NCBI GenBank assembly: GCA_937967505.1
Contig: CALCJM010000014.1
Location: forward strand, 1-64,000
Length of the DNA: 64,000 nt
DNA from: an uncultured Pirellulaceae bacterium
GTDB lineage: Bacteria > Planctomycetota > Planctomycetia > Pirellulales > Pirellulaceae
Reading direction: 5' to 3'
Notes under the pieces: model-generated
The model's input: only the letters and a program-made list of their open reading frames with translations
What the model was told of the DNA's origin: nothing
Database searches by the model: none
Translations under genes and position numbers: made by a program
Shown: piece by piece, positions 1 through 64,000 of the stretch
Layout of the letters: each line of letters starts with the position of its first letter
Position numbering within the stretch: the stretch's first letter is position 1

Positions 1-197
1 AGCAGCCGCTGAAACCGTCGTGCTTCGCACTCCATAAGTTCACGCCCGTGCCGGGCGTACGCAGTGTTCCGCCGCGTGGTGGAATCTATCGCTTCGGTCA
101 CGCGGAATGCGCGGCGGTTTCAGTTGGAACATCAACTCCAAGAAGTTCCGCCGACTGGAACGCGTTTTCGTTTACGAAACGTCGCTAGTCGGCGGCG
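1..197. other. Highly structured non-coding stretch
   Basis: No convincing gene. The stretch is packed with inverted repeats. Positions 9-17 pair perfectly with 115-123 and can extend to 9-23/109-123 with G-U pairs only if the plus strand is transcribed. Enclosed are hairpins at 20-30, 42-58 (7-bp stem) and 72-78/99-105 (7-bp stem). A separate long hairpin follows: CCGCCGACT at 149-157 pairs with AGTCGGCGG at 187-195 around an inner CGTTTTCG/CGAAACG stem. It lies immediately downstream of the stop codon of the minus-strand gene at 198-690. It could be a structured RNA, a bidirectional terminator or a recombination site. Confidence 0.5.
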
Positions 198-690
198 TTA
201 GGCAATGCCTTCAGTTGCAACAAGTGAGTACAAGCATTCTCGCAGCCACGGAGTAAGTTGCATGCAGCCATTGCCGGTTACAAGGCGATAGCTGGGGTTT
301 GCCGTAAATTTCCCGACGACACTATTTTCGATCTCATACGTTCCTATGATGTCTTCGGTCGGTATTTCGGCGTTCACATCTGGAGAACGTTGGTCAATCA
401 GGACTGCTTTTCGTTCACTTATTAGAGCGGCGAACTCAATCAACTGTGGGTCTAATCGCTCTCTACAGATGTTGTGAATAGCATCAACGAAACCCGAATA
501 CGCAATGAACTGCTCTGGTGTAACGGAACCATTGGGTTCCGTTAAAAATCCACAGATGCTTTCTTTCGGCAACCCAATACGTGATACCAACTCAGGTTTC
601 AACCACGTTGCAACGACAACCACAGGAGCATTGTGCGGTTCGGACAGTTTTACCCATGAAGGCAAGCGAGTTTTGTCAACTTCGCATACA
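198..690 (-). pseudogene. 3' part of a small gene split by the IS1-like transposon
   Basis: This is the downstream part of a gene of unknown function whose first 26 bases lie at 5111-5136. The present open frame runs to 764, but its first 22 residues are encoded by the transposon end, so it is a chimaera. Joining 5136-5111 to 690-198 (removing the transposon plus one copy of the 8-bp duplication) gives 519 bases: an ATG start, 172 codons and a stop, with no frame error. The intact gene would begin one base after the stop of the immunity gene at 5138-5488. By position it is another immunity or accessory gene of the toxin array. No domain was recognised. Confidence 0.8.
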
Positions 691-698
691 GTAAGTTC
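691..698. repeat. Target-site duplication, left copy
   Basis: GTAAGTTC, repeated exactly and in the same orientation at 5111-5118, directly outside the terminal inverted repeats of the transposon. Eight bases fits IS1-family insertion. Confidence 0.9.
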
Positions 699-722
699 GG
701 TAACGCGCCGCTGATTGCGTGG
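699..722 (+). repeat. Left terminal inverted repeat
   Basis: A 24-bp sequence, the perfect reverse complement of 5087-5110. It lies 2 bp beyond the transposase stop codon. The initial GGT is typical of IS1-family ends. Confidence 0.9.
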
Positions 723-724
723 TT

Positions 725-1678
725 CTAAATTATTTCCCACTCGGAAATTTCTCGGATAGTCCACTTTCGATCAGTCAAACCCGCACTAATCGCCGGAGTT
801 GTTTTGACCGTCGAATGTTTCTTGCTGAAATTATAGAAGCAAATCCAAATTGACAACATGGCACGGTGAACATCTACGTCTTTGCTATATCCAACTGACA
901 GGCGATTAAACCGTTTTAAAGCTGTCCGCACGGTTAAATTGAATCGCTCTACGTAGCTGGTTGAGCATCGATTCATGTCAGGATTGCCAAACTGGCTGAT
1001 GCGCTCGACGGTGTTTATCTGAGCCGGGCTGTAGCGCTTCTCAATCTGCTCGTTCTTGTAGGTTTTGATTAAAATCGAGTAGTCAACGTCGCTCAAGAAC
1101 TTGAACGGGATTCCATGCTTGTAAGCCGGTAGTCCATCGCTCGTGATCTGGACGCGGCCAGCGATTGAACGTCGCAGCTTGGTCAGGAATGTATCAGCAG
1201 TCTCGCCCGTGCGTCGTCCAGACTCGTAAGCCAAGACAAGCTTTGAATCTGCGCAGATGCCAAAGAACGTCCAGCAGTCCCCCACGTATCCCTTGAGCTT
1301 TGTTTTGGTTCGGTTGCGCTCAAGGCAGCCTACCTTTTCCCAGATTTCATCCACTTCCGCCACGTTGCAATCGACATCCTTAACGTACTCATCAAAGAAT
1401 CGTTCGCACTTCGCTCCAACGAGCTTGATGGCCTTGGTGATCGTCGTGTGTTTCAATCCAGTGATCCGACTGGCGGCTGCAACTGCGGTTCCTTCGCAAA
1501 GCAGATTCAAAGCCAAGAACACTTTGTCAGGATCGGCCTGCATATCGCCTAGCGGGCCGCTTGGAACGTGCTTGTCAGAGATTGTCGCTTTACAATCTCG
1601 GCACTTCCAGCGTTGTGAGCCGTTGCGATTCTTGCCGTGTTTATTCTTGTTTTTGTGTTCACATACGAGGGCTATCAT
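725..1678 (-). CDS. IS1-family-like DDE transposase
   Basis: A 317-residue transposase expected to cut and join the ends of the surrounding element. The N-terminus has a C-x-H...CxxC zinc-ribbon-like motif (Cys6, His8, Cys26, Cys29), followed by a helix-turn-helix-like segment (about residues 62-85). The catalytic triad is visible as VDEIW (Asp110), SDGLPAY (Asp181) and SYVERFN (Glu244). The ATG at 1678 is preferred over an upstream in-frame ATG at 1786 because the zinc motif begins there and because a hairpin with an AAAGG ribosome site lies just upstream. It is a single open frame without the programmed shift of classical IS1. The stop lies 2 bp inside the left inverted repeat. Confidence 0.85.
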   Translation of the reverse strand: MIALVCEHKNKNKHGKNRNGSQRWKCRDCKATISDKHVPSGPLGDMQADPDKVFLALNLLCEGTAVAAASRITGLKHTTITKAIKLVGAKCERFFDEYVKDVDCNVAEVDEIWEKVGCLERNRTKTKLKGYVGDCWTFFGICADSKLVLAYESGRRTGETADTFLTKLRRSIAGRVQITSDGLPAYKHGIPFKFLSDVDYSILIKTYKNEQIEKRYSPAQINTVERISQFGNPDMNRCSTSYVERFNLTVRTALKRFNRLSVGYSKDVDVHRAMLSIWICFYNFSKKHSTVKTTPAISAGLTDRKWTIREISEWEII

Positions 1679-1683
1679 TGTTT

Positions 1684-1701
1684 CGCCTTTGCCTAAAGGC
1701 G
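1684..1701 (-). promoter_or_regulatory. Hairpin covering the transposase ribosome site
   Basis: On the minus strand CGCCTTT-AGGC-AAAGGCG forms a perfect 7-bp stem ending 5 bases before the ATG at 1678. The only Shine-Dalgarno-like sequence (AAAGG) lies in its 3' arm. It would mask the ribosome site, a strategy known from other insertion sequences to limit translation from read-through transcripts. Confidence 0.45.
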
Positions 1702-1862
1702 CATCAACTCTAGAATGCAGTTGCGTTGACTGGCTTCTGGTGTTGACGCACCGGATGTCACGAGCCCCGTTCAGTTGCTTCAACAACTGGACGGGAGTTT
1801 TATAACGCTGCCCCTAGTATCTGGGCGCGTAGTGACACCTTTGGTCCGTTCGAAAGAAAAAG

Positions 1863-1946
1863 CGGCAAATTGAGGAATCGAACCTAATCCATTAGGGATT
1901 CACGAGAGTATAGGGCTCGTTGCTGAACCATCAGCGACAACCTGCC
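1863..1946 (-). ncRNA. tRNA-like fold, possibly a pseudo-tRNA
   Basis: The minus strand can fold as an 84-nt class II tRNA-like shape. The acceptor is GGCAGGT paired with ATTTGCC (two G-U pairs) plus a G discriminator. U8 and GG at 18-19 are present. The D-arm hairpin is shifted by two bases. The anticodon stem ACGAG/CTCGT encloses a 9-base loop CCCTATACT. There is a variable arm AATCC/GGATT and a T-loop TTCGATT on a stem with one mismatch. No 3' CCA is encoded. The oversized anticodon loop and shifted D-arm make it a degenerate tRNA or tRNA mimic. With the canonical numbering the anticodon would read CTA. Confidence 0.3.
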
Positions 1947-1949
1947 ATC

Positions 1950-1977
1950 GACGCTGGCCGCAAAGCCAGCGTCTTTT
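1950..1977 (+). terminator. Hairpin, weak plus-strand terminator
   Basis: GACGCTGGC pairs with GCCAGCGTC around the loop CGCAAA, followed by TTTT. It sits directly beside the 5' end of the tRNA-like fold on the other strand and could instead be part of that RNA. Confidence 0.3.
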
Positions 1978-2005
1978 GGTTGGTTCAATCAGAAAACGAT
2001 TGACT

Positions 2006-2065
2006 CTATATAGGCACCCCACTACACTTGCGCAGAACAACTCCGTAAACAGTTTGCCAGTACAT
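2006..2065 (-). CDS. Possible 19-residue peptide
   Basis: A short ORF (starts MYWQTVYG, ends SGVPI) preceded by a strong Shine-Dalgarno-like AAAGGAG spaced 6 bases from the ATG, downstream of the leader RNA and upstream of the transposase. No homology is claimed. It could be a leader peptide or chance. Confidence 0.2.
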   Translation of the reverse strand: MYWQTVYGVVLRKCSGVPI

Positions 2066-2190
2066 GGCACACTCCTTTGATTTAGGGATCGGATTGTCAG
2101 AAGGCCCAGCGACTGCGAATCGCTTGGGTCTTCACTCATTTAAGAGCATTGATTTTTCATTACATTGTTCTCTCCTTTGTAGATGGACAT

Positions 2191-2228
2191 AAAAAAAGAC
2201 CGTGCAAAGCGTTTTGCTTTGCACGGTC
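2191..2228 (-). terminator. Strong intrinsic terminator of the leader RNA
   Basis: On the minus strand GACCGTGCAAAGC and GCTTTGCACGGTC form a perfect 13-bp stem with a 5-base loop, followed by seven T. Directly after it come AAAGGAG and the overlapping ATGTAATG. Confidence 0.75.
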
Positions 2229-2395
2229 CGTATGTTCGGTTTCCGATGTTTTGCGATACGCTGGGGTTCTGCGTATCGCATTGCAGAAAAAATTCACCAG
2301 TGGCCGCTGGGCACAAAAAAAGCCGTAGCCCCTTTTGTTACCACACAACAAGGACACGGCTTCTCTTGATTGGATTGTGTTTTTGTTGTGTGGTG
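2191..2395 (-). ncRNA. Structured leader or small RNA with nested hairpins
   Basis: Transcript predicted from the promoter at 2401-2427 to the terminator at 2191-2228, about 205 nt. Near the 5' end 2383-2394 pairs perfectly with 2340-2351 (12 bp). The loop of that stem contains AGCCGT (2361-2356), which can pair with ACGGCT (2326-2321) followed by seven U, so the two pairings form either a pseudoknot or alternative terminator/antiterminator states. A third hairpin, TGCGATACGC/GCGTATCGCA (2252-2261/2271-2280), precedes the final terminator. No protein of matching size is evident. It lies upstream of the tRNA-like fold and the transposase on the same strand, so it may be an attenuator or a free small RNA. 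Confidence 0.5.
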
Positions 2396-2400
2396 ATTTC

Positions 2401-2427
2401 ATTATAGGGCTTCTCTGAGAATGTCAA
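2401..2427 (-). promoter_or_regulatory. Consensus sigma-70-type promoter
   Basis: On the minus strand TTGACA (2427-2422) and TATAAT (2406-2401) are both perfect consensus hexamers with a 15-base spacer (16 if TTTGAC is used). Transcription should start near 2395, at the first base of the leader hairpin. Confidence 0.6.
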
Positions 2428-2435
2428 ACAAATTC

Positions 2436-2545
2436 TCAAAGGTTTTCGCGTCGTCCCAGTGCATCGCCAAGCGACTTCTTTAGAGTCCTTTCGCCTGTTA
2501 CTGGTTGATGCCCGCGCTCCAGCATCTCCACGACCAATGTCCAGC
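2436..2545 (-). pseudogene. Fragment similar to the tail after the winged-helix gene
   Basis: Only the 3' end of a gene remains: a stretch ending LKKSLGDALGRRENL preceded by VEMLERGHQPVTGERT. It closely matches the VEMLQRGFVPVNGKATFKKS stretch at 4250-4401 in the same element. It abuts a transposase fragment on the other strand, so it appears to be the debris of an older, related element. Confidence 0.55.
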
Positions 2546-2550
2546 CAAAA

Positions 2551-2796
2551 TCAATTGAAAAGGCTTCACGGTTCGGCAACCCAGATATGGCGATGGCCTC
2601 AACGTCGTTTGTCGAAAACTTCAACCTTCAGTTGAGAATGGGGCTGAGGCGGTTCACGCGGCTGACGAACGCGTTCTCAAAATCACTGGACCACCACCGG
2701 GCGATGCAGGCAATCTACATTGCAAACTTCAATTTTTGCCGTAAACACGGAACGCTGAAGAAAACGCCAGCAATGGCAGTAAAGCTGCGCAGCTAA
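2551..2796 (+). pseudogene. C-terminal fragment of a second IS1-like transposase
   Basis: An open frame encodes FGNPDMAMASTSFVENFN and continues through an HRAM...FNFCRKHGT region. It parallels the C-terminal part of the intact transposase (FGNPDMNRCSTSYVERFN, HRAM...FYNFSKKHST). The catalytic Glu (FVENFN) is kept but the two Asp residues and the N-terminus are absent. There is no credible start. It is in the opposite orientation to the intact transposase and is a non-functional relic. Confidence 0.75.
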
Positions 2797-3074
2797 GATT
2801 TATTTTTCGGCTCGTCATCAAATACAGGCGTTCTCTCGACCTTTGATTCGTATGCTTCGATATCGCTTACACGTCGCCTCTGGCTGTTTATATGATTTTG
2901 TGTCTGGGCCTTATTAAGTTGCTTAAAGACGTAAGAGATCGCGAAAACTGGCAAGAGTGCCAACAAGAAAATCCTAGTGAAAGCTTCAACAAGTTCTTCC
3001 ATAACCGAAAATTGAGTTCTGTTGTTCAATAACATAAACACAATTATCGACATGACAAAAATAAATGACAACAT
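2793..3074 (-). CDS. Small membrane protein, unknown function
   Basis: 93 residues with an N-terminal membrane segment (LSFIFVMSIIVFMLL) and a second one (IFLLALLPVFAISYVF, about residues 35-50), followed by a charged cytoplasmic tail. A good ribosome site (AGGAAAG) lies 4 bases before the ATG. It is cargo of the IS1-like transposon and overlaps the end of the transposase relic by a few bases. No family recognised. Confidence 0.55.
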   Translation of the reverse strand: MLSFIFVMSIIVFMLLNNRTQFSVMEELVEAFTRIFLLALLPVFAISYVFKQLNKAQTQNHINSQRRRVSDIEAYESKVERTPVFDDEPKNKS

Positions 3075-3207
3075 TGAACTTTCCTAGCATGCCGTTTCGT
3101 TAAGTAGTTTTTCGATACTCCACACCGAATCATCAGTTCCATGGTTGTTGGCGTGATCCCAGCAGTTAAACTCAGATCTTTGGTTTGCGAAACTAAAGGT
3201 AACTGTG

Positions 3208-3423
3208 ATGAAAACGAAAACATGCCCAAATTGTGGCCAATCGGCAAACAAAAAGGCAAAAACCTGCCCCTTTTGCAAACGTAAATTTGGAGTAACTGGC
3301 GGCCTTGAGCGTGCCGGAACTAGCATGTTTATGATGGGGTTCTATATCATCTGCATCTGCATTCCGTGCGTTGGATGGGTGATTGGCGCCATCGTCTACG
3401 CAATTCGCAGCAAGCAGTCTTAG
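3208..3423 (+). CDS. Zinc-ribbon plus membrane-anchor peptide
   Basis: About 71 residues. The N-terminus has two CxxC pairs (CPNCGQ and CPFCKRK) that form a zinc ribbon, followed by a hydrophobic C-terminal half (MGFYIICICIPCVGWVIGAIVYA) that is one membrane helix or a hairpin. AAAGG lies about 9 bases before the ATG; a GTG three bases upstream could also be used. Such zinc-ribbon/membrane miniproteins are widespread but functionally unassigned. It is the only intact plus-strand gene in the transposon. Confidence 0.65.
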   Translation: MKTKTCPNCGQSANKKAKTCPFCKRKFGVTGGLERAGTSMFMMGFYIICICIPCVGWVIGAIVYAIRSKQS

Positions 3424-3454
3424 CCATGCACGCATCCATCCATATCACGTTTCA

Positions 3455-4138
3455 TTACTTCAAGTCCTTCTCACTGAGGTTGTCAATTACGCCTTGGAGC
3501 CACGCACTCGTTGCTATCTCTGGCTTGTCGTGTTTAAGTCTGAAATTCAGGGCTTGGGCGTGGCTACTCTTGAGAGACCCACTGACGTATTCCTTTAGCT
3601 CGACTCTCCAGTCAGTTTCTTGAGACACCGACAGGCTAAATGAATTCATGGCTTTGCTATGCGACACCATCAGTTCTGCCAACGGCGACATATTTTTAGG
3701 AGTTGGTATTCTCTCAAACAGGTCCGTTAGCTTTTTCCTGACTGTCTCCAGTCGTTCTGACTCTTGCTTCGCAGGATCGGGAATAGGATCATTACCAACA
3801 CGATCACTGTTGCTGATCGTCGTTCTATCTACTGGTTGCTTCGAACCCCATAATCGCATTGCCAAAAGCGCGAAAAGGCAAACTATCGCAGACAACGCAC
3901 ACAAATGCTGAAACCACTCAGCGCCGAAAACAGGCAGGCCAGAATACCAATCATCAATTGAGTTCACAAATCCCATGCTTGACGCCGCCGATAGTACATA
4001 ACTTGGTATTGCTAAAAGAGCGCTGACTCCGCAGGCCCAACCCATCCAGTTGGGTGCTGGCGGAATCCTCTGTAGCACGTCTCCCATTGCCATCGTCCTT
4101 GCTTTTGAATTGGCAAGCGAGTACAATGCAATCATCAC
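3455..4138 (-). CDS. Two-helix membrane protein, unknown function
   Basis: 227 residues with two membrane segments (about residues 31-58 and 73-95). A long, charged, mostly helical C-terminal domain follows (ESERLETVRKKLTDLFERI and onward). No recognised domain. It starts at tandem ATG codons near 4138. It is cargo within the transposon, with the hairpin at 4168-4199 just upstream. Confidence 0.5.
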   Translation of the reverse strand: MMIALYSLANSKARTMAMGDVLQRIPPAPNWMGWACGVSALLAIPSYVLSAASSMGFVNSIDDWYSGLPVFGAEWFQHLCALSAIVCLFALLAMRLWGSKQPVDRTTISNSDRVGNDPIPDPAKQESERLETVRKKLTDLFERIPTPKNMSPLAELMVSHSKAMNSFSLSVSQETDWRVELKEYVSGSLKSSHAQALNFRLKHDKPEIATSAWLQGVIDNLSEKDLK

Positions 4139-4167
4139 AATTGAGTGTTCTCGCTTGAGAATTAATT

Positions 4168-4200
4168 AAGCCGTCAGACGCCAATCTGACGGCTTTTTTA
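4168..4200 (+). terminator. Hairpin terminator, plus strand
   Basis: AAGCCGTCAGA pairs with TCTGACGGCTT around a six-base loop, followed by a run of T. The opposite strand also has A/T-rich flanks, so it may act in both directions and insulate the genes on either side. Confidence 0.55.
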
Positions 4201-4249
4201 TTGTCTCAAAAGTTTGGCAGCTTTCAATGGTCGATTTCAGCCATCATTC

Positions 4250-4401
4250 CACTGGATTGATGCACCAGTTGGATTCTCTTTCAGTGAACACCTCACTTCG
4301 CCCCATCGCCGACCTTAGTGACTTCTTAAACGTCGCTTTCCCATTGACTGGAACAAAGCCGCGCTGCAACATCTCCACGGCCAGAACTCTCAAATCTACA
4401 G
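4250..4401 (-). pseudogene. Detached tail sequence after the winged-helix gene
   Basis: The frame of the gene at 4403-5035 continues past its TGA stop into a coding-like stretch (DLRVLAVEMLQRGFVPV, then KKSLRSAMGRSEVF) ending in TGA near 4250. It matches the fragment at 2436-2545. Either the TGA is a mutation that truncated a longer protein, or this is the end of a separate decayed gene. Confidence 0.45.
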
Positions 4402-4402
4402 T

Positions 4403-5035
4403 TCACGAAGAACCACCTTGGCGGCATTTTGCTTTCCAGTAGCCTTCATCCACCTCTCTGAACTTATCAGGTCGGCTTTTCAGCACTCTGGCCACTTCAC
4501 CAACAGCGCTACTGGGATCGGACTTTAGCGCTTGGCCGTTTTCGATCAGCCAGACGCAGATCTCAACTGGCCTCATTGGTGCGTTATTTTGCCTCAGAAC
4601 GTCTATCACGATTTTGGCTAATGGAGGAAGGGGTTCGTCAGCATCGACGTGTAGGCGTGCGTATCGTTTGACCAAACGGCTGTCAGGATTGATTACTTCC
4701 TTGAACCGGTCGGCAGCTTTGATCATTAGCCGCAGCGTGTTCCGCAAGTTCCTAGTCTCTGGAGGGTGGTTGCTCGAACGATTTACGGCTTCAACCAGCT
4801 CATTGAAAGTGAATATTTCGTCTTGGGGCGCTGCTTGGTCGATCACGTCTTTGGTTGGGTTGAGCGTGCGACGTGGACGGCTCGCATTTGCAGGATCTAC
4901 GCTGGATAGATCCCGTTCCAATCGCTTGATCTGCTCAAGACGTTCGTCGTAAGCTGTCTTGCTGGATTGAATGTCCTGGTCCCGTTTGGCGCGGGCAAGG
5001 ATTCGCAGGTGTTCGAATGTTGATTTTGCGTTCAT
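4403..5035 (-). CDS. Winged-helix (HARE-HTH-like) protein, transposon cargo
   Basis: 210 residues. The N-terminal third is a basic coiled-coil-like segment (EHLRILARAKRDQDIQSS...ERLEQIKRLERDL). The C-terminal part (about 140-205: PLAKIVIDVLRQNNAPMRP...EVARVLKSRPDKFREV...GYWK) has the spacing of a winged helix, most like HARE-HTH domains that couple DNA binding to effectors. It is the gene nearest the right end of the transposon. It might regulate the element or bind its ends. The frame continues beyond the TGA (see 4250-4401), so the protein may be slightly truncated. Confidence 0.5.
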   Translation of the reverse strand: MNAKSTFEHLRILARAKRDQDIQSSKTAYDERLEQIKRLERDLSSVDPANASRPRRTLNPTKDVIDQAAPQDEIFTFNELVEAVNRSSNHPPETRNLRNTLRLMIKAADRFKEVINPDSRLVKRYARLHVDADEPLPPLAKIVIDVLRQNNAPMRPVEICVWLIENGQALKSDPSSAVGEVARVLKSRPDKFREVDEGYWKAKCRQGGSS

Positions 5036-5086
5036 AATGACGCATGATTCAACTTATCGCAGCAGGTTCAAGGGTGGGTGGGGCAC

Positions 5087-5110
5087 CCACGCAATCAGCG
5101 GCGCGTTACC
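5087..5110 (-). repeat. Right terminal inverted repeat
   Basis: A perfect 24-bp reverse complement of 699-722, directly followed by the right copy of the target duplication. Confidence 0.9.
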
Positions 5111-5118
5111 GTAAGTTC
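5111..5118. repeat. Target-site duplication, right copy
   Basis: GTAAGTTC, identical to 691-698. Part of the 5' end of the interrupted gene. Confidence 0.9.
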
Positions 5119-5136
5119 GAGCGCGTCATTGGTCAT
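5111..5136 (-). pseudogene. 5' end of the gene split by the transposon
   Basis: ATG plus seven further codons and two bases (MTNDALEL...), starting one base after the stop of the upstream immunity gene. The continuation is at 690-198. The tight spacing places the intact gene at the end of the toxin/immunity operon. Confidence 0.8.
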
Positions 5137-5137
5137 T

Positions 5138-5488
5138 TCATTTTCCATGGGCATTATCGTAATGCGTTTCCAAGCCATTCCAAAGTAACTCGTTAATCGC
5201 TTCTCGTAACTCCTCCGCCATCGTCGAAACTGTAGCTCCAAGTTCTTTCGATTGTTTTGAATAGTGATCCACGGTGTTTTCGATTTCCCACGGCAACTCA
5301 AAAAGGCATGCAACGGCCAAACGATCAATACGATCGTCGGAATTTACAGATCGCGAAATCGCACTGATTGCTTCCATGAGCCGCGCAAACTTGTTTTTGT
5401 CAACTTGATTCTCGCGAATCAAGACTGCATAGCCGTCTGGCTTCAAACATTCTTCGACAATAACTTGCTTGGCTTGCTCAAATGTCAT
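5138..5488 (-). CDS. Putative immunity protein for the ART-like tip
   Basis: 116 residues, acidic and mostly helical, no signal peptide, no recognised family. The start overlaps the stop of the preceding toxin tip in the ATGA arrangement (5485-5488), the classic organisation of polymorphic toxin tip and immunity gene. The assignment rests on this linkage. It would bind and neutralise the ADP-ribosyltransferase-like tip in the cytoplasm. Confidence 0.55.
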   Translation of the reverse strand: MTFEQAKQVIVEECLKPDGYAVLIRENQVDKNKFARLMEAISAISRSVNSDDRIDRLAVACLFELPWEIENTVDHYSKQSKELGATVSTMAEELREAINELLWNGLETHYDNAHGK

Positions 5489-5866
5489 TTTTTGCCCTGA
5501 ATGATCTTAATGGCTTCAGGCGGAATCGGTGGGTTTGGCCCACCAATGTCACGAATCAAAACTTCTTGGTGAGATTTGGTTCGAGAGAACACACGTCCCC
5601 TGCCGACGCCCTGAGATGCGCCAACAACCTCGCCCGGAACTTTGTTCAGGTCAATTCCAACAACGCTATTTCCTCTGTTGGACAAGCCCTCAGCTTTGGA
5701 TTGGTCCTTCGTTGCAGAGATAAGATCGCTCTGCTTCTTGCCCATGGCATCGCTGCCGACCTTGGTATTGGCTCCGGGTGCTCTTGCCCGAAGTCCTTGT
5801 GTTACATCTTCGCCTTCACGCAAGGCACGGCACGGAACACTTCATTCTTGGGGCAAAGCTTTAATC
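5485..5866 (-). pseudogene. Orphan ADP-ribosyltransferase-like toxin tip, frameshifted
   Basis: A C-terminal toxin module without its RHS-type carrier. The R-S-E pattern of ADP-ribosyltransferases is visible: VFRALREGED (Arg), a Ser in DLISATKDQSKA, and Glu in SHQEVLIRDI, with PEAIKII at the end. The Arg segment is out of frame. A 5-bp tandem duplication (GGCAC twice on the plus strand, 5824-5834) shifts KNEVFRA away from LREGEDV; removing one copy restores KNEVFRALREGED. The remaining frame (112 codons to 5823) lacks a good start. Such orphan tips can be recombined onto a full-length toxin. Function by motif only. Confidence 0.6.
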
Positions 5867-5868
5867 AA

Positions 5869-6294
5869 TTAAAGCGTGTACGGTACCATCTCATTTGTAA
5901 ACTCATCCCAATCCCCTTTGCGGAACAACGAGACGGCTCTTTCGCTCGAGTCCATTTCACCAATACCCGTTAGCGAGACGCCAAGATCAAGTAGGACCAC
6001 GGCTCCAAAGCATATTTTTGGCGAATTGTCTCGTTGGCATAGTTCCTTGAGTCCTTCTTCGGTCCATGAAATGCCTATGCCGTTCAAGGAAAAACCACAT
6101 TCTTCCTCGATGGTAATTTCTCTAAATCTCCCACTTGCGAGACAGATCACGAACCCGTCGTAGTGAAAAAGTTCCTCACCACTCCGATTTGTCCGTGTCA
6201 TTTTTGGTGCCCCAAATGCGGATCTGACCGCATCGGCGTTTGCACCGAAACTCAGGTTTTGCAGCCCTTCATAACTTGTTGCATTTATGTCCAT
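5869..6294 (-). CDS. Putative immunity protein for the Hint-linked tip
   Basis: 141 residues, acidic, no membrane segment. It begins 7 bases after the stop of the preceding toxin tip, with AAGGA about 10 bases before the ATG. No immunity family was recognised; the role is inferred from position and size. It probably protects kin cells from the toxin module encoded directly upstream. Confidence 0.55.
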   Translation of the reverse strand: MDINATSYEGLQNLSFGANADAVRSAFGAPKMTRTNRSGEELFHYDGFVICLASGRFREITIEEECGFSLNGIGISWTEEGLKELCQRDNSPKICFGAVVLLDLGVSLTGIGEMDSSERAVSLFRKGDWDEFTNEMVPYTL

Positions 6295-6297
6295 AAA

Positions 6298-6849
6298 TCA
6301 GTTCCTTGGCAACTGGCCAGTCCCTTTTGCATATTCAAGCATTTCTCTAATCGCATCATTGTATTTTCTCCCGTTTCCCGACCCTTCCTGTGCAGCTCGT
6401 CTCGCATCTCGAATATCGCGGGCCATAGCGTCAAGATGACGTCCTTGCCCAATCATTTCAGCAGTCTCCTGCCTATATCTTGCTGCGTCCCTGCTCGCCC
6501 CCCAACTGCCAGTGAGTCGATGGTCACGTACATCCATTTGAACAGAGGGGCCGTCACCGACTGAAACATCAGGGTTGGCACCGCGATCAGGCATATGATG
6601 CGAGTCACGTTTGTCCCCTTTAAACCGACGACCAGTCATCTCATTGTGCGATCCGCCACGAGGCCTACCCGCGTCACATGCGTTTATAACATGTAAGCTT
6701 GTCCCGCCATTATGGACCAAAATACCCGTTTCCGCGACGCAGTAAATATGGCTCACCTGAACTTCAAGGTTGAACACCGGTTCTGGCGAACCACGCGGTG
6801 AGATACCCAATACCCGGGCACAACCTGTCTTGTTACCGTTTTCCTTCGG
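6298..6849 (-). CDS. Orphan toxin tip with the end of a Hint-like domain
   Basis: The frame opens after the upstream immunity gene with no AUG; a TTG at 6810 is the only listed start. It reads VFNLEVQVSHIYCVAETGILVHNG, which is the conserved end of the Hint protease domain that precedes many RHS-type toxins. The following domain has DSHHMPD, GPSVQMDVRDHR, TGSWG and a helical end (KYNDAIREMLEYAK). The His/Asp-rich pattern suggests a metal-dependent nuclease, but this is inference. Without the carrier it should not be secreted by itself, so it is best read as a stored replacement tip. Confidence 0.65.
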   Translation of the reverse strand, partial: PKENGNKTGCARVLGISPRGSPEPVFNLEVQVSHIYCVAETGILVHNGGTSLHVINACDAGRPRGGSHNEMTGRRFKGDKRDSHHMPDRGANPDVSVGDGPSVQMDVRDHRLTGSWGASRDAARYRQETAEMIGQGRHLDAMARDIRDARRAAQEGSGNGRKYNDAIREMLEYAKGTGQLPRN

Positions 6850-6857
6850 CTACGTCG

Positions 6858-7256
6858 CTATGCGGGCAGGGCCGAGACTTCCCACGCAACGCTAGACGCA
6901 AAGAAACAAAACGGATGCTTTAGAAAGTTCGCTGCGTCCGACGCATTTCCCTGCTCTTCATCGATCCCCACGCCCCAACCAGCTTCATACTTCCTTAGTA
7001 CCAAGCCGTCAGAAAGCACCCGATAAGAAGTTTTACCTTCGGACACTTGAAATTGAGTCACTTCTGAAAGCTTGAGCACGAGATTTACCCACTCACCACC
7101 AGCATTTTGGTCCTGACATTGGATGGCAATGTTAACATTTGGCCAGCGAGCGTTTTCGTCATAGTGGATATTGATCGCCTCAATTACAGAATCGAAAAAG
7201 CGATTAAATCGTTCCAAAAATTCTGCAACACTGCCCGTTTCAAGATTTGATTCCAT
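6858..7256 (-). CDS. Putative immunity protein of the GHG-rich tip
   Basis: 132 residues from the ATG at 7256, which lies 5 bases after the stop of the preceding tip. The longer open frame to 7313 would overlap the tip and is less likely. Acidic, soluble, no family recognised. Assigned by alternation of toxin tip and downstream small gene along the array. Confidence 0.5.
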   Translation of the reverse strand: MESNLETGSVAEFLERFNRFFDSVIEAINIHYDENARWPNVNIAIQCQDQNAGGEWVNLVLKLSEVTQFQVSEGKTSYRVLSDGLVLRKYEAGWGVGIDEEQGNASDAANFLKHPFCFFASSVAWEVSALPA

Positions 7257-7261
7257 TCGAT

Positions 7262-7600
7262 TTAGCTTCCAATTGGGTTTGAAGGATTGAGTCCGGGAGA
7301 TAGCTCCGTCCAATCAGGCGGAAGCTGATCTTTTGGAATGTGAGGCTTACCTTTGCCGTGGCCCGACGCGGGATTCCCCGGCTCTGGGAATTTGTGGCCG
7401 TGCCCGCTTGGTGCCCCTACGCCATGATTTTTGTAATCAACATGGCCAATGACGTTTCCATCACCATCGTAGATCGCAGTCTGTTTGACGTTTCCGTTGC
7501 CGTCAAGATGATGGTACTTTGAATTCGGCGTCGCGTCTTTTGTCTAGGGCTTACCCGTTCCTTGAAAGACTTCACTCTTTGGGGCAAGGAGCTACCAACA
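7262..7600 (-). pseudogene. Orphan toxin tip rich in Gly-His, with an in-frame stop
   Basis: The translated C-terminal module reads YHHLDGNGNVKQTAIYDGDG, then IGHVDYKNHG, GHGHKFPEPG and GHGKGKPH, ending NPIGS. This is the style of the terminal toxin modules of RHS proteins. Upstream, LAPKSEVFQGTGKP resembles the junction of the neighbouring ART-like tip (CPKNEVFRA), marking the conserved point where tips are joined. An in-frame TAG at 7544-7546 separates the junction from the toxin module, and no start codon is present. The rest of the carrier gene is not in the window; the IS701-like remnant lies next to it. Confidence 0.55.
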
Positions 7601-7627
7601 AACGTTACAGATTTTTCAAATATGGTC

Positions 7628-9540
7628 TAATACTACAGCGCAATTGAGTAATTGCCCTTCTGCTTTTGGGAGTTGATTTGCGAGAGTTGTTGACGTTGTA
7701 TTGCCTTGGATTTCCTTGTTTTTCTTTGAGTATTGGCGGGCAACGCGCAGCTCGATCCCGCCACGCCGTTTGGATTTTACCTACGAATCATCCGGTATCC
7801 CACTGGCAACGTTTAATGGTGCTCATGTCGATTCCCATTTCAGCAAGCTTCCGGCTGCGCGTCTTGGTGTGGCTTTTGCGAGTCTGAGCGTTACGACGCT
7901 GGTAGCAGGCAAGCTTCTAGGCCGCCTTTCCAAGAATCATCTGCGTCGCTTCCACTGGCAAGAACCACGTCTCCACCAGCGAGGCCACCGCCTGTTTCAT
8001 CTGGCTGATGGTCAGCTCCGGGAAACTCTCGAGATACTTCTCACGCATCCGTGCAAGAAACAACAACGTCACCGCACTAAAGATCAGATAACGAAGTAGT
8101 CTAGGGTAGGTGCGACCTTCGAACTGGTTCAACCCAATGTAACTTTTGTCATCCTGAAAACAACGCTCCACTGGCCAGCGACCAAAGGCCACTTTCAGTA
8201 ACACTCCGAGCTTTGTCTTTGGCTGCGCGTTGTTGAGAAAAAACTTCAGCTTGTCAGGATGATTGATGTCGCTTGCCACGATCAGATGGCAGGCTTCAGT
8301 GGGCAAGCCGTTTTCGTCCTGACGATAAACGGTCGCATATTTGACTTCGACAACCTTGGCCCCTTTTGGGTGTCCTTCACGTGCCATTGCTCCCATTGCT
8401 GTTCTAGGAAAACAGGCGATTGCCGGAAACATTCCTCAACCGTTGTGGCCTTGGGAGCAGAGGCCAATAGGCGGGGTGTCTTTCGGCTGCGGCCGCGACC
8501 ATTCTTGCGATACGGGCGAGCGGTGGCAGGCGGCTGATCCATCCAGCCCCGTGAATTGCGGGGGATTTCACCTACCCACGCCTGGTTGCGTTTGTCCAGT
8601 TCACTCAAAAACGCTGGCTTCGAACCGTACCACTCGTCGAACGTGAGCCAGTCAAAAACGATCCCATTGTCGAGCGCTCGTTGATGTTGCTCGAGAGCGA
8701 TTTCCGATTTCGGGCGATAGACAACATCATCTGGAATCTTCGCAGCACGACAACGCTCGCAGTCTTCATCCCAGCTCTTGGGAAGGTAAAGACCTTCGTC
8801 GATCAGGCAACGAAAGTTGTCCGTCGCAAAGACCAAATGAACTGTCACCGTGCGGGTTTCTTGCAGATACATTCGTGCCCCAGAACGATCAGCGAAGCCG
8901 AAGAGAATGCCAAATCACCAAGGAAATGCAAGGCTTGCCTGCGATCGTGAGCCTGCACAAGCTTGAGCATTTCGAGCATCAACTCGGGTTTGCTACGACT
9001 GACGCGATTCCATTTCTGGCAGGCTTTCTTGTTAAGATACAAACGAGCCAGAATCGGCAACGTAAAATATCGTCTGGGAGTTCGTGGACTTTCAATGACG
9101 ACACAAAGCACAACCCAACAGTGTCCCCAGCGAACGACAGTGAATCCGCGACTCGATAAAAGTGGATCGCGATGCATGCCGGCCCCGAACATTTCCAAGC
9201 CCCGGCGGCTCAGCAGCGTATCATCACCAACGAGAAAAAACGTCCCTTGCGGCAGTAGTTTCCGGACAAGATCGTAAACCGCCAGCCCGACAGCGTCGAT
9301 CGACCAAACCGCCGTGGCGAAAATTCGATAAAACGCCGAATGATGTCGCTCGACACCACCAGCACACAGCATTCCCATGATCGTTCGCCGAGGAGCGCAC
9401 ACCCAGCCGGTCATTAGTTCCATCAAGCTTGCATAAGTCGGCACGGTCATCGCGATGGAAAAGACTTGAAGCATCGGCAAAAAGAGTTACAGATATCCAT
9501 GGTCGTCGCCCTTTCGGTTAAGTATTTGGTTTGCATTAAC
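7628..9540 (-). mobile_element. Degenerate IS701-like insertion sequence
   Basis: The element contains a broken transposase (7917-9480). The left end probably lies near 7628, where CTAA and then TACTACAGCGC resemble IS701-family termini. A matching right end was not found, so the boundaries are approximate. Confidence 0.55.
7917..9480 (-). pseudogene. IS701-like transposase broken by two frameshifts
   Basis: Three successive frames make up one DDE transposase. Residues from 9480 to about 8870 include FLVGDDTLLSRRG and GAGMHRDPLLSSRG (catalytic Asp region). The frame from about 8872 to 8360 includes FDEWYGSKPAFLSEL. The frame from about 8360 to 7917 includes the RWPVERCFQDDK catalytic Glu region. 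The shifts lie near 8870 and 8360. The order and motifs fit the IS701 (DDE_5) family, about 430-480 residues when intact. It should be inactive. Confidence 0.8.
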
Positions 9541-9785
9541 CTTGATCGGAAGGACGCGGCCATTTTCTTTGATGGCTCAGCGATGCTAGTTGACGAATGT
9601 TTCTGCGAAAGACGAACTAAGCCCCAGTTCGTTCCGGGTAGGGCTGGTGGTGGCCTTCGCGGCAGGAATCAGTTGGTCAGCGGTACCTTACCGGCGATTC
9701 TGGCGGACAAACAACCAGTGCTCAAGTCTGGAAGGCCTTGCCTTCTGTAATTTCGACGGAATGAAATACGACCTTGTTTCTTGTT
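9541..9785. other. Gap between IS remnant and beta-propeller gene
   Basis: No convincing gene. A plus-strand open frame (9590-9802) has one hydrophobic segment (VGLVVAFAAGISWSAV), but it runs into the end of the next gene on the other strand and has no clear ribosome site. It may be a fragment left by the insertion. Confidence 0.4.
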
Positions 9786-11285
9786 TCACTTGGCCAACAT
9801 AAAACAACCGACCTTGTTTCCGCCCCGCACGTACAATCGCCCCTGTGCAACAATCGGTGCTGCCCAGCAGTCAGGTTCCAACGCAAATGTATCGGTCGCC
9901 GCGCGTTCGGTCACCAAACGGAAGGCAGTGGGAGTGGCTTCCACTAGCGCCAACCGTCCGCGCTCCCCCACCACAACCAGGGCATCCCCAATCAACAACA
10001 CCGAACAACGTCCGAAGCCACGCTGTACCCATTTGACATCTCCGGTCTCGAGTTCAACACACCGCAGGTCCGCCCCCGACGAGTGACGACCGCTGCTGCC
10101 GTACAGATGGCCCTCATGCAACACTGGCGTGCCCCAATGTGCCGCGAAAGATTTCTTTCGCCGTCCACGATCGGACCAACGTACCCTACACTGATCTTTC
10201 TCTACTTCCACCAACGCCGATCCTAGTTCGTAGCACTCGGACAGAAAGAACCGGCTGCCATCGATCACAGGGGTCATCGCGTTGACACTCTCCAATTTTT
10301 TTGCTCGAAAAGGGAACTTGAACTTGACCCGACCATTCTCCGGATCAATTCCCCACAGTGCGTTCCGGCACCATGCGACCAGCGTTTTGTTGTTGCCTGC
10401 CCCCATCCACGTCAACGATGAATAGCTTGCCAGATCATCGCCGGTCTTGTACTCGACCTCACCTGTATTTTTGTCGAATGCAACGATCGCGCAATTGTCA
10501 GATTTGACGCGATCGAGCTGTCCGCGGGGCACGTTGGCAGATTCAGCAGGGCTGCCGCCGACCATCACGATGATTTTGTCGTTGTAAATAACAGGATTTG
10601 ATGACACACCAAAAAAATTCTGAATCACCCCGAACTTCTTCGCCGTATCAACGGTCCACACCGGCTGACCGCCATCTGTTTTCAGGCAAATCAATTTGCC
10701 CTCAACACCAAACAGGTACACCCGATCGCCATCGATCAGCGGGCTCGACCGAGGCCCCGAATCGTAGCCGTACAGATCGCGATAAGATGACGGATACTTA
10801 TATTCCCAGATCAAGGCACCCGTTTTGGCGTCGAAGCTCCTCAGCCGCGCCGCGTCCTTCAATTTGTCAAAGTGGTAGTAGCGGCCTCCGGCAACTGAAC
10901 CAATCCCGTACCCCTCGCCCACGTCAGCCTGCCATAGCAAGGGCAATCCATTTTCGCTCCAATCCTTACGGATGATGATCGCCGGGTCAGTGCTACGTGA
11001 AATTCCGTTGATTTGGCTGCCCAAAAAACGTGGCCACTCATTAACGAACACCGGTTCGGACGATACCATCGGTGTGGAGCTGCCCGCAGGTACCGGTACG
11101 TTTTCCTGCACCAAGATGCAAGCAACCGCCGGTGGGGCAAACAAGGTCAATAACAGCAACAGCAGGATCAACGGCGCGAGAAGAATCATCACCTCCGTCA
11201 TCGCGTTGATGCGAACAAGCACCGCCAAAACGATGGCCCCTAAATCGCTACGACGCTGTGAATGTTGCATGTACAAATCCATCAT
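9786..11285 (-). CDS. PQQ-type beta-propeller protein, membrane anchored
   Basis: 499 residues. A hydrophobic anchor or uncleaved signal lies at about residues 30-57 (EVMILLAPLILLLLLLTLF). It is followed by a multi-blade propeller with repeated LRSFDAKTGALIWEYKYP, LICLKTDGGQPVWTVDT, IVAFDKNTGEVEY and CVELETGDVKW motifs typical of PQQ-like/BamB repeats. Planctomycetes carry many such paralogues outside the cytoplasm; substrate or partner cannot be deduced and no PQQ-enzyme catalytic residues are evident. ATG codons are tandem at 11285; an internal ATG could be used instead. Confidence 0.8.
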   Translation of the reverse strand: MMDLYMQHSQRRSDLGAIVLAVLVRINAMTEVMILLAPLILLLLLLTLFAPPAVACILVQENVPVPAGSSTPMVSSEPVFVNEWPRFLGSQINGISRSTDPAIIIRKDWSENGLPLLWQADVGEGYGIGSVAGGRYYHFDKLKDAARLRSFDAKTGALIWEYKYPSSYRDLYGYDSGPRSSPLIDGDRVYLFGVEGKLICLKTDGGQPVWTVDTAKKFGVIQNFFGVSSNPVIYNDKIIVMVGGSPAESANVPRGQLDRVKSDNCAIVAFDKNTGEVEYKTGDDLASYSSLTWMGAGNNKTLVAWCRNALWGIDPENGRVKFKFPFRAKKLESVNAMTPVIDGSRFFLSECYELGSALVEVEKDQCRVRWSDRGRRKKSFAAHWGTPVLHEGHLYGSSGRHSSGADLRCVELETGDVKWVQRGFGRCSVLLIGDALVVVGERGRLALVEATPTAFRLVTERAATDTFALEPDCWAAPIVAQGRLYVRGGNKVGCFMLAK

Positions 11286-11360
11286 CTACCCAACACTTTT
11301 AGAAAAACGATATCGCGTTGCCACCCACCGCTGCGGAATCACTTTTTTGACGAATTTACC

Positions 11361-11783
11361 ATGTTAACGATCAATTCAACCATTAGTATCCCAAAGCGCG
11401 AGTTTGACATCAGTTACGCGCGTTCACCGGGTCCGGGTGGCCAAAACGTCAACAAGGTCAACTCAAAAGTGATTTTGCGTTGGGACGTGACCAACACCCC
11501 CAGTCTCCCCGCACACATTCGCCAACGTTTCTTACAGAAGTGGAGGTCGCGGATCACGAAAGACGGTCACGTAGTCATCAACAGCCATCGCTACCGAGAC
11601 CAGCCGCGGAACTACGCTGACTGTTTGAACAAGATTCGTGAGATGATCCGCGCGGCGACGGTGGTGCCGAAGCAACGGCGCGCCACCACACCATCGGCAG
11701 GCTCCAAACGCCGCCGTCTGAAGAGTAAAAAACAAAATGCTCAGCGCAAGCAAAACAGGCGCCCTCCCAAACTCTCTGACTGA
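11361..11783 (+). CDS. arfB: ArfB-like peptidyl-tRNA hydrolase for ribosome rescue
   Basis: 140 residues. The release-factor GGQ motif is present (SPGPGGQNVNKVNSKV, about residues 22-37). A strongly basic C-terminal tail (KRRRLKSKKQNAQRKQNRR) matches the ArfB/YaeJ tail that enters the empty mRNA channel of stalled ribosomes. It hydrolyses peptidyl-tRNA without a stop codon. The length agrees with the family and codon-recognition domains of RF1/RF2 are absent. The start at 11361 is chosen because the upstream in-frame extension does not look like family sequence. Divergent from the neighbouring propeller gene. Confidence 0.85.
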   Translation: MLTINSTISIPKREFDISYARSPGPGGQNVNKVNSKVILRWDVTNTPSLPAHIRQRFLQKWRSRITKDGHVVINSHRYRDQPRNYADCLNKIREMIRAATVVPKQRRATTPSAGSKRRRLKSKKQNAQRKQNRRPPKLSD

Positions 11784-11968
11784 TCGTTGCGGCGGAGTCT
11801 CCTCTGGGCCGTCATTCAGCAAATGGCCAGTTTTCTGGCTCCCGAAAAAGTGTCCTAACCGAAACAACCGGCGCAGCGGTGACAGGTTCGGCTGTCGGTC
11901 AATTTCACAGACCGGAAAACAGAGAATCCACCTCCTTATCATCAATTTGTGAGAAATATTTACCTGCT

Positions 11969-12011
11969 ATCGCGACATCTTCGCGAGCAGAGTGTCACGA
12001 AATGTCGCGAT
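11969..12011. promoter_or_regulatory. 10-bp inverted repeat upstream of the UVR-motif gene
   Basis: ATCGCGACAT (11969-11978) and ATGTCGCGAT (12002-12011) are perfect reverse complements separated by 23 bases, ending about 60 bases before the next start codon. It could be an operator or a transcript hairpin. Confidence 0.35.
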
Positions 12012-12070
12012 GATGCCGAATTCAAATTTGGCCCCTTGCCATCTTCCTCTGGACCTATATCGTTTTGATT

Positions 12071-12853
12071 ATGAAGCCTGAAAAAGAACAAAATATCGAC
12101 GCGATCCTGAATCAATGGCCATTTGACCCCATGAATGTCAATGTCCGCATGTTGAAACTGCGGCAGCGCACGATTCTGCAGATGCGGATCGATATGGGAA
12201 TCTTGCAGATGGAAACCGAAGGCCGGCCGGATGGCTACAACCCCTATGGTGCGGAAACCTATTACGAGTTCCTGAAAAAGCACTCGTCCAAAATGGGTGC
12301 CGAGGAATTCGAACTGGATGAAGAACACTGTCTGGAAATTGACCGTGAATTCGTGCAGTTCTATCACCGACGCGTGTGCTGGTTGCAGTTAAAGGAGTTT
12401 GACAAAGCGGTGGCCGATGCCGATCACACATTGGGGTTGATGGATTTTTGCAAGCGGCATTCCCCGGACGAAGAGTGGACATTCTCGCATGAACGCTATC
12501 GACCATTTGTGCTGTACCACCGGACTCAGGCTTCAGCGCTGGCCTACATGCCCGATGAAGAGGGAGTGATCGACACCAGCGCCAATCCTGAACAAGCGAT
12601 CGAGGAGATCAACCGGGGCCTTGAGCAGATGCGCGACCTGTTCGTTGAACACGAGGCGGAAGAACAGTACGAGCAAGATGAGCTGGTCGTACGTCTGAAC
12701 GAGTTTCGTGAAAGCATCCGCGAGAACTACGGCGTTGGCATGACGCTTCAGGAACGCATCGACAAAGCCATCGACGATGAAAACTACGAAGAAGCAGCCA
12801 AGCTCCGTGATGAACTCGACCAACGCGCTAAAACTGATCAGCATGGTGAATGA
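12071..12853 (+). CDS. UVR-motif protein with TPR-like helical region
   Basis: 260 residues, acidic. The C-terminus (LQERIDKAIDDENYEEAAKLRDEL) is a UVR domain, the helical hairpin by which UvrB and UvrC interact and which is also found in ClpC adaptor-like proteins. The N-terminal part is helical (FVQFYHRRVCWLQLKEFDKAVADADHTL) with a TPR-like pattern. No catalytic domain is visible. The ATG at 12071 is preferred over the TTG six bases upstream. It is convergent with the following gene. Role unassigned; protein-protein interaction is likely. Confidence 0.7.
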   Translation: MKPEKEQNIDAILNQWPFDPMNVNVRMLKLRQRTILQMRIDMGILQMETEGRPDGYNPYGAETYYEFLKKHSSKMGAEEFELDEEHCLEIDREFVQFYHRRVCWLQLKEFDKAVADADHTLGLMDFCKRHSPDEEWTFSHERYRPFVLYHRTQASALAYMPDEEGVIDTSANPEQAIEEINRGLEQMRDLFVEHEAEEQYEQDELVVRLNEFRESIRENYGVGMTLQERIDKAIDDENYEEAAKLRDELDQRAKTDQHGE

Positions 12854-12876
12854 AGCAAATCACCCGACGCCTGATC

Positions 12877-13743
12877 TTAGTTTTTGAAGATTTGCGGATT
12901 GGTTGTGATTGGGGAACCGGACGATTGGCCGGAACGAGACTGGGCGAGGTGTCGCACCGAAGCGAATTGATTGAATATCTCCAAACGTTTGCCATAGTCG
13001 ATCCCGTCATTGACTGGCCCGAACGCCTCAAACTCTACCGAGCAATTTACTCCGGCGGTTTCCATCGCCTCCAACCACAAGCCCAAGTTGATGTTGCCAA
13101 AGTCGGGCAATCGTCGGTACGGACACGATTGCGCAACCCGGTCGGCAATCTGAATCAGAAACACTTTGTCCGCGAGAGCCTGGATCTTTGGAACCAGCGG
13201 TAGGCTAAGTCCGCAGTGGAACAGATCGACGACCACGCCCAGATAACGCGAATCGTAGGCCGTCACTAGGTTCAACGAACTCTCAATTTGGCCAAAAATC
13301 GACCATGGCTGACTGTCGATCCCGTGCATGGGTTCGATCGCCAACCGCACCCCAAAATCCTCGGCGACCGGCAGTAGCGAGTCGATTGCGTGTTCGAAAA
13401 TACGCAATGCATGGCGGTCGGTGTGCCCGTTGCGGCCCCCGGAGTGCACCACCAGACAATCTGCGTTGACTTGGGCGGCAAATTGAATCGCTTCCTTGGC
13501 GTCTTCGACAGAATCGATGAATGAACGCCCGTCACTACCGGTAAAGCCACCGGCCCAATTGACGCTGGAAACGTCCATCCTCATTTCAAACAACAAATCA
13601 ACCGCCGCCTCGATTCCAAAATCGCTGACTTTGTCACGGCTGATGCCAATTTTGTTAATCCCTTGGGAAGCGTACTTAATGATGTCTTGTTGAAAATTCC
13701 AGCGCAGGGTTGAGAATTCATTGACCGCAATATCCTTCAGCAT
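12877..13743 (-). CDS. Sugar phosphate isomerase/epimerase-like TIM barrel
   Basis: 288 residues of the AP-endonuclease-2 / xylose isomerase-like TIM-barrel family. Metal-binding type residues appear in order: CLVVHSGGRNGH (His), LAIEPMHG (Glu), GVVVDLFHCGL (Asp, His), LIQIADR and CSVEFEAFG (Glu). The family interconverts sugars or keto acids in the cytoplasm; the substrate cannot be told. The length is normal. It stands alone, convergent with the UVR-motif gene. Confidence 0.75.
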   Translation of the reverse strand: MLKDIAVNEFSTLRWNFQQDIIKYASQGINKIGISRDKVSDFGIEAAVDLLFEMRMDVSSVNWAGGFTGSDGRSFIDSVEDAKEAIQFAAQVNADCLVVHSGGRNGHTDRHALRIFEHAIDSLLPVAEDFGVRLAIEPMHGIDSQPWSIFGQIESSLNLVTAYDSRYLGVVVDLFHCGLSLPLVPKIQALADKVFLIQIADRVAQSCPYRRLPDFGNINLGLWLEAMETAGVNCSVEFEAFGPVNDGIDYGKRLEIFNQFASVRHLAQSRSGQSSGSPITTNPQIFKN

Positions 13744-14974
13744 AATCGCTCCCGGAAGTAATCTGGCTGGTTTTTTCGGATGGAGGAAGATGTTGGGTTA
13801 CTCATGTCGGCAATCCGGCAACAACTTCGCTGACAAGTATCTCCGCATTCGCCAAGTGTGTAAACCTGAGTCTGTCACAATTTTCTCGATTGTAGATTCA
13901 CACAACAATTTACTATTCCAATAAGAGACCGCCACGAACGCCCATGCTATCGTCGAACGTTGTCGCGCGAGCCTTCCAACTTCGCAGCGGAAACTTCGAC
14001 ACCGCCAAAACTTTAATCTACCCCGATGGGCAGGGCAGGGTGCGTTGTGCTCTTGATTCTGATTTTCACAAAACAGACTCCATGATTGGCCGATTGGTGA
14101 AGTTGAATGAGCTCCGAAGTTAAATGACTAAAAGTTAAATGACTAACGAAGTGCACGTGCCAGATGAGATGACGCCATACCCGTTGGTTGTCAGTTGCAC
14201 TCACAAGTGTCTTACCATATGCCATGCTTATCGCAATTTTCCTGCTATCGGTTTTCCCGATTTCCGATATCTCCCCGATTCACGCATGTCAAGGATATCG
14301 CTTCAAGCCTGAACATTCTGAAAACCGTCTGGATCAGGTGATTGGCAGTTGAGAATTTACCGTTGGCGATGCTACCAGCTTCACTCGGACGCTGGCAGCG
14401 TCGCCAACGGGTGATAAATTCCTGACTGCCGGTCGCCTAAGTGCCCCGGTCGCCCGAAGTTTAATATTGTGCCGCAGAAAAAGCGTGCTTCACGCCAGCC
14501 CACAATACTCTACAATCACAGCACCACTTCTCCGGCCACTGCGGCCACAAGGGCGACGCGTCAATTCGTATATCAGGTTGTATCCGCACCGTTGCGCGCG
14601 TCGGTCTGCCAAAAAATGGGAACGCCAGAGCGAGACAGGTTTGATCAGCAGACCGAGTGCCAGCACACGCTTTCATGCCTGCACACGGTTTGCATGCAAG
14701 CAAAAAACTTCTGTGCGAACTTCAGCCACATTGCGATACAATAACGGAACCACATTCATCACTACCACCAAGTCAACACCAACTTCTGGATAACTCGAGA
14801 ACAATTACCACTACTAAATTGTAAAAGGAGGGTTCTAACCACGCTTCCTCCCGCCCCTCGAACCGCTTCATCAAGATTCACAGCTCTGACGATTCTTTTT
14901 TCTATGGAACAACCAAAATTCTATGGAACAAACAAAACCAGCCACCTCAAGAACGCTTGAACTGGAGTCAAACT
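13744..14974. other. 1.2-kb intergenic stretch with repeats
   Basis: No gene found. It contains a copy of the ~103-bp palindromic repeat (14336-14438), a tandem 14-bp direct repeat AAGTTAAATGACTA (14117-14130 and 14132-14145) and a doubled TTCTATGGAACAA just before the BON gene. Confidence 0.5.
14336..14438. repeat. Palindromic repeat, copy A
   Basis: AGGTGATTGGCAGTTGAG at one end and its near reverse complement (CTGACTGCCGGTCGCCT) at the other, with an inner palindrome CCGTTGGCGATGCTACCAGC/GCTGGCAGCGTCGCCAACGG. Closely similar to copies at 53834 and 59945. Resembles a REP/MITE-type element; no coding capacity. Confidence 0.8.
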
Positions 14975-15238
14975 ATGGGCCAGCTGAAACAGAGACCTCC
15001 TGAACATTATCAGGATCTGGATTTAGAGAATCGAGTATGTCGTTATTTGGAAAGCCAGCACTTCCCATCCTTCAAAAAACTTAGCATTGATGCGGAACAA
15101 GGCTGTGTCACGGTTTCGGGAACGGTATGCTCGTTCTACGAACGCCAGGTGGCAGTCAGTTCCTGCCAGCAGGTTGCCGGTGTATTGAAGTTGATCGATC
15201 AAATCCTGGTCGATGAATTGCTCCGTCAGCATTCGTAG
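14975..15238 (+). CDS. BON-domain protein
   Basis: 87 residues. The segment VCRYLESQHFPSFKKLSID...GCVTVSGTVCSFYERQVAV...VAGVLKLIDQI has the alpha-beta BON pattern (conserved V-x-L/V-x-G turn), a domain thought to bind lipids or membranes. GGAG lies about 10 bases before the ATG at 14975, so the longer upstream frame is not used. No signal peptide is evident. It is convergent with the large exported protein at 15257. Confidence 0.7.
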   Translation: MGQLKQRPPEHYQDLDLENRVCRYLESQHFPSFKKLSIDAEQGCVTVSGTVCSFYERQVAVSSCQQVAGVLKLIDQILVDELLRQHS

Positions 15239-15256
15239 TAACCTGACCTGTCCGAC

Positions 15257-17119
15257 CTATCGCATCTCGGGCCAGCGCGTCTTTGCGGTCATGAGCGATG
15301 CCCGCATTTTTGTGGCACGTTCAATTTGCGCATTGATCAAACGGGACATCGAATCGAGTTCGGAACTGATGTTGGTTTTCAGAGAAACAACCTGACTCTG
15401 ATAAAACTGATCGACTTGCTGTTTGACTGCCACGTGCTGATGCTCTGTTTGCCCTTTGTTAATTTCAGCGATCGCGGCGGCAACCTCCTGCCCCAAGCTA
15501 CTTTCAAACTCAAGTCGCGGGCTGGAAAGTGTTCCACTGAAGGTGGCAGATGATTCAAACCGTTGAAGCGTAGCCAGCGACTGGTTAAGTCGCAGCGCGA
15601 TTTCTTTTCCGCCAGCGACATCATGCAGATGCTCAAAAACCAGTGCGATATTTGAAAAATCGAGTCGCATTGATCCGGAAACGTTCTGGCCGTCTATTTT
15701 TAACTGAATGGCACCGTGCGCCGTGGTTCCTGCCCCCGTCGTCACCAGCATCTCGTTTTCGGTTCCCAGTCGCTGAGGCCCAAGGTGGAATGCCGGAAAA
15801 TTAACCGTCAGCGAATCCTGACACACGCCTAACCTCCGATCTATGCTTCCTCGCAATGCGAAATGCTGATCACCTTGGGCGCGTAAGCTGAATGTTACCG
15901 GCAGGCTATGTTTGGTTGGCTGATCGGAGATTTCAAATGCTTCGCCGGCAAAATTGACGTGCTGTTGGTTGAAACGCCCCGCGCCATCGAAAGTGAGTTT
16001 TTTGATAATGGTAGGACGTTCGAGAGCAGTTCCGGGAATCGGCACAAATGCACCTCGTCCTCGTCCGGGGCATGGGACGGCATTGGCAACCTGAGTACCC
16101 GCACAGCTGGACACATTTTCACGCACCCCCTGAAACCACTCCATGGCATCATTTGCGATTCGCTGATGCAGATCCGTCAACAGCAGTTGTGAGAGTGTCT
16201 CCGGGGAGACCTCCGATGCCATCGACACATTGCCGGCGTCCAATGCACCGGAGTCGTTTTGCCAGGTCGAATCCAGCATGGCGCTATCGGCGGCCGCTTT
16301 TTCTTCCAGTGCCGCCTGCTGTTGTTGTAGCCGTTCAAGCGTTTGAAGGATCTCCGCCAGTTCGCTGGCCTGCTCTCGGTTATCAGAGGCACCACGGAGA
16401 GGGTTGGGCGGACCGTTAAGTCCATGGCGTTCGACCTCATCCATTGAAAGCTGACCATCCGCACTGTTGGAGACCTTGGCGAACGAAGCGGTCACGGCTT
16501 TCAGCCGACCATGATGCTGTTGAAAGTTCCGGTTCCAGTTCTCATTGGTTGTTGACGCCAACTGGTACAGTTTGATGGGGGTTGGTTGCGTGGTATCAGC
16601 GCCAGCCAGGCCTTGGGATTCAAATTGATCCATCCATGCCATCCGGATCTGGTCACCACGGTGCTCAAATCGCCCCAGTGAGGATGGGGAATCGCCTGTC
16701 TGTTGAGCCCGCAGTTCCGCATTCGGAATCAGTAGTGCAGGAGAACTGATGTTGGGCGGCAACGGATTTCTGACCGGCGATGTGCGCGGCACTCCGAACC
16801 TCACCTGACTGGCGCGAGCATTTTCGACAACCAGCTGCCGCCGGGAGAGGGCGGTTTGATCCAGTTCGAAATAGGCAAGGTCAGCCTGAAAGATATTGTT
16901 CAGTGGTTTTGCAGGATCGACCAACGCCAGATCACTGACAAAAACCTTGCCCTTGGCGAGGCGCGTGCGGAGGCGACCAAGTTCGATGTCCATCCCCGTG
17001 GCGGACTCAAGGTGCGCCGTCAACGCGCTCTTGGTCAGTGAGTCGCCAGCGATCGCGGCCCCCGCGCATACCAATGCCAGTAAAATGAATCGAGGAATTA
17101 AATAGGCCAGGCGATACAT
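15257..17119 (-). CDS. TIGR03545-like exported protein
   Basis: 620 residues. An N-terminal signal or membrane anchor (residues 1-25) is followed by LTAHLESATGMDIELGRLRTRL and VFVSDLALVDPAKPLNNIFQ, the AsmA/TIGR03545-type opening in which a membrane-anchored beta-rich protein spans the envelope. The middle has a Gln-rich coiled coil (LAEILQTLERLQQQQAALEEK, about 255-275), and the C-terminus is helical. Function unknown; AsmA-like relatives affect lipid transport or envelope integrity. It lies directly after a TIGR03546-like gene, and that pairing supports both calls. Confidence 0.6.
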   Translation of the reverse strand: MYRLAYLIPRFILLALVCAGAAIAGDSLTKSALTAHLESATGMDIELGRLRTRLAKGKVFVSDLALVDPAKPLNNIFQADLAYFELDQTALSRRQLVVENARASQVRFGVPRTSPVRNPLPPNISSPALLIPNAELRAQQTGDSPSSLGRFEHRGDQIRMAWMDQFESQGLAGADTTQPTPIKLYQLASTTNENWNRNFQQHHGRLKAVTASFAKVSNSADGQLSMDEVERHGLNGPPNPLRGASDNREQASELAEILQTLERLQQQQAALEEKAAADSAMLDSTWQNDSGALDAGNVSMASEVSPETLSQLLLTDLHQRIANDAMEWFQGVRENVSSCAGTQVANAVPCPGRGRGAFVPIPGTALERPTIIKKLTFDGAGRFNQQHVNFAGEAFEISDQPTKHSLPVTFSLRAQGDQHFALRGSIDRRLGVCQDSLTVNFPAFHLGPQRLGTENEMLVTTGAGTTAHGAIQLKIDGQNVSGSMRLDFSNIALVFEHLHDVAGGKEIALRLNQSLATLQRFESSATFSGTLSSPRLEFESSLGQEVAAAIAEINKGQTEHQHVAVKQQVDQFYQSQVVSLKTNISSELDSMSRLINAQIERATKMRASLMTAKTRWPEMR

Positions 17120-17207
17120 TGGTTTTTCAAGATCTGAATGGAGCGAGCGGTCTGAGGGTTCACGCGCACTTAAGCGGCAACAAAATGTGGGGTCAACAAA
17201 TATCTGG

Positions 17208-17810
17208 TCAGGTACTCAAAGCGGACGGTTGACTGGCTGAATCGTGGGGGAGTCCAAACATACGACGCACCCCCGGTTGCAGTATCGAAACAATCGATTT
17301 GAAAACGAAGTACATCGGCAGTGCGGCCATCCCCCAAACCAGCAGGCAACCAACGACGACCGTATTATTCAACTGTAGCCAAACGAAGGCCTCCGTTTGT
17401 GCCAGGTATCTCCAAGTGCCCTGTAGCGATGGTTCCGTCAACAGGAAGTAGCCCACTTGATGAAACCACGGGTCCAATAGCGCCGCGGCGAAAGTGCACA
17501 CGGCAACGGTCAGGATGAAAGTAACCAAATTAAGTGGCAGCAGCATGGCGACAGCGCCAACCACCCACGGGAGGACCGAGAATTTCGGTAGCGCACCGAC
17601 AAGAATTCCCATCACAATCGCCAGTGCCATGCTGCCCGGTGAATTGAGAGGTTGGAAAGCTCTTTTCAGTAAACTCTGACTGGAATGCTCTTTGGTAGCC
17701 AAGGTTCGAACGTCCTTTGTGACCTTTGAAATGTTCCGCTCACTCTTGCTTTTAGAAGATAGGCAAAACAATGTCGATGGAGGTTTGGCAGATCCGGAAA
17801 GTGCTGTCAC
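17208..17810 (-). CDS. TIGR03546/DUF2062-like membrane protein
   Basis: 200 residues. After a variable N-terminus, FQPLNSPGSMALAIVMGILVGALPKFSVLPWVVG matches the start of DUF2062-type membrane proteins, followed by further membrane segments (PLNLVTFILTVAVCTFAAALL, VVGCLLVWGMAALPMYFVF). The start is uncertain: the first 50 residues are atypical and the true start may be internal. It is cotranscribed with the downstream TIGR03545-like gene, 88 bases apart, and presumably acts with it in the envelope. Confidence 0.6.
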   Translation of the reverse strand: MTALSGSAKPPSTLFCLSSKSKSERNISKVTKDVRTLATKEHSSQSLLKRAFQPLNSPGSMALAIVMGILVGALPKFSVLPWVVGAVAMLLPLNLVTFILTVAVCTFAAALLDPWFHQVGYFLLTEPSLQGTWRYLAQTEAFVWLQLNNTVVVGCLLVWGMAALPMYFVFKSIVSILQPGVRRMFGLPHDSASQPSALST

Positions 17811-18076
17811 AAACCGGTATCAACGCACAACTGCGGAACCTGATCGACCAGATCGCAAACACTCCAACCGGCAGGGCAACCGGCACGCGGTAGCAAAACC
17901 GTTAATTTCGGTACAGACGGAACGGAGGGATTGTGAAGCAACAAAAAAGTTTTTGCGGCAGTTCTGGCGTTGTGCTTTCCCTTTGCTGGCAAGCTTGATA
18001 ACATAAGTAAACATTTTCACGAACTGGGGTTCCCCAGTTAGATACCTAACTTAAAAACAAAATTAAGGAATAACCA

Positions 18077-18370
18077 ATGGCGGCACCTCAGGAAATTTAC
18101 GCGGACACCATGGGCGAAATCACACTTTCCGGTGGGATGGTCCGGATTGATCTGGTTTCATTGGCTGGTGGTCAAGTGAAAGAGGGTGAAACGCCCAAAT
18201 TTGAGCCTCGTGCGCGGGTGGTGATGTCTCCCGACGGATTCCTCCGCAGCTTCAGTGCGATGGAGAATTTGGTGAAACAACTGGTTGATGCCGGGCTTGT
18301 GAAGCAAAAAGGCAACGCACCGGCGGGCGACCAGGCCAGTGGAGATTCTGCCAAATCGCCAAATTTTTAG
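18077..18370 (+). CDS. Small hypothetical protein before the type I secretion locus
   Basis: 97 residues. A compact beta-rich N-terminal half (GEITLSGGMVRIDLVSLAG...RARVVMSPDGFLRSF) and a short polar tail. TAAGGAATAACC precedes the ATG, giving a usable ribosome site. No signal peptide. It lies 112 bases upstream of the repeat/RTX gene in the same direction and is probably in the same operon. No known family recognised; similar small genes beside type I exporters may be accessory factors, which is only inference. Confidence 0.6.
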   Translation: MAAPQEIYADTMGEITLSGGMVRIDLVSLAGGQVKEGETPKFEPRARVVMSPDGFLRSFSAMENLVKQLVDAGLVKQKGNAPAGDQASGDSAKSPNF

Positions 18371-18482
18371 TGCGGGCTGAGGAAGTTGGAATATAATCGG
18401 TTTCGTCGTTGTCTTGGTTTCCAATCACCGGAAACCGGGCAACGGTGTTTTATCCCCCCGACCCTGACTATTTCAATATCCC

Positions 18483-21400
18483 ATGAATAGACCACCCGTC
18501 GTTGATGCGTTAAAAACTAATCTTGATTTTGGCCAATCAATCCCATTGGCGGACATGTTCACGGTCTTTGACCCCGACCGTGGCGATGAGATTACAATGT
18601 ATCGCCTGTCCGAAGAGGGATTCGGGGCAGGCCGGTTCGTGGTGAGCACTTTCACTACACCACGCCTGCTCGGTCTTGTTAATGATCTTCAGAACGGCCT
18701 GACCATTGAGCTGACACCTCAAGAGCTTGAAACAATCTCTTACGCAGGTGCCAATGTCGCCGCCGCCGAAACGTTTACTGTCGCCGCATTCGACGGCGAG
18801 CTTTGGAGTGCCCCATCGACGAACTTTGTCTCGACCGGCAACTCTCCTCCTACGGTTGCCGCTATTGCCTCAACCACCGCGCTGAATACCCGCATCTCAC
18901 TTACGGAACTGTTCACCGGTGAAGATCGTGAATCAGAAATTCAATTTTTCAGAATTCGCGACAACGGCAGACGCTTGGTCAACGGGGTCGATGTCAGTGG
19001 CCATTTCGAATTCAACGGCGAGCGGCTTGCCGCCAACGTGTTTCATCAGATCCCGGGAAACCAGATCAGTCGCGCCAGTTACGTTGGCAGCTCAGTCAAG
19101 GGAATCGAATCATTTACCATTCAGGCCAATGATGGTGAATTCAACAGCGCTATTTCGACATCGACCATTGCGTCAGGAAACAGCCGTCCCGAAATCATGC
19201 AGATTGAAGGGGCTCGGGTTGCGGCCAACCGGAAAATTGCCGCCACGGATTTGTTCAAAGTGGTCGATGCGGATGGAGACGCGGGCGTGCGTTACTTTAT
19301 CGCCGATCAAAACCCGGGTGCAGATAGCGGATTCTGGGAACTAAATGGGGTCCGTCAACCTGCCGCTCAGGCATTCCGGGTCGAGGCGGGTGAACTGGAA
19401 ACGCTGTTCTTTGTTGGTGCCACTGATGGTCGCGCCGCAGACAGTATCTATATTCAGGTCTACGACGGTTTCACATTCAGTGAACCAACAACTTTCCAGG
19501 CGATCACGTCAGCCAAGCCAGTCATCGAATCTTCCGGGCGAAGTGTGTCAGCGGGCACCGCTGCCCCGGCTTCGGACTTATTCAATTTTTCCGATGTTGA
19601 TGGTGATACGGCACAGACCTATTACTTTGTTGATCGAAGCACCAACGCCGACGGCGGTCACTTCCTGTTGGACGGCGTCCGCCAGCAGTCGGGACGCTTT
19701 TTCAGGGTCTCGGCAGCGGATCTAAACAAGCTGACCTACCAGGCAGCAGCAAACTCCCAGTCTGAACAAGTTGGAATTCAGGTCTTCGACGGGTTTGAGT
19801 TCAGCGAAATTACCGACGTTACCTTCGGTTCCTCCAGTCCACCGCGAGTCGTCGGAACCGATGCGATGGTTCGCCCATTTGCGTTTATCAATGTCGCTCC
19901 TCTGGTCAATTTCATCGATCCCGACGGCAATAATGTCCAGCGCTACCGGATACTCGATCGCTTCCGGGCCGGCAACACGGGTCAGTTCGAATTGGACGGC
20001 AATCGATTCCCTCATTCAACTTTCTTTGAGGTGACACCGGATGAATTTGACCGGCTTCAATACCGTGGCGGAACCTTTGGGCCACTGACCGAACCCATTC
20101 TGATACAAGGATTTGACGGAGAAGACTGGAGTCCGGTTTCTAGGTTCAACATCACGACAGTCCAGAACGAAGAAGCGCCCGTGGTGGTCGCAAGAGGCAT
20201 CAACGCACGGGTCGGCACCGTGGTTGATTTCCAAACCATGTTCACCGTCAGCGATGCCGGCGGCGATGCCATTCAGACCGTCGGATTCTTTGACACCGGC
20301 GATTTTGACAACAGCGGATTTTTCACAATCGATGGTGTCCGGCAACCAGCCCGACAATTTGTCGAAGTCGATATTGACCTAGTGACTGCCGGACGCGTCA
20401 AGTATCAGGTCGCTGGGGTCAGTTCCCGGGAGCCCTATCGAATTTTTGCAACCGACGGCACCAACCGCAGCACACTGGCCACCGGTGTTTCCAATGCCAT
20501 TACCACGCCGGTAATTACCGCGTCTGCGAATGATATCTCGCTGAACACGATTGAGCGCCGTCCTGTCACCGATTTGATTAACATTTCAGGGGCCGAAGCC
20601 GCTAGGTACCAGGTCTTCGATGCCAATACCAACAGCGCATCCGGTCGCCTAGAACTGGACGGAGTCGCGTTGGCACAGGGTTCTGTTTTGACGCTGACGG
20701 CCGCTGAATTCGAGCGCCTTCAATTTGTGGGAGCAGTCGTTGACCAAGGCCGACAGCTGGACCCAATCCTGATCCGGTCTGAAAGTTCAGTCACCGGATT
20801 CAGTGAATGGGCAAGGGTTAACCTGAACACGGATCAAATTGGTTCGACTCCCACGCCGACCCCATTTCAGTTCCAGCCCTCTCCTGGTCAACCGGCCGGG
20901 GGACCGCTCCGAATCACGTATTCATTTATCGATGTTTCCAGTCAGACCGCTAGGGGAACGGTAATGAATCCGGAGACGCCACCGCTGCCGTTCTACTATC
21001 TGACTGGCGGTGGCAACGACGGTGCCGCTGCCCAGGATCAAGCAATTCAAACGCTTGCTCTCAATCGTGTCCAACGTGAGACTGTGCGTGAGGTTCTTGA
21101 AAATATCGAATCCTTTGCCAATATCGATTTCGTGGAAACAGCAAACGTTGCCGATGCCCAGATCACCTATGGCATTTATGCCTTCCAAGGGCCCGGCTCA
21201 GGACCGCGATATGTGGAAGTGGGACCAAGGGCGATTTTCGACAATGATGGCGTGCTTTTGAAAGAGACCGACCTCAACAACGGACTCAATGAAGAACGCG
21301 GCGATGTCTGGTTCGACATCCAAGAATTTGACGCAAGAAATGCTGCTCTGGATGTTAGTTTGGGATCTTTCTTCCGCAGGGCTGCATTTCAGGGTACTCT

Positions 21401-22346
21401 GGGATCGCTCAGCGCGAGCATCAACTCCGGCCTCTCGATTTTTAACAACTTCCAGTACAACACGATTCTATCCAATGGCAATGGTGGACTGAATGATCCA
21501 TTCCCTGCCTATCCCGAAAGCGCGTCGTCGCTTCAGTTGTACGATGCAGTTGCGATACAGGGACAGTACGGAGCCAACGCGTCCTTCAATACGGATGACA
21601 ATCAATATCGATTCCAAGAAGCGCACCAAACTACGATCTGGGATGCCGGTGGGCGCGATGCAATTAATTTCACCACCAGCACGGTGGACGAAACGATTGA
21701 CTTGCGACAAGGGCAATTCTCTTCGGTCCTTGGCGTGCCTCAATCGCTCCGCATCTCCTACGGTACCGTCATTGAAAACGCGCGTGGTGGCTCCGGAAAC
21801 GATACCATCACCGGAAACGAAACTGCGAACTTCCTGTTCGGTAACGATGGCAACGACAACTTTGTCGGTGGCGGCGGAAACGACGTGTTCTACGGTGGCA
21901 ATGGCAGCGACATTTACCAATGGAGCTTTGGCGATGGCCGGGACCTGATCATCGAACAAAACACTCTGGTCAACACCGTCACCCAGCCTAACCTGCGTGA
22001 CAACACGGTTGATATTTTGGAAATCCGTGACCCTACGGCAGCTCTGGATTCGCTGGAGGATGACCTGACGTTCCGACGTTTTGGTGACAATTTGCGAATC
22101 GACCTGACCTTCAACCAAGGCCCCGGTCAAGGCACCGTCACCATTCGGGACTATGCAAATGAAGACTCACAGGTTGAACGGCTGCGATTGTTTGATAACC
22201 AGGGATTGCAGATATCCGAAATCGACCTCACGTCAATTTTCGATGCCGCAACCAGTCAGCCACAACGGTTCCAGGTGACTGGCAGCCGATTGATCGATGC
22301 AGACAACCCCGCAGCGGGATCCATCGGAATCGCCACGCCTGTCTGA
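18483..22346 (+). CDS. Large RTX protein with serralysin-like C-terminus lacking HExxH
   Basis: 1,287 residues without an N-terminal signal, as expected for a type I secretion substrate. Residues 1 to about 790 form about seven repeats of roughly 100-115 residues (LFxxxDxDGD, ...F.LDGVRQ...F.V...EL..L.Y.G, ...I.V.DG..FSE). A TPTP linker follows. The C-terminal third resembles the M10 serralysin fold: ITYSFID near 820, IDFVETANVADAQITYG, YDAVAIQGQYGAN, TIWDAGGRDAINFTTS, IDLRQGQFSSV and IENARGGSGND. Then come calcium-binding RTX nonapeptides (GGSGNDTITGN, FGNDGNDNFVGG, GGGNDVFYGG). Where HExxHxxGxxH should stand (about 963-980) the sequence reads RAAFQGTLGSLSAS, so no zinc site is seen. Probably an adhesin or inactive protease homologue. 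Confidence 0.8.
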   Translation: MNRPPVVDALKTNLDFGQSIPLADMFTVFDPDRGDEITMYRLSEEGFGAGRFVVSTFTTPRLLGLVNDLQNGLTIELTPQELETISYAGANVAAAETFTVAAFDGELWSAPSTNFVSTGNSPPTVAAIASTTALNTRISLTELFTGEDRESEIQFFRIRDNGRRLVNGVDVSGHFEFNGERLAANVFHQIPGNQISRASYVGSSVKGIESFTIQANDGEFNSAISTSTIASGNSRPEIMQIEGARVAANRKIAATDLFKVVDADGDAGVRYFIADQNPGADSGFWELNGVRQPAAQAFRVEAGELETLFFVGATDGRAADSIYIQVYDGFTFSEPTTFQAITSAKPVIESSGRSVSAGTAAPASDLFNFSDVDGDTAQTYYFVDRSTNADGGHFLLDGVRQQSGRFFRVSAADLNKLTYQAAANSQSEQVGIQVFDGFEFSEITDVTFGSSSPPRVVGTDAMVRPFAFINVAPLVNFIDPDGNNVQRYRILDRFRAGNTGQFELDGNRFPHSTFFEVTPDEFDRLQYRGGTFGPLTEPILIQGFDGEDWSPVSRFNITTVQNEEAPVVVARGINARVGTVVDFQTMFTVSDAGGDAIQTVGFFDTGDFDNSGFFTIDGVRQPARQFVEVDIDLVTAGRVKYQVAGVSSREPYRIFATDGTNRSTLATGVSNAITTPVITASANDISLNTIERRPVTDLINISGAEAARYQVFDANTNSASGRLELDGVALAQGSVLTLTAAEFERLQFVGAVVDQGRQLDPILIRSESSVTGFSEWARVNLNTDQIGSTPTPTPFQFQPSPGQPAGGPLRITYSFIDVSSQTARGTVMNPETPPLPFYYLTGGGNDGAAAQDQAIQTLALNRVQRETVREVLENIESFANIDFVETANVADAQITYGIYAFQGPGSGPRYVEVGPRAIFDNDGVLLKETDLNNGLNEERGDVWFDIQEFDARNAALDVSLGSFFRRAAFQGTLGSLSASINSGLSIFNNFQYNTILSNGNGGLNDPFPAYPESASSLQLYDAVAIQGQYGANASFNTDDNQYRFQEAHQTTIWDAGGRDAINFTTSTVDETIDLRQGQFSSVLGVPQSLRISYGTVIENARGGSGNDTITGNETANFLFGNDGNDNFVGGGGNDVFYGGNGSDIYQWSFGDGRDLIIEQNTLVNTVTQPNLRDNTVDILEIRDPTAALDSLEDDLTFRRFGDNLRIDLTFNQGPGQGTVTIRDYANEDSQVERLRLFDNQGLQISEIDLTSIFDAATSQPQRFQVTGSRLIDADNPAAGSIGIATPV

Positions 22347-22378
22347 TCAGGTGAATCCGGTCAAATTGAAAACTGTCA

Positions 22379-22412
22379 GGGCTGCGTTTGTTGGAACGCG
22401 GCCCTTTTTTTT
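22379..22412 (+). terminator. Intrinsic terminator after the RTX gene
   Basis: GGGCTGCGTT pairs with AACGCGGCCC (one G-U pair) around TGTTGG and is followed by eight T. It lies 33 bases after the stop codon and would separate the abundant substrate transcript from the exporter genes. Confidence 0.75.
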
Positions 22413-22633
22413 CGATACTGTTAGCGATTCCATACAACCGCAGGATCGGCCCGATCGGTAGATCAGCCCGTTAAACTCTACCGTTGGTACGAGTTTCCCT
22501 ATCTCTGACGCTACTTTCACACCTCAATCATGGGTGGATCTCTGAAAAACTCTGTTCATGTCGTTGCCAGGGGGTAAAATGAGGGGTCAGGTCCGTTCTG
22601 GCGATACGTCGTTTCGCAATTCACCGCCACGCC

Positions 22634-24985
22634 ATGAACCATCTTTCCCAATCAGACCAGGGCGACACCGATCCGGTCGCAGCTGAGGGGTTGTCCCCGG
22701 AAGAACTGAAAACGCACTCCCGTCCCAAATCCGGGACGACCGGGACCGGCAGAAACGACGCCAAATCTTTTGCCAATGCCCAGCAACCATCTACTGATGG
22801 CAGTGCGACCTCCAGTACAGAAACGCCCGAAAGCGACCCGTCTCCCAAACACACGTCACTAATTTGCCTTGCCCTCGTCGCCCGGCACCATGGGATCGAC
22901 GTCAGTGCCGAACGGCTGATTCACGATTATTCGCTGGAACACGAAGAAGCCAGTCTGCGACGTTTTTTGCGTATTGCCAAAGACACCGGCCTGAAAACAC
23001 GCCACACCCATTTTACCTGGCGACAGTTAGAAAAACTGGGCGAAGCGTTTCCCGTTATCGCCCGGCTTACCAACGGCAACTACGTGATCATCGTGGGCAC
23101 ACGCCAGCAGGATGACCAAGGCACTACCGTCACTCAGGCGGCCGTCTATGACCCGCTGGCAGACAAGCAGGGGTTTATCTACCTAGACCGAAAGGACTTC
23201 GAGAAAGCGTGGAAGGGCGAGGTCATCCTGTCCAAACGCACCTTTGCGTTGCTGGACTCGAAGCAACCCTTCAGTCTAAAGTGGTTCATTCCGGAGATGT
23301 TCAAGCAGCGTACCGCATTCGTCGATGTAGCGGTCGCGGCACTGTTCATTCACCTGATCGCACTGGTAGTTCCACTGTATTTCCAGATCGTGATTGACAA
23401 GGTCCTAGTCAACTACGCGATCCAGACCCTGCACGTACTAACGGCAGGAATCGCGATCGCGCTGGTCTTCGACGCCATTCTGGGTTACCTGCGCAGTTAC
23501 CTGCTACTGCACGCGACCAGCAAGATCGACATCCGCGTCGCCACCCGGACTTTCGGGCATCTGTTGAAATTGCCAATGAGCTTTTTCGAGCATGCGACCG
23601 CTGGTGTACTGACCAAACACATGCAGCAAACGAACCAGATTCGCGAATTTCTCACCGGCAATCTGTTCCTGACGCTGCTGGATTCGACGGCGTTGTTCAT
23701 TTTCCTGCCGATGCTGCTGTTCTACAGCGTGCCACTAACGGTGGTGGTGCTGGGTTTCTCGTTGGCTTTGGCGATCAACATCGGTGTTTTGTTGGGCCCT
23801 TATCGTCGGCGTCTGGAAGCGCTTTACGATGCCGAAGGTGAGCGGCAGGCGATGTTGGTCGAAACCATCCACGGCATCCAGACCGTCAAAGCATTGTCCA
23901 TGGAACCTGTGCAGCGCAAGAACTGGGACCAGAGTTCAGCGCAGGCAGTGGCCATGCATTTCCGCGTTGGTAAAATCTCGATCGCCGCAACCACGATCTC
24001 GAAACTGTTGGAAAAACTCCTGACCGTTGTCGTTGTTTTCTACGGAGCATCGTTGGTGCTGGGAAAAAACATGACCGTTGGTGAACTGGTTGCGTTCCAG
24101 ATGATTTCGGGGCGGGTCACCGGACCACTGGTCCAGTTGGTCTCGCTGGTCCATTCCTATCAACAGTGCGCGCTGTCGGTGAGAATGTTGGGGACCGTGA
24201 TGAATCGTGACGCCGAAGCGGGAATCGGGCGCGGTTTGCGTCCCGTCATCGAGGGGCAGATGGAATTTGAGGGCGTCAGCTTTCACTACAATCCCACCAG
24301 TCCTCCTGCGCTGGACGACGTGTCGTTCACTATCGGTGCCGGCAAGGTCGTTGGCATCGTCGGTCGCAGTGGATCCGGAAAGACAACGCTGACCCGCATG
24401 ATCCAGGGCATGCACCAGCCTCAGCGCGGCCTGATTCGCCTGGATAAACTGGACATGCGCGAACTGGATATTGCTCATGTCCGCCAGAACATTGGCGTCG
24501 TGCTGCAGGACAACTTTCTGTTCCGCGGCACCATCCGCGAGAACATTGCAATGGCGAAATCCAACAGCAGCTTTCAGGAAATTGTCTATGTTTCACGAAT
24601 GGCCGGCGCCGCCGAATTTATCGAACGAATGCCCCAGTCGTACGACACGATGCTTGAGGAGAACGGTGCCAACCTCTCCGGCGGCCAGAAACAGCGTCTG
24701 GCCATCGCGCGGGCGTTACTGAAAGACCCGCGCCTGCTGATTTTCGATGAAGCTACCAGCGCACTGGACCCGGAGAGTGAAGCGATTATCCAGCGCAACC
24801 TGAAGGTCATCGCCAAAGGTCGCACGGTAATCATTGTTTCCCACCGTCTGTCCACACTGGTCGATTGCGATCAGATCGTGGTATTGGAGCAGGGGAAAGT
24901 GGATATGGTTGGCACGCACCGGCAATTGCTGGACAAATGTGAGGTCTATCAGGATTTGTGGTATCAGCAAATGGGGCGCTCATGA
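22634..24985 (+). CDS. HlyB-type ABC exporter with inactive C39-like domain
   Basis: 783 residues. After a polar N-terminal extension of about 65 residues comes a C39-like domain (about 70-200) in which the peptidase Cys is missing (TSLICLALVARHHG) and the His position reads NGNYVIIVG, so it should bind rather than cleave the substrate, as in HlyB. Six membrane helices lie at about 225-500. The ATPase domain has Walker A GRSGSGKTTL (near 578), Q-loop LQDNFLF, signature LSGGQKQRL (near 681), Walker B LLIFDEATSALD and switch VSHRLSTL. It likely exports the upstream RTX protein in one step. The stop overlaps the next start (ATGA). Confidence 0.88.
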   Translation: MNHLSQSDQGDTDPVAAEGLSPEELKTHSRPKSGTTGTGRNDAKSFANAQQPSTDGSATSSTETPESDPSPKHTSLICLALVARHHGIDVSAERLIHDYSLEHEEASLRRFLRIAKDTGLKTRHTHFTWRQLEKLGEAFPVIARLTNGNYVIIVGTRQQDDQGTTVTQAAVYDPLADKQGFIYLDRKDFEKAWKGEVILSKRTFALLDSKQPFSLKWFIPEMFKQRTAFVDVAVAALFIHLIALVVPLYFQIVIDKVLVNYAIQTLHVLTAGIAIALVFDAILGYLRSYLLLHATSKIDIRVATRTFGHLLKLPMSFFEHATAGVLTKHMQQTNQIREFLTGNLFLTLLDSTALFIFLPMLLFYSVPLTVVVLGFSLALAINIGVLLGPYRRRLEALYDAEGERQAMLVETIHGIQTVKALSMEPVQRKNWDQSSAQAVAMHFRVGKISIAATTISKLLEKLLTVVVVFYGASLVLGKNMTVGELVAFQMISGRVTGPLVQLVSLVHSYQQCALSVRMLGTVMNRDAEAGIGRGLRPVIEGQMEFEGVSFHYNPTSPPALDDVSFTIGAGKVVGIVGRSGSGKTTLTRMIQGMHQPQRGLIRLDKLDMRELDIAHVRQNIGVVLQDNFLFRGTIRENIAMAKSNSSFQEIVYVSRMAGAAEFIERMPQSYDTMLEENGANLSGGQKQRLAIARALLKDPRLLIFDEATSALDPESEAIIQRNLKVIAKGRTVIIVSHRLSTLVDCDQIVVLEQGKVDMVGTHRQLLDKCEVYQDLWYQQMGRS

Positions 24986-26472
24986 ACCAGACGGTCAAGG
25001 AACAACGGCAACGCAGGCGCGCTGAGGCGCGCACAGAAGGCATCAGGCAACGCGAGTCGAACAACACATTGCTGATCGAATTCCAACCGGATGCAGTCGA
25101 AATCGAAAAGCGTTCTGTTCCCGGGGGTGCCCGGTGGACGCTGTACACGGTCGTTGCACTGATGGTCGCAGCGGTCACCTGGGCCAGTTGGGCAGAAGTT
25201 GATCGCATCGTCACCGCCCAGGGAAAACTGATCACGACCCAGCCCGACGTGGTCATTCAAACCATTGCCACCACACCGATTCGATCAATGCTGGCCAGCT
25301 TCGGAGACCAAGTAAATGCCGGTGACGTGCTGGCGACACTGGACCCGACATTTTCAAAGGCCGAACTGAAGCAACTGCGGTCGCGCGCTTCCGGACTGCA
25401 AAGCCAGATCGCCAGACTGACCGCTGAAAAGGACGGGTGTGAATTTTCGATCGGCGAAAATGCCGACGATCCCGATTGGCTTTTGCAGCGGCAGGTGTAT
25501 CTGGAGCGAAAAAATGAACATGCGGCCAAACTGAACGAATTCGAGGCCGAATCGGAAAAAATTACGATCCAGCGGCAAAACAACCAGGTAGAAATCGAAC
25601 AGAAAAAATCGGATTACGAAGCCTACCGCGAATATGAAAAAACGATCGAGCGTCTGGCCAAACGCGGATCCAAATCCACCGAAGACATGCTCAGCCGGCG
25701 CTTACAAACCAATCAGGCAAAAACAGACTACATCAGTTTAAAAAGCCGCAGTCGTGAACTCACGCGCGAGGTCGAGACATTGCGGGCCCGTCGTGAGGTC
25801 TATACGGCACAGTGGCGTTCGGAAATCGTGTCCAAACTGGCAGAAGCGGCACTCGAATTGAGACAAACGGATGAAGAACTAAATAAAGCCGTTCGGTCCA
25901 ATGAATTAGTGGAACTGAAAGTGCCCGAAGATTTACCTTTTAAAAAGTTCGTTGTGTTTGAGGTGGCCGATCGATCTGTCGGGTCAGTGCTCAGGCCCGG
26001 AGAGCCACTTTTTCGTCTGGTTCCGATTGATGTCCCACTGGAAGCGGAAGTAGAGATTGCCGGCCGTGACATTTCCAAAATTCATGCGGCAACAACCGGG
26101 CAAATCACAGCCGAAATCGCCGACCGCCAACAGAGCCTCTCGCAATCCGGCCTGCCGAAAGGTAGCCAAGTTAGTGTTAAACTGGCATCGTTTCCGTTCC
26201 AAAAACATGGCACGCTCTCAGGCGTGGTTCGGGCGGTCAGCGAGGGATCCTTCGAAAAGGACTCAGCCAACGGAGCCGGCAGTGGGGTGACCATGTACAG
26301 GGCCCGAATTCGTTTGCTGGAACCGGTCACGTTGAATGAAGTGCCGGAGAACTTCCGTTTAATGCCGGGCATGACCACCACTGCCGAAATCAAGGTCGGT
26401 CGACGAAGGGTGATCGACTATTTCCTCTATCCGTTGATGAAGTATCAGAGCGAAAGCATTCGGGAACCGTAA
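24982..26472 (+). CDS. HlyD-type periplasmic adaptor
   Basis: 496 residues from the ATG that overlaps the exporter stop. There is one membrane helix (about 42-62, TLYTVVALMVAAVTWASW), a split biotinyl-lipoyl-like domain (IVTAQGKLITTQPDVVIQTI ... GDQVNAGDVLATLDPT), a long coiled-coil hairpin (about 120-290), and C-terminal beta-barrel domains (PGMTTTAEIKVGRRRVIDYFLYPL). It connects the ABC exporter with an outer-membrane channel; no TolC-like gene is present in the window. Confidence 0.87.
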   Translation: MNQTVKEQRQRRRAEARTEGIRQRESNNTLLIEFQPDAVEIEKRSVPGGARWTLYTVVALMVAAVTWASWAEVDRIVTAQGKLITTQPDVVIQTIATTPIRSMLASFGDQVNAGDVLATLDPTFSKAELKQLRSRASGLQSQIARLTAEKDGCEFSIGENADDPDWLLQRQVYLERKNEHAAKLNEFEAESEKITIQRQNNQVEIEQKKSDYEAYREYEKTIERLAKRGSKSTEDMLSRRLQTNQAKTDYISLKSRSRELTREVETLRARREVYTAQWRSEIVSKLAEAALELRQTDEELNKAVRSNELVELKVPEDLPFKKFVVFEVADRSVGSVLRPGEPLFRLVPIDVPLEAEVEIAGRDISKIHAATTGQITAEIADRQQSLSQSGLPKGSQVSVKLASFPFQKHGTLSGVVRAVSEGSFEKDSANGAGSGVTMYRARIRLLEPVTLNEVPENFRLMPGMTTTAEIKVGRRRVIDYFLYPLMKYQSESIREP

Positions 26473-26594
26473 TCCAGTGGTTCACCACTGATGAAAATCA
26501 AAGTTGAAACGCAGTCACTTGGGAGAGAGTCCTGCGTGAATGCCGCCGGAGGAACTTGCATGCGTGTGTTTTCGCACTCCGGCAGCCTGAGGGC

Positions 26595-28415
26595 CTAGCG
26601 GTAGAACTCGAGTCCCAGTGAAAATCCGTGGAAGAACACGTCGTCGGAATCGCTGATGTTGAAACCATTGAGAGTCGGGGTCTGCTGGGTAAAGTTATCC
26701 GAGACAGTCGCAACGTTCCCGACAAACAACAGATTATAACCGGCTTTAAATCGCAGATTGGTACGGATCTGGTAGTGGGCCAGAAAGTTGAGTTCGGCCG
26801 CTGTCGAAATCGTTGACTCATTATTTTCCGATACCAACGGCGATCCAGTATTGCCAATCGTGGTGGTATCGAAATCGCTGATGTTGGCGAACACGCCCCA
26901 CTTACCGGCGACCGATGTCGACCATCGGTATCCGATGTCGTAGAACAGTTCACCACCAACCTGAGCACCAAAGAGGCTATTGACGGCATCCATGCTGAAA
27001 AAACCACTATCTGCCGGACGACCGGGCTGAGCCGGAACGATAATGTTACCAAACACGTCGCGCTGCTCGACCTGAGGCCCGCGTGCGGCCGATGCCGCAG
27101 AGATACGGTAGCTATCGTCAAATCGGAGGAACTTGACGCCGACAAATGTTTTCACGAGGTCCCAGCCCCAGTTCACCCGGTTGTACTCAATTGAATAAAT
27201 ATCCGACTCTTTATTCTGGCTCTGGAAGTCAACGTTCAAAAAAAGGTTGTTTTGTGTCGTGACATCCTCGCTGACATCGGCCAACGCCATGATTCCCAGT
27301 TCACGTCCGAAGATCGAATCCGATTTCTTCCCGAAGGTCAGCCGTAAACCACCGGCATAGTCAAAATTGGTTAGCGGTGCGACGTTGGCCCCAAAAAGAT
27401 CACCGTCCTCGCGCGTCATAATCAGGCTCTCCGCGTGGAAGTAGCAACGTGAGGCACTGACTGACCCAAAGGTTCCGAAATCCTGGATCACGGGACCATT
27501 CCCAAACCCGGCACCCGGTCCACAGCTGGGGCACACGCCATCGGTTAATCCAACGCCGCAAGTGGAACAAGCACCATCGGCACCGACAACCGGACCGCAC
27601 GTGGTACAGTCACCACCGTCAACAAAAACCGGGTCACCGGTGACAGGCTGGCCATCGACAGGGCCGGTTGGGAAATATCCTGATGACTCCAATACTGAGG
27701 CTGCCCCACCGTTTGGAACTGCAGCCGCTGATGGCAAAGTCGGCACAGCCTGATAACTGTCAGTCGTATCATTAGTACGCGCTGACGGCGGCGGCGTTGG
27801 GATCGACGATTCGACCGGAGGAAGCGCGGTGCGGCTGGAACTTCCCTGGGGGAAGAATGATGAAGAACTCGATGCCGTCCGAATAGGCGGCATTACGCGC
27901 TCCGGTTTTTCCCGTTTTACAATCGGCGGCATTTCAACCTCGGCGCGTGTCTGTTGGAAAGGCCGGTTCCCTTTCACCACTGGCGGCACAAAACTTCCGC
28001 TCGCCTGACTCAGACGGCGCGATGATGATTTAATAATTGGCGGGACGCTTACGTTCGTTCGTGCATCGAAGGGCACGCCGGTATCCGGCAGTCGCGCGTT
28101 TGACTTGGAACTGGCGGGGGCAAACGCGCCATTTCCGGGAAACGGATTGGCTTTCTCAGCCACACTGGTCTTCAGCTGGTCTATTTGCGTCGCGGCCTGC
28201 TTCGACAAAGGCATTTTCAGCGGCTTGAGTTCGGAGATCAGCTTCCGGTCGCCTCTAACAACCGGTGGCTGGAGCGTGCCAGGCACTGCTTCCATTGCCC
28301 TAATTCCGGACCCCACCAGTGAATCCTGAGGAGTTTGGTACGCTTGCGATTCACCTAGCAACCCCAGCAAGACAAGGGATGCAGCAGTCGCGATCAGATT
28401 CAGTTTTCGTTTCAT
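26595..28415 (-). CDS. BBP7-like secreted beta-barrel protein
   Basis: 606 residues. A signal peptide (KRKLNLIATAASLVLLGLLGESQA) supports the start at 28415 rather than 28469. A low-complexity Pro/Ser-rich region contains repeated VPPVVKG/MPPIVKR/VPPIIKSS motifs (about 50-190), then a CxxC-rich linker (CTTCGP, CSTCGVG, CPSCGPG). The C-terminal half (about 310-606) has alternating aromatic strands (YFHAESLIMTREDG, AGGLRLTFG, ELFYDIGYRWS, FHGFSLGLEFYR) like the planctomycete BBP7 family, thought to be outer-membrane barrels. It is convergent with the type I secretion genes. Confidence 0.65.
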   Translation of the reverse strand: MKRKLNLIATAASLVLLGLLGESQAYQTPQDSLVGSGIRAMEAVPGTLQPPVVRGDRKLISELKPLKMPLSKQAATQIDQLKTSVAEKANPFPGNGAFAPASSKSNARLPDTGVPFDARTNVSVPPIIKSSSRRLSQASGSFVPPVVKGNRPFQQTRAEVEMPPIVKREKPERVMPPIRTASSSSSFFPQGSSSRTALPPVESSIPTPPPSARTNDTTDSYQAVPTLPSAAAVPNGGAASVLESSGYFPTGPVDGQPVTGDPVFVDGGDCTTCGPVVGADGACSTCGVGLTDGVCPSCGPGAGFGNGPVIQDFGTFGSVSASRCYFHAESLIMTREDGDLFGANVAPLTNFDYAGGLRLTFGKKSDSIFGRELGIMALADVSEDVTTQNNLFLNVDFQSQNKESDIYSIEYNRVNWGWDLVKTFVGVKFLRFDDSYRISAASAARGPQVEQRDVFGNIIVPAQPGRPADSGFFSMDAVNSLFGAQVGGELFYDIGYRWSTSVAGKWGVFANISDFDTTTIGNTGSPLVSENNESTISTAAELNFLAHYQIRTNLRFKAGYNLLFVGNVATVSDNFTQQTPTLNGFNISDSDDVFFHGFSLGLEFYR

Positions 28416-28911
28416 GGCCGGAAGACACAAAAAAGTCATGTTTTGGGGATACAAACCTACCCAGTCCATTTTTCGGCCAGTGTGACTGGGGACTTTTGCT
28501 GATTCTGCTGATTTTCGTAGATATAGCGATCTTCACCGTCATGCCAATTCTTCCTAAAGCACCAATTTTTCCTCTCCAAACAAGACACGCCAGCCCATGT
28601 CCCCTCCAATAGACCACACCGCTTAGTTCCGCGCCAGTATGCCCAACCTAACAAGATCGTAGGTTGTTTCTCTTAGCCGCGCTGGAGCCATGACAACAGT
28701 TGGACTATAATTATTGGCTTGACACCGCTATCAGACCGGAAACCACTGGCCCCCTTCGACATGATTTCGCGGCAATCGTTGATATCGGTTTTGGTGACGG
28801 AGAATTTAATGGCGGGTATCCGCCGTGTCGTTACGACCTCAAGTCTCAACTAACAGCAGTTTTAGCCGGCCACATTCAACGCAGGTTCCTTACTACAGAT
28901 TTAGACCAATT
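28416..28911. other. Intergenic stretch between divergent genes
   Basis: About 500 bases containing the start regions of the BBP7-like gene (minus) and the first TPR gene (plus). An AT-rich tract near 28700-28720 (GGACTATAATTATTGGCTTGACA) has promoter-like elements. Nothing else was recognised. Confidence 0.35.
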
Positions 28912-30675
28912 ATGGAATTTCTTCTATTTCAAATCCGGCGGATTGTTGGCATGTTCACCAGCATCTTTACTGCTCCCAGCGAACTGCTGGGGATGGTCTG
29001 GGATGGATCGGGACGCAGCAATAATTTGGTCCTAGGTCTTCCTTCGGTCGTCATTGGGCTGACAGGGTTCAGTGCCGTTTTTTTGATGCAGTGGGGCGGA
29101 ACCAGTTCCATGGTGGAGACTTACAGTAACCGGGTGGAATCTAACACGAACCGACAGCAGTTGCTGGCTGTCGAACTCCGGCAGTCGCTGATCAGCAAGC
29201 TGTCACTCGAAAATGGCGGCGCGAGTGATGCGGAGAAGCTACAGAAGCTGCGCGCCGAAGATCCTCGAACCGCCGAGATCCGGGCGCTATCTGAGGAGTC
29301 AGTGATCTACCTTAACAAACTGGTTGTCCTCGAACCCGAAAACAAAGACCATCTTTACCAACTGGCGGTTCGCTACTACCAAATGGGCGAAGAGTCTGGA
29401 AAGAAACGGGCACTGGGAATCATGAACGAGATTGCTCCGATTGATCAACCCGGCCACCCGGAGGCCCACCTCCAGTTGGCCAAACGCCTTGAGAAACTTC
29501 CAGCCCGATCGGTCATCGACAGGCGCGCCAACATTGACGCTGCCCTAGAACATGTGAAACAGTGCCTGACCAAGAATGCGCAAAACCTCGAAGCGCTGAA
29601 AGTGAAGGCCCGGTTGCTTCGCATGAAAGGCTCACAACGGGAAGCCCGGGAAGCTTTCACGAAACTGTTTCAGGAAAACCCCATCTACTTTCAGCCACTG
29701 CTTGAACTGGGAGTCACCGGAGCGAATCGCGCTTCAATCCTCGACAGCGCGAGTGCGCGTTTCCTCGCTCAACTTCGCAAGAAAGACGTTCGAGAGAATA
29801 CCATCCAGTGGGTGCGTACCTGGGAAGGCCTGACGAATGTGTTGGCGCAGAAACAGGACTTTGAGAAACTGAGAGATCTTCTGGAAAAAGACCTCAAAGA
29901 GTACAGTCAATCTGAGGAAACCGCAGGCAGAGTTCCCCTTCTGAAACAGTACCTTTGCCGTGCTTATCTTGGCTGGGCCAATGCCGATATTGGTGATCCA
30001 CTAAGACAACTTGAACTCAATTATACAAAGCAGCAGCAACTCAAGCTGTTGGGTTACTTTTCCAAGGCTTACTCCTACAACGAGAAAGACCACTACGTCC
30101 TCCAGAGCCTCGCAAAACTTGGGGGCTCGGAGTTCCCGGAAGTGTCCGAAGCAGCACTTCAAATCTATGACCCGTCGCTTTCCAACAACTTGCCGCCAGG
30201 GGTTTTAAATCAGATCGCGCTCAAAGCCCTCAACGAGGGACGTTATCAAGAAGCCCAAAAATTTTATGAACGGGCCAAAACGGTCAGCCCCAACATCCCT
30301 GGCATCCTTAACAATTTGGCGTATGCCTATCTGAAAGACAGCTCGGAAAACAATCTGGATAAGGATGAGCGAATTTCAAATGCCAGCCGGGCACTCCGGT
30401 TGGTTGAGCAGGCGATCCGCCTGCTACCGGACAAGCTAAAAAAATCGGCAGAAATGTCCATGTATCGCCACACGATGGGAACAGCATTGATGGAATTGGG
30501 AAACTACCCGAGTGCCGCAGCACAATTCGAACTGGCGCTCGTGTCGCGTCCAACGGAAGAGGAGCTGTTACAGTCGCTGATTGATTGCTACAAACTCTAT
30601 AAGCTGGACTCAGGCCCATATCAACGACGGCTTGAGCAAGTTAAAGCCGCGAAAGCAAGCTCTGAGCTCAACTGA
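28912..30675 (+). CDS. Membrane-anchored TPR protein 1
   Basis: 587 residues from the ATG at 28912. An N-terminal cytoplasmic stub (FLLFQIRRIVGMFTSIFTAPSELLGMVWDGSG) precedes a membrane segment (LGLPSVVIGLTGFSAVFLMQW, about 44-64). The rest is helical repeats, e.g. VIYLNKLVVLEPENKDHLYQLA, NQIALKALNEGRYQEAQKFYERA and HTMGTALMELGNYPSAAAQFELAL. It probably scaffolds a protein complex. The organisation is the same as the next gene, so they look like diverged tandem duplicates. Confidence 0.7.
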   Translation: MEFLLFQIRRIVGMFTSIFTAPSELLGMVWDGSGRSNNLVLGLPSVVIGLTGFSAVFLMQWGGTSSMVETYSNRVESNTNRQQLLAVELRQSLISKLSLENGGASDAEKLQKLRAEDPRTAEIRALSEESVIYLNKLVVLEPENKDHLYQLAVRYYQMGEESGKKRALGIMNEIAPIDQPGHPEAHLQLAKRLEKLPARSVIDRRANIDAALEHVKQCLTKNAQNLEALKVKARLLRMKGSQREAREAFTKLFQENPIYFQPLLELGVTGANRASILDSASARFLAQLRKKDVRENTIQWVRTWEGLTNVLAQKQDFEKLRDLLEKDLKEYSQSEETAGRVPLLKQYLCRAYLGWANADIGDPLRQLELNYTKQQQLKLLGYFSKAYSYNEKDHYVLQSLAKLGGSEFPEVSEAALQIYDPSLSNNLPPGVLNQIALKALNEGRYQEAQKFYERAKTVSPNIPGILNNLAYAYLKDSSENNLDKDERISNASRALRLVEQAIRLLPDKLKKSAEMSMYRHTMGTALMELGNYPSAAAQFELALVSRPTEEELLQSLIDCYKLYKLDSGPYQRRLEQVKAAKASSELN

Positions 30676-30800
30676 TTTATTGGTGAACTGACTTTTTATT
30701 GCTGGAGATCCAACAACGAACAATTTATTCGGCTGATCTCACCCCACTTCCCACACTATCGTTTCACTTTGCACTGCCCTTTCCGGGTTTTTGAACAGAC

Positions 30801-32720
30801 ATGGTATTCGGCAAACGCGGTTCCGACAATTTTGATTCGGGATCTCCACTACTAAAACTTCTGTTGTCCCCGTACGTGGCGATTCGCGACTGGTTTGCCG
30901 ATGCAATTTCCGGTGACGATTCTTTACAAACCGGTAGCTCCGGACTCTCGTCGGTGACGTCCTGGTTGACACTTCCGTTTCGTCTGCTGTTCGCGTTCGC
31001 GGTGTTTATGGTTCAGGCGTGGTCGATATCGCGTTCTGGACGGGCGTTCGTGCTGGGCTTCCCGGCAATTTCTACCGTTGCGATGTGCTTGATAATCACT
31101 TGGGCATCGACCCGTTATTTCAACGTCTTTTCGGTCGGACGGACTGCTGGCTATTATGGATTACACTCCCAAAAACCGAACACTCCCCCTGAGTACGCGC
31201 TGATGTTCGCCCGCAAGTTGGTTGGACTCAAACCGCAAGATCCCGCTGCACTGTTTCAGCTGGGCCTTGCCCTTGCCCGCAACGAAGACATTCCCGGAGC
31301 GGTGGGGGTCATGAATATGCTGGCGGATCTCGATATCGACACGATGGCTGAGGAGGCAGACGCGGGCTCCTCTCCTGACGATCCTCAAACCAACCCGGAT
31401 GAAGCCTCACCTGTCTCCATTGAACCAACAGAACAAAAAATTGGCGACTACCTGCCCGCACACTTGTGGCTCTCACGCTACTACCAGAGAGAGATAGCCG
31501 TCGATGGGTACAATCAACAAGCCGATTCTTTGGCCGAGAAACATCTGATCCGGGCGGCCCAGAACACCCCCGAAGACACACAATTGGCCATCAGTCTTGC
31601 CTCCTTGCACGAACTGCGGGCGCTGAACGCCAAAGACACCGACGCAGCGACGTACCTGGCCGAATTGAAAGAGATGGAAGTGTCGCTGACGGATGCCATT
31701 AAACCTCCTCTGTCAAGTCTCCAACAGGTTGCCCAGATTCCAAAGCTGATTCAGACCAAGCGTAAACTTGCCGAACTCGACGACACACTGAACTTCGAAC
31801 AATCCAAAGCGCAATTTGCAAAACTGTTTGACCAGCTATTGAAGATCAGCCGCAAGAATCCTGATAAAGTCCGCCTGTCCATCATTGGCCAAGTAATCAG
31901 CGGTTATATCCAGTTGAAAGAATATGACAAAGCGGTCAACATGATCAGCGAGGTACTACCGACGTTTGATGACACCGAGATCAAAAGACAACTGGTAAAA
32001 AATGCAGGATTTGTATTTCTCGAGAGTGCACAAAACAATAACGACCTTGATGACCGGGAACAATACCAGCGCCGGTTGTCGTCCATCTGCGCCTGTCTGA
32101 ACTCTTCGATACGCGAACGCCGCGCATACCAGATGCTGATCGGTATCATTCGCCACAACCAATTCCAACCGGAAAAGCTTGACTGGCTTCAGGACTCACT
32201 GTTTGCGACTCCGAAATTGTCCGTCAGCCACTTGCTGATTGGTTGCCAGCTGATCCACATTGGAACCCGGGAAACTGACCAAGATAAAATACGCCGGGGA
32301 ACCAGCCACTGGAAAATTGCCTATAAAATTGAACCGCAGTCCCAATTAATGCTCAGTAATATCCTCGAGATTGGTATCGCCGACCAATCGTCCAGCTTCG
32401 AAAACATTGACGCAATGATTCGGGAGGCCATCAAAATGTTCCCTGACCAAAGTCAACTTCATCAAACATCCGGCCTCCTTTCGATACGCAACAATGACTT
32501 TCAAAGTGCCATCGCCAGTTTTGAAACCGCTGTCGCCACGGATCGATTCCCGGTCATCGCGCATCTACTGCTCGTCTACTGTTACGAAACAACCGGCGAT
32601 GCCGAAAAGGCCGCCTCCCATCAAAACAATGCCGACACGATAATGGCGAAACTGGATGTGCAGCAAAAAAATCGTATCGAGGCCCACGTGAAAAACCTGA
32701 CGGGAAAACCTACCCGTTAA
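30801..32720 (+). CDS. Membrane-anchored TPR protein 2
   Basis: 639 residues. The N-terminus has a short domain (SGSPLLKLLLSPYVAIRDWFADA) and two hydrophobic segments (about 52-75 and 85-105: FRLLFAFAVFMVQAW, ISTVAMCLIITWAS). TPR-like repeats follow (ALMFARKLVGLKPQDPAALFQLGLALARNED, GLLSIRNNDFQSAIASFETAV). An acidic linker at about 175-210. It lies 125 bases after the first TPR gene, same strand, likely cotranscribed. Confidence 0.7.
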   Translation: MVFGKRGSDNFDSGSPLLKLLLSPYVAIRDWFADAISGDDSLQTGSSGLSSVTSWLTLPFRLLFAFAVFMVQAWSISRSGRAFVLGFPAISTVAMCLIITWASTRYFNVFSVGRTAGYYGLHSQKPNTPPEYALMFARKLVGLKPQDPAALFQLGLALARNEDIPGAVGVMNMLADLDIDTMAEEADAGSSPDDPQTNPDEASPVSIEPTEQKIGDYLPAHLWLSRYYQREIAVDGYNQQADSLAEKHLIRAAQNTPEDTQLAISLASLHELRALNAKDTDAATYLAELKEMEVSLTDAIKPPLSSLQQVAQIPKLIQTKRKLAELDDTLNFEQSKAQFAKLFDQLLKISRKNPDKVRLSIIGQVISGYIQLKEYDKAVNMISEVLPTFDDTEIKRQLVKNAGFVFLESAQNNNDLDDREQYQRRLSSICACLNSSIRERRAYQMLIGIIRHNQFQPEKLDWLQDSLFATPKLSVSHLLIGCQLIHIGTRETDQDKIRRGTSHWKIAYKIEPQSQLMLSNILEIGIADQSSSFENIDAMIREAIKMFPDQSQLHQTSGLLSIRNNDFQSAIASFETAVATDRFPVIAHLLLVYCYETTGDAEKAASHQNNADTIMAKLDVQQKNRIEAHVKNLTGKPTR

Positions 32721-33146
32721 ACAACGCAGTTTGGCACCGATTCTCATGTGGCAAAATGTCCGAAAATCCAACCTCAGCCTTTCGGATGGCACAAGATCTT
32801 CAATCGCTGGCCGTTGCCCGTGAGGTTCTTTGCCCGAATAACCGGGCCATTTTTGAACTCATCAGGCTTTTGTAGGTCTCCAAACCTTGGAAGAATCGGC
32901 CGGTTCAACCATAATTACCCCATTCGAACCGGATTATCGCGCTTTGGGTATTTTCCAATCGCCACTAACGGGATTTTTGCTGAAAAACAGATGATCGCAG
33001 GGGCTCAATGCCGAGGCAAACGGTTCAACATCAACCCGGGATTCAAGACACGATCGAAAGCTGAATTTGAATTCCCCAATTTTTTTGCGGTCTAAACTTC
33101 ACTAACGCTGTCCTATTGCAGCAGTGAACAATTCGAGGACTCTCCA
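32721..33146. other. Intergenic stretch before the DoxX gene
   Basis: About 425 bases with no convincing gene, repeat or strong hairpin. It presumably holds the promoter of the downstream genes. Confidence 0.4.
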
Positions 33147-34295
33147 TTGCAACTTTCAAGATTTCATCTTTTTCTCGCCCTAGCCGCAATACTTGTGCTG
33201 CGGGTTACTGTGGGTTATCACTTTTTCAAAGAGGGCACCAACAAACTCAAATACGGTTTTGACGCCTCCGGATTTCTGTCGTCTGCAAAAGGCCCTTTAG
33301 CGCCTCAGTTCAAATCGATGGTCGATGATCACGACGGCATGAAACGTCTGGGAGTAACCGTTGACCGGACGACATCCGGATTTGGATCGATTTCTATCAG
33401 CCCCGAAAAAACACTGGCCCTGTGGCAGGACTTTCGGGACAAAGCAGCCAGCGTGTACCGTTTTGGTGATCCAGACCTGGTCGAAAAACTGAAACAAGAC
33501 CGCATCAAGATGGCCGCAGCCATCGCCGCCGCAAGACAGTCAGGCGACGCGCAAGAAGCCCAGATGCTGGAAATCAAACGCAACGCGGCCGAGCAAAAGA
33601 TCATCAAGATACGTTCGCAGCCTCAACGTGCGGAAGAGTTTCTGGCCGATGCCTCCGCCGGGCTGAAGCAGTGGATCGCCGACAATCAGGCTGAGATTGT
33701 GGCCCACTACGGCACTCAGTCCCGCGAAGAGGGCTTTGAGCGCGATGGAGAAAACAAAGCTGACGCGGCACTATATGTGGATTCTCTGCGCTATCAAGTG
33801 GACACCATTACCAGTGACCGCAAGAAGAAACTTTATGGTTGGTATGCCAGTATCGGCAACATGTGGGACGCTTTTGAAGGTCAGATGAACTCGCTGGCGA
33901 CCGAAGACCAGGTCAAAAACGCGCGATTGACGGCACCGCTGACCGCAGATCGCCAATTTGACCAGCCTTTCAGCGCGTTGAAGATGGTCAACCGCATCAT
34001 CCCGTGGTTCGACACCATCGTTGGTGTTTTGTTGATCCTTGGTCTGTTTACCAGACTGGCCTCCGGTGCGGCGGCTTTGTTCCTGGTGTCGGTTATCTTG
34101 ACCCAACCACCGTGGATCCCCGGTACTGCCCCAACGTACTTTTATGCGATTGAATTGGCGGCCCTGCTGGTGCTGTTTGCAACTTGCGCGGGTCGAATCG
34201 GCGGATTGGATTTCTTTCTGGCCGCATCTGCCAACAGCAAATCCGCCACGATCCAGCAAACGCCCCGGGAACGCGCACAGACCGCATCTGCCTGA
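33147..34295 (+). CDS. DoxX-family membrane protein with large insertion
   Basis: 382 residues from a TTG codon with GAGGA about 9 bases upstream. The first membrane helix is residues 6-24 and reads into GYHFFKEGTNKLKYGF, the DoxX opening. Three further helices lie at about 282-360 (WFDTIVGVLLILGLFTRLASG, AALFLVSVILTQPPW, YAIELAALLVLFATCAGRIGGLDFF). Between them is an extra soluble domain of about 230 residues with a coiled-coil part (IKMAAAIAAARQSGDAQEAQML). DoxX proteins are normally about 130-180 residues of four helices. The insertion should face outside the cytoplasm. Function unknown. Confidence 0.75.
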   Translation: MQLSRFHLFLALAAILVLRVTVGYHFFKEGTNKLKYGFDASGFLSSAKGPLAPQFKSMVDDHDGMKRLGVTVDRTTSGFGSISISPEKTLALWQDFRDKAASVYRFGDPDLVEKLKQDRIKMAAAIAAARQSGDAQEAQMLEIKRNAAEQKIIKIRSQPQRAEEFLADASAGLKQWIADNQAEIVAHYGTQSREEGFERDGENKADAALYVDSLRYQVDTITSDRKKKLYGWYASIGNMWDAFEGQMNSLATEDQVKNARLTAPLTADRQFDQPFSALKMVNRIIPWFDTIVGVLLILGLFTRLASGAAALFLVSVILTQPPWIPGTAPTYFYAIELAALLVLFATCAGRIGGLDFFLAASANSKSATIQQTPRERAQTASA

Positions 34296-34381
34296 AGCAG
34301 AATTAAAAAACGCAAACCAAATCCAACGCTCAATCCACCCCCAACTAACTTACGACTTCTGAATCACCGAAGGACGATCCT

Positions 34382-36217
34382 ATGAACTCGCTCACACCTG
34401 AAGAAAGAGCCAACGGCTCCGAGAATTACTACTCGGCAATGACCGCTTACGACAAAACCTTCTCCCGCCGCCAGTTCCTTGCAGGTGCCACTGCGGCCAG
34501 CGTGGCAGCCTCTGCGGGTGCCGGGGCAATGTATTTTGGCTATCAAAAACCGGTCAATCCAGTGCGTGTTTGTGTCATCGGAACCGGTGACGAGGGCAAC
34601 GTGTTGATGTCTGCCATCAACCCTGACTATGTCACTGTGACATCGATCTGCGACATCCGCCCATCGAGCCTTCATCGCGCCTTTCACGGGGACTGGTCCT
34701 CCGCCAACGCCAAGAAAGTCCGTCGCGGGTTGATGGATGTCTACGGTTGGAAAACGGAATCCGAAGCGTTGGAGAATGTGAAAATTTACAACGACTGGAA
34801 GGCTGCAGTTCAGGACAAAAACATCGACGCGGTGATCATCGCTACACCGCTGTTCCTGCACGCCCCGATCGCCGTTGCCGCCATGCAAAACGGCAAACAT
34901 GTCCTGTGTGAAAAACTGATGGCCCACAATGTGGCACAGTGTAAGCTGATGACCAAGGTTGCAGATGAAACCAATAGTTTCATGTCCATTGGTCACCAAC
35001 GCCACTACAGCGTGTTGTACGACAATGCTGTAAATCTGATTCGCTGGGGATTATTGGGGGAGCTCCATCACATCCGCGCCCAATGGCATCGCAATAATCT
35101 GCCGGGCAAGGATTCGTGGGCGATTCCGATCCCCGGTGGAGAAACAACCGCCAGCGGTAAACGTATCGACAAAATCAAAGAGCAACTGACCAAACTGCAA
35201 AAGGCCGCCAATTCGGCGGGCATCTCTGCCGAAGACCGACTGGACCTTCAACGCAAGGTTGCACAATGGCAGCAAATGGATGCCGACAAAATGATCGACG
35301 CCGCCGCACACGGATATATCGAACGAAACGATGTTTACCGCGACGGCAATCGTACTCGTTCGGCCCTAGAAGAACTGATTCGCTGGCGTCTTTGGGACCG
35401 TACCGGCGGCGGACTGATGGCCGAACTGGGCAGCCACCAATTGGATGCGGCCAGTATTTTCATCTCGGCCCTAGCCAAAGAAAAAGGCAAACACGTTCAC
35501 CCACTGACAGTACATGCCACCGGCGGCCGGCACATCTTCCCACGTGACCGCGATGCTGCGGACCACGTCTACTGCACATTCGAATTCCCGGGTCAGGGAT
35601 ACGATTACGATTTCAACGTAGGCTTCAAAGACATCATCAATGGATATGGCGATGGATACAAATCTGCTATCCCGTCTTATGAGCAGGCCGATAATAAAAA
35701 GGTTGTCGTCACCTATTCGTCAATCAACGGCAACGGTTTTGGTGGCTACGGAGAAGTGGTCATGGGATCCAAAGGAACACTCGTGCTGGACAAAGAGAAG
35801 GATGTCCTGCTGTATTCCAAGGCAGGACCGGCATGGAAAGCTGGCGTCAAGAAAAAGGACAAGGTCGCGGTTCTGGATACAACAACCAGTACCGACGCCG
35901 CACCGGCAAAGGCCGCTCAATCAGGTCCTGTCAGCCGCGGATACAAGGAGGAGATCGAGCACTGGGCGTGGTGTATCAGCACCGGTGATTTGGGCAACCA
36001 GCCGCGCTGCAATGGTCCGGTCGCCCTGGCCGATGCATGCATCGCGTTGACCGCGCGACAGGCGATCAAGAACTCACAAAAGCCCGGTGGTCACGGATTT
36101 ATTCAGTTCCAAGAGGAGTGGTTCGACTACAAATCTGAAGGCGTTCCGGAAGCTGTTGGAGCCGAAGCAACCAAAGCCATGTGGGCTCAAGAGAAGAAAA
36201 AGCTTGGATTGGCTTAG
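34382..36217 (+). CDS. Tat-exported Gfo/Idh/MocA-family oxidoreductase
   Basis: 611 residues. A twin-arginine signal is clear (FSRRQFLAGATAASVAASAG, about residues 26-46), so export is folded, probably with NAD(P) bound. The Rossmann region is VCVIGTGDEGNVLMSAI; the conserved EK of the family is in HVLCEKLMAHN, followed by the SIGHQRHY loop. A charged helical insertion (about 255-320, KRIDKIKEQLTKLQKAANS...) interrupts the catalytic half. Planctomycetes encode many such exported dehydrogenases acting on sugars; the substrate is unknown. It lies 86 bases after the DoxX gene and may be coexpressed. Confidence 0.8.
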   Translation: MNSLTPEERANGSENYYSAMTAYDKTFSRRQFLAGATAASVAASAGAGAMYFGYQKPVNPVRVCVIGTGDEGNVLMSAINPDYVTVTSICDIRPSSLHRAFHGDWSSANAKKVRRGLMDVYGWKTESEALENVKIYNDWKAAVQDKNIDAVIIATPLFLHAPIAVAAMQNGKHVLCEKLMAHNVAQCKLMTKVADETNSFMSIGHQRHYSVLYDNAVNLIRWGLLGELHHIRAQWHRNNLPGKDSWAIPIPGGETTASGKRIDKIKEQLTKLQKAANSAGISAEDRLDLQRKVAQWQQMDADKMIDAAAHGYIERNDVYRDGNRTRSALEELIRWRLWDRTGGGLMAELGSHQLDAASIFISALAKEKGKHVHPLTVHATGGRHIFPRDRDAADHVYCTFEFPGQGYDYDFNVGFKDIINGYGDGYKSAIPSYEQADNKKVVVTYSSINGNGFGGYGEVVMGSKGTLVLDKEKDVLLYSKAGPAWKAGVKKKDKVAVLDTTTSTDAAPAKAAQSGPVSRGYKEEIEHWAWCISTGDLGNQPRCNGPVALADACIALTARQAIKNSQKPGGHGFIQFQEEWFDYKSEGVPEAVGAEATKAMWAQEKKKLGLA

Positions 36218-36512
36218 CTTGACTTGGCTTAAATTGGCTTAACTGCAAACGCTCGGGCCGACATCGAAGATAGAACATCAAACAGCAGACCCGGACCATC
36301 ACCAGACTGCTGAGTTGCAGTTCTGCGGTTTGGTTGTTTGGCCCCAATTCCGATCCCCCGGTCTCTCAACTGCGGCAGCAGGTGATTGGGGGCTTATTCA
36401 CTTCGCCGGTGTCTCATTGGCGATTTGCCCAATAACGATCAATGCTAACTGCACTAATCTGGCGAACTCGATCCACGTCACCCATTCATACACTTACGCC
36501 CGTCTTCAACCG

Positions 36513-37547
36513 ATGTCCGTCACTGTTTCATCACCCAGCCGTCTGCACTTCGGTCTGTTTTCGGTAGGGAAAACAGTCGATCGGGAATTTGGTGGCATTG
36601 GGTTGATGGTCAAGGAGCCTCGCACCGAGATCACCACCAAAGCGGCCAGGAGATTCCTACTGGAAGATCAATCGGCCGATGCGCTGCATGCCGACCGCGT
36701 AGCCGCCGGCCACCGTACGGTCCGCAAGTGGATTCAGCACTTTGGTCAAATGCTGCCCCGGCCACTTTCTTCGGAAATGCTTCTTCAGGAACTTCCGGTC
36801 CACCTTACTATCACCGAAGCATGTCCACGTCACAATGGCCTCGGATCGGGAACTCAACTTGCCTTCGCAGTTGCCCTAGCGCTTCAACATCATTTTGGGT
36901 TACCGCAGGTCAAACCCGACGAAATCGCGATCGCCACCGGCAGGGCAGGGCGGTCTGCAATTGGGACTTACGGTTGCCTGGAAGGCGGGTTTCTGGTCGA
37001 TCGTGGCAAGGCGACCACGGAAATTATTGCTCCTGTTGATCTGCGAATTGATTTCCCCGAACATTGGCCGATTGTACTTGTCTTTCCCGCCTGTCCGGCT
37101 GCCCCCATTGCAACGGCAGCAGGGCTGCATGGTGTTGCCGAAGTTGCCGCATTCGAAAAAATTCCCCCCACCTCCCAAGCCGAGCTTGAAGAGATGCGGT
37201 CAATCGTCAAAACACAAATTGTGCCCTCCCTGATCCGCTGCGATTACATGGGATTTGGTCAGGCGTTACAAGCCTTCGGTCGCCGTAGTGGCGACTATTT
37301 CAAATCGGTTCAAGGCGGTACATTTGCCAACCCAACGATTGAAGCCATCATCGACCTGATCGCCCACGAGGGGATTCCCGCAGTCGGACAGACCTCGTGG
37401 GGCCCCTGCGTTTTTGCCATCACCCCCACCACGCAACAAATCGACATGGTCACCAACGCGCTCACCAACCGCTTTGGCGCGGATGTCACCTTCCGGGTTA
37501 CGCGCGCTGACAACCGGGGTACCATCGTGACCCGTGACAATGCCTGA
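36513..37547 (+). CDS. Beta-RFAP synthase-like GHMP-family protein
   Basis: 344 residues from the ATG at 36513; the upstream frame to 36315 lacks family sequence. Conserved blocks are [26 protein letters not shown], the GHMP-like loop [42 protein letters not shown], and the C-terminal [13 protein letters not shown]. These match beta-ribofuranosylaminobenzene 5'-phosphate synthase, the first step of methanopterin biosynthesis, which planctomycetes use for C1 transfer. No other methanopterin genes are nearby. The stop overlaps the upstream-extended frame of pdxJ. Confidence 0.75.
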
Positions 37548-37581
37548 ACTGAAACACCCACACCAAACCCAAAACCCGATT

Positions 37582-38310
37582 ATGATCAAACTTGGCGTCA
37601 ACATCGACCACGTGGCGACCATCCGGCAAGCCCGTCGCACCACCGAACCGGATCCCGTCTGGGCCGCTGCCGCTGCCGAACTGGGCGGCGCGGACCAAAT
37701 CACGGTCCACTTGCGTGAGGACCGGCGGCACATTCAGGACCGCGATATTGAGGTGCTGAAACGAACCGTCAATGTCAAATTAAACCTAGAGTGCGCATGC
37801 GTGGATGAAATGCTATCGATCGCCTGCGACCTCAAACCTGACCAGGTTTGCCTAGTTCCTGAAAAACGCGCGGAGGTCACCACCGAAGGCGGCCTGGACA
37901 TAATCGCCAACCGCAGTCGCGTCGCCGACGCGGTCAAGCGTCTGAAGGATGCCGGAATCTTTGTCAGTCTGTTCATCGATCCGGCCCGAGACCAAATCGA
38001 GCTGGCGAAAGAACTTTCAGCCCAAGCGGTCGAACTTCACACCGGTACTTATGCAGACGCCACGACAGACGCCGCTCAACACGATCAGTTGCAGATTCTG
38101 ACAACGGCCAGCCACCACGTAAAGGACTGCGGTCTGCATCTGCATGCCGGGCACGGTCTGACCTACCACAATGTGATTCCGGTAGCGGCGATTGCGGAGA
38201 TGGAAGAACTGAACATCGGGCACAGCATTGTCGCCCGCTCGATGTTTGTCGGTATGCAGACGGCTGTCGCGCAAATGAAGGCGCTATGCATTGAAGGCGC
38301 TATGCATTGA
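37582..38310 (+). CDS. pdxJ: Pyridoxine 5'-phosphate synthase
   Basis: 242 residues from the ATG at 37582 ([17 protein letters not shown] is the family start). It condenses 3-amino-2-oxopropyl phosphate and 1-deoxyxylulose 5-phosphate to pyridoxine 5'-phosphate in vitamin B6 synthesis. Conserved motifs: [51 protein letters not shown] and [11 protein letters not shown]. It lies 34 bases after the GHMP gene. A 16-bp tandem duplication (GCGCTATGCATTGAAG twice, from 38281) forms the last codons and creates the stop. Confidence 0.93.
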
Positions 38311-38551
38311 AGGCAGTCGCCAGTAACCGCAGTTGCCCGTCGCCCTTCAGAGAACGGTTGCCGGTCTATCGGGCGTATTGAATCAACCTCCGGTAACGGG
38401 CCGCATGTCGGTCTAATCTTCCCCTGTTTTCAGTTTCCTGTTGGGGGACACTGGAATTTTTCACAGCATTTCGTAAGCTTATGGCTAACGCAGGTGGCGC
38501 GTTTGAATCCGTCCCACTTTGCCAAAGTCAAATCAACATCAGGAGTCAGAA

Positions 38552-39454
38552 ATGGCACGTCGTGGTTCTCAATTCGCTGGTCTTTCGGTCGCTATCGTCA
38601 CCCCGTTTGTCGATGGCAAACTGTGCGTCGCGACTTTGAAAAAGCAGATCGAATTCCAGGTCGCTGCCGGTACTACCTGTATCGTCCCGTGTGGGACGAC
38701 AGGCGAATCTCCAACCTTGTCGCATCCGGAACACGAACGAGTGATTTCAGAAACGATCCAGATTGCCGCCGGACGGATCAAGGTCATGGCCGGCACAGGA
38801 TCCAACAGCACCCATGAAGCGATCAGCCTTACCCAATGGGCCGCCAAAGAGGGTGCCGATGCGTCGCTGCAAGTCGCCCCGTATTACAACAAGCCCACCC
38901 AGGAAGGATTCTTCCAGCACTACCGCGCCATCAGTGAAGCGGTCGATATTCCGCATTGCATTTACAACATCCCGGGTCGATCGGGGAAGAACATCGAACC
39001 TGACACGATCGCGCGCATCGCGGAAGACTGCCAGAATATGGTGATGGTCAAAGAGGCCACCGGTTCTCTGGATCAGGCCTCACAAATCATTGCCACCACC
39101 GATCTGACAGTGCTTAGCGGTGACGACAGCCTGACACTGCCGCTGATGTCCATCGGTGCGGAGGGGGTGGTGTCGGTTGTCGGAAACATTGTCCCACAAG
39201 ACGTGATCGAACTGGTCAACGCCTTTAACAGCGGCGACCTACAAAGGGCTCGATCACTGCACCTGAAACTTTTCCCGTTGTGCCGCGATCTGTTGAGCAT
39301 CGCGACCAATCCGATCCCGGTCAAGGCAGCCATGGCTGAACTGGGACGTGACACGGGCGAGCTACGTCTGCCGATGACGGCCTTGGATCAGTCGCAGTTG
39401 GAATTTCTACAAAAGACCCTGGGTACCTATGGGTTATCAACGGTGGCGGTTTAG
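38552..39454 (+). CDS. dapA: 4-hydroxy-tetrahydrodipicolinate synthase
   Basis: 300 residues, start fixed by AGGAG 7 bases before the ATG at 38552. It condenses pyruvate with aspartate semialdehyde on the path to diaminopimelate and lysine. Motifs: [29 protein letters not shown] (Tyr), YNIPGRSG, and the Schiff-base lysine in VMVKEATGS. Typical length for the family (about 290-300). It is followed after 6 bases by the ABC permease gene. Confidence 0.93.
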
Positions 39455-39460
39455 TCCATC

Positions 39461-41110
39461 ATGACCAACCATCGGCACGATCAACGGGCAACCGTCTGTG
39501 CGGCAATTCTCGCGACCATCGCGGTCTTGCTGCTTTTTTATGCGCCGTCACTCAGTCGCACTGTCGTCGTCCGTACGGTCCTGTTGGGGCTGGCCGCATC
39601 CGCCATTGCGTTCCCGATCGCCGTCCTAGTGACCTGGTCCATCAAGCGGTCTTCGACCGTCGGCCGCTGGTTATTGCGGGCCTGCATAGGTTTGGCGCTG
39701 TTGCCCGTTTATTTGAACGTTGGCTGCCAAGATGCGGCATTCGGAAAACTTGGCTGGCTGACCTCACAAGAAAATGCCGTGCTGATTCCTGTCTTCTCCG
39801 GTTGGCCGGCAGCGGTCTGGGTTCACGCTACCTCGCTGGTGCCTCAGTTTACCTTCCTGATTTTATTTTTCTTGGGGCAACGCCGTAACTTTGAAGAACA
39901 GGCGCTGACTGAAGCATCGGCGTGGCAGGTATTTTTCTACATCACGCTCGGTCGTCTATTGCCGCTGGCATTGCTTTCGGGGATCTGGGGGGTTGTCGTT
40001 TGTGCGCGCGAGATTGCGGCCACCGATCTCTACCAGGTCGGGACATTGGCCGAACAGCTTTATCTGGGATACGCACTCAACCAAAGCAGTGCTCCGGCGG
40101 GCAACTGGACCGCCGATCAACTGGCTCAGGCAGGTCATGTCGGCTGGACCGTCACCTTCAGCCTCTTTTTCGCACTGGCGGCGATCACGACACTGGCGAT
40201 TGGACTGTTCAATCGTCAGATTCAGGAAAACAAAGGGTTGAAGTCAACCGCGCCGAACCGCCCACCATCCAAATCGTTTGCCGCCGATGCCACCGCTGTT
40301 TTATGGTTGGTCTTGCTGGTTGCGGTCCCGCTGTTCAACGTCGTTTACCGGGTTGGCTTGGCCGTCGAACTTGGCCCGGCAGGCCCTCTTCAAAACTGGC
40401 AATGGGATCACGCCCTTCAGGCGATTTTGCGCACCGTCACCAATCATCGCGACGCGCTCTGGTGGTCGATGATGATCGCGTCGGTCAGTTCCGTTGTGGT
40501 TTTGGCAACCGCATTTGTTGGCTGCTGGTTATCAAGAGAGCGCTGGTACTATTCGGTGGCGGTCGCCCTGACCTGGGTCACACTTTGCGGATGCTCTGGG
40601 CCCGCGATAGGCATCGGAATCTCGAACTTGCTGGCCGCATCGGAGCTAACAGTATTGATCTGGTTATACGATCAAACGATCTTCCCTGCTGCGTTGGCCA
40701 ACGCGCTATTCGTTTGGCCAATCGGTGTGATTGGGTGTTGGGCGATCGTCTCGATCATTCCGACAGACCAGTTGGACCATGCCAAAACAGACAACATTGG
40801 CCTGCTGACGCGCGGTGTCGAGTTCGGTATACGACAAAACTATCGAGCGCTATCGGGACTGTTGATTTTGTTGTGGACCGTCTCGTTTGGTGAACTGGCG
40901 GCAACCCAAATGGTACTTCCTCCGGGAATTGAAACCGTCCCGCAGGTCACCTTGGGAAAACTTCATGCTGGCGTGGATGAGGAGACGGCCGCGATGACGC
41001 TCCTGACAACAGGTTTAATTGTTGCAATCGTCTGGCTGGGTTGGATAATGACGGGGATTCGCCACCCCCATGCCCAACTCCTTCAGCGCTCAGGCCCGCA
41101 CCATCGATAA
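39461..41110 (+). CDS. Two-domain ABC transporter permease
   Basis: 549 residues with about 12 membrane segments in two halves. The EAA-type loops are recognisable (EEQALTEASAWQVFFYITLGRLLP near 147-170; the second half is degenerate). The fused-permease form resembles ThiP/FbpB-type importers for thiamine or iron. No ATP-binding or solute-binding protein gene is next to it, so the substrate is open. It starts 6 bases after dapA, suggesting cotranscription. Confidence 0.7.
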   Translation: MTNHRHDQRATVCAAILATIAVLLLFYAPSLSRTVVVRTVLLGLAASAIAFPIAVLVTWSIKRSSTVGRWLLRACIGLALLPVYLNVGCQDAAFGKLGWLTSQENAVLIPVFSGWPAAVWVHATSLVPQFTFLILFFLGQRRNFEEQALTEASAWQVFFYITLGRLLPLALLSGIWGVVVCAREIAATDLYQVGTLAEQLYLGYALNQSSAPAGNWTADQLAQAGHVGWTVTFSLFFALAAITTLAIGLFNRQIQENKGLKSTAPNRPPSKSFAADATAVLWLVLLVAVPLFNVVYRVGLAVELGPAGPLQNWQWDHALQAILRTVTNHRDALWWSMMIASVSSVVVLATAFVGCWLSRERWYYSVAVALTWVTLCGCSGPAIGIGISNLLAASELTVLIWLYDQTIFPAALANALFVWPIGVIGCWAIVSIIPTDQLDHAKTDNIGLLTRGVEFGIRQNYRALSGLLILLWTVSFGELAATQMVLPPGIETVPQVTLGKLHAGVDEETAAMTLLTTGLIVAIVWLGWIMTGIRHPHAQLLQRSGPHHR

Positions 41111-41165
41111 TACAGCGGGACGCCCAATTCATTCGCAGGTGCTTTCAATCCCGTTCGATAAACCT

Positions 41166-42341
41166 ATGCAATCACAATTTCAAACCTTACTGATTCTGGC
41201 TATTGCGTTTCTCTGGCAGGCCTGCCTACCAGTCGCAACCTTGGCGGATCGGGTTCAACTACGACAGCAGGCCAGCGGACCTGCGGCAAAAGCCGCTCCG
41301 GTGTTGGAGGGTGAGATCCTGATTGAAGCTGATGATGGTGGAATGCTGTTTCTGCAAAACGATGGTCAATTAAAAATTCTTCAGCCGCCTGCGATCGCCA
41401 GTAAAACAAATGAAGATTTAAGATCCGCAGCACTTCCGCAGAAAGATTTTGGACAGCAACTACTCGCTGAGCTGCCCAATGGTTTCCAAATCCACACGAC
41501 CAGGCATTATGTCATTGCCTACGAAACCGATCGCAGTTATGCCAAATGGATCGGCAATCTCTACGAGGGTAAGCTGAAGAAATCGTTTCAGCGTTTTTGG
41601 AAGAACCGCAAATTCAGAATCAAGACACAGGAACCTGATTTCCCGTTGGCGGCGATCATTTTCTCCAACCGCCAGTCGTACTCCGCGTGGGTCCAGCGCG
41701 AGCTTGGTAAACCTCCAGAAGACATGGTGGCGTATTACAATCTGATGACCAACCGGGTCGCGATGTACGACATGACGGCGGACCAAGGCAATGGGCAACA
41801 CGCGCCCAAACGCGACCTTGACCTAGTGCTCCGGGATCCGCGCAGCGTCAGGATGGTCAGCACGATCATCCACGAAGGCACACACCAACTGATGTTCAAC
41901 ACGGGCCTGCAAACGCGTCTGGCGGATACGCCATACTGGCTGAATGAGGGCATCGCAATGTTTTTCGAAACACCCGACCTTCAGAAAAAGCAGGGCTGGC
42001 GCGGCCCCGGACAAACTAATTTTGAACGACTTGGGGACATCCTGCGTTACGCCAGGCACCGCCCGATTGACTCGATCGAAACCTTGATTGCAACCGACAG
42101 ACGACTACAGAGTGGCGGCGAAGAATCAGCTTGGGCTTATGCAGAATCTTGGGCAATGGTTCACTTTTTGATCAACCGTAAACCTGCGGCATTCACGCGT
42201 TACCTGACGCACCTCGCGGAGAAGAAGCGACTTGTCGCCGACGAACCTGAAACACGCATCGCAGATTTTAAAAAATTCTTCGGGGAAGACCTCTCTCAGC
42301 TGGATACCGAGTTTCTTGGCTACGTGAAAGAGCTAAAATAA
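41166..42341 (+). CDS. DUF1570-like secreted zincin
   Basis: 391 residues from the ATG at 41166, which gives a signal peptide (SQFQTLLILAIAFLWQACLPVATLA). The conserved domain has FQIHTTRHYVIAYETD, a metzincin-like VSTIIHEGTHQLMFNTGL with HExxH (about residue 239), and LADTPYWLNEGIAMFFE where the Glu is a likely third ligand. The C-terminal part (AWAYAESWAMVHFLI) fits DUF1570. Probably a cell-envelope metallopeptidase of unknown substrate. The signal start lies inside an open frame that overlaps the end of the permease gene. Confidence 0.75.
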   Translation: MQSQFQTLLILAIAFLWQACLPVATLADRVQLRQQASGPAAKAAPVLEGEILIEADDGGMLFLQNDGQLKILQPPAIASKTNEDLRSAALPQKDFGQQLLAELPNGFQIHTTRHYVIAYETDRSYAKWIGNLYEGKLKKSFQRFWKNRKFRIKTQEPDFPLAAIIFSNRQSYSAWVQRELGKPPEDMVAYYNLMTNRVAMYDMTADQGNGQHAPKRDLDLVLRDPRSVRMVSTIIHEGTHQLMFNTGLQTRLADTPYWLNEGIAMFFETPDLQKKQGWRGPGQTNFERLGDILRYARHRPIDSIETLIATDRRLQSGGEESAWAYAESWAMVHFLINRKPAAFTRYLTHLAEKKRLVADEPETRIADFKKFFGEDLSQLDTEFLGYVKELK

Positions 42342-42401
42342 TATCTGCCAATAGGTCTTGGCTATTTTCATCGTCGTCCCCCACTTCAGCACACACTCTC
42401 C

Positions 42402-43520
42402 ATGTCAAAATCGCTCGGCATCTATTACCCCGAATATCTGCAACTGAACAAAGTCCTGGATGCTCAGGAGCTGGAGAGTACGAAACGGGGCACGACGGCC
42501 CATGACGAGATGCTGTTCATTATCACGCATCAGACATACGAGCTATGGTTCAAACAAATCGTTTACGAACTTGACGCAGTGATCGAAGTCTTTGACGAAC
42601 CTGTTATCGAAGACAAAAAAATGGGGCGCGTGTTGCATCTACTGTCTCGCATCAAGACGATTCAACGCGTATTGGTCCAGCAGATTGACATCATCCAGAC
42701 GATCACCCCACACGACTTTCTCGAATTCCGCGACCTGCTGATTCCTGCGTCGGGATTTCAAAGCACGCTATTTAAACAAATTGAGATCAAGCTGGGAATC
42801 AAGCGCGAGCATCGGATTGCGGCCGACTGTGAGTTTTTCAAATCGCGTCTCAAAGGAGCGGATCTCGACTCGCTAAACCAACTCGAAACCAAACAAACTT
42901 TGCACGAATTGACCGATCGCTGGCTGTCGGAGATGCCGTTCCTCAAGTACAAGGATTTTGATTTTTGGAGGAGTTATCAGGCGTCTGTCGATCAGATGCT
43001 GGACAAAGAAGAGGCAATCATCAACCGTAATGTGACCCTGACCGACCGTGAGAAGCAGTTTCAAATTAACGACCTGACGATGACGCGCACGAAGTTTGGA
43101 TCGATTTTTGATGCGGACAAATTCGCAAAACTGAGGCAGGAAGGCCACTTTCGATTCTCCCACCAAGGTTTTTTGGGGGCATTGTTTGTCAACCTGTACC
43201 GCGATGAACCGATGATCTATACCGGGTTCCGCTTTCTGACCTCGCTGACCGAGATCGATGAACTGTTGACCAACTGGCGGCAGCGCCACGCCGTCATGGT
43301 GCAACGTATGCTGGGCACAAAATTAGGCACCGGTGGTTCATCCGGCCACGATTTCCTGACTGCCACGACGAACAACAATCGCGCGTTTCTGGATCTGTTT
43401 AACATCGCCACCTACTTGATTCCCAGAAAGGACTTGCCACAATTGCCCAACGAATTGGTCAGGGCATTGGGTTACTTCTTCCGGGGTGAAAAAGACCGGT
43501 TAGAGGAACTTGGGCTGTAA
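42402..43520 (+). CDS. kynA: Tryptophan 2,3-dioxygenase
   Basis: 372 residues, longer than most bacterial forms and nearer eukaryotic TDO length. It opens the indole ring of L-tryptophan to N-formylkynurenine with haem. Conserved blocks: HDEMLFIITHQTYELWFKQIVYELD, IIQTITPHDFLEFRDLL, GFQSTLFKQIEIKLG, and the C-terminal GGSSGHDFL containing the substrate-loop residues. First gene of the kynurenine set; 24 bases before the monooxygenase gene. Confidence 0.92.
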   Translation: MSKSLGIYYPEYLQLNKVLDAQELESTKRGTTAHDEMLFIITHQTYELWFKQIVYELDAVIEVFDEPVIEDKKMGRVLHLLSRIKTIQRVLVQQIDIIQTITPHDFLEFRDLLIPASGFQSTLFKQIEIKLGIKREHRIAADCEFFKSRLKGADLDSLNQLETKQTLHELTDRWLSEMPFLKYKDFDFWRSYQASVDQMLDKEEAIINRNVTLTDREKQFQINDLTMTRTKFGSIFDADKFAKLRQEGHFRFSHQGFLGALFVNLYRDEPMIYTGFRFLTSLTEIDELLTNWRQRHAVMVQRMLGTKLGTGGSSGHDFLTATTNNNRAFLDLFNIATYLIPRKDLPQLPNELVRALGYFFRGEKDRLEELGL

Positions 43521-43544
43521 CGGGCCAGTCAGAAGGTAACACCC

Positions 43545-44897
43545 ATGTCGAAACAAAAGCGACAGATCACAATCATCGGTGCCGGCCTGACGGGCGCACT
43601 ATTGGGTGTGTTACTGGGGAAACGGGGCTACCGGGTGGATTTGGTCGAACGGCGGCCTCGACAAAACAAAAACAGTTCAGACTCCGGCCGTTCCATCAAC
43701 CTAGCACTTTCGCAACGTGGCATCGACGCGCTTGACGCCGCCGGAATGATGGAAGCCGTACGTCCGATATTGATCCCCATGAAAGGCCGGATGCTGCACC
43801 TGGACACTGGCCGGACAGAATTCTCCGCTTATGGCCATCGGCCCGATGAAGTCATCTATTCCGTTTCGCGTCGCGCACTCAATCGCTTACTGGTGAGAAA
43901 AGCGCTCGAGGCTCCCGACGTTGCGGTTGTCTTCGACCAACAATTAACGGACGTAAATTTTGCGGCAGCCACCATCACGCTGGAGGATCAAACCAACCGG
44001 CAAATCAGTACCAAACCATTTGGCCTGCTGATAGGGGCCGATGGTGCCGGTTCAAAAGTACGGCGCTGCCTGATGGAGCACACTGGCGGCAAATCCTCCA
44101 GTGACTTCCTTGAGCACAACTACAAGGAACTTGAAATTCCGGCAGGGCAGGGGGGGAGTTGGCAAATTGAAAAAGAGGCGTTGCACATTTGGCCGCGCGG
44201 GGATTTTATGTTGATCGCGCTGCCGAACCTCAACGGTAGTTTTACGGCAACGTTGTTTCTACCGAAACAGGGTAATCCCGGTTTTTCGAGTTTGGTTGAT
44301 CGCGAAACCGTCAATGAGTTCTTTGAAACGGTGTTTCCATCGGCCAAAGCAGTCATGCCGGATCTGATCGAGGACTTTTTTACAAACCCTGCCGGCAGGC
44401 TGGGAACCGTGCGATGCACACCGTGGCACGATGTGGATCGATGTTTGATTATCGGCGACGCAGCACATGCCATTGTCCCTTTTCATGGACAAGGCATGAA
44501 TTGTGCGTTTGAAGATTGCTCAGTCCTAGAAGAATTGCTGAATAAATTTGACGACAACTGGAGCCACGTTGCCAAAGCGTTCAGCCAGACCCGAAAACCG
44601 GACGCTGATGCAATCGCCGATATGGCAATTGAAAATTACACCACCATGCGTGAAACGGTCACCGATCCAAAATATGGTTTGAAGAAACAGGTTGGTTTCG
44701 AACTCGAACGCAGAATGCCGGACCAGTATATTCCCCGGTATTCGATGGTTATGTTTCATCGCATGCCGTATTCGGAGGCACTGCGAAAAGGGGAGATCCA
44801 GAAACAGGTTCTGGATGAGATTACCCGTTCCATTGATTCGCCGGACGACATCGATTGGGATGCGGCGATTGCCATCGTGAAACGGCATTTGCGTTGA
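43545..44897 (+). CDS. kmo: Kynurenine 3-monooxygenase
   Basis: 450 residues. An FAD-dependent hydroxylase converting L-kynurenine to 3-hydroxykynurenine. The dinucleotide fold is ITIIGAGLTGALLGVLLGKRG; the GRSINLALSQRG block, GADGAGSKVRRCL and IIGDAAHAIVPFHGQGMNCAFED follow at family spacing. No obvious C-terminal membrane anchor, as in bacterial forms. Cotranscribed with the dioxygenase and convergent with kynureninase, whose stop is 2 bases away. Confidence 0.92.
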   Translation: MSKQKRQITIIGAGLTGALLGVLLGKRGYRVDLVERRPRQNKNSSDSGRSINLALSQRGIDALDAAGMMEAVRPILIPMKGRMLHLDTGRTEFSAYGHRPDEVIYSVSRRALNRLLVRKALEAPDVAVVFDQQLTDVNFAAATITLEDQTNRQISTKPFGLLIGADGAGSKVRRCLMEHTGGKSSSDFLEHNYKELEIPAGQGGSWQIEKEALHIWPRGDFMLIALPNLNGSFTATLFLPKQGNPGFSSLVDRETVNEFFETVFPSAKAVMPDLIEDFFTNPAGRLGTVRCTPWHDVDRCLIIGDAAHAIVPFHGQGMNCAFEDCSVLEELLNKFDDNWSHVAKAFSQTRKPDADAIADMAIENYTTMRETVTDPKYGLKKQVGFELERRMPDQYIPRYSMVMFHRMPYSEALRKGEIQKQVLDEITRSIDSPDDIDWDAAIAIVKRHLR

Positions 44898-44899
44898 AT

Positions 44900-46180
44900 C
44901 TAATTGCCCAACATGCCGGCCAGCTGATCCACAAACTGCCAAACGTCTTCGAATGAATTGTACAACGGTACCGGAGCGGCACGTATTACGTTTGGCTCGC
45001 GCCAATCCGTTCGAATTCCGCTCAACTCCAACTGCCGGTGGATATCCCTGCCATCGCCAGCAACAATCTCAATCGACAACTGACAACCACGCTCCGAAAC
45101 CACTGAGGGCGTAATAATGTTGACTTGACCCGATAATCGGTGATTCAACAAATCTGCGAACGCGCCGGTCAGTTTTACCGACTTCTCCCGCAGCGGCCCT
45201 ATGCCGCCAGCCGCGTTAAACAGCTCCAACGACGCCCTGACAGGGGCCATCGCCAAAATCGGCGGATTGCTCAACTGCCATCCCTCCGCCGTCGCGATTG
45301 GGCGGAACGTGTTCTGCATCTCAAATCGGGTTGCTTTATCTTGCCCCCACCACCCGGCCAAACGTTTCAAATCTGTGTTGGTTGCATGACGTTCGTGCAC
45401 GAAACACCCCGCCACCGCACCGGGCCCCGAATTAAGATATTTGTAGGTGCACCAAACCGCGAAATCAACGTCCCACTGATGTAGCGCCAACGGCACATTC
45501 CCGGCGGCGTGAGCCAGATCGAAACCAACCACAATCCCTCGCGAACGTGCGGCCGCCGCAATCTCCTTTATCGCCAACACCTGTCCCGTGTAGTACTGTA
45601 CACCAGGTAAAACAACCATTGCCAGTTCATCGGCGTGCTGCCGAATGGTCTCGCACACATGGGCTGTTGAAAACAGTTCCCCTTCATCCGGCTCAAGGAC
45701 AATCAGGTGTTCGTCGGGGTTCAACCCTGAAACTTCCAAACGCGACGCTGCCGCGTAGCTGTCGGAGGGAAACGCATGGCGTTCGATCAGAATTTTCGTG
45801 CGGTGTTTCTCGGGCCGATAAAAAGTCGCCATCATCAAATGCAGGTTGACCGTCAACCCGTTCATCATGACGACCTCACACGGTTTGGCCCCAACCACGC
45901 TTGCCATCGCCGCACTCAGGTACTCGTGATAGGGCATCCAGGGAAACTCGCCTTCAAAATGCCCCCGCACGCCCAATGTTCGCCATTGCTCGAGCTCGTG
46001 CTGCACGTATTGGCTGGTGATTTTTGGCATCAGCCCCAGCGAATTCCCGACGAAATAGATTTCCGGTTTACCGCCCGACTGTGGCAAAAAAAACTGCTCG
46101 CGCGACGCGGCCAAAGGATCAGCAGCGTCAAGTTTTCTGGCGTCGGCCAGCGTCATTGGTGGGTTATCGGCCTGCGTCAT
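44900..46180 (-). CDS. kynU: Kynureninase
   Basis: 426 residues. A PLP enzyme that cleaves 3-hydroxykynurenine (or kynurenine) to 3-hydroxyanthranilate and alanine. The Schiff-base lysine is in AVWCTYKYLNSGPGAV (about residue 244), with VVGFDLAHAAGNVPLALHQW just before it and YFVGNSLGLMP near the N-terminus. It lies 3 bases after the stop of xseA, so the two are likely cotranscribed. With the two convergent genes it gives tryptophan to 3-hydroxyanthranilate; an arylformamidase and a 3-hydroxyanthranilate dioxygenase were not seen. Confidence 0.92.
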   Translation of the reverse strand: MTQADNPPMTLADARKLDAADPLAASREQFFLPQSGGKPEIYFVGNSLGLMPKITSQYVQHELEQWRTLGVRGHFEGEFPWMPYHEYLSAAMASVVGAKPCEVVMMNGLTVNLHLMMATFYRPEKHRTKILIERHAFPSDSYAAASRLEVSGLNPDEHLIVLEPDEGELFSTAHVCETIRQHADELAMVVLPGVQYYTGQVLAIKEIAAAARSRGIVVGFDLAHAAGNVPLALHQWDVDFAVWCTYKYLNSGPGAVAGCFVHERHATNTDLKRLAGWWGQDKATRFEMQNTFRPIATAEGWQLSNPPILAMAPVRASLELFNAAGGIGPLREKSVKLTGAFADLLNHRLSGQVNIITPSVVSERGCQLSIEIVAGDGRDIHRQLELSGIRTDWREPNVIRAAPVPLYNSFEDVWQFVDQLAGMLGN

Positions 46181-46183
46181 CTG

Positions 46184-47386
46184 CTATTCCGGTTCTACTC
46201 GAGAGACAATCGTCCCGTCGGTCAGTTTCGTTTCGATCAAATCACCTGCAGAAACCCGCTTCACCGACCGAATCACGGTTCCGTCGGGGTCCGTCGTCAA
46301 ACTGTAGCCTCGACGAAGAATCCCCAACGGGCTGACCAGTTCCAATTTCTCGGCCACACGTGCGATCTCACGCTGGTGCGATTCGATCGACCGCTGCATT
46401 TGCGAGTGCAATCGTTGCTCCAGCAGGTCCACCTCCATCGCCCGTCGTTCAACCGGTTCCAACGGATGCGTCAACCGACGATGGTGAGCAAATCGGTCCA
46501 GCACTAACTGGGCCGTTTCAATTTTGGCTCTCAGCGCGCCGCGCATCCGGTTTTCCACATTTGCCAACTGCTTCGCAAACGTTGCTCGATCGGGCACCAG
46601 ACGCTCCGCCGCCTCACTGGGCGTCAGCGCTCTGACGTCGGCAACCAGATCACACAGCGTCACATCAATCTCATGGCCAACACCAGAAATGACCGGAATC
46701 TTGCTGGCGTAGACTGCCCGGCAGACACGTTCGTCATTAAAGCTCCATAGATCTTCGATACTTCCACCGCCGCGCGTCACCACGATCACATCGATTTCCC
46801 CATGCAACACCTGTAATTGTTCGAGCGCTGCGGCGACCTCGCCGGCAGCTTCAGGGCCCTGAACTCTCACCGGTACCACCAGCACATTGGTCATTGGCCA
46901 TCGGCGCGTCAGCACTTGTTGGAAATCGCGAATCGCGGCTCCGGTCGGGCTGGTTATAACGGCGATGTTTTTGGGGTAGCGTGGCAATGGCTGTTTGACG
47001 GCTGGATCAAACAGGCCCTCCCGGGAAAGTTTCTCTTTCAGCTGTTGAAACGCCAGCTGCAACGCTCCCATACCAACGGGCTGGACTTTTTTGATGATCA
47101 GCTGATAATTGCCGCGCGGCGCGTAAAGATCGATGTAGCCACCGCAGATAACTTTCTGGCCCTCCTCAAGCTCAAACGGCAGCCGATTCGCTTCGGTACG
47201 CCAAATAATGGAATTCAGCTGAGCGATTTGATCTTTTAAAGTGAAATATAGATGGCCAGAACCGGGCCGCGACAATCCCGAAACCTCGCCTTCCACCCAA
47301 ACGGCATTGAACGTTTTGTTTAATGCATAGCGAATGGCTTCGGTAAGCACCGAAACGGAAACCGGTTTTGGGGAGGTAGACGACAT
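46184..47386 (-). CDS. xseA: Exodeoxyribonuclease VII large subunit
   Basis: 400 residues, close to the lower end of the family. It degrades single-stranded DNA with the small subunit XseB. The N-terminal OB fold (VWVEGEVSGLSRPGSGHLYFTLKD) and the catalytic region (VITSPTGAAIRDFQQVL, DVIVVTRGGGSIEDLWSFNDE, PVISGVGHEIDVTLCDLVAD, RALTPSEAAERLVPD) are intact, followed by a coiled coil and the end domain (LGILRRGYSLTTDPDG). No xseB is next to it. Start at 47386 as the family begins with SVLTEAIRYAL. Confidence 0.92.
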   Translation of the reverse strand: MSSTSPKPVSVSVLTEAIRYALNKTFNAVWVEGEVSGLSRPGSGHLYFTLKDQIAQLNSIIWRTEANRLPFELEEGQKVICGGYIDLYAPRGNYQLIIKKVQPVGMGALQLAFQQLKEKLSREGLFDPAVKQPLPRYPKNIAVITSPTGAAIRDFQQVLTRRWPMTNVLVVPVRVQGPEAAGEVAAALEQLQVLHGEIDVIVVTRGGGSIEDLWSFNDERVCRAVYASKIPVISGVGHEIDVTLCDLVADVRALTPSEAAERLVPDRATFAKQLANVENRMRGALRAKIETAQLVLDRFAHHRRLTHPLEPVERRAMEVDLLEQRLHSQMQRSIESHQREIARVAEKLELVSPLGILRRGYSLTTDPDGTVIRSVKRVSAGDLIETKLTDGTIVSRVEPE

Positions 47387-47510
47387 TCATGCAGTTTAGC
47401 AGGCTCCGGCAACGCAGCCAGTCGTTGGATAAAAATATCGATCGACCTTTTCTGCAACAGGCGGTTTCCCCCTGCCCACCAAAACGAAGCAAATGCACTT
47501 GGCGTCAATT

Positions 47511-48314
47511 TTATCGCGTCAGCAAGTTTTTGTTGTCACCGGGGTTGTTTCCTCGGAACACAAATGCCAACCAGCGATAGACGGCCACGCCGACCACATT
47601 ACGATCCGCCCAAGTCGCCGATTGAGGGAATTTGGAAAGATATGGCCAGTCCTCGGGACGATGACCTTCCGGCCAATACAGGACGTTCTCCGCCAATTTC
47701 TGTAACGAATTAATCGTGAAGCGTTCGTAATCCCCAACCACCCCACCGGTATCTTCCATTGCGTAAATGCCGTGGCTGGAAAGCGCCGGAAAAAGAGTTT
47801 CGAAGGAATCCAGCTGATGTTGCACGATGTGACTTCCATCGTCAATCACGACATCCAGTCCGCCTCCAATGTCGCTTAGAAAGTTATTCAGAAACTTTTT
47901 GTCACCCTGATCGCCGATCAGCACTTTGCGCCGGCCGCCTTCGAACTGTTTGCACTTGGGATCAATGTCGATGCCGTAAATCTGGGCATTGGGGAAAAAC
48001 TCTTCCCACATCATGATAGAAGCGGGATTCTCCAAACCAATCTCCAGAACTTTTTTTACATCATGGCGGATATCACGAAAGTGCATCCAATAATACGGCA
48101 GGTAGTTATGCGCGCGTTTGGATGGCTTGTGCTTGCGTCCCAGTTCTTCCAGCACGTTGTCCGGGTTGACGAAGAATGGATAGGGGCTGGGCTGGGAGAC
48201 TTGCCCCACCTCCGGAAAATCAAAATCGCGATGCGTCGGTTGCTCAACCGGTTTTCCCTTGAACAGCTTCTTCAGTGTCAGATTTTTGCTGATTCGTTTT
48301 ACAGATACTTCCAT
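47511..48314 (-). CDS. Class I SAM-dependent methyltransferase
   Basis: 267 residues from the ATG at 48314, chosen for its AGGAA ribosome site. The SAM fold has KKVLEIGLENPASIMMWEEF, AQIYGIDIDPKC and LDVVIDDGSHIVQHQLDSFETLF, then GIYAMEDTGG. The order and the DDGSH motif are like sugar O-methyltransferases of the macrocin/rhamnosyl type. It lies beside a glycosyltransferase and polysaccharide genes, so it probably methylates a surface sugar. Confidence 0.7.
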   Translation of the reverse strand: MEVSVKRISKNLTLKKLFKGKPVEQPTHRDFDFPEVGQVSQPSPYPFFVNPDNVLEELGRKHKPSKRAHNYLPYYWMHFRDIRHDVKKVLEIGLENPASIMMWEEFFPNAQIYGIDIDPKCKQFEGGRRKVLIGDQGDKKFLNNFLSDIGGGLDVVIDDGSHIVQHQLDSFETLFPALSSHGIYAMEDTGGVVGDYERFTINSLQKLAENVLYWPEGHRPEDWPYLSKFPQSATWADRNVVGVAVYRWLAFVFRGNNPGDNKNLLTR

Positions 48315-48370
48315 GTTGATTCCTGATTTTTCGATGAACAATGATTGCGGCGACCGCTGACGGGGTGCCC

Positions 48371-49318
48371 TTAAGAAATCTTCTGTAGCGACAGCCCCAG
48401 CAGGCGTTTCATCAGCGACTTACTCACCCGGACCGGTTTTTCGACCCGCGCTGATGCGGGTGGCTCAAAAACGATCTCGCGGATCTTTCGGTCGGCACTT
48501 CGCACGCGCTGGATATGGGTTGGGTGATCGGAAACCGTCAGTTCAAATGTCTTTTGGTTAGCCATCGGACTTTGTGGATCAAACGTATGCGTCGCCTGGT
48601 CGCCAAATCCGATGTTGGTGACAAGATTCACGCGTGGCAAAATCGACAGCCCATTATGAGCCCAACATGCGAATGTGAAACTGTAATCCCAAGTGTCGAT
48701 CTTGCCGGCGCGCTGGTGATCAAAAATGTTCTGCCAGAATGCACGTTCGTCCGGGTTTTCAGTAAAATTGTTCAACACGTGCTCGCGTACCTCACGCAGG
48801 TCCCATAACTCCATCTCCAGATCGTATCGCTGCCACGCGCGACGCCAACTGGCCCACCCCCAGATCAACGGGTATTTGGAAAATCGGTAATCGTGATCGA
48901 ACCCGTCGGCTTGCGGATAGTTGTTTCCGCTGACAATCATCACATCCTGACGTTGGCGGTACTTGATCAACATCTGACGACAGAACGTAAAGAAGCTGTC
49001 GTTGGGCAGGCAATCGTCCTCTAGGATAATCAACCGCTCGTTCTGCTCAAAGCCCCATGTGATGGCATTGGCCATTTGCTTTCGACAGCCATTGTTGGTG
49101 TCGGAGAAATTCAACTGGACATCGCATTCCCAGTCGATGTCATCAAAAATCGCGCGCGTCTGTCGGACCAGCGATTCGTCGTCCGGGTGATCCGGCCGCG
49201 GACCATCGCAGGCCACCAACAGGCGTTTGGGCTTCTGTCGCGCGATCACCTCGAACACCGAACGTGTCAGTTCGGGCCGGTTGAAAACGCAAAACAAAAT
49301 GGGAACGTCAAATGCCAT
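48371..49318 (-). CDS. GT-A-type glycosyltransferase
   Basis: 315 residues from the ATG at 49318 (VPILFCVFNRPELTRSVFEVIA is a typical GT-A start); the open frame continues upstream to 49534 without family-like sequence. Conserved: KRLLVACDGPRPDHPDD, the metal-binding ERLIILEDDCLPNDSFFTFC, MIVSGNNYP and PLIWGWASWRRAW, found in a family of GT2-like sugar transferases. It lies 56 bases upstream of the methyltransferase gene on the same strand and is probably cotranscribed with it. Confidence 0.7.
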   Translation of the reverse strand: MAFDVPILFCVFNRPELTRSVFEVIARQKPKRLLVACDGPRPDHPDDESLVRQTRAIFDDIDWECDVQLNFSDTNNGCRKQMANAITWGFEQNERLIILEDDCLPNDSFFTFCRQMLIKYRQRQDVMIVSGNNYPQADGFDHDYRFSKYPLIWGWASWRRAWQRYDLEMELWDLREVREHVLNNFTENPDERAFWQNIFDHQRAGKIDTWDYSFTFACWAHNGLSILPRVNLVTNIGFGDQATHTFDPQSPMANQKTFELTVSDHPTHIQRVRSADRKIREIVFEPPASARVEKPVRVSKSLMKRLLGLSLQKIS

Positions 49319-49609
49319 TGAATCGATCTGTTGAAAGAACAACCACCAGATAACTCCCGCCCGCTGGAGGGCTTGGGCACCGCGACTATAACCAAAGCGC
49401 GTTTTACCAACAACATTGATATCAAGGTCACGCAAAAGCAGAAGAGCCTCTTTCCACACGTTCCACGAGGTGGAGCGTGCGAACCGTCGTAGGGTTCTCC
49501 CTGCTGGTGGCAGGCGACGATAGCGCGTCACCAATGTTTGTCAATCGACATTGGGTAAGTTACCTGTTTTCGATACAATCGGTCATTGTACCGTCCCAGA
49601 GCAAATGCC

Positions 49610-51055
49610 ATGAAAATTGCAATACTTGCCCCCTACGCCACCGTTGCCCCGCATTTCGAGACAGAACTTGAGCTGGCACAACAGCATCTGGACAACGGAG
49701 ATGAAGTGTTCACGCTTTCCTGCACCGGCCAACTGGCCAATTGCGACTTCAACACCGATCGTACTCAATCCGACTGTGATCGGTGTGCCGGACGGCGTAA
49801 AATGGGTTGGGAACTGCTGTCACCGCGTCTTGCTTCCAAACGGCAAACGACGCTCGTTCAGCTCACCCCGGCCAGTCATCAGCTTCGCCTTGATTTTACC
49901 GACCTCCAGCCACTGATCGACTATCGCATCAATGATTTCGAAATCGGATATGCCAGCCTCTCCTCTCTGGTGTCTGCCGTGCGCGACCCGGAACCTGATT
50001 TGGGCAAACATCGTCAGCTGTTGAACCGGTTCCTTACATCCGCTTGGCAAAGCTACCACAACACCCTGAAGTTTCTCGAACAGACTCCCGTCGATCGGGT
50101 CTACACATTTAACGGACGATTCGCAGCATTGCGGGGCGTTTTACGTGCCTGCCAGCAGATGGGCGTCGATTGTTTCTTGCACGAACGTGGCTGCAACAAG
50201 CAACACTACGAGATTCTGGAAAACCACCTCCCCCACGATATTGATGCCATCCACAAGATCATCGAACACGTTTGGGAAGCCGCGGATCCCCTGACGCGTG
50301 AGGGCGTTGGGCGGCAGTGGTTCTTGGACCGCGTCAATCGCGTCGAGACTTCGTGGAAGTCATACACAGCGGCACAGGAAGTTGGCAGGCTGCCGTCTGG
50401 ATTTGACAGTTCGGCCAACAACGTGGCCATTTTCTGTTCATCTGATGATGAATTTGTCGCCATCGGTGATAAATGGAAGAACCGGTTATACCCAAACCAG
50501 GTCACCGCCATCGCCCAAATCGCGGCCTCCATGCAACAAACACAGCCTCAAACGCAACTGTATTTGCGTGTGCATCCCAATTTGACCCATGTCGATAACC
50601 AGCGAAAACGGGACATGCTGGCACTGGACTACCCTAACCTGACCCTGATCGCTCCCGATGCCAAATGTGATACCTATCACCTGCTGAAATCATGCGACAC
50701 GACGCTTTCTTTTGGCTCCAGTGTTGGCATTGAAGCGGTCTTCTGGGATCGTCCATCAATACTTCTGGGGCCTTGTCTATATGAGCATCTTCCGGGGCCG
50801 GTGCGATCGACCAGCCATCAGCACACAATCGATCTGTTGACATCAAACCTGCCAGCATCCAGCGACAAATCGGGCGCTCTGCGTTACGGCCACTGGTTTC
50901 AAACCCGCGGGGTTCCCTACCGGCATTATGCGCCCCAAACCCTATTCGAAGGCAAATTCAAAAACCAAATCGTTTACGCCAAACCACCTCGCCGCACGAT
51001 GCTTCAGAAGATTCGCGATCGCGTGGTCAAAATCAAATCGGCATCGTCACTCTGA
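49610..51055 (+). CDS. Capsule/surface carbohydrate biosynthesis-like protein
   Basis: 481 residues, starting MKIAILAPYATVAPHFETELELA like GT-B-type proteins. A cysteine cluster (SCTGQLANCDF...SDCDRCAGRRKMGW, about 38-65) may bind metal. The C-terminal half has LYLRVHPNLTHVDNQ, TYHLLKSCDTTLSFGSSVGIEAVFW and PSILLGPCLYEHL, the pattern of capsule polysaccharide (Kdo-transferase-like) and CDP-glycerol-type transferases. Divergent from the glycosyltransferase gene by about 290 bases. Substrate unknown. Confidence 0.6.
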   Translation: MKIAILAPYATVAPHFETELELAQQHLDNGDEVFTLSCTGQLANCDFNTDRTQSDCDRCAGRRKMGWELLSPRLASKRQTTLVQLTPASHQLRLDFTDLQPLIDYRINDFEIGYASLSSLVSAVRDPEPDLGKHRQLLNRFLTSAWQSYHNTLKFLEQTPVDRVYTFNGRFAALRGVLRACQQMGVDCFLHERGCNKQHYEILENHLPHDIDAIHKIIEHVWEAADPLTREGVGRQWFLDRVNRVETSWKSYTAAQEVGRLPSGFDSSANNVAIFCSSDDEFVAIGDKWKNRLYPNQVTAIAQIAASMQQTQPQTQLYLRVHPNLTHVDNQRKRDMLALDYPNLTLIAPDAKCDTYHLLKSCDTTLSFGSSVGIEAVFWDRPSILLGPCLYEHLPGPVRSTSHQHTIDLLTSNLPASSDKSGALRYGHWFQTRGVPYRHYAPQTLFEGKFKNQIVYAKPPRRTMLQKIRDRVVKIKSASSL

Positions 51056-51286
51056 CACCGTCGCCCCGGGGTACCAAATCTGCAAAACCGCAAAACTGTA
51101 AATCTACGAATCTACAGGTCTCACCTGATTCGTATTGTCTAATTTTTCTCAAGGCTCTACAGTCTGTCGTGGTTCTCTGTCAGGAGGGACAGGGGAGGAA
51201 CCGAAACCAAAGGAAACATGGATGTTACCTTACGGAAAACAGACGGTTGTCGTGCACCAGCGTGAATCGCGATGGATTGCCGTGCC

Positions 51287-52015
51287 ATGAAGAACGTTGC
51301 CATCATTCAGGCTGGTCTTGGAAGCACTCGTCTTCCCGCGAAAATTCTGCGCGATGTTCAAGGATACACAGTGCTGCAGCGCGTTGTCAGGCGCATTCGC
51401 CGCTGCAAGTACGTCGATCAAGTGGTTGTGACAACGTCTGATCTGCCCGTTGATCAACCGCTGATAAAATACTGCCAAGACGAAGGTTATGAGGTGTATA
51501 CCGGGTCCCACCCAAATGTGTTAGGTCGCTGTACAGAAACGGCCATCGCACTCCGGGCGGACCGGGTAATTTGTATCAACGCGAACTGCCCCTTGATCGA
51601 CCCGGGCGTGGTGGATCAGGTCATTATCAAATTGATGGGCGACCCGTTTTTGGATTACACCTGTAATTTTTTTCCGTACCGGCGTTACCCCCAGGGGCTG
51701 GAGGCGGAAGCATTTACGCTCAAAACATTGCTGCTGGCCGACAAAATGGCCATCGATCCCCCTGAACGTAAACACGTCGCGTTACAGATCTGTCGCAACC
51801 CGTCGCTGTACAAGATCGGCAGCGTTCAGCCGCGCGAGGATTACTCTGCGCTGCGTTGGACGGTCGATACGATGGACGACTTGAGGCTGGTCAACAGGAT
51901 CTACCGGCATTTTGGATCGCGCCGGTTTCGTTGGCGAAACATCGTCGATGTTCTTGGTGAGAACCCACACTGGTTGACGATCAACCCAAACACCACTCAA
52001 AAGCGAGTCGCATAA
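51287..52015 (+). CDS. SpsF/PseF-like nucleotidyltransferase
   Basis: 242 residues, start at 51287. The family opening is VAIIQAGLGSTRLPAKILRDVQGYTVLQRV; then VVVTTSDLPVDQPLIKYC, VYTGSHPNVLGRC, ICINANCPLIDPGVVDQV and a YSALRWTVDTMDDL block. This family links CMP (or another nucleotide) to sugars such as pseudaminic or legionaminic acid; the usual second-shell QARMGSTRLPGK is QAGLGSTRLPAK here. It lies 1 base before the PseG-like gene and presumably acts in the same surface-sugar pathway. Confidence 0.7.
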   Translation: MKNVAIIQAGLGSTRLPAKILRDVQGYTVLQRVVRRIRRCKYVDQVVVTTSDLPVDQPLIKYCQDEGYEVYTGSHPNVLGRCTETAIALRADRVICINANCPLIDPGVVDQVIIKLMGDPFLDYTCNFFPYRRYPQGLEAEAFTLKTLLLADKMAIDPPERKHVALQICRNPSLYKIGSVQPREDYSALRWTVDTMDDLRLVNRIYRHFGSRRFRWRNIVDVLGENPHWLTINPNTTQKRVA

Positions 52016-52016
52016 A

Positions 52017-53639
52017 ATGAACACCACTTCGGATTTAACCTCCCCATTTTCAGTTCTAATCCGGGTTGATGCCAGCCCGTCAATCGGTTGCGGGCAGGTG
52101 ACGCGCATGACGGCATTGGCTAGTGCTTGCCGTCGCAGCGGTGCCAAGGTCAACTTTCTATCCACCGGAATGCCACAAACGTTGCAGAGGAAAATCAGCG
52201 ATATTGGTTGTCACTGCCAACCGATGTCCTTGGCCACAGGAAGCGCGGAAGATGCTCGTCTCACTGCGGAATTGGCCGCCAATGGTAATTTCGACTGGGT
52301 GGTTCTTGATGGATATCATTTCGACGACAGCTACCAAGAGATCGTGGGGCAACACTCGTCCCGGTTGATGGTCGTCGATGACTTGGGGCATGCATCGCAC
52401 CGGTGCGCCCAACTGGTCCTGAACCAGAATGCCTACGCGCACCGGTCGCGCTACAACCAACAAAACTCGACGGACATCCTGTGCGGGGTCAAATACAGTC
52501 TGTTGCGTCCTGAATTTAATGCAGATCCCGATGGTCATCGCCGCAACAATCAACGGTTTAATATCAAGCGCATCCTGGTGACCTTTGGTGGCTGCGACAC
52601 CGATGACTGGACGCTGGCCACCTTGCGCACGCTTTTGAAACTAAAGCTGGCCACAACATCGCAAACGGTTGCCGACGTGGTCGTCGGCGTCAACTACGGC
52701 CATGAAAAGCGGCTGGCGCAGTTCTGTCGTGATGCCGGCATGAACGTCTTCATTCATCGCAACATTGATCGCATGGACGCGCTGATGCATCAGGCCGACA
52801 TTGCCATTACTGCCGGCGACAGCACCTGTTACGAACTGGCGCGGATCGGAGTTCCCTCAATCGCAATCGCAACCGTTGAAAATCAGATCCCGGTCATCAC
52901 TGCCATGGAGCAACATGGCACGCTGAAAGGATTTTGTCCTGAAGGCAGCCTGCCGGACCGGAGCCACCCTGCCGGGCTGCCGACGGAAATTGCAGACACC
53001 ATCGGCAAACTGGTACGCAACCGCGAAGAACGTCAGTCAATGGCAGACAGCGGCAGAAAACTGTTGGACGGCCAGGGCGCACATCGGGTCGTACGCAAGC
53101 TGCATGCCGGCGTAATCAATTTCTACCCTGCCACCCGGGACGATTCGGACCTGCTATTGAATCTACGCAAGGATCCTGCCATCCGTGCGGCGTCGTTTCA
53201 AACCGCACTCATGGGTGATACCGAACATCAGAAATGGCTAGCTCAATCGCTGGCCTCGCCCGGAAGAACTCTGTGGATCGCCCGCGACCGCGCCCAACGA
53301 CCGCTGGGGTACATTCAACTGGATCTATCGGAAAATCTTCAAGAGGCAACTGTGGAAGTGGCGTTGGAATCCCGACTACGCGGTAAGGGACTGGGGCCGG
53401 TGCTGATCGAAAAAGCGGCCGCTCAGATTCTGTCCGACGCGGGAGAATTCGCCAGTGTCAACAAAGTAATCGCCAATATCAAACCCGCCAACACGCACTC
53501 CTGTAAGGCATTTGAGAAAGCGGGTTTTGAGTTTAGCGCTCCGACGACGGTCAATAACGAAATTGCCCTGCGATACGTGCTGCGTCCCGAAAATACCATC
53601 GCGTTGGCCCCCCCTGCGACCGTTCGCAAATCGGCATAG
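52017..53639 (+). CDS. PseG-PseH-like fusion, catalytic His replaced
   Basis: 540 residues in two parts. Residues 1 to about 365 resemble PseG, the hydrolase that removes UDP from UDP-2,4-diacetamido-trideoxy sugars: VLIRVDASPSIGCGQVTRM, DWVVLDGYHFD, RLMVVDDLGHASHRCAQLVLNQNAYA, ILVTFGGCDTDDWT, and the GT-B end ADIAITAGDSTCYELARIGVPSIAIA. The usual GxGHxxR carries the catalytic His; here it reads GCGQVTR (Gln27). Residues about 370-530 are a GNAT acetyltransferase (PATRDDSDLLLNLRKDP, VEVALESRLRGKGLGPVLIEKA, NTHSCKAFEKAGFEF), like PseH. Fusion of the two steps is known; loss of the His is unusual. Confidence 0.75.
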   Translation: MNTTSDLTSPFSVLIRVDASPSIGCGQVTRMTALASACRRSGAKVNFLSTGMPQTLQRKISDIGCHCQPMSLATGSAEDARLTAELAANGNFDWVVLDGYHFDDSYQEIVGQHSSRLMVVDDLGHASHRCAQLVLNQNAYAHRSRYNQQNSTDILCGVKYSLLRPEFNADPDGHRRNNQRFNIKRILVTFGGCDTDDWTLATLRTLLKLKLATTSQTVADVVVGVNYGHEKRLAQFCRDAGMNVFIHRNIDRMDALMHQADIAITAGDSTCYELARIGVPSIAIATVENQIPVITAMEQHGTLKGFCPEGSLPDRSHPAGLPTEIADTIGKLVRNREERQSMADSGRKLLDGQGAHRVVRKLHAGVINFYPATRDDSDLLLNLRKDPAIRAASFQTALMGDTEHQKWLAQSLASPGRTLWIARDRAQRPLGYIQLDLSENLQEATVEVALESRLRGKGLGPVLIEKAAAQILSDAGEFASVNKVIANIKPANTHSCKAFEKAGFEFSAPTTVNNEIALRYVLRPENTIALAPPATVRKSA

Positions 53640-54217
53640 GGTCCCGGAAACTTCTGCGCCGCCAATGCAAGAAAATTACCGCCATCACGAACCACCGCTC
53701 CCCACAAGCCCGGTGCGTCTCCGAAAGAAACAGCCCGACAATACCCAATCGCAACTGCGCGAGCACCGGGGCTTCTCCCCTTCGTCCCTGTGGTCTCTGT
53801 CGTTGCTTACGTCTAGGGCAAATTCTTTCAATAAGGCGACTGGCAGTTAGGAATTTACCATCCGTTGTCCACGCTGAGAGCGTCGGAGCGAAGCTGGCAG
53901 CATCGCCAACGGTAAGCTTTCAACTGCCAATCGCCTAAAGGGCTATTCCATACAGAAGACCTGCCACTTACGAAAGAATGCTACGACTATAGTTTTAACC
54001 ACGGAGTACACGGAGGATCACAGAGAACCGTCCCCACATGCCAAGAACCGCTCATCCAGGGATGGCTGGAGTGCAGATCGACTCGCACAACCTGTGACTA
54101 CATTTGCACTGGAACTACCAGACAAGCATCCACGGGGAAATTCAATAGCTGCCCCCAAGTGATACTTGGCACAGTCCCGGCTCCCGAACTGACGCACTAC
54201 GGCAGCACGCACAGGGC
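53640..54217. other. Intergenic stretch with palindromic repeat
   Basis: No convincing gene. It holds repeat copy B at 53834-53936 and a short ACCACGGAGTACACGGAGGA motif near 54000. The stretch lies between the surface-sugar genes and the hydrolase end of the PKS-NRPS cluster and is a likely cluster border. Confidence 0.5.
53834..53936. repeat. Palindromic repeat, copy B
   Basis: AGGCGACTGGCAGTTAGG ... CAACTGCCAATCGCCT. Nearly identical to the reverse complement of copy C (59945) and similar to copy A (14336). Same inner palindrome around GCTGGCAGCATCGCCAACGG. Confidence 0.85.
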
Positions 54218-55084
54218 TTAAAACTGGCCCGCCATCCATGATGTCACCCGGCCGCAAGCGGCCTGACGATTTTCGATCAGCCGAAACGTGTGTTCTGATT
54301 TCGGATAGTATTCGACCTGCAACTGGCCTTCATCCGGCTGTAGTCCGTACATCTCCCTGAATTGCGACCGGCCACAAATGTCATCGTATCCGTCGGTATA
54401 CAGAAACAGCATCCGTACGCCGCGCGTCATCAGCGACTCTAAGTCCCGCACCACCGAATCCTTGTCCAGGTCCTCGCCAAAAAATTCACCTTCGGCCAGC
54501 GTCTGCCCTGCGTCTTGGCGATCCGGAGCACCTCCACCACTCAACCGGCGTTTGATGGCATTTCTCCAAAATCGCGGTTTTAACAGTCGTCCCACCTGGT
54601 GCCGCAGAAAAAACCCGAGTGTTCGGAAAACGATTCCATCCATAAATACGGCTCCCACAATACGGTCGTCTTTCACGGACACCTGATGGGCATGAAACGC
54701 ACCGCTGCAAAGCCCCACGATAACAAACCGGCCTACCCCTACTTCTTTTTCGAGGTAGTCCATCGCATCCCGCACGTCCAATTCGGCACGGTTAGGAGTG
54801 TCAATTTTCCCGGTGCGCTGAGCGCTGTCGCCCAATCCGGACAGGTCCAGACGAAGTGTTGAATATCCTGACCGTGCCAATTGACGCGCCAGATCGACAT
54901 GCAGCCGAAACGGGCCAACACGATGGACAATCCCCGCATTGAGCACCAATGCAATCGGCGCGTCTTTGACTTGCACGCTCTCGTCAGGCGTCGTCAGGAT
55001 CCCGAACAGGCCTCCTTGAGGACCAAAGTGACACACAGTTTCCTGACAGGTCTGTTCGGTCATTTCTGTGGTTGTCCGAATCAT
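54218..55084 (-). CDS. Alpha/beta hydrolase with GLCSG elbow
   Basis: 288 residues. Alpha/beta-hydrolase core: LVLNAGIVHRVGPFRLHVDLARQLARSGY, LRLDLSGLGDS and RFVIVGLCSGAFHAHQ, where the nucleophile position of GxSxG is Cys (G-L-C-S-G). The C-terminal GRSQFREMYG and KSEHTF region carries a likely catalytic His. The pair with the upstream gene resembles the two hydrolases of exosortase gene clusters (GLCDGA and GLRLGA types). Its start overlaps the stop of the upstream hydrolase (ATGA), so both are in one operon downstream of the NRPS. It might release or edit the product. Confidence 0.65.
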   Translation of the reverse strand: MIRTTTEMTEQTCQETVCHFGPQGGLFGILTTPDESVQVKDAPIALVLNAGIVHRVGPFRLHVDLARQLARSGYSTLRLDLSGLGDSAQRTGKIDTPNRAELDVRDAMDYLEKEVGVGRFVIVGLCSGAFHAHQVSVKDDRIVGAVFMDGIVFRTLGFFLRHQVGRLLKPRFWRNAIKRRLSGGGAPDRQDAGQTLAEGEFFGEDLDKDSVVRDLESLMTRGVRMLFLYTDGYDDICGRSQFREMYGLQPDEGQLQVEYYPKSEHTFRLIENRQAACGRVTSWMAGQF

Positions 55085-55953
55085 GCGATAGCTCCTGTCG
55101 ACGAAGAAGACGGTAGGTTACTCATTGTCGGGGCCACCAATGCGGGAGCCGCGAGTGCATCGAAATCATTCAGGCGTTCGAACATGTCAGCGGTCGAATC
55201 GACAATTTGCCGCGCGGTGCGCGAACGCAGCCAAGCCGTCTCCAGTGAACGCAAGTCATCCCAGTTATACTCGTCCGCGACCAGCATGACTTTCTGTACG
55301 GTGGGCTGCGGATGAACAAAATTGACCACCGGTTTTTCCGGCACCACGATCAATTGAGGCTGAATGACCGAACCAAAATCGCCATCGGCTGCCTTGATCG
55401 ATTCGATCAACGATCGTGAGTAGTTTGACCCCAGCAGTTCTTCCACATTTTCATCATCGGGGGTGGTCATTTTGCAAACCCACAAATCCAGCATCTTTCG
55501 ATGCATCGTCCGCAACTCTTCCAGATAGCTTTCGCCATCTTCAACCGGCTCCCATAGAACCAGTGAATTCACATCGTGCGATTGCCGCGCTGCTGCGGCA
55601 GCCAGAGTGGCGCCCAGTCTTAGCCCAACCAGCATCACCGTCCCCGCACCAGACAACTCTTTCAGACGGTCGATGCCGATGCGGATATCACTGATCCACC
55701 GGTCAAGCGTCTGTACGGTCTGCACACTGCCGGCAGAATCGCCGATGCCGCTGTAGTCCATCCGCAACACATGAGTGCTGTTGCGACACATTTGACTGGC
55801 CATCAACCGCAGACACCAATGGGTGCGAATGTACTCCTGCCCAATTGGAGGACAGATCAATACCGCTCGAGGTGGCGCACTCGCAATTCCGCGTGGCCGA
55901 TGATAGACGCCAAACAATTGTGATTTTGGGTTACCAAAAAAATGATGCTTCAT
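55081..55953 (-). CDS. Alpha/beta hydrolase-like protein without nucleophile
   Basis: 290 residues. Opening FFGNPKSQLFGVYHRPRG, then AVLICPPIGQEYIRTHWCLRLMASQM, VLRMDYSGIGDSAG and VMLVGLRLGATLAAAAA. The elbow is G-L-R-L-G, so Arg takes the place of the nucleophile Ser. This is the pattern of exosortase-associated hydrolase type 2 proteins. It begins 4 bases after the NRPS stop, so it is translated in the same operon. Possible roles are acyl transfer, product binding or a non-catalytic partner of the second hydrolase; none can be proven here. Confidence 0.65.
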   Translation of the reverse strand: MKHHFFGNPKSQLFGVYHRPRGIASAPPRAVLICPPIGQEYIRTHWCLRLMASQMCRNSTHVLRMDYSGIGDSAGSVQTVQTLDRWISDIRIGIDRLKELSGAGTVMLVGLRLGATLAAAAARQSHDVNSLVLWEPVEDGESYLEELRTMHRKMLDLWVCKMTTPDDENVEELLGSNYSRSLIESIKAADGDFGSVIQPQLIVVPEKPVVNFVHPQPTVQKVMLVADEYNWDDLRSLETAWLRSRTARQIVDSTADMFERLNDFDALAAPALVAPTMSNLPSSSSTGAIA

Positions 55954-55957
55954 TGAA

Positions 55958-58900
55958 TTACCTTTTCCAGAACCCCTTCAATGACTTGAGAGTCCGTTTT
56001 GGGACTTTCGTGCCAGAGCCGTCCTCCGAGATCGCCGGTGAATCGCTGACCGTCTTCGATTCCGGGGATTTAGTTTCAATGGCGATCCCGCCGTTGGGCT
56101 GAGATATCTTTGCAACCTGTCGATCGTCCGCTTTGGATTTGTCCGCAGTCGCAACAGGGCTGGTACTTGAATCGGTGGTTTCAGTGGCGGCGGGAAACTG
56201 CTCCGCAAATTTATCGGCCAACTGCTCAAGTGTTCCGATCAAAAAGTCCTGCGGCCCGAGCGCAAAACCCGTTTTGGCTTTGACTGCAGCGATAACCCGC
56301 ATTACCAACAGGCTGTGACCGCCAATGTCAAAGAAATTGTCATTGAGTTCGATGTGTTCCGTCTCCAAGACATCCTGCCAGACCGCGGCCAGAAACCTTT
56401 CGGCTGGTGTCCGGGCCATGGCACGATGATCGCAATCGCCATCTCCTAAACCATCTGAAGCTTCACCGCCCACATGAGCGTTGACAGGCGTTTGCAACCT
56501 AGCTTTCGGAGCAGGCAAGGCGTTATAGTCAATCTTCCCGTTGTTCGTTTGAGGCATTTCATCAAGCGTTACAACGTTCTGTGGAATCATATAGTAAGGC
56601 AATATCGATCGTAGATGATCCTTTAGTTGCCCTGCGACGATATCCTGTCCTGATTTGAAAATACAGTAGGCAACCAAACGGGTATCTCCCGGCATGTCCT
56701 CACGCACAATCACCACATTGTGTTCGATGGCCGGATGTGTTCCGAGTGCGGTTTCAATTTCGCCTAATTCGATACGGAAGCCACGCACCTTCACCTGTTT
56801 ATCATTCCGGCGCAGAAATTCGATATTGCCGTCAAATCGATACCTAGCGAGGTCACCGGTTTTATAAATCTTGTCACTGACGTATTGAGCGAAAGGGTTT
56901 CGATAGCGGTTGGAGACAAAACGTTCATCGGTCAGGTCTTGCCGGTTCCGATAGCCACGCGTGACACCGGCACCCCCAATGTAGACCTCACCGGGACAAC
57001 CGACGGGAACTTCATTACCGAATGCATCCAAAATATATATCTGCGTATTTCCAATAGGTTGGCCGATCAAAATTGGGGCATCGGCATCCGTGATTTGATA
57101 GACGGCCGACCAGACGGTGGTTTCCGTTGGCCCATACATGTTCCATAGCTGCCCGCAGCGTTGCAGCAACGGATCAACTAGGTCTGCCGGCATGGGCTCG
57201 CCGCCACACAGGACCTTCAAATCAGATTTTCCCCGCCAGCCTGCTCCGATCATCAAACGCCACGTCGCAGGTGTGGCCTGCAGGACCGTGATGCCATGTT
57301 TTTCCAACAGCATCGAAAGTTGATCGCCATTGGCGGCAGCCACCGCATCCACAATCACGACCTGCCCCCCCACTATCGTGGGCAGATAGAGTTCCAACAC
57401 TGCGATATCGAATGACAGGGTCGTCACCGCCAGTAAGGAATCGTCTGAAGTCAATCCGGGCTGTTGTTTCATCGAGTACAGGAAATTGACGACCGCACCA
57501 TGAGGTACCTGAACGCCTTTGGGTTTTCCGGTCGATCCCGATGTGTAAATCACGTAGCAGATGTCCGCCGGTGTCGCGGGGCAATCTACAGGAGACGCAG
57601 ACTGTTGATTGATCTCTTCGATGGCAGTGTCGATGACAATCATCGGTTTGTCGAATTGCTCCACCCGCGCCGTCAACTCAGACTCGGTCACGATTAGTTT
57701 CAATCCCGAATGGCTGCACATGTACTCAAGTCGGTCGGCGGGATAGGCCGGGTCCAGCGGAACGTAGCCGGCACCTGTTTTCAGGATCGCATACAAATTG
57801 ACCAGCATTTCCGCGCTACGGTTGACGCAGATACCAACTAGGTCGCCAGCCCCGACACCCTGTAAGCTCAGGTACCTGGCAATCTGACTGGATCGCGCGT
57901 CAACTTCCGCATAGGTCAATGATTGGTCTTCAAAAGTGACCGCAAGATTGTCGGGCGTGGCGGTCGCCTGTCGAGCGAATTCGTGGGACAACGTGGTTGT
58001 CGTGGGGTAGTGCAAGCTGGTCGAATTAAAATCGACGATCGTGCGCTGCCGCTGATCGACCGACATCAGCGGCAGGTTGGCAATGATGGCTTCCGGAATA
58101 TCAACCACGGCGGACAGAAACGCCTCAAACCCTTCGAACCAGAACTGCATCGCTTCGGGTGAAAACAGATCTGAATTGTACTGGATCTGCATTTCGACCG
58201 ATTTGTCTTTTTGAATGACGCCATTGACGAACCACTCAAAATTCTCGAAGCTCCGGGGCTCAATCTGCACTTCCAGTTCAAGGCCTGTAAACCCCATTTC
58301 GCTGGTGTCGATCACCGGATCAACATTAAAACTGATGCTTAACATGGGGGCGCGAGAGGGATCGCGCGGCGGCGCCAATTTCCGCAGTAACGTTCCGTAG
58401 GCGTATCGCTGATGGTCCAGTGCGTCAAGCAACGAACGGCGGCTGGCTTTCATATAGTCAACAAACGGAGTATTGGTATCGACCGCCGTTCGCCACGGCA
58501 AAACATTCACGCAATGCCCAACCAGTTCAGTCGAATCCATGGCAGCTTGACCGGCCGTTGGAATGCCGACACAAAAATCTCCGTTGCCACTGATCCGCGC
58601 AACCCACGCACTGAAAGCACTCAGCATCACGTTAAATAAACTACAACCGGATTTGGCTCCGATCTTACGCACACCTTCCATTAGTTCGGCTGGAAACAGA
58701 TGATCGTGGCGTCCGCCGGACCAGGTACGCACCGCAGGGCGTTTGCCGGTCGTCGGCAAGTCCAGCACGGGGATGGCATCTGAAAACTGATCCACCCAGA
58801 ACGCTTCATCCGCTGCACCCTCTGCGCTGGCGAGGTAAGCGTCCATTTTTTTGCTGTAGTCTTCGTATTGATCGGCGATTGGCAAACCAGCCGGGCGCTC

Positions 58901-59464
58901 AGGCTGTCCCTGAATAATGCTGTCATAAATCTTTCCCAAATCACGACAGAACACTGCCAGAGACCAGCCGTCCATGATGATGTGATGAGCGGTGAAGGTT
59001 AGTTTGTGGCAGGTGTCGGAGACCTTCTGTAAAACACAACGCAGCAACGGTCCCTGCTCTAGGTCAAACGGTTTACAGGCCTCTGTTTTGACAATGGCAT
59101 CTTGCGCTGCCAGCGCGTCAGCGCGATTCAAACGGGAAAAATCAACGAAACGCATGTCGTGGTTGACGTCGGCCAGCACTCGGGCGGTCTGGCCATCTGG
59201 AGAAAATGTCGTGCGTAGCGAGGCGTTGCGAATGGCGACCTGCTGAAGTGCGGTTTGAAGCACGTCTGCGTTCAGGTCACCGTCAAGTACCAACGAACTG
59301 ATCTCATTGTAGGAACAGTTGGCTTCCGGGCCTTGCAGACTGGAGAGCCAGATTTCAAGCTGTGACTCGGTAGCAGGATAGCTCCTGTCGATGTGATTCG
59401 AAATCGCCGGGCCGACCGACACTTGGGCAGGTGCCAGCAAGCTATTGTGGAAAGATGTACTCAT
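55958..59464 (-). CDS. Nonribosomal peptide synthetase module C-A-PCP
   Basis: 1,168 residues. Condensation domain (about 25-460) with active-site HHIIMDG (near 160) and DxxxxxAYGTLLRKLAPPRD-type ends. Adenylation domain (about 485-985) with ICYVIYTSGSTGKPKG, YGPTETTVW, GEVYIGG, YKTGDLARY and NGKIDYNALP. Read by alignment to PheA, the pocket residues are D-I-L-Q-L-G-M-V-W-K, close to the glycine code DILQLGLIWK. Carrier domain with FDIGGHSLLVMRV (Ser near 1081). There is no thioesterase or reductase domain. It should add glycine, or a similar small residue, to the product of the upstream PKS. Its N-terminus looks like the natural continuation of the PKS C-terminus. Confidence 0.9.
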   Translation of the reverse strand: MSTSFHNSLLAPAQVSVGPAISNHIDRSYPATESQLEIWLSSLQGPEANCSYNEISSLVLDGDLNADVLQTALQQVAIRNASLRTTFSPDGQTARVLADVNHDMRFVDFSRLNRADALAAQDAIVKTEACKPFDLEQGPLLRCVLQKVSDTCHKLTFTAHHIIMDGWSLAVFCRDLGKIYDSIIQGQPERPAGLPIADQYEDYSKKMDAYLASAEGAADEAFWVDQFSDAIPVLDLPTTGKRPAVRTWSGGRHDHLFPAELMEGVRKIGAKSGCSLFNVMLSAFSAWVARISGNGDFCVGIPTAGQAAMDSTELVGHCVNVLPWRTAVDTNTPFVDYMKASRRSLLDALDHQRYAYGTLLRKLAPPRDPSRAPMLSISFNVDPVIDTSEMGFTGLELEVQIEPRSFENFEWFVNGVIQKDKSVEMQIQYNSDLFSPEAMQFWFEGFEAFLSAVVDIPEAIIANLPLMSVDQRQRTIVDFNSTSLHYPTTTTLSHEFARQATATPDNLAVTFEDQSLTYAEVDARSSQIARYLSLQGVGAGDLVGICVNRSAEMLVNLYAILKTGAGYVPLDPAYPADRLEYMCSHSGLKLIVTESELTARVEQFDKPMIVIDTAIEEINQQSASPVDCPATPADICYVIYTSGSTGKPKGVQVPHGAVVNFLYSMKQQPGLTSDDSLLAVTTLSFDIAVLELYLPTIVGGQVVIVDAVAAANGDQLSMLLEKHGITVLQATPATWRLMIGAGWRGKSDLKVLCGGEPMPADLVDPLLQRCGQLWNMYGPTETTVWSAVYQITDADAPILIGQPIGNTQIYILDAFGNEVPVGCPGEVYIGGAGVTRGYRNRQDLTDERFVSNRYRNPFAQYVSDKIYKTGDLARYRFDGNIEFLRRNDKQVKVRGFRIELGEIETALGTHPAIEHNVVIVREDMPGDTRLVAYCIFKSGQDIVAGQLKDHLRSILPYYMIPQNVVTLDEMPQTNNGKIDYNALPAPKARLQTPVNAHVGGEASDGLGDGDCDHRAMARTPAERFLAAVWQDVLETEHIELNDNFFDIGGHSLLVMRVIAAVKAKTGFALGPQDFLIGTLEQLADKFAEQFPAATETTDSSTSPVATADKSKADDRQVAKISQPNGGIAIETKSPESKTVSDSPAISEDGSGTKVPKRTLKSLKGFWKR

Positions 59465-59944
59465 GAGGAAATTACTCGTGGGAAACGAATGCAGGTGGTA
59501 TCAGAAGAGGATTATTGAAATCGTAAGCGAAGTGGGAGGGGTTAGCGTGTTGGTTTTTTGGTGGGATAGAAATCTAACTTCTCTTTAGGAGAGCGGTGAG
59601 AATGTTTGTCGTCATGGAGCGAAACCCTCAATCAAAAATGGGCGGGGCAGGTGACAATCCGAAACGTCCAAACCAGTCGTGGACACAGGTTTCGGATCGT
59701 CACTGCGGGAATTACACATTGGAGGGGTTGACTGGTAGAGTGGTGAAAAGACAAAACGGTGAAATGGGGCAGGAGATGATGAAATAGATCATCAACAGCG
59801 ATGCCAAAAGGCATCAACGAGCGTTCGAGGAAGCTCGAAAGAAAAGTGATGCATTTTGCGTGCCATACCGGTTATTACGCAGACGCAGCAAAGGGCATGG
59901 ATACGGCTGACACGTAGGGTAAAACCACCTGCCAGTTGGTCGAA

Positions 59945-60047
59945 AGGCGATTGGCAGTTGAAAGCTTACCGTTGGCGATGCTGCCAGCTTCGCTCCGACG
60001 CTCTCAGCGTCGCCAACGGATGGTAAATTCCTAGCTGCCAGTCGCCA
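59945..60047. repeat. Palindromic repeat, copy C
   Basis: AGGCGATTGGCAGTTGAAAG ... CTAGCTGCCAGTCGCCA, enclosing CCGTTGGCGATGCTGCCAGC and GCTCTCAGCGTCGCCAACGG. It abuts the ABC ATPase fragment. Confidence 0.85.
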
Positions 60048-60057
60048 AAGATGCCAG

Positions 60058-60190
60058 AAATCCCTCCGGGTAAAAACTGGCCGTGAAATGAGCGATCTGC
60101 CGGACGGTCATCCAGCGATATAGCGCAGGAGAATCAGAGACGTACCCGGTTCGCCTCCGGATTGCCACCCCCTTCTTCAATGGGTTCATC
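60058..60190 (-). pseudogene. Fragment of an ABC transporter ATPase
   Basis: The translated fragment AIRRRTGYVSDSPALYRWMT continues as VRQIAHFTASFYPEGF. It matches the segment between Walker A and signature motifs of ABC ATPases of the drug/multicopy type (R.IGYV.E.PALYDWMTV.E...F...FYP). Walker A, signature and Walker B are missing. A relic only about 45 codons long, stopped at the repeat. Confidence 0.6.
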
Positions 60191-60423
60191 CCTTGGTGAC
60201 GCCCATGCCCGCCCCTCGCACTACTTCGACCACGCCGCCGGTCTGAAGGGATGTTCTCTATCGCCATTCGCCTTCAGGAGGTGGATAAATCTTTGGCGCT
60301 GTGAATTGTAAACCGATCGCTACCCTTGCAGATCAGAGGGGGCGATGACAACTCGCTCGGCTCTTCGAGACCGGCGCGACTTCCGGTGGGAGAGCGCCTC
60401 ACCCATGAGTGAATGGCCTGCAA

Positions 60424-63400
60424 TTACGGTGTCGTGATGCCCACCTGAACAAACTGGCCGGGATTCATTACGTCGGCGACGAACCAGCCGGGATTACCTG
60501 CTTCGTCTTTGCCGATTCTCGCACCTTTTAAGGGTGGACGCCCGGATACAGAATCGTCTGAAGCAGTTTTATACCCTTCACCGGGCATAAATCCGTGCCG
60601 CTGGCATTCGACGATCGTGTCATAAATCGCCTGCACCAATTCATCGACGTGCTCCTGCTGATGCACAATCGTCAACAAGCAGGGACGATGGTCCCAAATA
60701 TGCATCCCACGGCGACGCAAACCCGCAAAGAAAATCTCACTGTACACCAACTCTTGATGGAACTGGATTTTAAACAGCGAACCAAAATTGGCCGTCACCA
60801 TCGGAGCCCCCAGTTCCTTAAACACCCGGTTCATCTCGTCCCGCATGTATTCGGTCAGACCGTTGACCCGGTCGTACATCGCCTGTCCGCTCTCTTTTAA
60901 ATGCTGCATGATCGCCTTGGCTGCCGCCAGAGTCAGCGGATGGCGCACAAAGGTTCCGGCAAAATAGGTCATCCCGGCCTCGGGACGACTTTCGTCCCCG
61001 AACTCCCAATAACCACCGTCCAACCCGTCCATGTATTCAGCCTTTCCGGCCAGCACACCGATTGGCATCCCGCCACCGACAACTTTTCCGTAGGCGGCGA
61101 GATCTGCTTTCACACCGAAAAACTCCTGGGCTCCACCATACCCGATTCGCAGACCGGTGATGACTTCATCAAAGATCAACGCGGTCGGCTGGTCCTTGGT
61201 CATTCGGGCAAGCGCTTGCAGGAATTCGCGTGGCTGTAGTTCCGGTCGACGACTCTGCACTGGCTCAACGAGAATCGCGGCAATTTCGTCGATACGCTGC
61301 CGGATGATCTCCAGCGCCTCGTCGGTGCCATATTCAAGGATCAAGGTATTACCGACGTGGTTTTTGGGAATCCCTGTCGCGGCAGGAAAGCTCTTCAGTT
61401 TCTTGTTTCCCTTGGATAACACCTCGTCCAAAATCCCGTGATAGTCGCCGTTAAACATCACGATCAGGTCACGACCTGTTTTGTTCCGTGCCAGACGCGT
61501 GCACCCCAGTACGGCCTCCGACCCCGTATTGGAGAACGCCATCCGCTGGTTGCCGGTCAACTCACAAAACAGCTTCGCCACCTCTCCCGCCAGCGGGCTT
61601 TGCGGGCCGATCGAGTAATCCTTCTGCACCTGTTCGGTAATGGCTTTCACCGTGACCTCGTGAGAGTGACCCAGAAAATTGGATCCGAATCCACAGGTGA
61701 AGTCGATGTATTCGTTCCCGTCGATGTCCCACAGGTTTACCCCCTGTGAACGTTCGACGACGATCGGATGGGTCATCTCCTTCATGTTGGGGCGAAAACC
61801 GGAAACCGTGCGCGGATCGGCAAGGTAGCTGCGATGCGTCTGCGCATAAGCCTTACTCTTTGGCATCATGGCGCAATTCATACGAATAATGTCGTCCAGA
61901 GCTGCCTGTTGGTTCTGATCCAGCGCACCATCGTTTAACTTTACGGTAGCAAAACGTTTCGCTTTGACAGGTTCTTCTTGGGCAGGTTCTTTTTGGGCAG
62001 CCTGTTCGCCTTGCGAATTCGCAACAGGGGCCGGCGTTTGGGCTCCCGATGCTGCTGGTGTCGGTGCGTTGATCGCCTGAGCTGCCCGAGACGTGGAAAC
62101 TTCGGAAGCTGCGACGCCAGTAGTTGGTTGAACGGCAGGCTGAACGATTGGCTGCCCGGAAAGCAATTGCAACTGAGCCTGCATCAACTGCATCTGCTGG
62201 TTGATGATATCCAGAGTGAAGTTACCGGTCGCCGCCACACCGGGCGACGCGTGGCCTGGCGTTACCACCTGCACTGGTGGCGTTGTAACCGGCGCTGCTA
62301 CTGGTGCTGCAACCGGCGGAGTTATTGCGTCATGTGCCGCTGGCGTTTGTGGGGGAGGCGCGACAGTGAGCGCGTACTGATTGGCCGGCAGGTGTTCGTC
62401 GAACCATTCTGCCAGAGAATCAACCGTCGGTGTCTCTTCCAGCAGTTGCCGGAAAGTGATTTCGATTTTCATTTCCTTCTTGAGTGCGGTGGCGGTTTGC
62501 GTCAGCACCAGCGAATCGAGCCCCATTTCGAAGAACGTGGTATCCCCGTCGAACTCAGTCAGGTCAAACCCCGAAGTATTCTCAAAAACGGATTCAATGG
62601 CGGTGACAATTGCAGGAATTCGACTCATGGTGACGGGCTCCGGTTGAGTGGTTTGAGGTTGGTCAGAGAATAGGTCAGTGAACGCAGCAAGGGATTCAGC
62701 AGAAGAAGATTCGCGGCAGACTACAGGTCGTTGTTCGGCCGGCGGGTCCGTCGTGTCATCGGGTTTAGGTGGGTCAAGAAAATAGCGTTTACGTTGAAAC
62801 GCGTAAGTCGGCAAACCAACTTTTTGACGGGCGACAGGCTGGCCATCACCAGTCAATCGGCTCCAGTCAATCTTTTTACCGGCCAGCCACAACTGAGCTA
62901 CCGCGGACATCAGATGCTGCCATTCGGCATTGTCCTGAGCGTTATCTCCTAGGGATGGGAATGCCAGCTGATTTTTCGGATCGGCAGCATGTTGTTTTGC
63001 GAGTGTGGCGAGTGTTTTCCGCGGCCCAAGTTCGATCAGGATCCGTGCTGGATCTTCCTTCCACAATTTTTTGACCGCACCGGAAAACTGAACAGGCTGC
63101 CGCAGATGGTTGGCCCAATAGTTCGGATCGGTCGCTTGTGCGTCTGTCATCCAGTCGGCAGTGACCGTGGACAGGATCGGCAGGGCTGGCTTGTTCAGTT
63201 TGAATTGCCCAATAAATTCAGCAAAAGGTTTCACAATGGTGTCCATCATTGGAGAATGGAACGCGTGGGAGGTGTACAGATGGCGACAGACGGTGCCTTC
63301 GGATTCCAGTTGCTTCTGCAGGTCGGCCACTTGTTTGTCCGGCCCGGCGACGACGCACAGTTCCGGTCCGTTGTAGCTACCGATGGCCATGTCGCCCCAC

Positions 63401-63981
63401 AGCATTGGCGCGACCGTTTCCCCCGGTAACCGAACGCTCATCATGCTCCCTCCGGGCAGCGCTTCCATTGCCCGTCCACGTTCGGCGATCATCTTCAGTC
63501 CATCCTCAAGACGGAAGACCCCGGCAACGCAGGCCGCCGCAAATTCCCCGATGGAATGCCCCATCAAATAATCCGGCTTGATGCCCCATGACAGCCACAC
63601 CTGCGACAGCGCGTACCCAAGTGCAAACAGGGCCGGTTGTGTAAATCGCGTGTTCCTCAAAATCTCGCCCGCCGCGTCTTCATCACCGTTTTCGGGAAAC
63701 AACACCTCGCGCAGATCGCGTTGCAACAGCGGTTGAAGCACATCGGCACAGTGGTCGAAATGACGCCGAAACACGGATGAAACCTCGTACAGATTCTGCC
63801 CCATTCGCACGTACTGTGCCCCTTGCCCGGGGAACATAAACACGACGTCACGTCTGGTCGAATCGGACTTGCGTTTCATCAAACGCGGTGCCTTGCCAGC
63901 GGCAAACACACCAGCCGCGTCGTCCAGGTCGGCGGCCACCACGGCAGACCGCCACGCGAATTCCGCACGGCCGTTTTGCAA
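60424..63981 (-). CDS. PKS with AT, ACP and aminotransferase domains (partial)
   Basis: 1,185 residues, 5' end beyond the window. Acyltransferase (about 45-345) with VVFMFPGQGAQYVRMGQNLY, active-site GHSIGEFAA and the malonyl-type HAFHS motif. Acyl carrier domain (about 470-550) with EMGLDSLVLTQ. A Pro/Val/Gln-rich linker (about 560-700). Class III (GSA-like) aminotransferase (about 710-1130) with FSNTGSEAV, GDYHG, LIFDEVITGLRIGYGG and PLP lysine in AYGKVVGGGMPIG. The C-terminal GRPPLKGARIGKDEAGNPGW is the linker that leads into a condensation domain in McyE-type enzymes. It should make a beta-amino acyl chain for the downstream NRPS. Confidence 0.88.
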   Translation of the reverse strand: MQNGRAEFAWRSAVVAADLDDAAGVFAAGKAPRLMKRKSDSTRRDVVFMFPGQGAQYVRMGQNLYEVSSVFRRHFDHCADVLQPLLQRDLREVLFPENGDEDAAGEILRNTRFTQPALFALGYALSQVWLSWGIKPDYLMGHSIGEFAAACVAGVFRLEDGLKMIAERGRAMEALPGGSMMSVRLPGETVAPMLWGDMAIGSYNGPELCVVAGPDKQVADLQKQLESEGTVCRHLYTSHAFHSPMMDTIVKPFAEFIGQFKLNKPALPILSTVTADWMTDAQATDPNYWANHLRQPVQFSGAVKKLWKEDPARILIELGPRKTLATLAKQHAADPKNQLAFPSLGDNAQDNAEWQHLMSAVAQLWLAGKKIDWSRLTGDGQPVARQKVGLPTYAFQRKRYFLDPPKPDDTTDPPAEQRPVVCRESSSAESLAAFTDLFSDQPQTTQPEPVTMSRIPAIVTAIESVFENTSGFDLTEFDGDTTFFEMGLDSLVLTQTATALKKEMKIEITFRQLLEETPTVDSLAEWFDEHLPANQYALTVAPPPQTPAAHDAITPPVAAPVAAPVTTPPVQVVTPGHASPGVAATGNFTLDIINQQMQLMQAQLQLLSGQPIVQPAVQPTTGVAASEVSTSRAAQAINAPTPAASGAQTPAPVANSQGEQAAQKEPAQEEPVKAKRFATVKLNDGALDQNQQAALDDIIRMNCAMMPKSKAYAQTHRSYLADPRTVSGFRPNMKEMTHPIVVERSQGVNLWDIDGNEYIDFTCGFGSNFLGHSHEVTVKAITEQVQKDYSIGPQSPLAGEVAKLFCELTGNQRMAFSNTGSEAVLGCTRLARNKTGRDLIVMFNGDYHGILDEVLSKGNKKLKSFPAATGIPKNHVGNTLILEYGTDEALEIIRQRIDEIAAILVEPVQSRRPELQPREFLQALARMTKDQPTALIFDEVITGLRIGYGGAQEFFGVKADLAAYGKVVGGGMPIGVLAGKAEYMDGLDGGYWEFGDESRPEAGMTYFAGTFVRHPLTLAAAKAIMQHLKESGQAMYDRVNGLTEYMRDEMNRVFKELGAPMVTANFGSLFKIQFHQELVYSEIFFAGLRRRGMHIWDHRPCLLTIVHQQEHVDELVQAIYDTIVECQRHGFMPGEGYKTASDDSVSGRPPLKGARIGKDEAGNPGWFVADVMNPGQFVQVGITTP

Positions 63982-64000
63982 CGTATGGGCAACATCAACA

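Follow-up and report, generated by a model that had tools for sequence, protein, structure and literature searches.

Members of the IS1 family are about 0.7-1.2 kb long, rely on a -1 frameshift between two frames to encode their transposase, have ends of the form GGnnnTG, and generate target duplications of 8-9 bp, while the ISfinder subgroup ISMhu11 has one frame and lengths of up to 4.6 kb. Among tRNAs, a long variable arm and G73 are typical of the serine type, and allo-tRNAs with 8/4 or 9/3 acceptor/T stems were reportedly described by Mukai and colleagues in 2017. Hosts normally decode the AUA codon on their own. Transporter insertion sequences (tIS) are defined for IS1595 and other families as elements with an IS-type transposase whose passenger genes play no part in transposition (PMC3129680, PMC9330008, PMC7986276), and Tn3-family transposons carry toxin-antitoxin pairs as passengers (PMC7157771).

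The window, i.e., the whole stretch of 64,000 nucleotides analyzed, contained a unit transposon at 699-5110 (4412 bp) with perfect inverted repeats, an 8-bp duplication, and an intact transposase. It is probably a complete unit transposon of a cargo-carrying IS1-related clade, with a tRNA that would influence how its own transposase is made or works. Its features and those of the interrupted host gene were:

198-690, minus strand: main portion of the interrupted host gene (homologue comparison and join test)
691-698, no strand: left copy of the target-site duplication GTAAGTTC, in direct orientation with the right copy
699-722, plus strand: terminal inverted repeat on the transposase side, matching the far arm
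725-1678, minus strand: IS1-like DDE transposase of 317 aa in a single frame, from ATG (Pfam, alignment)
1016-1018, minus strand: AUA codon at transposase residue 221, among the fixed sites associated with the UAU tRNA
1862-1946, minus strand: tRNA-like gene with anticodon UAU at 1910-1912, beside (upstream of) the transposase
2197-2229, minus strand: terminator-like hairpin with a T run (consensus match only)
2445-2537, minus strand: fragment resembling the 4265-4402 fragment (61% over 31 residues)
2539-2787, plus strand, opposite orientation: C-terminal part of a second transposase (51% identical)
2793-3074, minus strand: putative coding ORF of 93 aa with a hydrophobic N-terminus (ORF list, Pfam scan)
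3205-3423, plus strand: ORF of 72 aa with zinc-ribbon-like and hydrophobic segments (Pfam below cut-off)
3455-4138, minus strand: cargo ORF of 227 aa in which visual inspection picks out two hydrophobic segments (without a family or usable structure model)
4168-4195, both strands: terminator-like hairpin (consensus match only)
4265-4402, minus strand: C-terminal part of an accessory-type gene (weak profile match, E 0.002)
4403-5035, minus strand: accessory gene of 210 aa with a coiled coil and a C-terminal winged helix (family comparison)
5087-5110, minus strand: terminal inverted repeat at the far end, matching the transposase-side arm
5111-5118, no strand: right copy of GTAAGTTC, in direct orientation with the left copy
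5111-5136, minus strand: opening codons, ATG among them, of the interrupted host gene (join test)

An earlier note made from the letters had proposed a cargo-carrying IS1-like element with exact 24-bp repeats and direct GTAAGTTC copies on both sides that splits a gene, and each of these points held. The arms were identical at 24/24 bases (25/25 including the outermost C/G, a base that is part of the duplication). Among best end pairs at 101 transposase places, a full 8-bp duplication appeared at 0/101 with shuffled flanks and at 2/101 with reversed flanks (L115 and L031), so that a chance origin of the ends and duplication was excluded in practice. Joining 5136-5111 to 690-198 restored, as had been claimed, 519 bases running from ATG to TAA without an inner stop, and of nine join offsets from -4 to +4 the frame was open throughout only at -3, 0, and +3. 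The split gene had three remote homologues, 28-33% identical, and none of them shared the 22-residue N-terminus derived from the element, so that the finding named in the note as refuting its reading did not occur; matches to the gene occurred in 4/199 family genomes including that of the window. A search of these 199 genomes did not find the empty allele of the target site. The 21-bp end, allowing up to three mismatches, occurred nowhere in the source assembly (5,028,977 bases, 88.9% complete) beyond the two termini, with no inner copies. The search for further copies that the note had recommended found the element to be single-copy in its own genome, with none further across 28 genomes of the genus. 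The recent insertion that it had read from the perfect ends was not borne out by this single copy, the missing empty allele, and a transposase that sits on a long branch of the tree.

The transposase comprised 725-1678 when read from ATG, and the listed ORF extended to 1786 only via a TTG start. It was a single open frame and not the two-frame, -1 frameshift arrangement of IS1. Its N-terminus included a zinc-ribbon-like segment, and the catalytic D110, D181, and E244 were unvaried across 16 aligned relatives. Assignment to IS1 was supported by Pfam DDE_Tnp_IS1 (39.4 bits, cut-off 24.1) and by a profile comparison with Escherichia coli InsB that covered 118 columns at a probability of 97.4%. 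The NCBIfam IS1 transposase model scored 80.6 bits against a cut-off of 100, which among five relatives scanned was exceeded by L036 alone (108.1), and the NCBIfam IS1595 model scored 19.1 bits against a cut-off of 75. The 8-bp duplication was of IS1 length; the 4412-bp element exceeded the IS1 length range and its end sequence, GGTAACG, departed from GGnnnTG, with most resolved relatives having GGTAGTG.

The window passengers matched no family of known function, and Pfam and NCBIfam scans of the cargo gave no match to toxin-antitoxin families. The family of the accessory gene lay close to an end in seven elements of one transposase clade, its seven strong matches coinciding exactly with a seven-element clade (support 100/99), and matches numbered nine within elements versus none in 870 kb of flanks. 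The winged-helix protein may bind DNA, perhaps the element ends. The accessory-type fragment at 4265-4402 lay directly downstream of the intact gene at 4403-5035. The earlier note had named neither the tRNA-like gene, the accessory gene, nor the inner fragments of related elements.

At least 569 transposase relatives were present among the matches listed. In a first set, 62/101 transposase places were resolved into 60 distinct elements, and a second set added 25 elements from 38 places, one of them by the boundaries of identical copies. The combined 85 elements, the window included, had both ends and 7-8-bp duplications. A widespread IS1-related clade exists in which cargo is the rule, as the earlier note had suspected in suggesting a new transporter group: 84/85 resolved elements were longer than 2 kb, only one being shorter, 84/85 had over 1 kb in addition to the transposase, and 65/85 carried some accessory gene family, that of the window element being the coiled-coil and winged-helix type. 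Family scans of 150/167 cargo ORFs (17 left out) and 150/212 flank ORFs (62 left out) showed the cargo of the relatives to be rich in toxin-antitoxin and defense-type genes among the first 25 families tabulated. Cargo could be wholly different even where transposases and ends were alike: L036 and L189 were 84% identical along 832 bp of transposase region and about 70% identical along two segments (133-135 bp) located at the end and within the accessory gene, with no common cargo beyond these regions. In genome G683, a 3318-bp element was present in two 100% identical copies (L150/L151) with different exact 8-bp duplications, and had therefore moved as a whole unit.

The tRNA-like gene of the window had a 9-bp acceptor stem, a 3-bp T stem, and a long variable arm, with G73 following the acceptor stem and CCA not encoded, and showed similarity to selenocysteine tRNA. 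UAU tRNA-like genes occurred in at least 12/85 resolved elements. An alignment of 10 sequences gave a complete cloverleaf with 90.9% of cells paired and 36 cells in which both partners of a pair had changed, versus 9.3 after shuffling. A scan of 387 genomes returned 26 matches of at least 70 bits, of which 17 lay within 2.5 kb upstream of a transposase of the relatives' set on the same strand (matched by hand); the other nine had no such transposase nearby, which counts against the preferred explanation. The window tRNA was the weakest of the UAU tRNAs of these elements (36.9, Rfam gathering score 47), was found neither by ARAGORN at default settings nor by the stricter scan of the 387 genomes, and had C before the anticodon where the other nine aligned sequences had U.

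Transposases linked to the UAU tRNA had AUA at one or another of a small number of fixed sites, all lying no more than about 25 residues ahead of the catalytic glutamate. Tests open to all codons and columns ranked AUA at column 241 first of 395 in group 2 and, in group 1, AUA at column 223 first of 638, while AUA took the top two of 988 places with both groups pooled. In tRNA-bearing group 2 rows, AUA made up 8/9 isoleucine codons at column 241 versus 4/68 in rows without the tRNA (p 2e-7). The open scan and this comparison are the fairer tests, although the codon statistics took no account of the tree and the rows are related. Pooling columns 222, 233, and 241 gave AUA in 23/23 rows with the tRNA versus 8/116 without (p 7e-20), a descriptive figure as the columns were chosen after seeing the data. 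The groups were divided by the codon at column 222, giving 14/14 there by construction; L159, with a tRNA truncated at a contig end, was kept in group 1, and identical coding sequences were counted once (L039 and L166 are one contig). The first form of the prediction partly failed, with AUA at the first site in 2/8 new tRNA-linked transposases with a readable site, and the second site was identified only afterward. In L186 and L043, AUA was present at the first site and a UAU tRNA was undetectable even with filters off.

Retention of AUA at fixed positions behind the tRNA suggests that the tRNA acts on transposase translation. In the proposed mechanism, the transposase would recognize both ends, move everything between them, and leave the 8-bp duplication, with whole-unit movement presumed for the window element and seen as duplicate copies for the 3318-bp relative. 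The backbone would consist of the ends, the transposase, the tRNA-like gene just upstream, and an accessory gene starting near the other end, with replaceable cargo between these parts. The UAU tRNA may read the AUA kept near the catalytic glutamate, and the element could thereby act on the synthesis or activity of its transposase, charging with isoleucine giving support or with serine a brake. The general form, that transposons encode their own tRNA for a rare codon at chosen positions beside the transposase active site, such that transposition is controlled from within by what the codon means or how fast it is decoded, and swap toxin-antitoxin or defense cargo between fixed parts, is tentatively proposed.

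With isoleucine charging, which is possible but somewhat doubtful, full-length transposase would be made well only with the element's tRNA, and the element would be independent of host AUA reading or limited in expression to tRNA-expressing cells. The UAU anticodon pairs with AUA, which elsewhere in these transposases made up 10/178 (group 1) and 18/128 (group 2) of isoleucine codons, and rows without the tRNA had isoleucine or valine at column 241 in 108/116 cases and hydrophobic residues or cysteine at column 222. However, the clustering of AUA near the catalytic glutamate would be left unexplained, the long variable arm and G73 are serine-type, and hosts can normally read AUA themselves. 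Serine charging, an unlikely alternative on present evidence, would place serine at AUA, in hydrophobic positions flanking the active site, in some molecules and spoil them, thereby limiting transposition by tRNA dose. It would be consistent with the 9/3 geometry and the serine-type arm and G73, with the proximity of all alternative AUA positions to the catalytic glutamate, and with the absence of serine among the residues tabulated for columns 222 and 241 where the tRNA is lacking; the prevalence of isoleucine or valine at column 241 in such rows would ill suit a serine required there. Serine charging is, however, an assumption, misreading of AUA in the host's own genes would carry a cost for it, and we know of no tRNA-based transposition brake of this kind.

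The window element may itself be a dead former member of the clade because of its long-branch transposase and inner fragments of relatives; its single copy and weak tRNA agree with this, but the perfect ends and duplication, open transposase frame, and three catalytic residues render it rather unlikely. That the tRNA is merely carried along or serves as a transcript processing signal, with an inherited codon pattern, was considered quite unlikely: tRNA-like genes with anticodons GCU, ACU, CGU, GUC, and UUA occupied the same place in other elements and the rows are related by the tree, whereas AUA ranked first in the open scans and the codons adjoining the AUA sites differed between rows, which is not what simple descent of one piece of DNA would give. 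A composite or accidental origin, with a short IS1 element trapping host genes on one occasion, as the inner fragments of a second transposase and accessory-type genes might suggest, is highly improbable given the one perfect end pair with one duplication, the missing inner end copies at up to three mismatches, the cargo-sized space in nearly all relatives, and an accessory gene that follows the transposase clade.

The preferred reading, a cargo-bearing unit transposon with its own tRNA, resembles IS1 (E. coli IS1A, InsA/InsB) in its DDE transposase with common motifs around D, D, and E/R, in GGT ends with a short target duplication (8 bp here), and, for some members of the clade, in N-terminal segments of zinc-ribbon-like and HTH-like type. 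In contrast, IS1A has two overlapping frames in 768 bp compared to one frame in 4.4 kb, its first aspartate to glutamate spans 82 residues compared to 134 with a longer stretch before the glutamate, and the window element adds cargo, tRNA, and accessory gene. Toxin-antitoxin modules that are recurrent and exchangeable, here in the relatives, recall the Tn3 family (PMC7157771), which differs in transposase family; a resolvase was not identified here and the window had no recognizable toxin-antitoxin pair. This broad, poorly annotated clade is a carrier of toxin-antitoxin and defense-type genes, in which the backbone stays constant and the cargo can be exchanged. Similar to tIS, the element had one IS-type transposase and one end pair with passenger genes between, but here cargo is the rule across the clade, the accessory gene is recurrent, and a tRNA is present in part. 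If the tRNA acts on AUA codons, a mobile element would control its own enzyme via its own decoding molecule, a mode of transposition control of which we know no description. The tRNA shares with the allo-tRNAs the 9-bp acceptor and 3-bp T stems, the long variable arm, and the similarity to selenocysteine tRNA, but lies inside a transposon beside a transposase that keeps its codon, which, if the reading is true, would offer a possible job for tRNAs of this odd 9/3 geometry.

The element in the window, at 699-5110, was described in an earlier note as 4.4 kb long with perfect ends and a flanking direct 8-bp repeat, splitting a gene that becomes whole once the element is left out, and each of these claims was borne out by the sequence. 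The ends have no other occurrence in the window's genome and the transposase occurs there once. The main genes are:

725-1678, minus strand, transposase (317 aa, one frame)
4403-5035, accessory gene of the third kind (N-terminal helix and C-terminal winged helix)

The cargo (proteins of 227, 93, and 72 aa) matched no family above the cut-off. Also inside the element are a C-terminal fragment of a second transposase (51% identical, in the opposite orientation to the transposase) and accessory-type gene fragments that are probably relics of exchange between elements. Adjoining the insertion, a run of small minus-strand genes (5138-7313) includes one (6298-6810) with weak similarity to an intein C-terminus (14.8 bits; cut-off 15.6), and as a guess this run could be a polymorphic-toxin or immunity array.

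Close relatives of the window transposase (E 1e-30 or better) were identified in 14 of 392 genomes of the phylum including its own, a profile search (E 1e-40) of 397 genomes from the class found relatives in 52, and a scan of genome contigs yielded at least 569 relatives, with many phyla among the best 80 that were kept. GG ends with an 8-bp duplication were searched around 101 transposase places at 98 loci, accepting an end match of at least 13/20, an exact 8-bp duplication, and a length below 8 kb. The 62 places that passed represent 60 distinct elements of 1085-7450 bp (median 3310), versus full duplications in 0/101 shuffled and 2/101 reversed flanks. Another 24 elements came from a second set of 38 places and one from the limits of two identical copies, for a total of 85 resolved elements (both ends and a 7-8-bp duplication, window included), the only bare IS being L114 (1085 bp). 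In G683, a genome from the window host's family, a 3318-bp element is present in two 100% identical copies with duplications GGATTGTG and CCCAACCT, along with a third copy cut on one side; judged from the two identical copies with different duplications, the element moves as a unit. At locus L054 (5100-10697) a 2795-bp element is present twice in head-to-tail arrangement, with one 8-bp repeat, TGTGGTTC, both between the copies and flanking them; this is either a genuine tandem or an artifact of assembly.

The window transposase passes the Pfam DDE_Tnp_IS1 model (39.4 bits; cut-off 24.1), scores 80.6 bits against the NCBIfam IS1 model, below the cut-off of 100, and has residues D110, D181, and E244, invariant in an alignment of 16 relatives. 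Profile comparison with Escherichia coli IS1A InsB gave a probability of 97.4% over 118 columns. Spacing from the first Asp to the Glu was 134 residues in the window and a median of 136 in the clade (64 of 85 relatives, with both motifs found by pattern) versus 82 in InsB, which shows extra sequence before the catalytic Glu in the clade. By simple patterns, transposases without the zinc-ribbon pattern had the inner end TTTGA/CTAA in 50/57 cases, versus 1/28 for those with the pattern, where TG[TC]G was present in 18/28; the zinc label required two changes on the transposase tree compared to 23.6-23.7 in shuffles.

Accessory genes were seen in 65 of the 85 elements. A KGG-motif protein of approximately 80-95 aa was found in 52 of the 85, with weak scores in two or three; in 29 of the 52 its frame opens no more than 120 bp from the far end. 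Its profile gave 53 matches in 290 kb of elements versus two in 870 kb outside, one of which lay in a second tandem copy. A related form was the best match in five elements. The third kind of accessory protein, modeled with a pLDDT of 70.9 (approximately 90 over most of residues 141-200), had seven strong matches, which correspond one to one to the members of a seven-element transposase clade (support 100/99) and begin no more than about 80 bp from an end, plus two weak matches in L045 and L048. It was present in 8/297 genomes, and its matches outside resolved elements at L208 and L210 lay near a UAU tRNA (the tRNA-like gene adjacent to the transposase). At L209 (8811-9649), another of its matches outside the resolved elements, an accessory-type gene continues in frame into the C-terminal remnant of a transposase, and this fusion is an internally deleted element.

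Cargo varied between related elements. L036 and L189 share an 832-bp part of the transposase region (84%) and two 133-135-bp stretches (approximately 70%), at one end and within the accessory gene; they carry a 320-aa protein and a PIN-domain protein with partner, respectively. Cargo likewise differed in L029/L031, whereas it was the same in L111/L103. Scanning 150 of 167 cargo ORFs (at least 100 aa) identified Pfam families HTH_3 (15), Peptidase_M78 (9), SocA/Panacea (4), P63C (3), and ClpP-type (3), with single PIN, MazF-type, Gp49, TIR, and methylase matches; PADLOC models RmrA (at most 6), PD-Lambda-2_B (5), and RmrT (at most 2); and NCBIfam HigA (5), spr1629 antitoxin (5), and SocA (4). 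None of the cargo families was among the first 25 Pfam and NCBIfam families listed for 150 of 212 flank ORFs, where PADLOC counts were at most three and included other defense-model matches such as helicases. A protein of approximately 260-320 aa starting like RSPxxPS recurred in 6/85 elements (L019, L036, L040, L079, L150, and L162), and the two scanned (L079 and L150) had no Pfam family.

For a tRNA-like gene, the structure, the place, and conservation of the fold could be shown. The single Rfam match in the first 6 kb of the window was tRNA-Sec (1864-1946, minus strand; 36.9 bits versus a gathering score of 47), with a 9-bp acceptor stem, 3-bp T stem, long variable arm, anticodon UAU, and a G after the acceptor stem. 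ARAGORN did not report it at default settings, and relaxed settings gave tRNA-Ile(TAT) at this site and at like places in relatives. Default settings gave 14 matches in 290 kb of elements versus seven in 914 kb of flanks. Of the 14, 10 lie no more than 900 bp upstream of the transposase and share its strand, and one is on the other strand. In an alignment of ten UAU copies 90.9% of cells pair, and 36 cells changed on both sides versus 9.3 in shuffles, a signal lost on sliding. The model built from them recovered new copies in L166/L039 (99 bits), L187 (86), L208 (83), L210 (79), and L154 (76). With a threshold of 30 bits, 12/85 resolved elements carried the UAU tRNA on the same strand as the transposase; the L041 copy is on the other strand. 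The class held 35 matches in 28 of 387 genomes, a stricter scan that missed the window's own copy; 17 of the 26 matches of at least 70 bits, matched by hand, were within 2.5 kb upstream of a profile-found transposase on the same strand. Other tRNA-like genes occupy the UAU-tRNA place upstream of the transposase:

L068, 6765-6839, anticodon GCU
L108, 6762-6837, anticodon GCU
L066, anticodon ACU
L060, anticodon CGU
L045, anticodon GUC
L048, anticodons GUC plus UAU
L050, anticodon UUA

In contrast to the UAU forms, the genes in L108, L060, and L066 encode a CCA or CCA-like end. A UUA form lies on the opposite strand in L079, and several tRNA-like matches lie in a row at L071 (3976-5318), adjoining a relative of the transposase.

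The UAU tRNA is associated with AUA codons in the transposase. Among the 85 transposases, the sixth residue of YSPAxI (window 1016-1018) was AUA in 10 of 11 elements with an ARAGORN UAU tRNA, and was Cys or Val in most others. Over 134 transposases, 13 had both tRNA and AUA, three the tRNA without AUA, six AUA with no same-strand tRNA within 2.5 kb, and 112 neither; AUA made up 19 of the 22 Ile codons at the site. The six comprised L154 (tRNA further upstream), L041 (other strand), L152 (a cut copy), L048 (a standard tRNA-Ile(TAT) by ARAGORN), and L043 and L186, in which no UAU tRNA was found. New transposases reached through the tRNA had AUA at this site in only 2/8; those without it have AUA elsewhere and together with L024, L187, and L160 form a group of nine. 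Near the catalytic Glu (alignment column 241) this group had Ile in 9/9 and AUA in 8/9, versus 4/68 Ile codons in tRNA-less rows (p 2e-7, kinship ignored and the column picked after seeing the data), and at column 233 AUA in 6/7 Ile codons. Scans of every column and codon, ignoring kinship, placed AUA first of 395 tests in group 2 and first of 638 in group 1 (column 223), the groups being tRNA-bearing transposases split on the column-222 codon, and in the top two places of 988 overall. Outside columns 222-223, AUA accounted for 10/178 Ile codons in group 1, 18/128 in group 2, and 124/1512 in the rest. We take this pattern to reflect a constraint that acts on the codon and is linked to the tRNA.

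The element's tRNA is a candidate decoder of AUA. It may act as a helper that inserts isoleucine, consistent with Ile/Val at column 241 in 108/116 rows without the tRNA. Alternatively, it may act as a brake that inserts serine, consistent with its serine-type build under the identity rules for serine and isoleucine tRNAs and with AUA codons placed next to the active site. As a third possibility the tRNA may be a passenger, to which the GCU, ACU, CGU, GUC, and UUA tRNA-like genes at the same place in other elements point.

Background for comparison came from the ISfinder subgroup ISMhu11, IS1 lengths and ends, IS1595 rules, and allo-tRNAs. On its sequence, the window element is IS1-related, and none of the papers searched joined IS1 family, toxin-antitoxin, cargo, and transposon. 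In form the element is a transporter IS, as that term is used in PMC3129680, PMC7986276, and PMC9330008. Panacea and RosmerTA are treated in PMC10440598, and the nearest described parallel to the clade's cargo is the Tn3-family elements with toxin-antitoxin pairs (PMC7157771).
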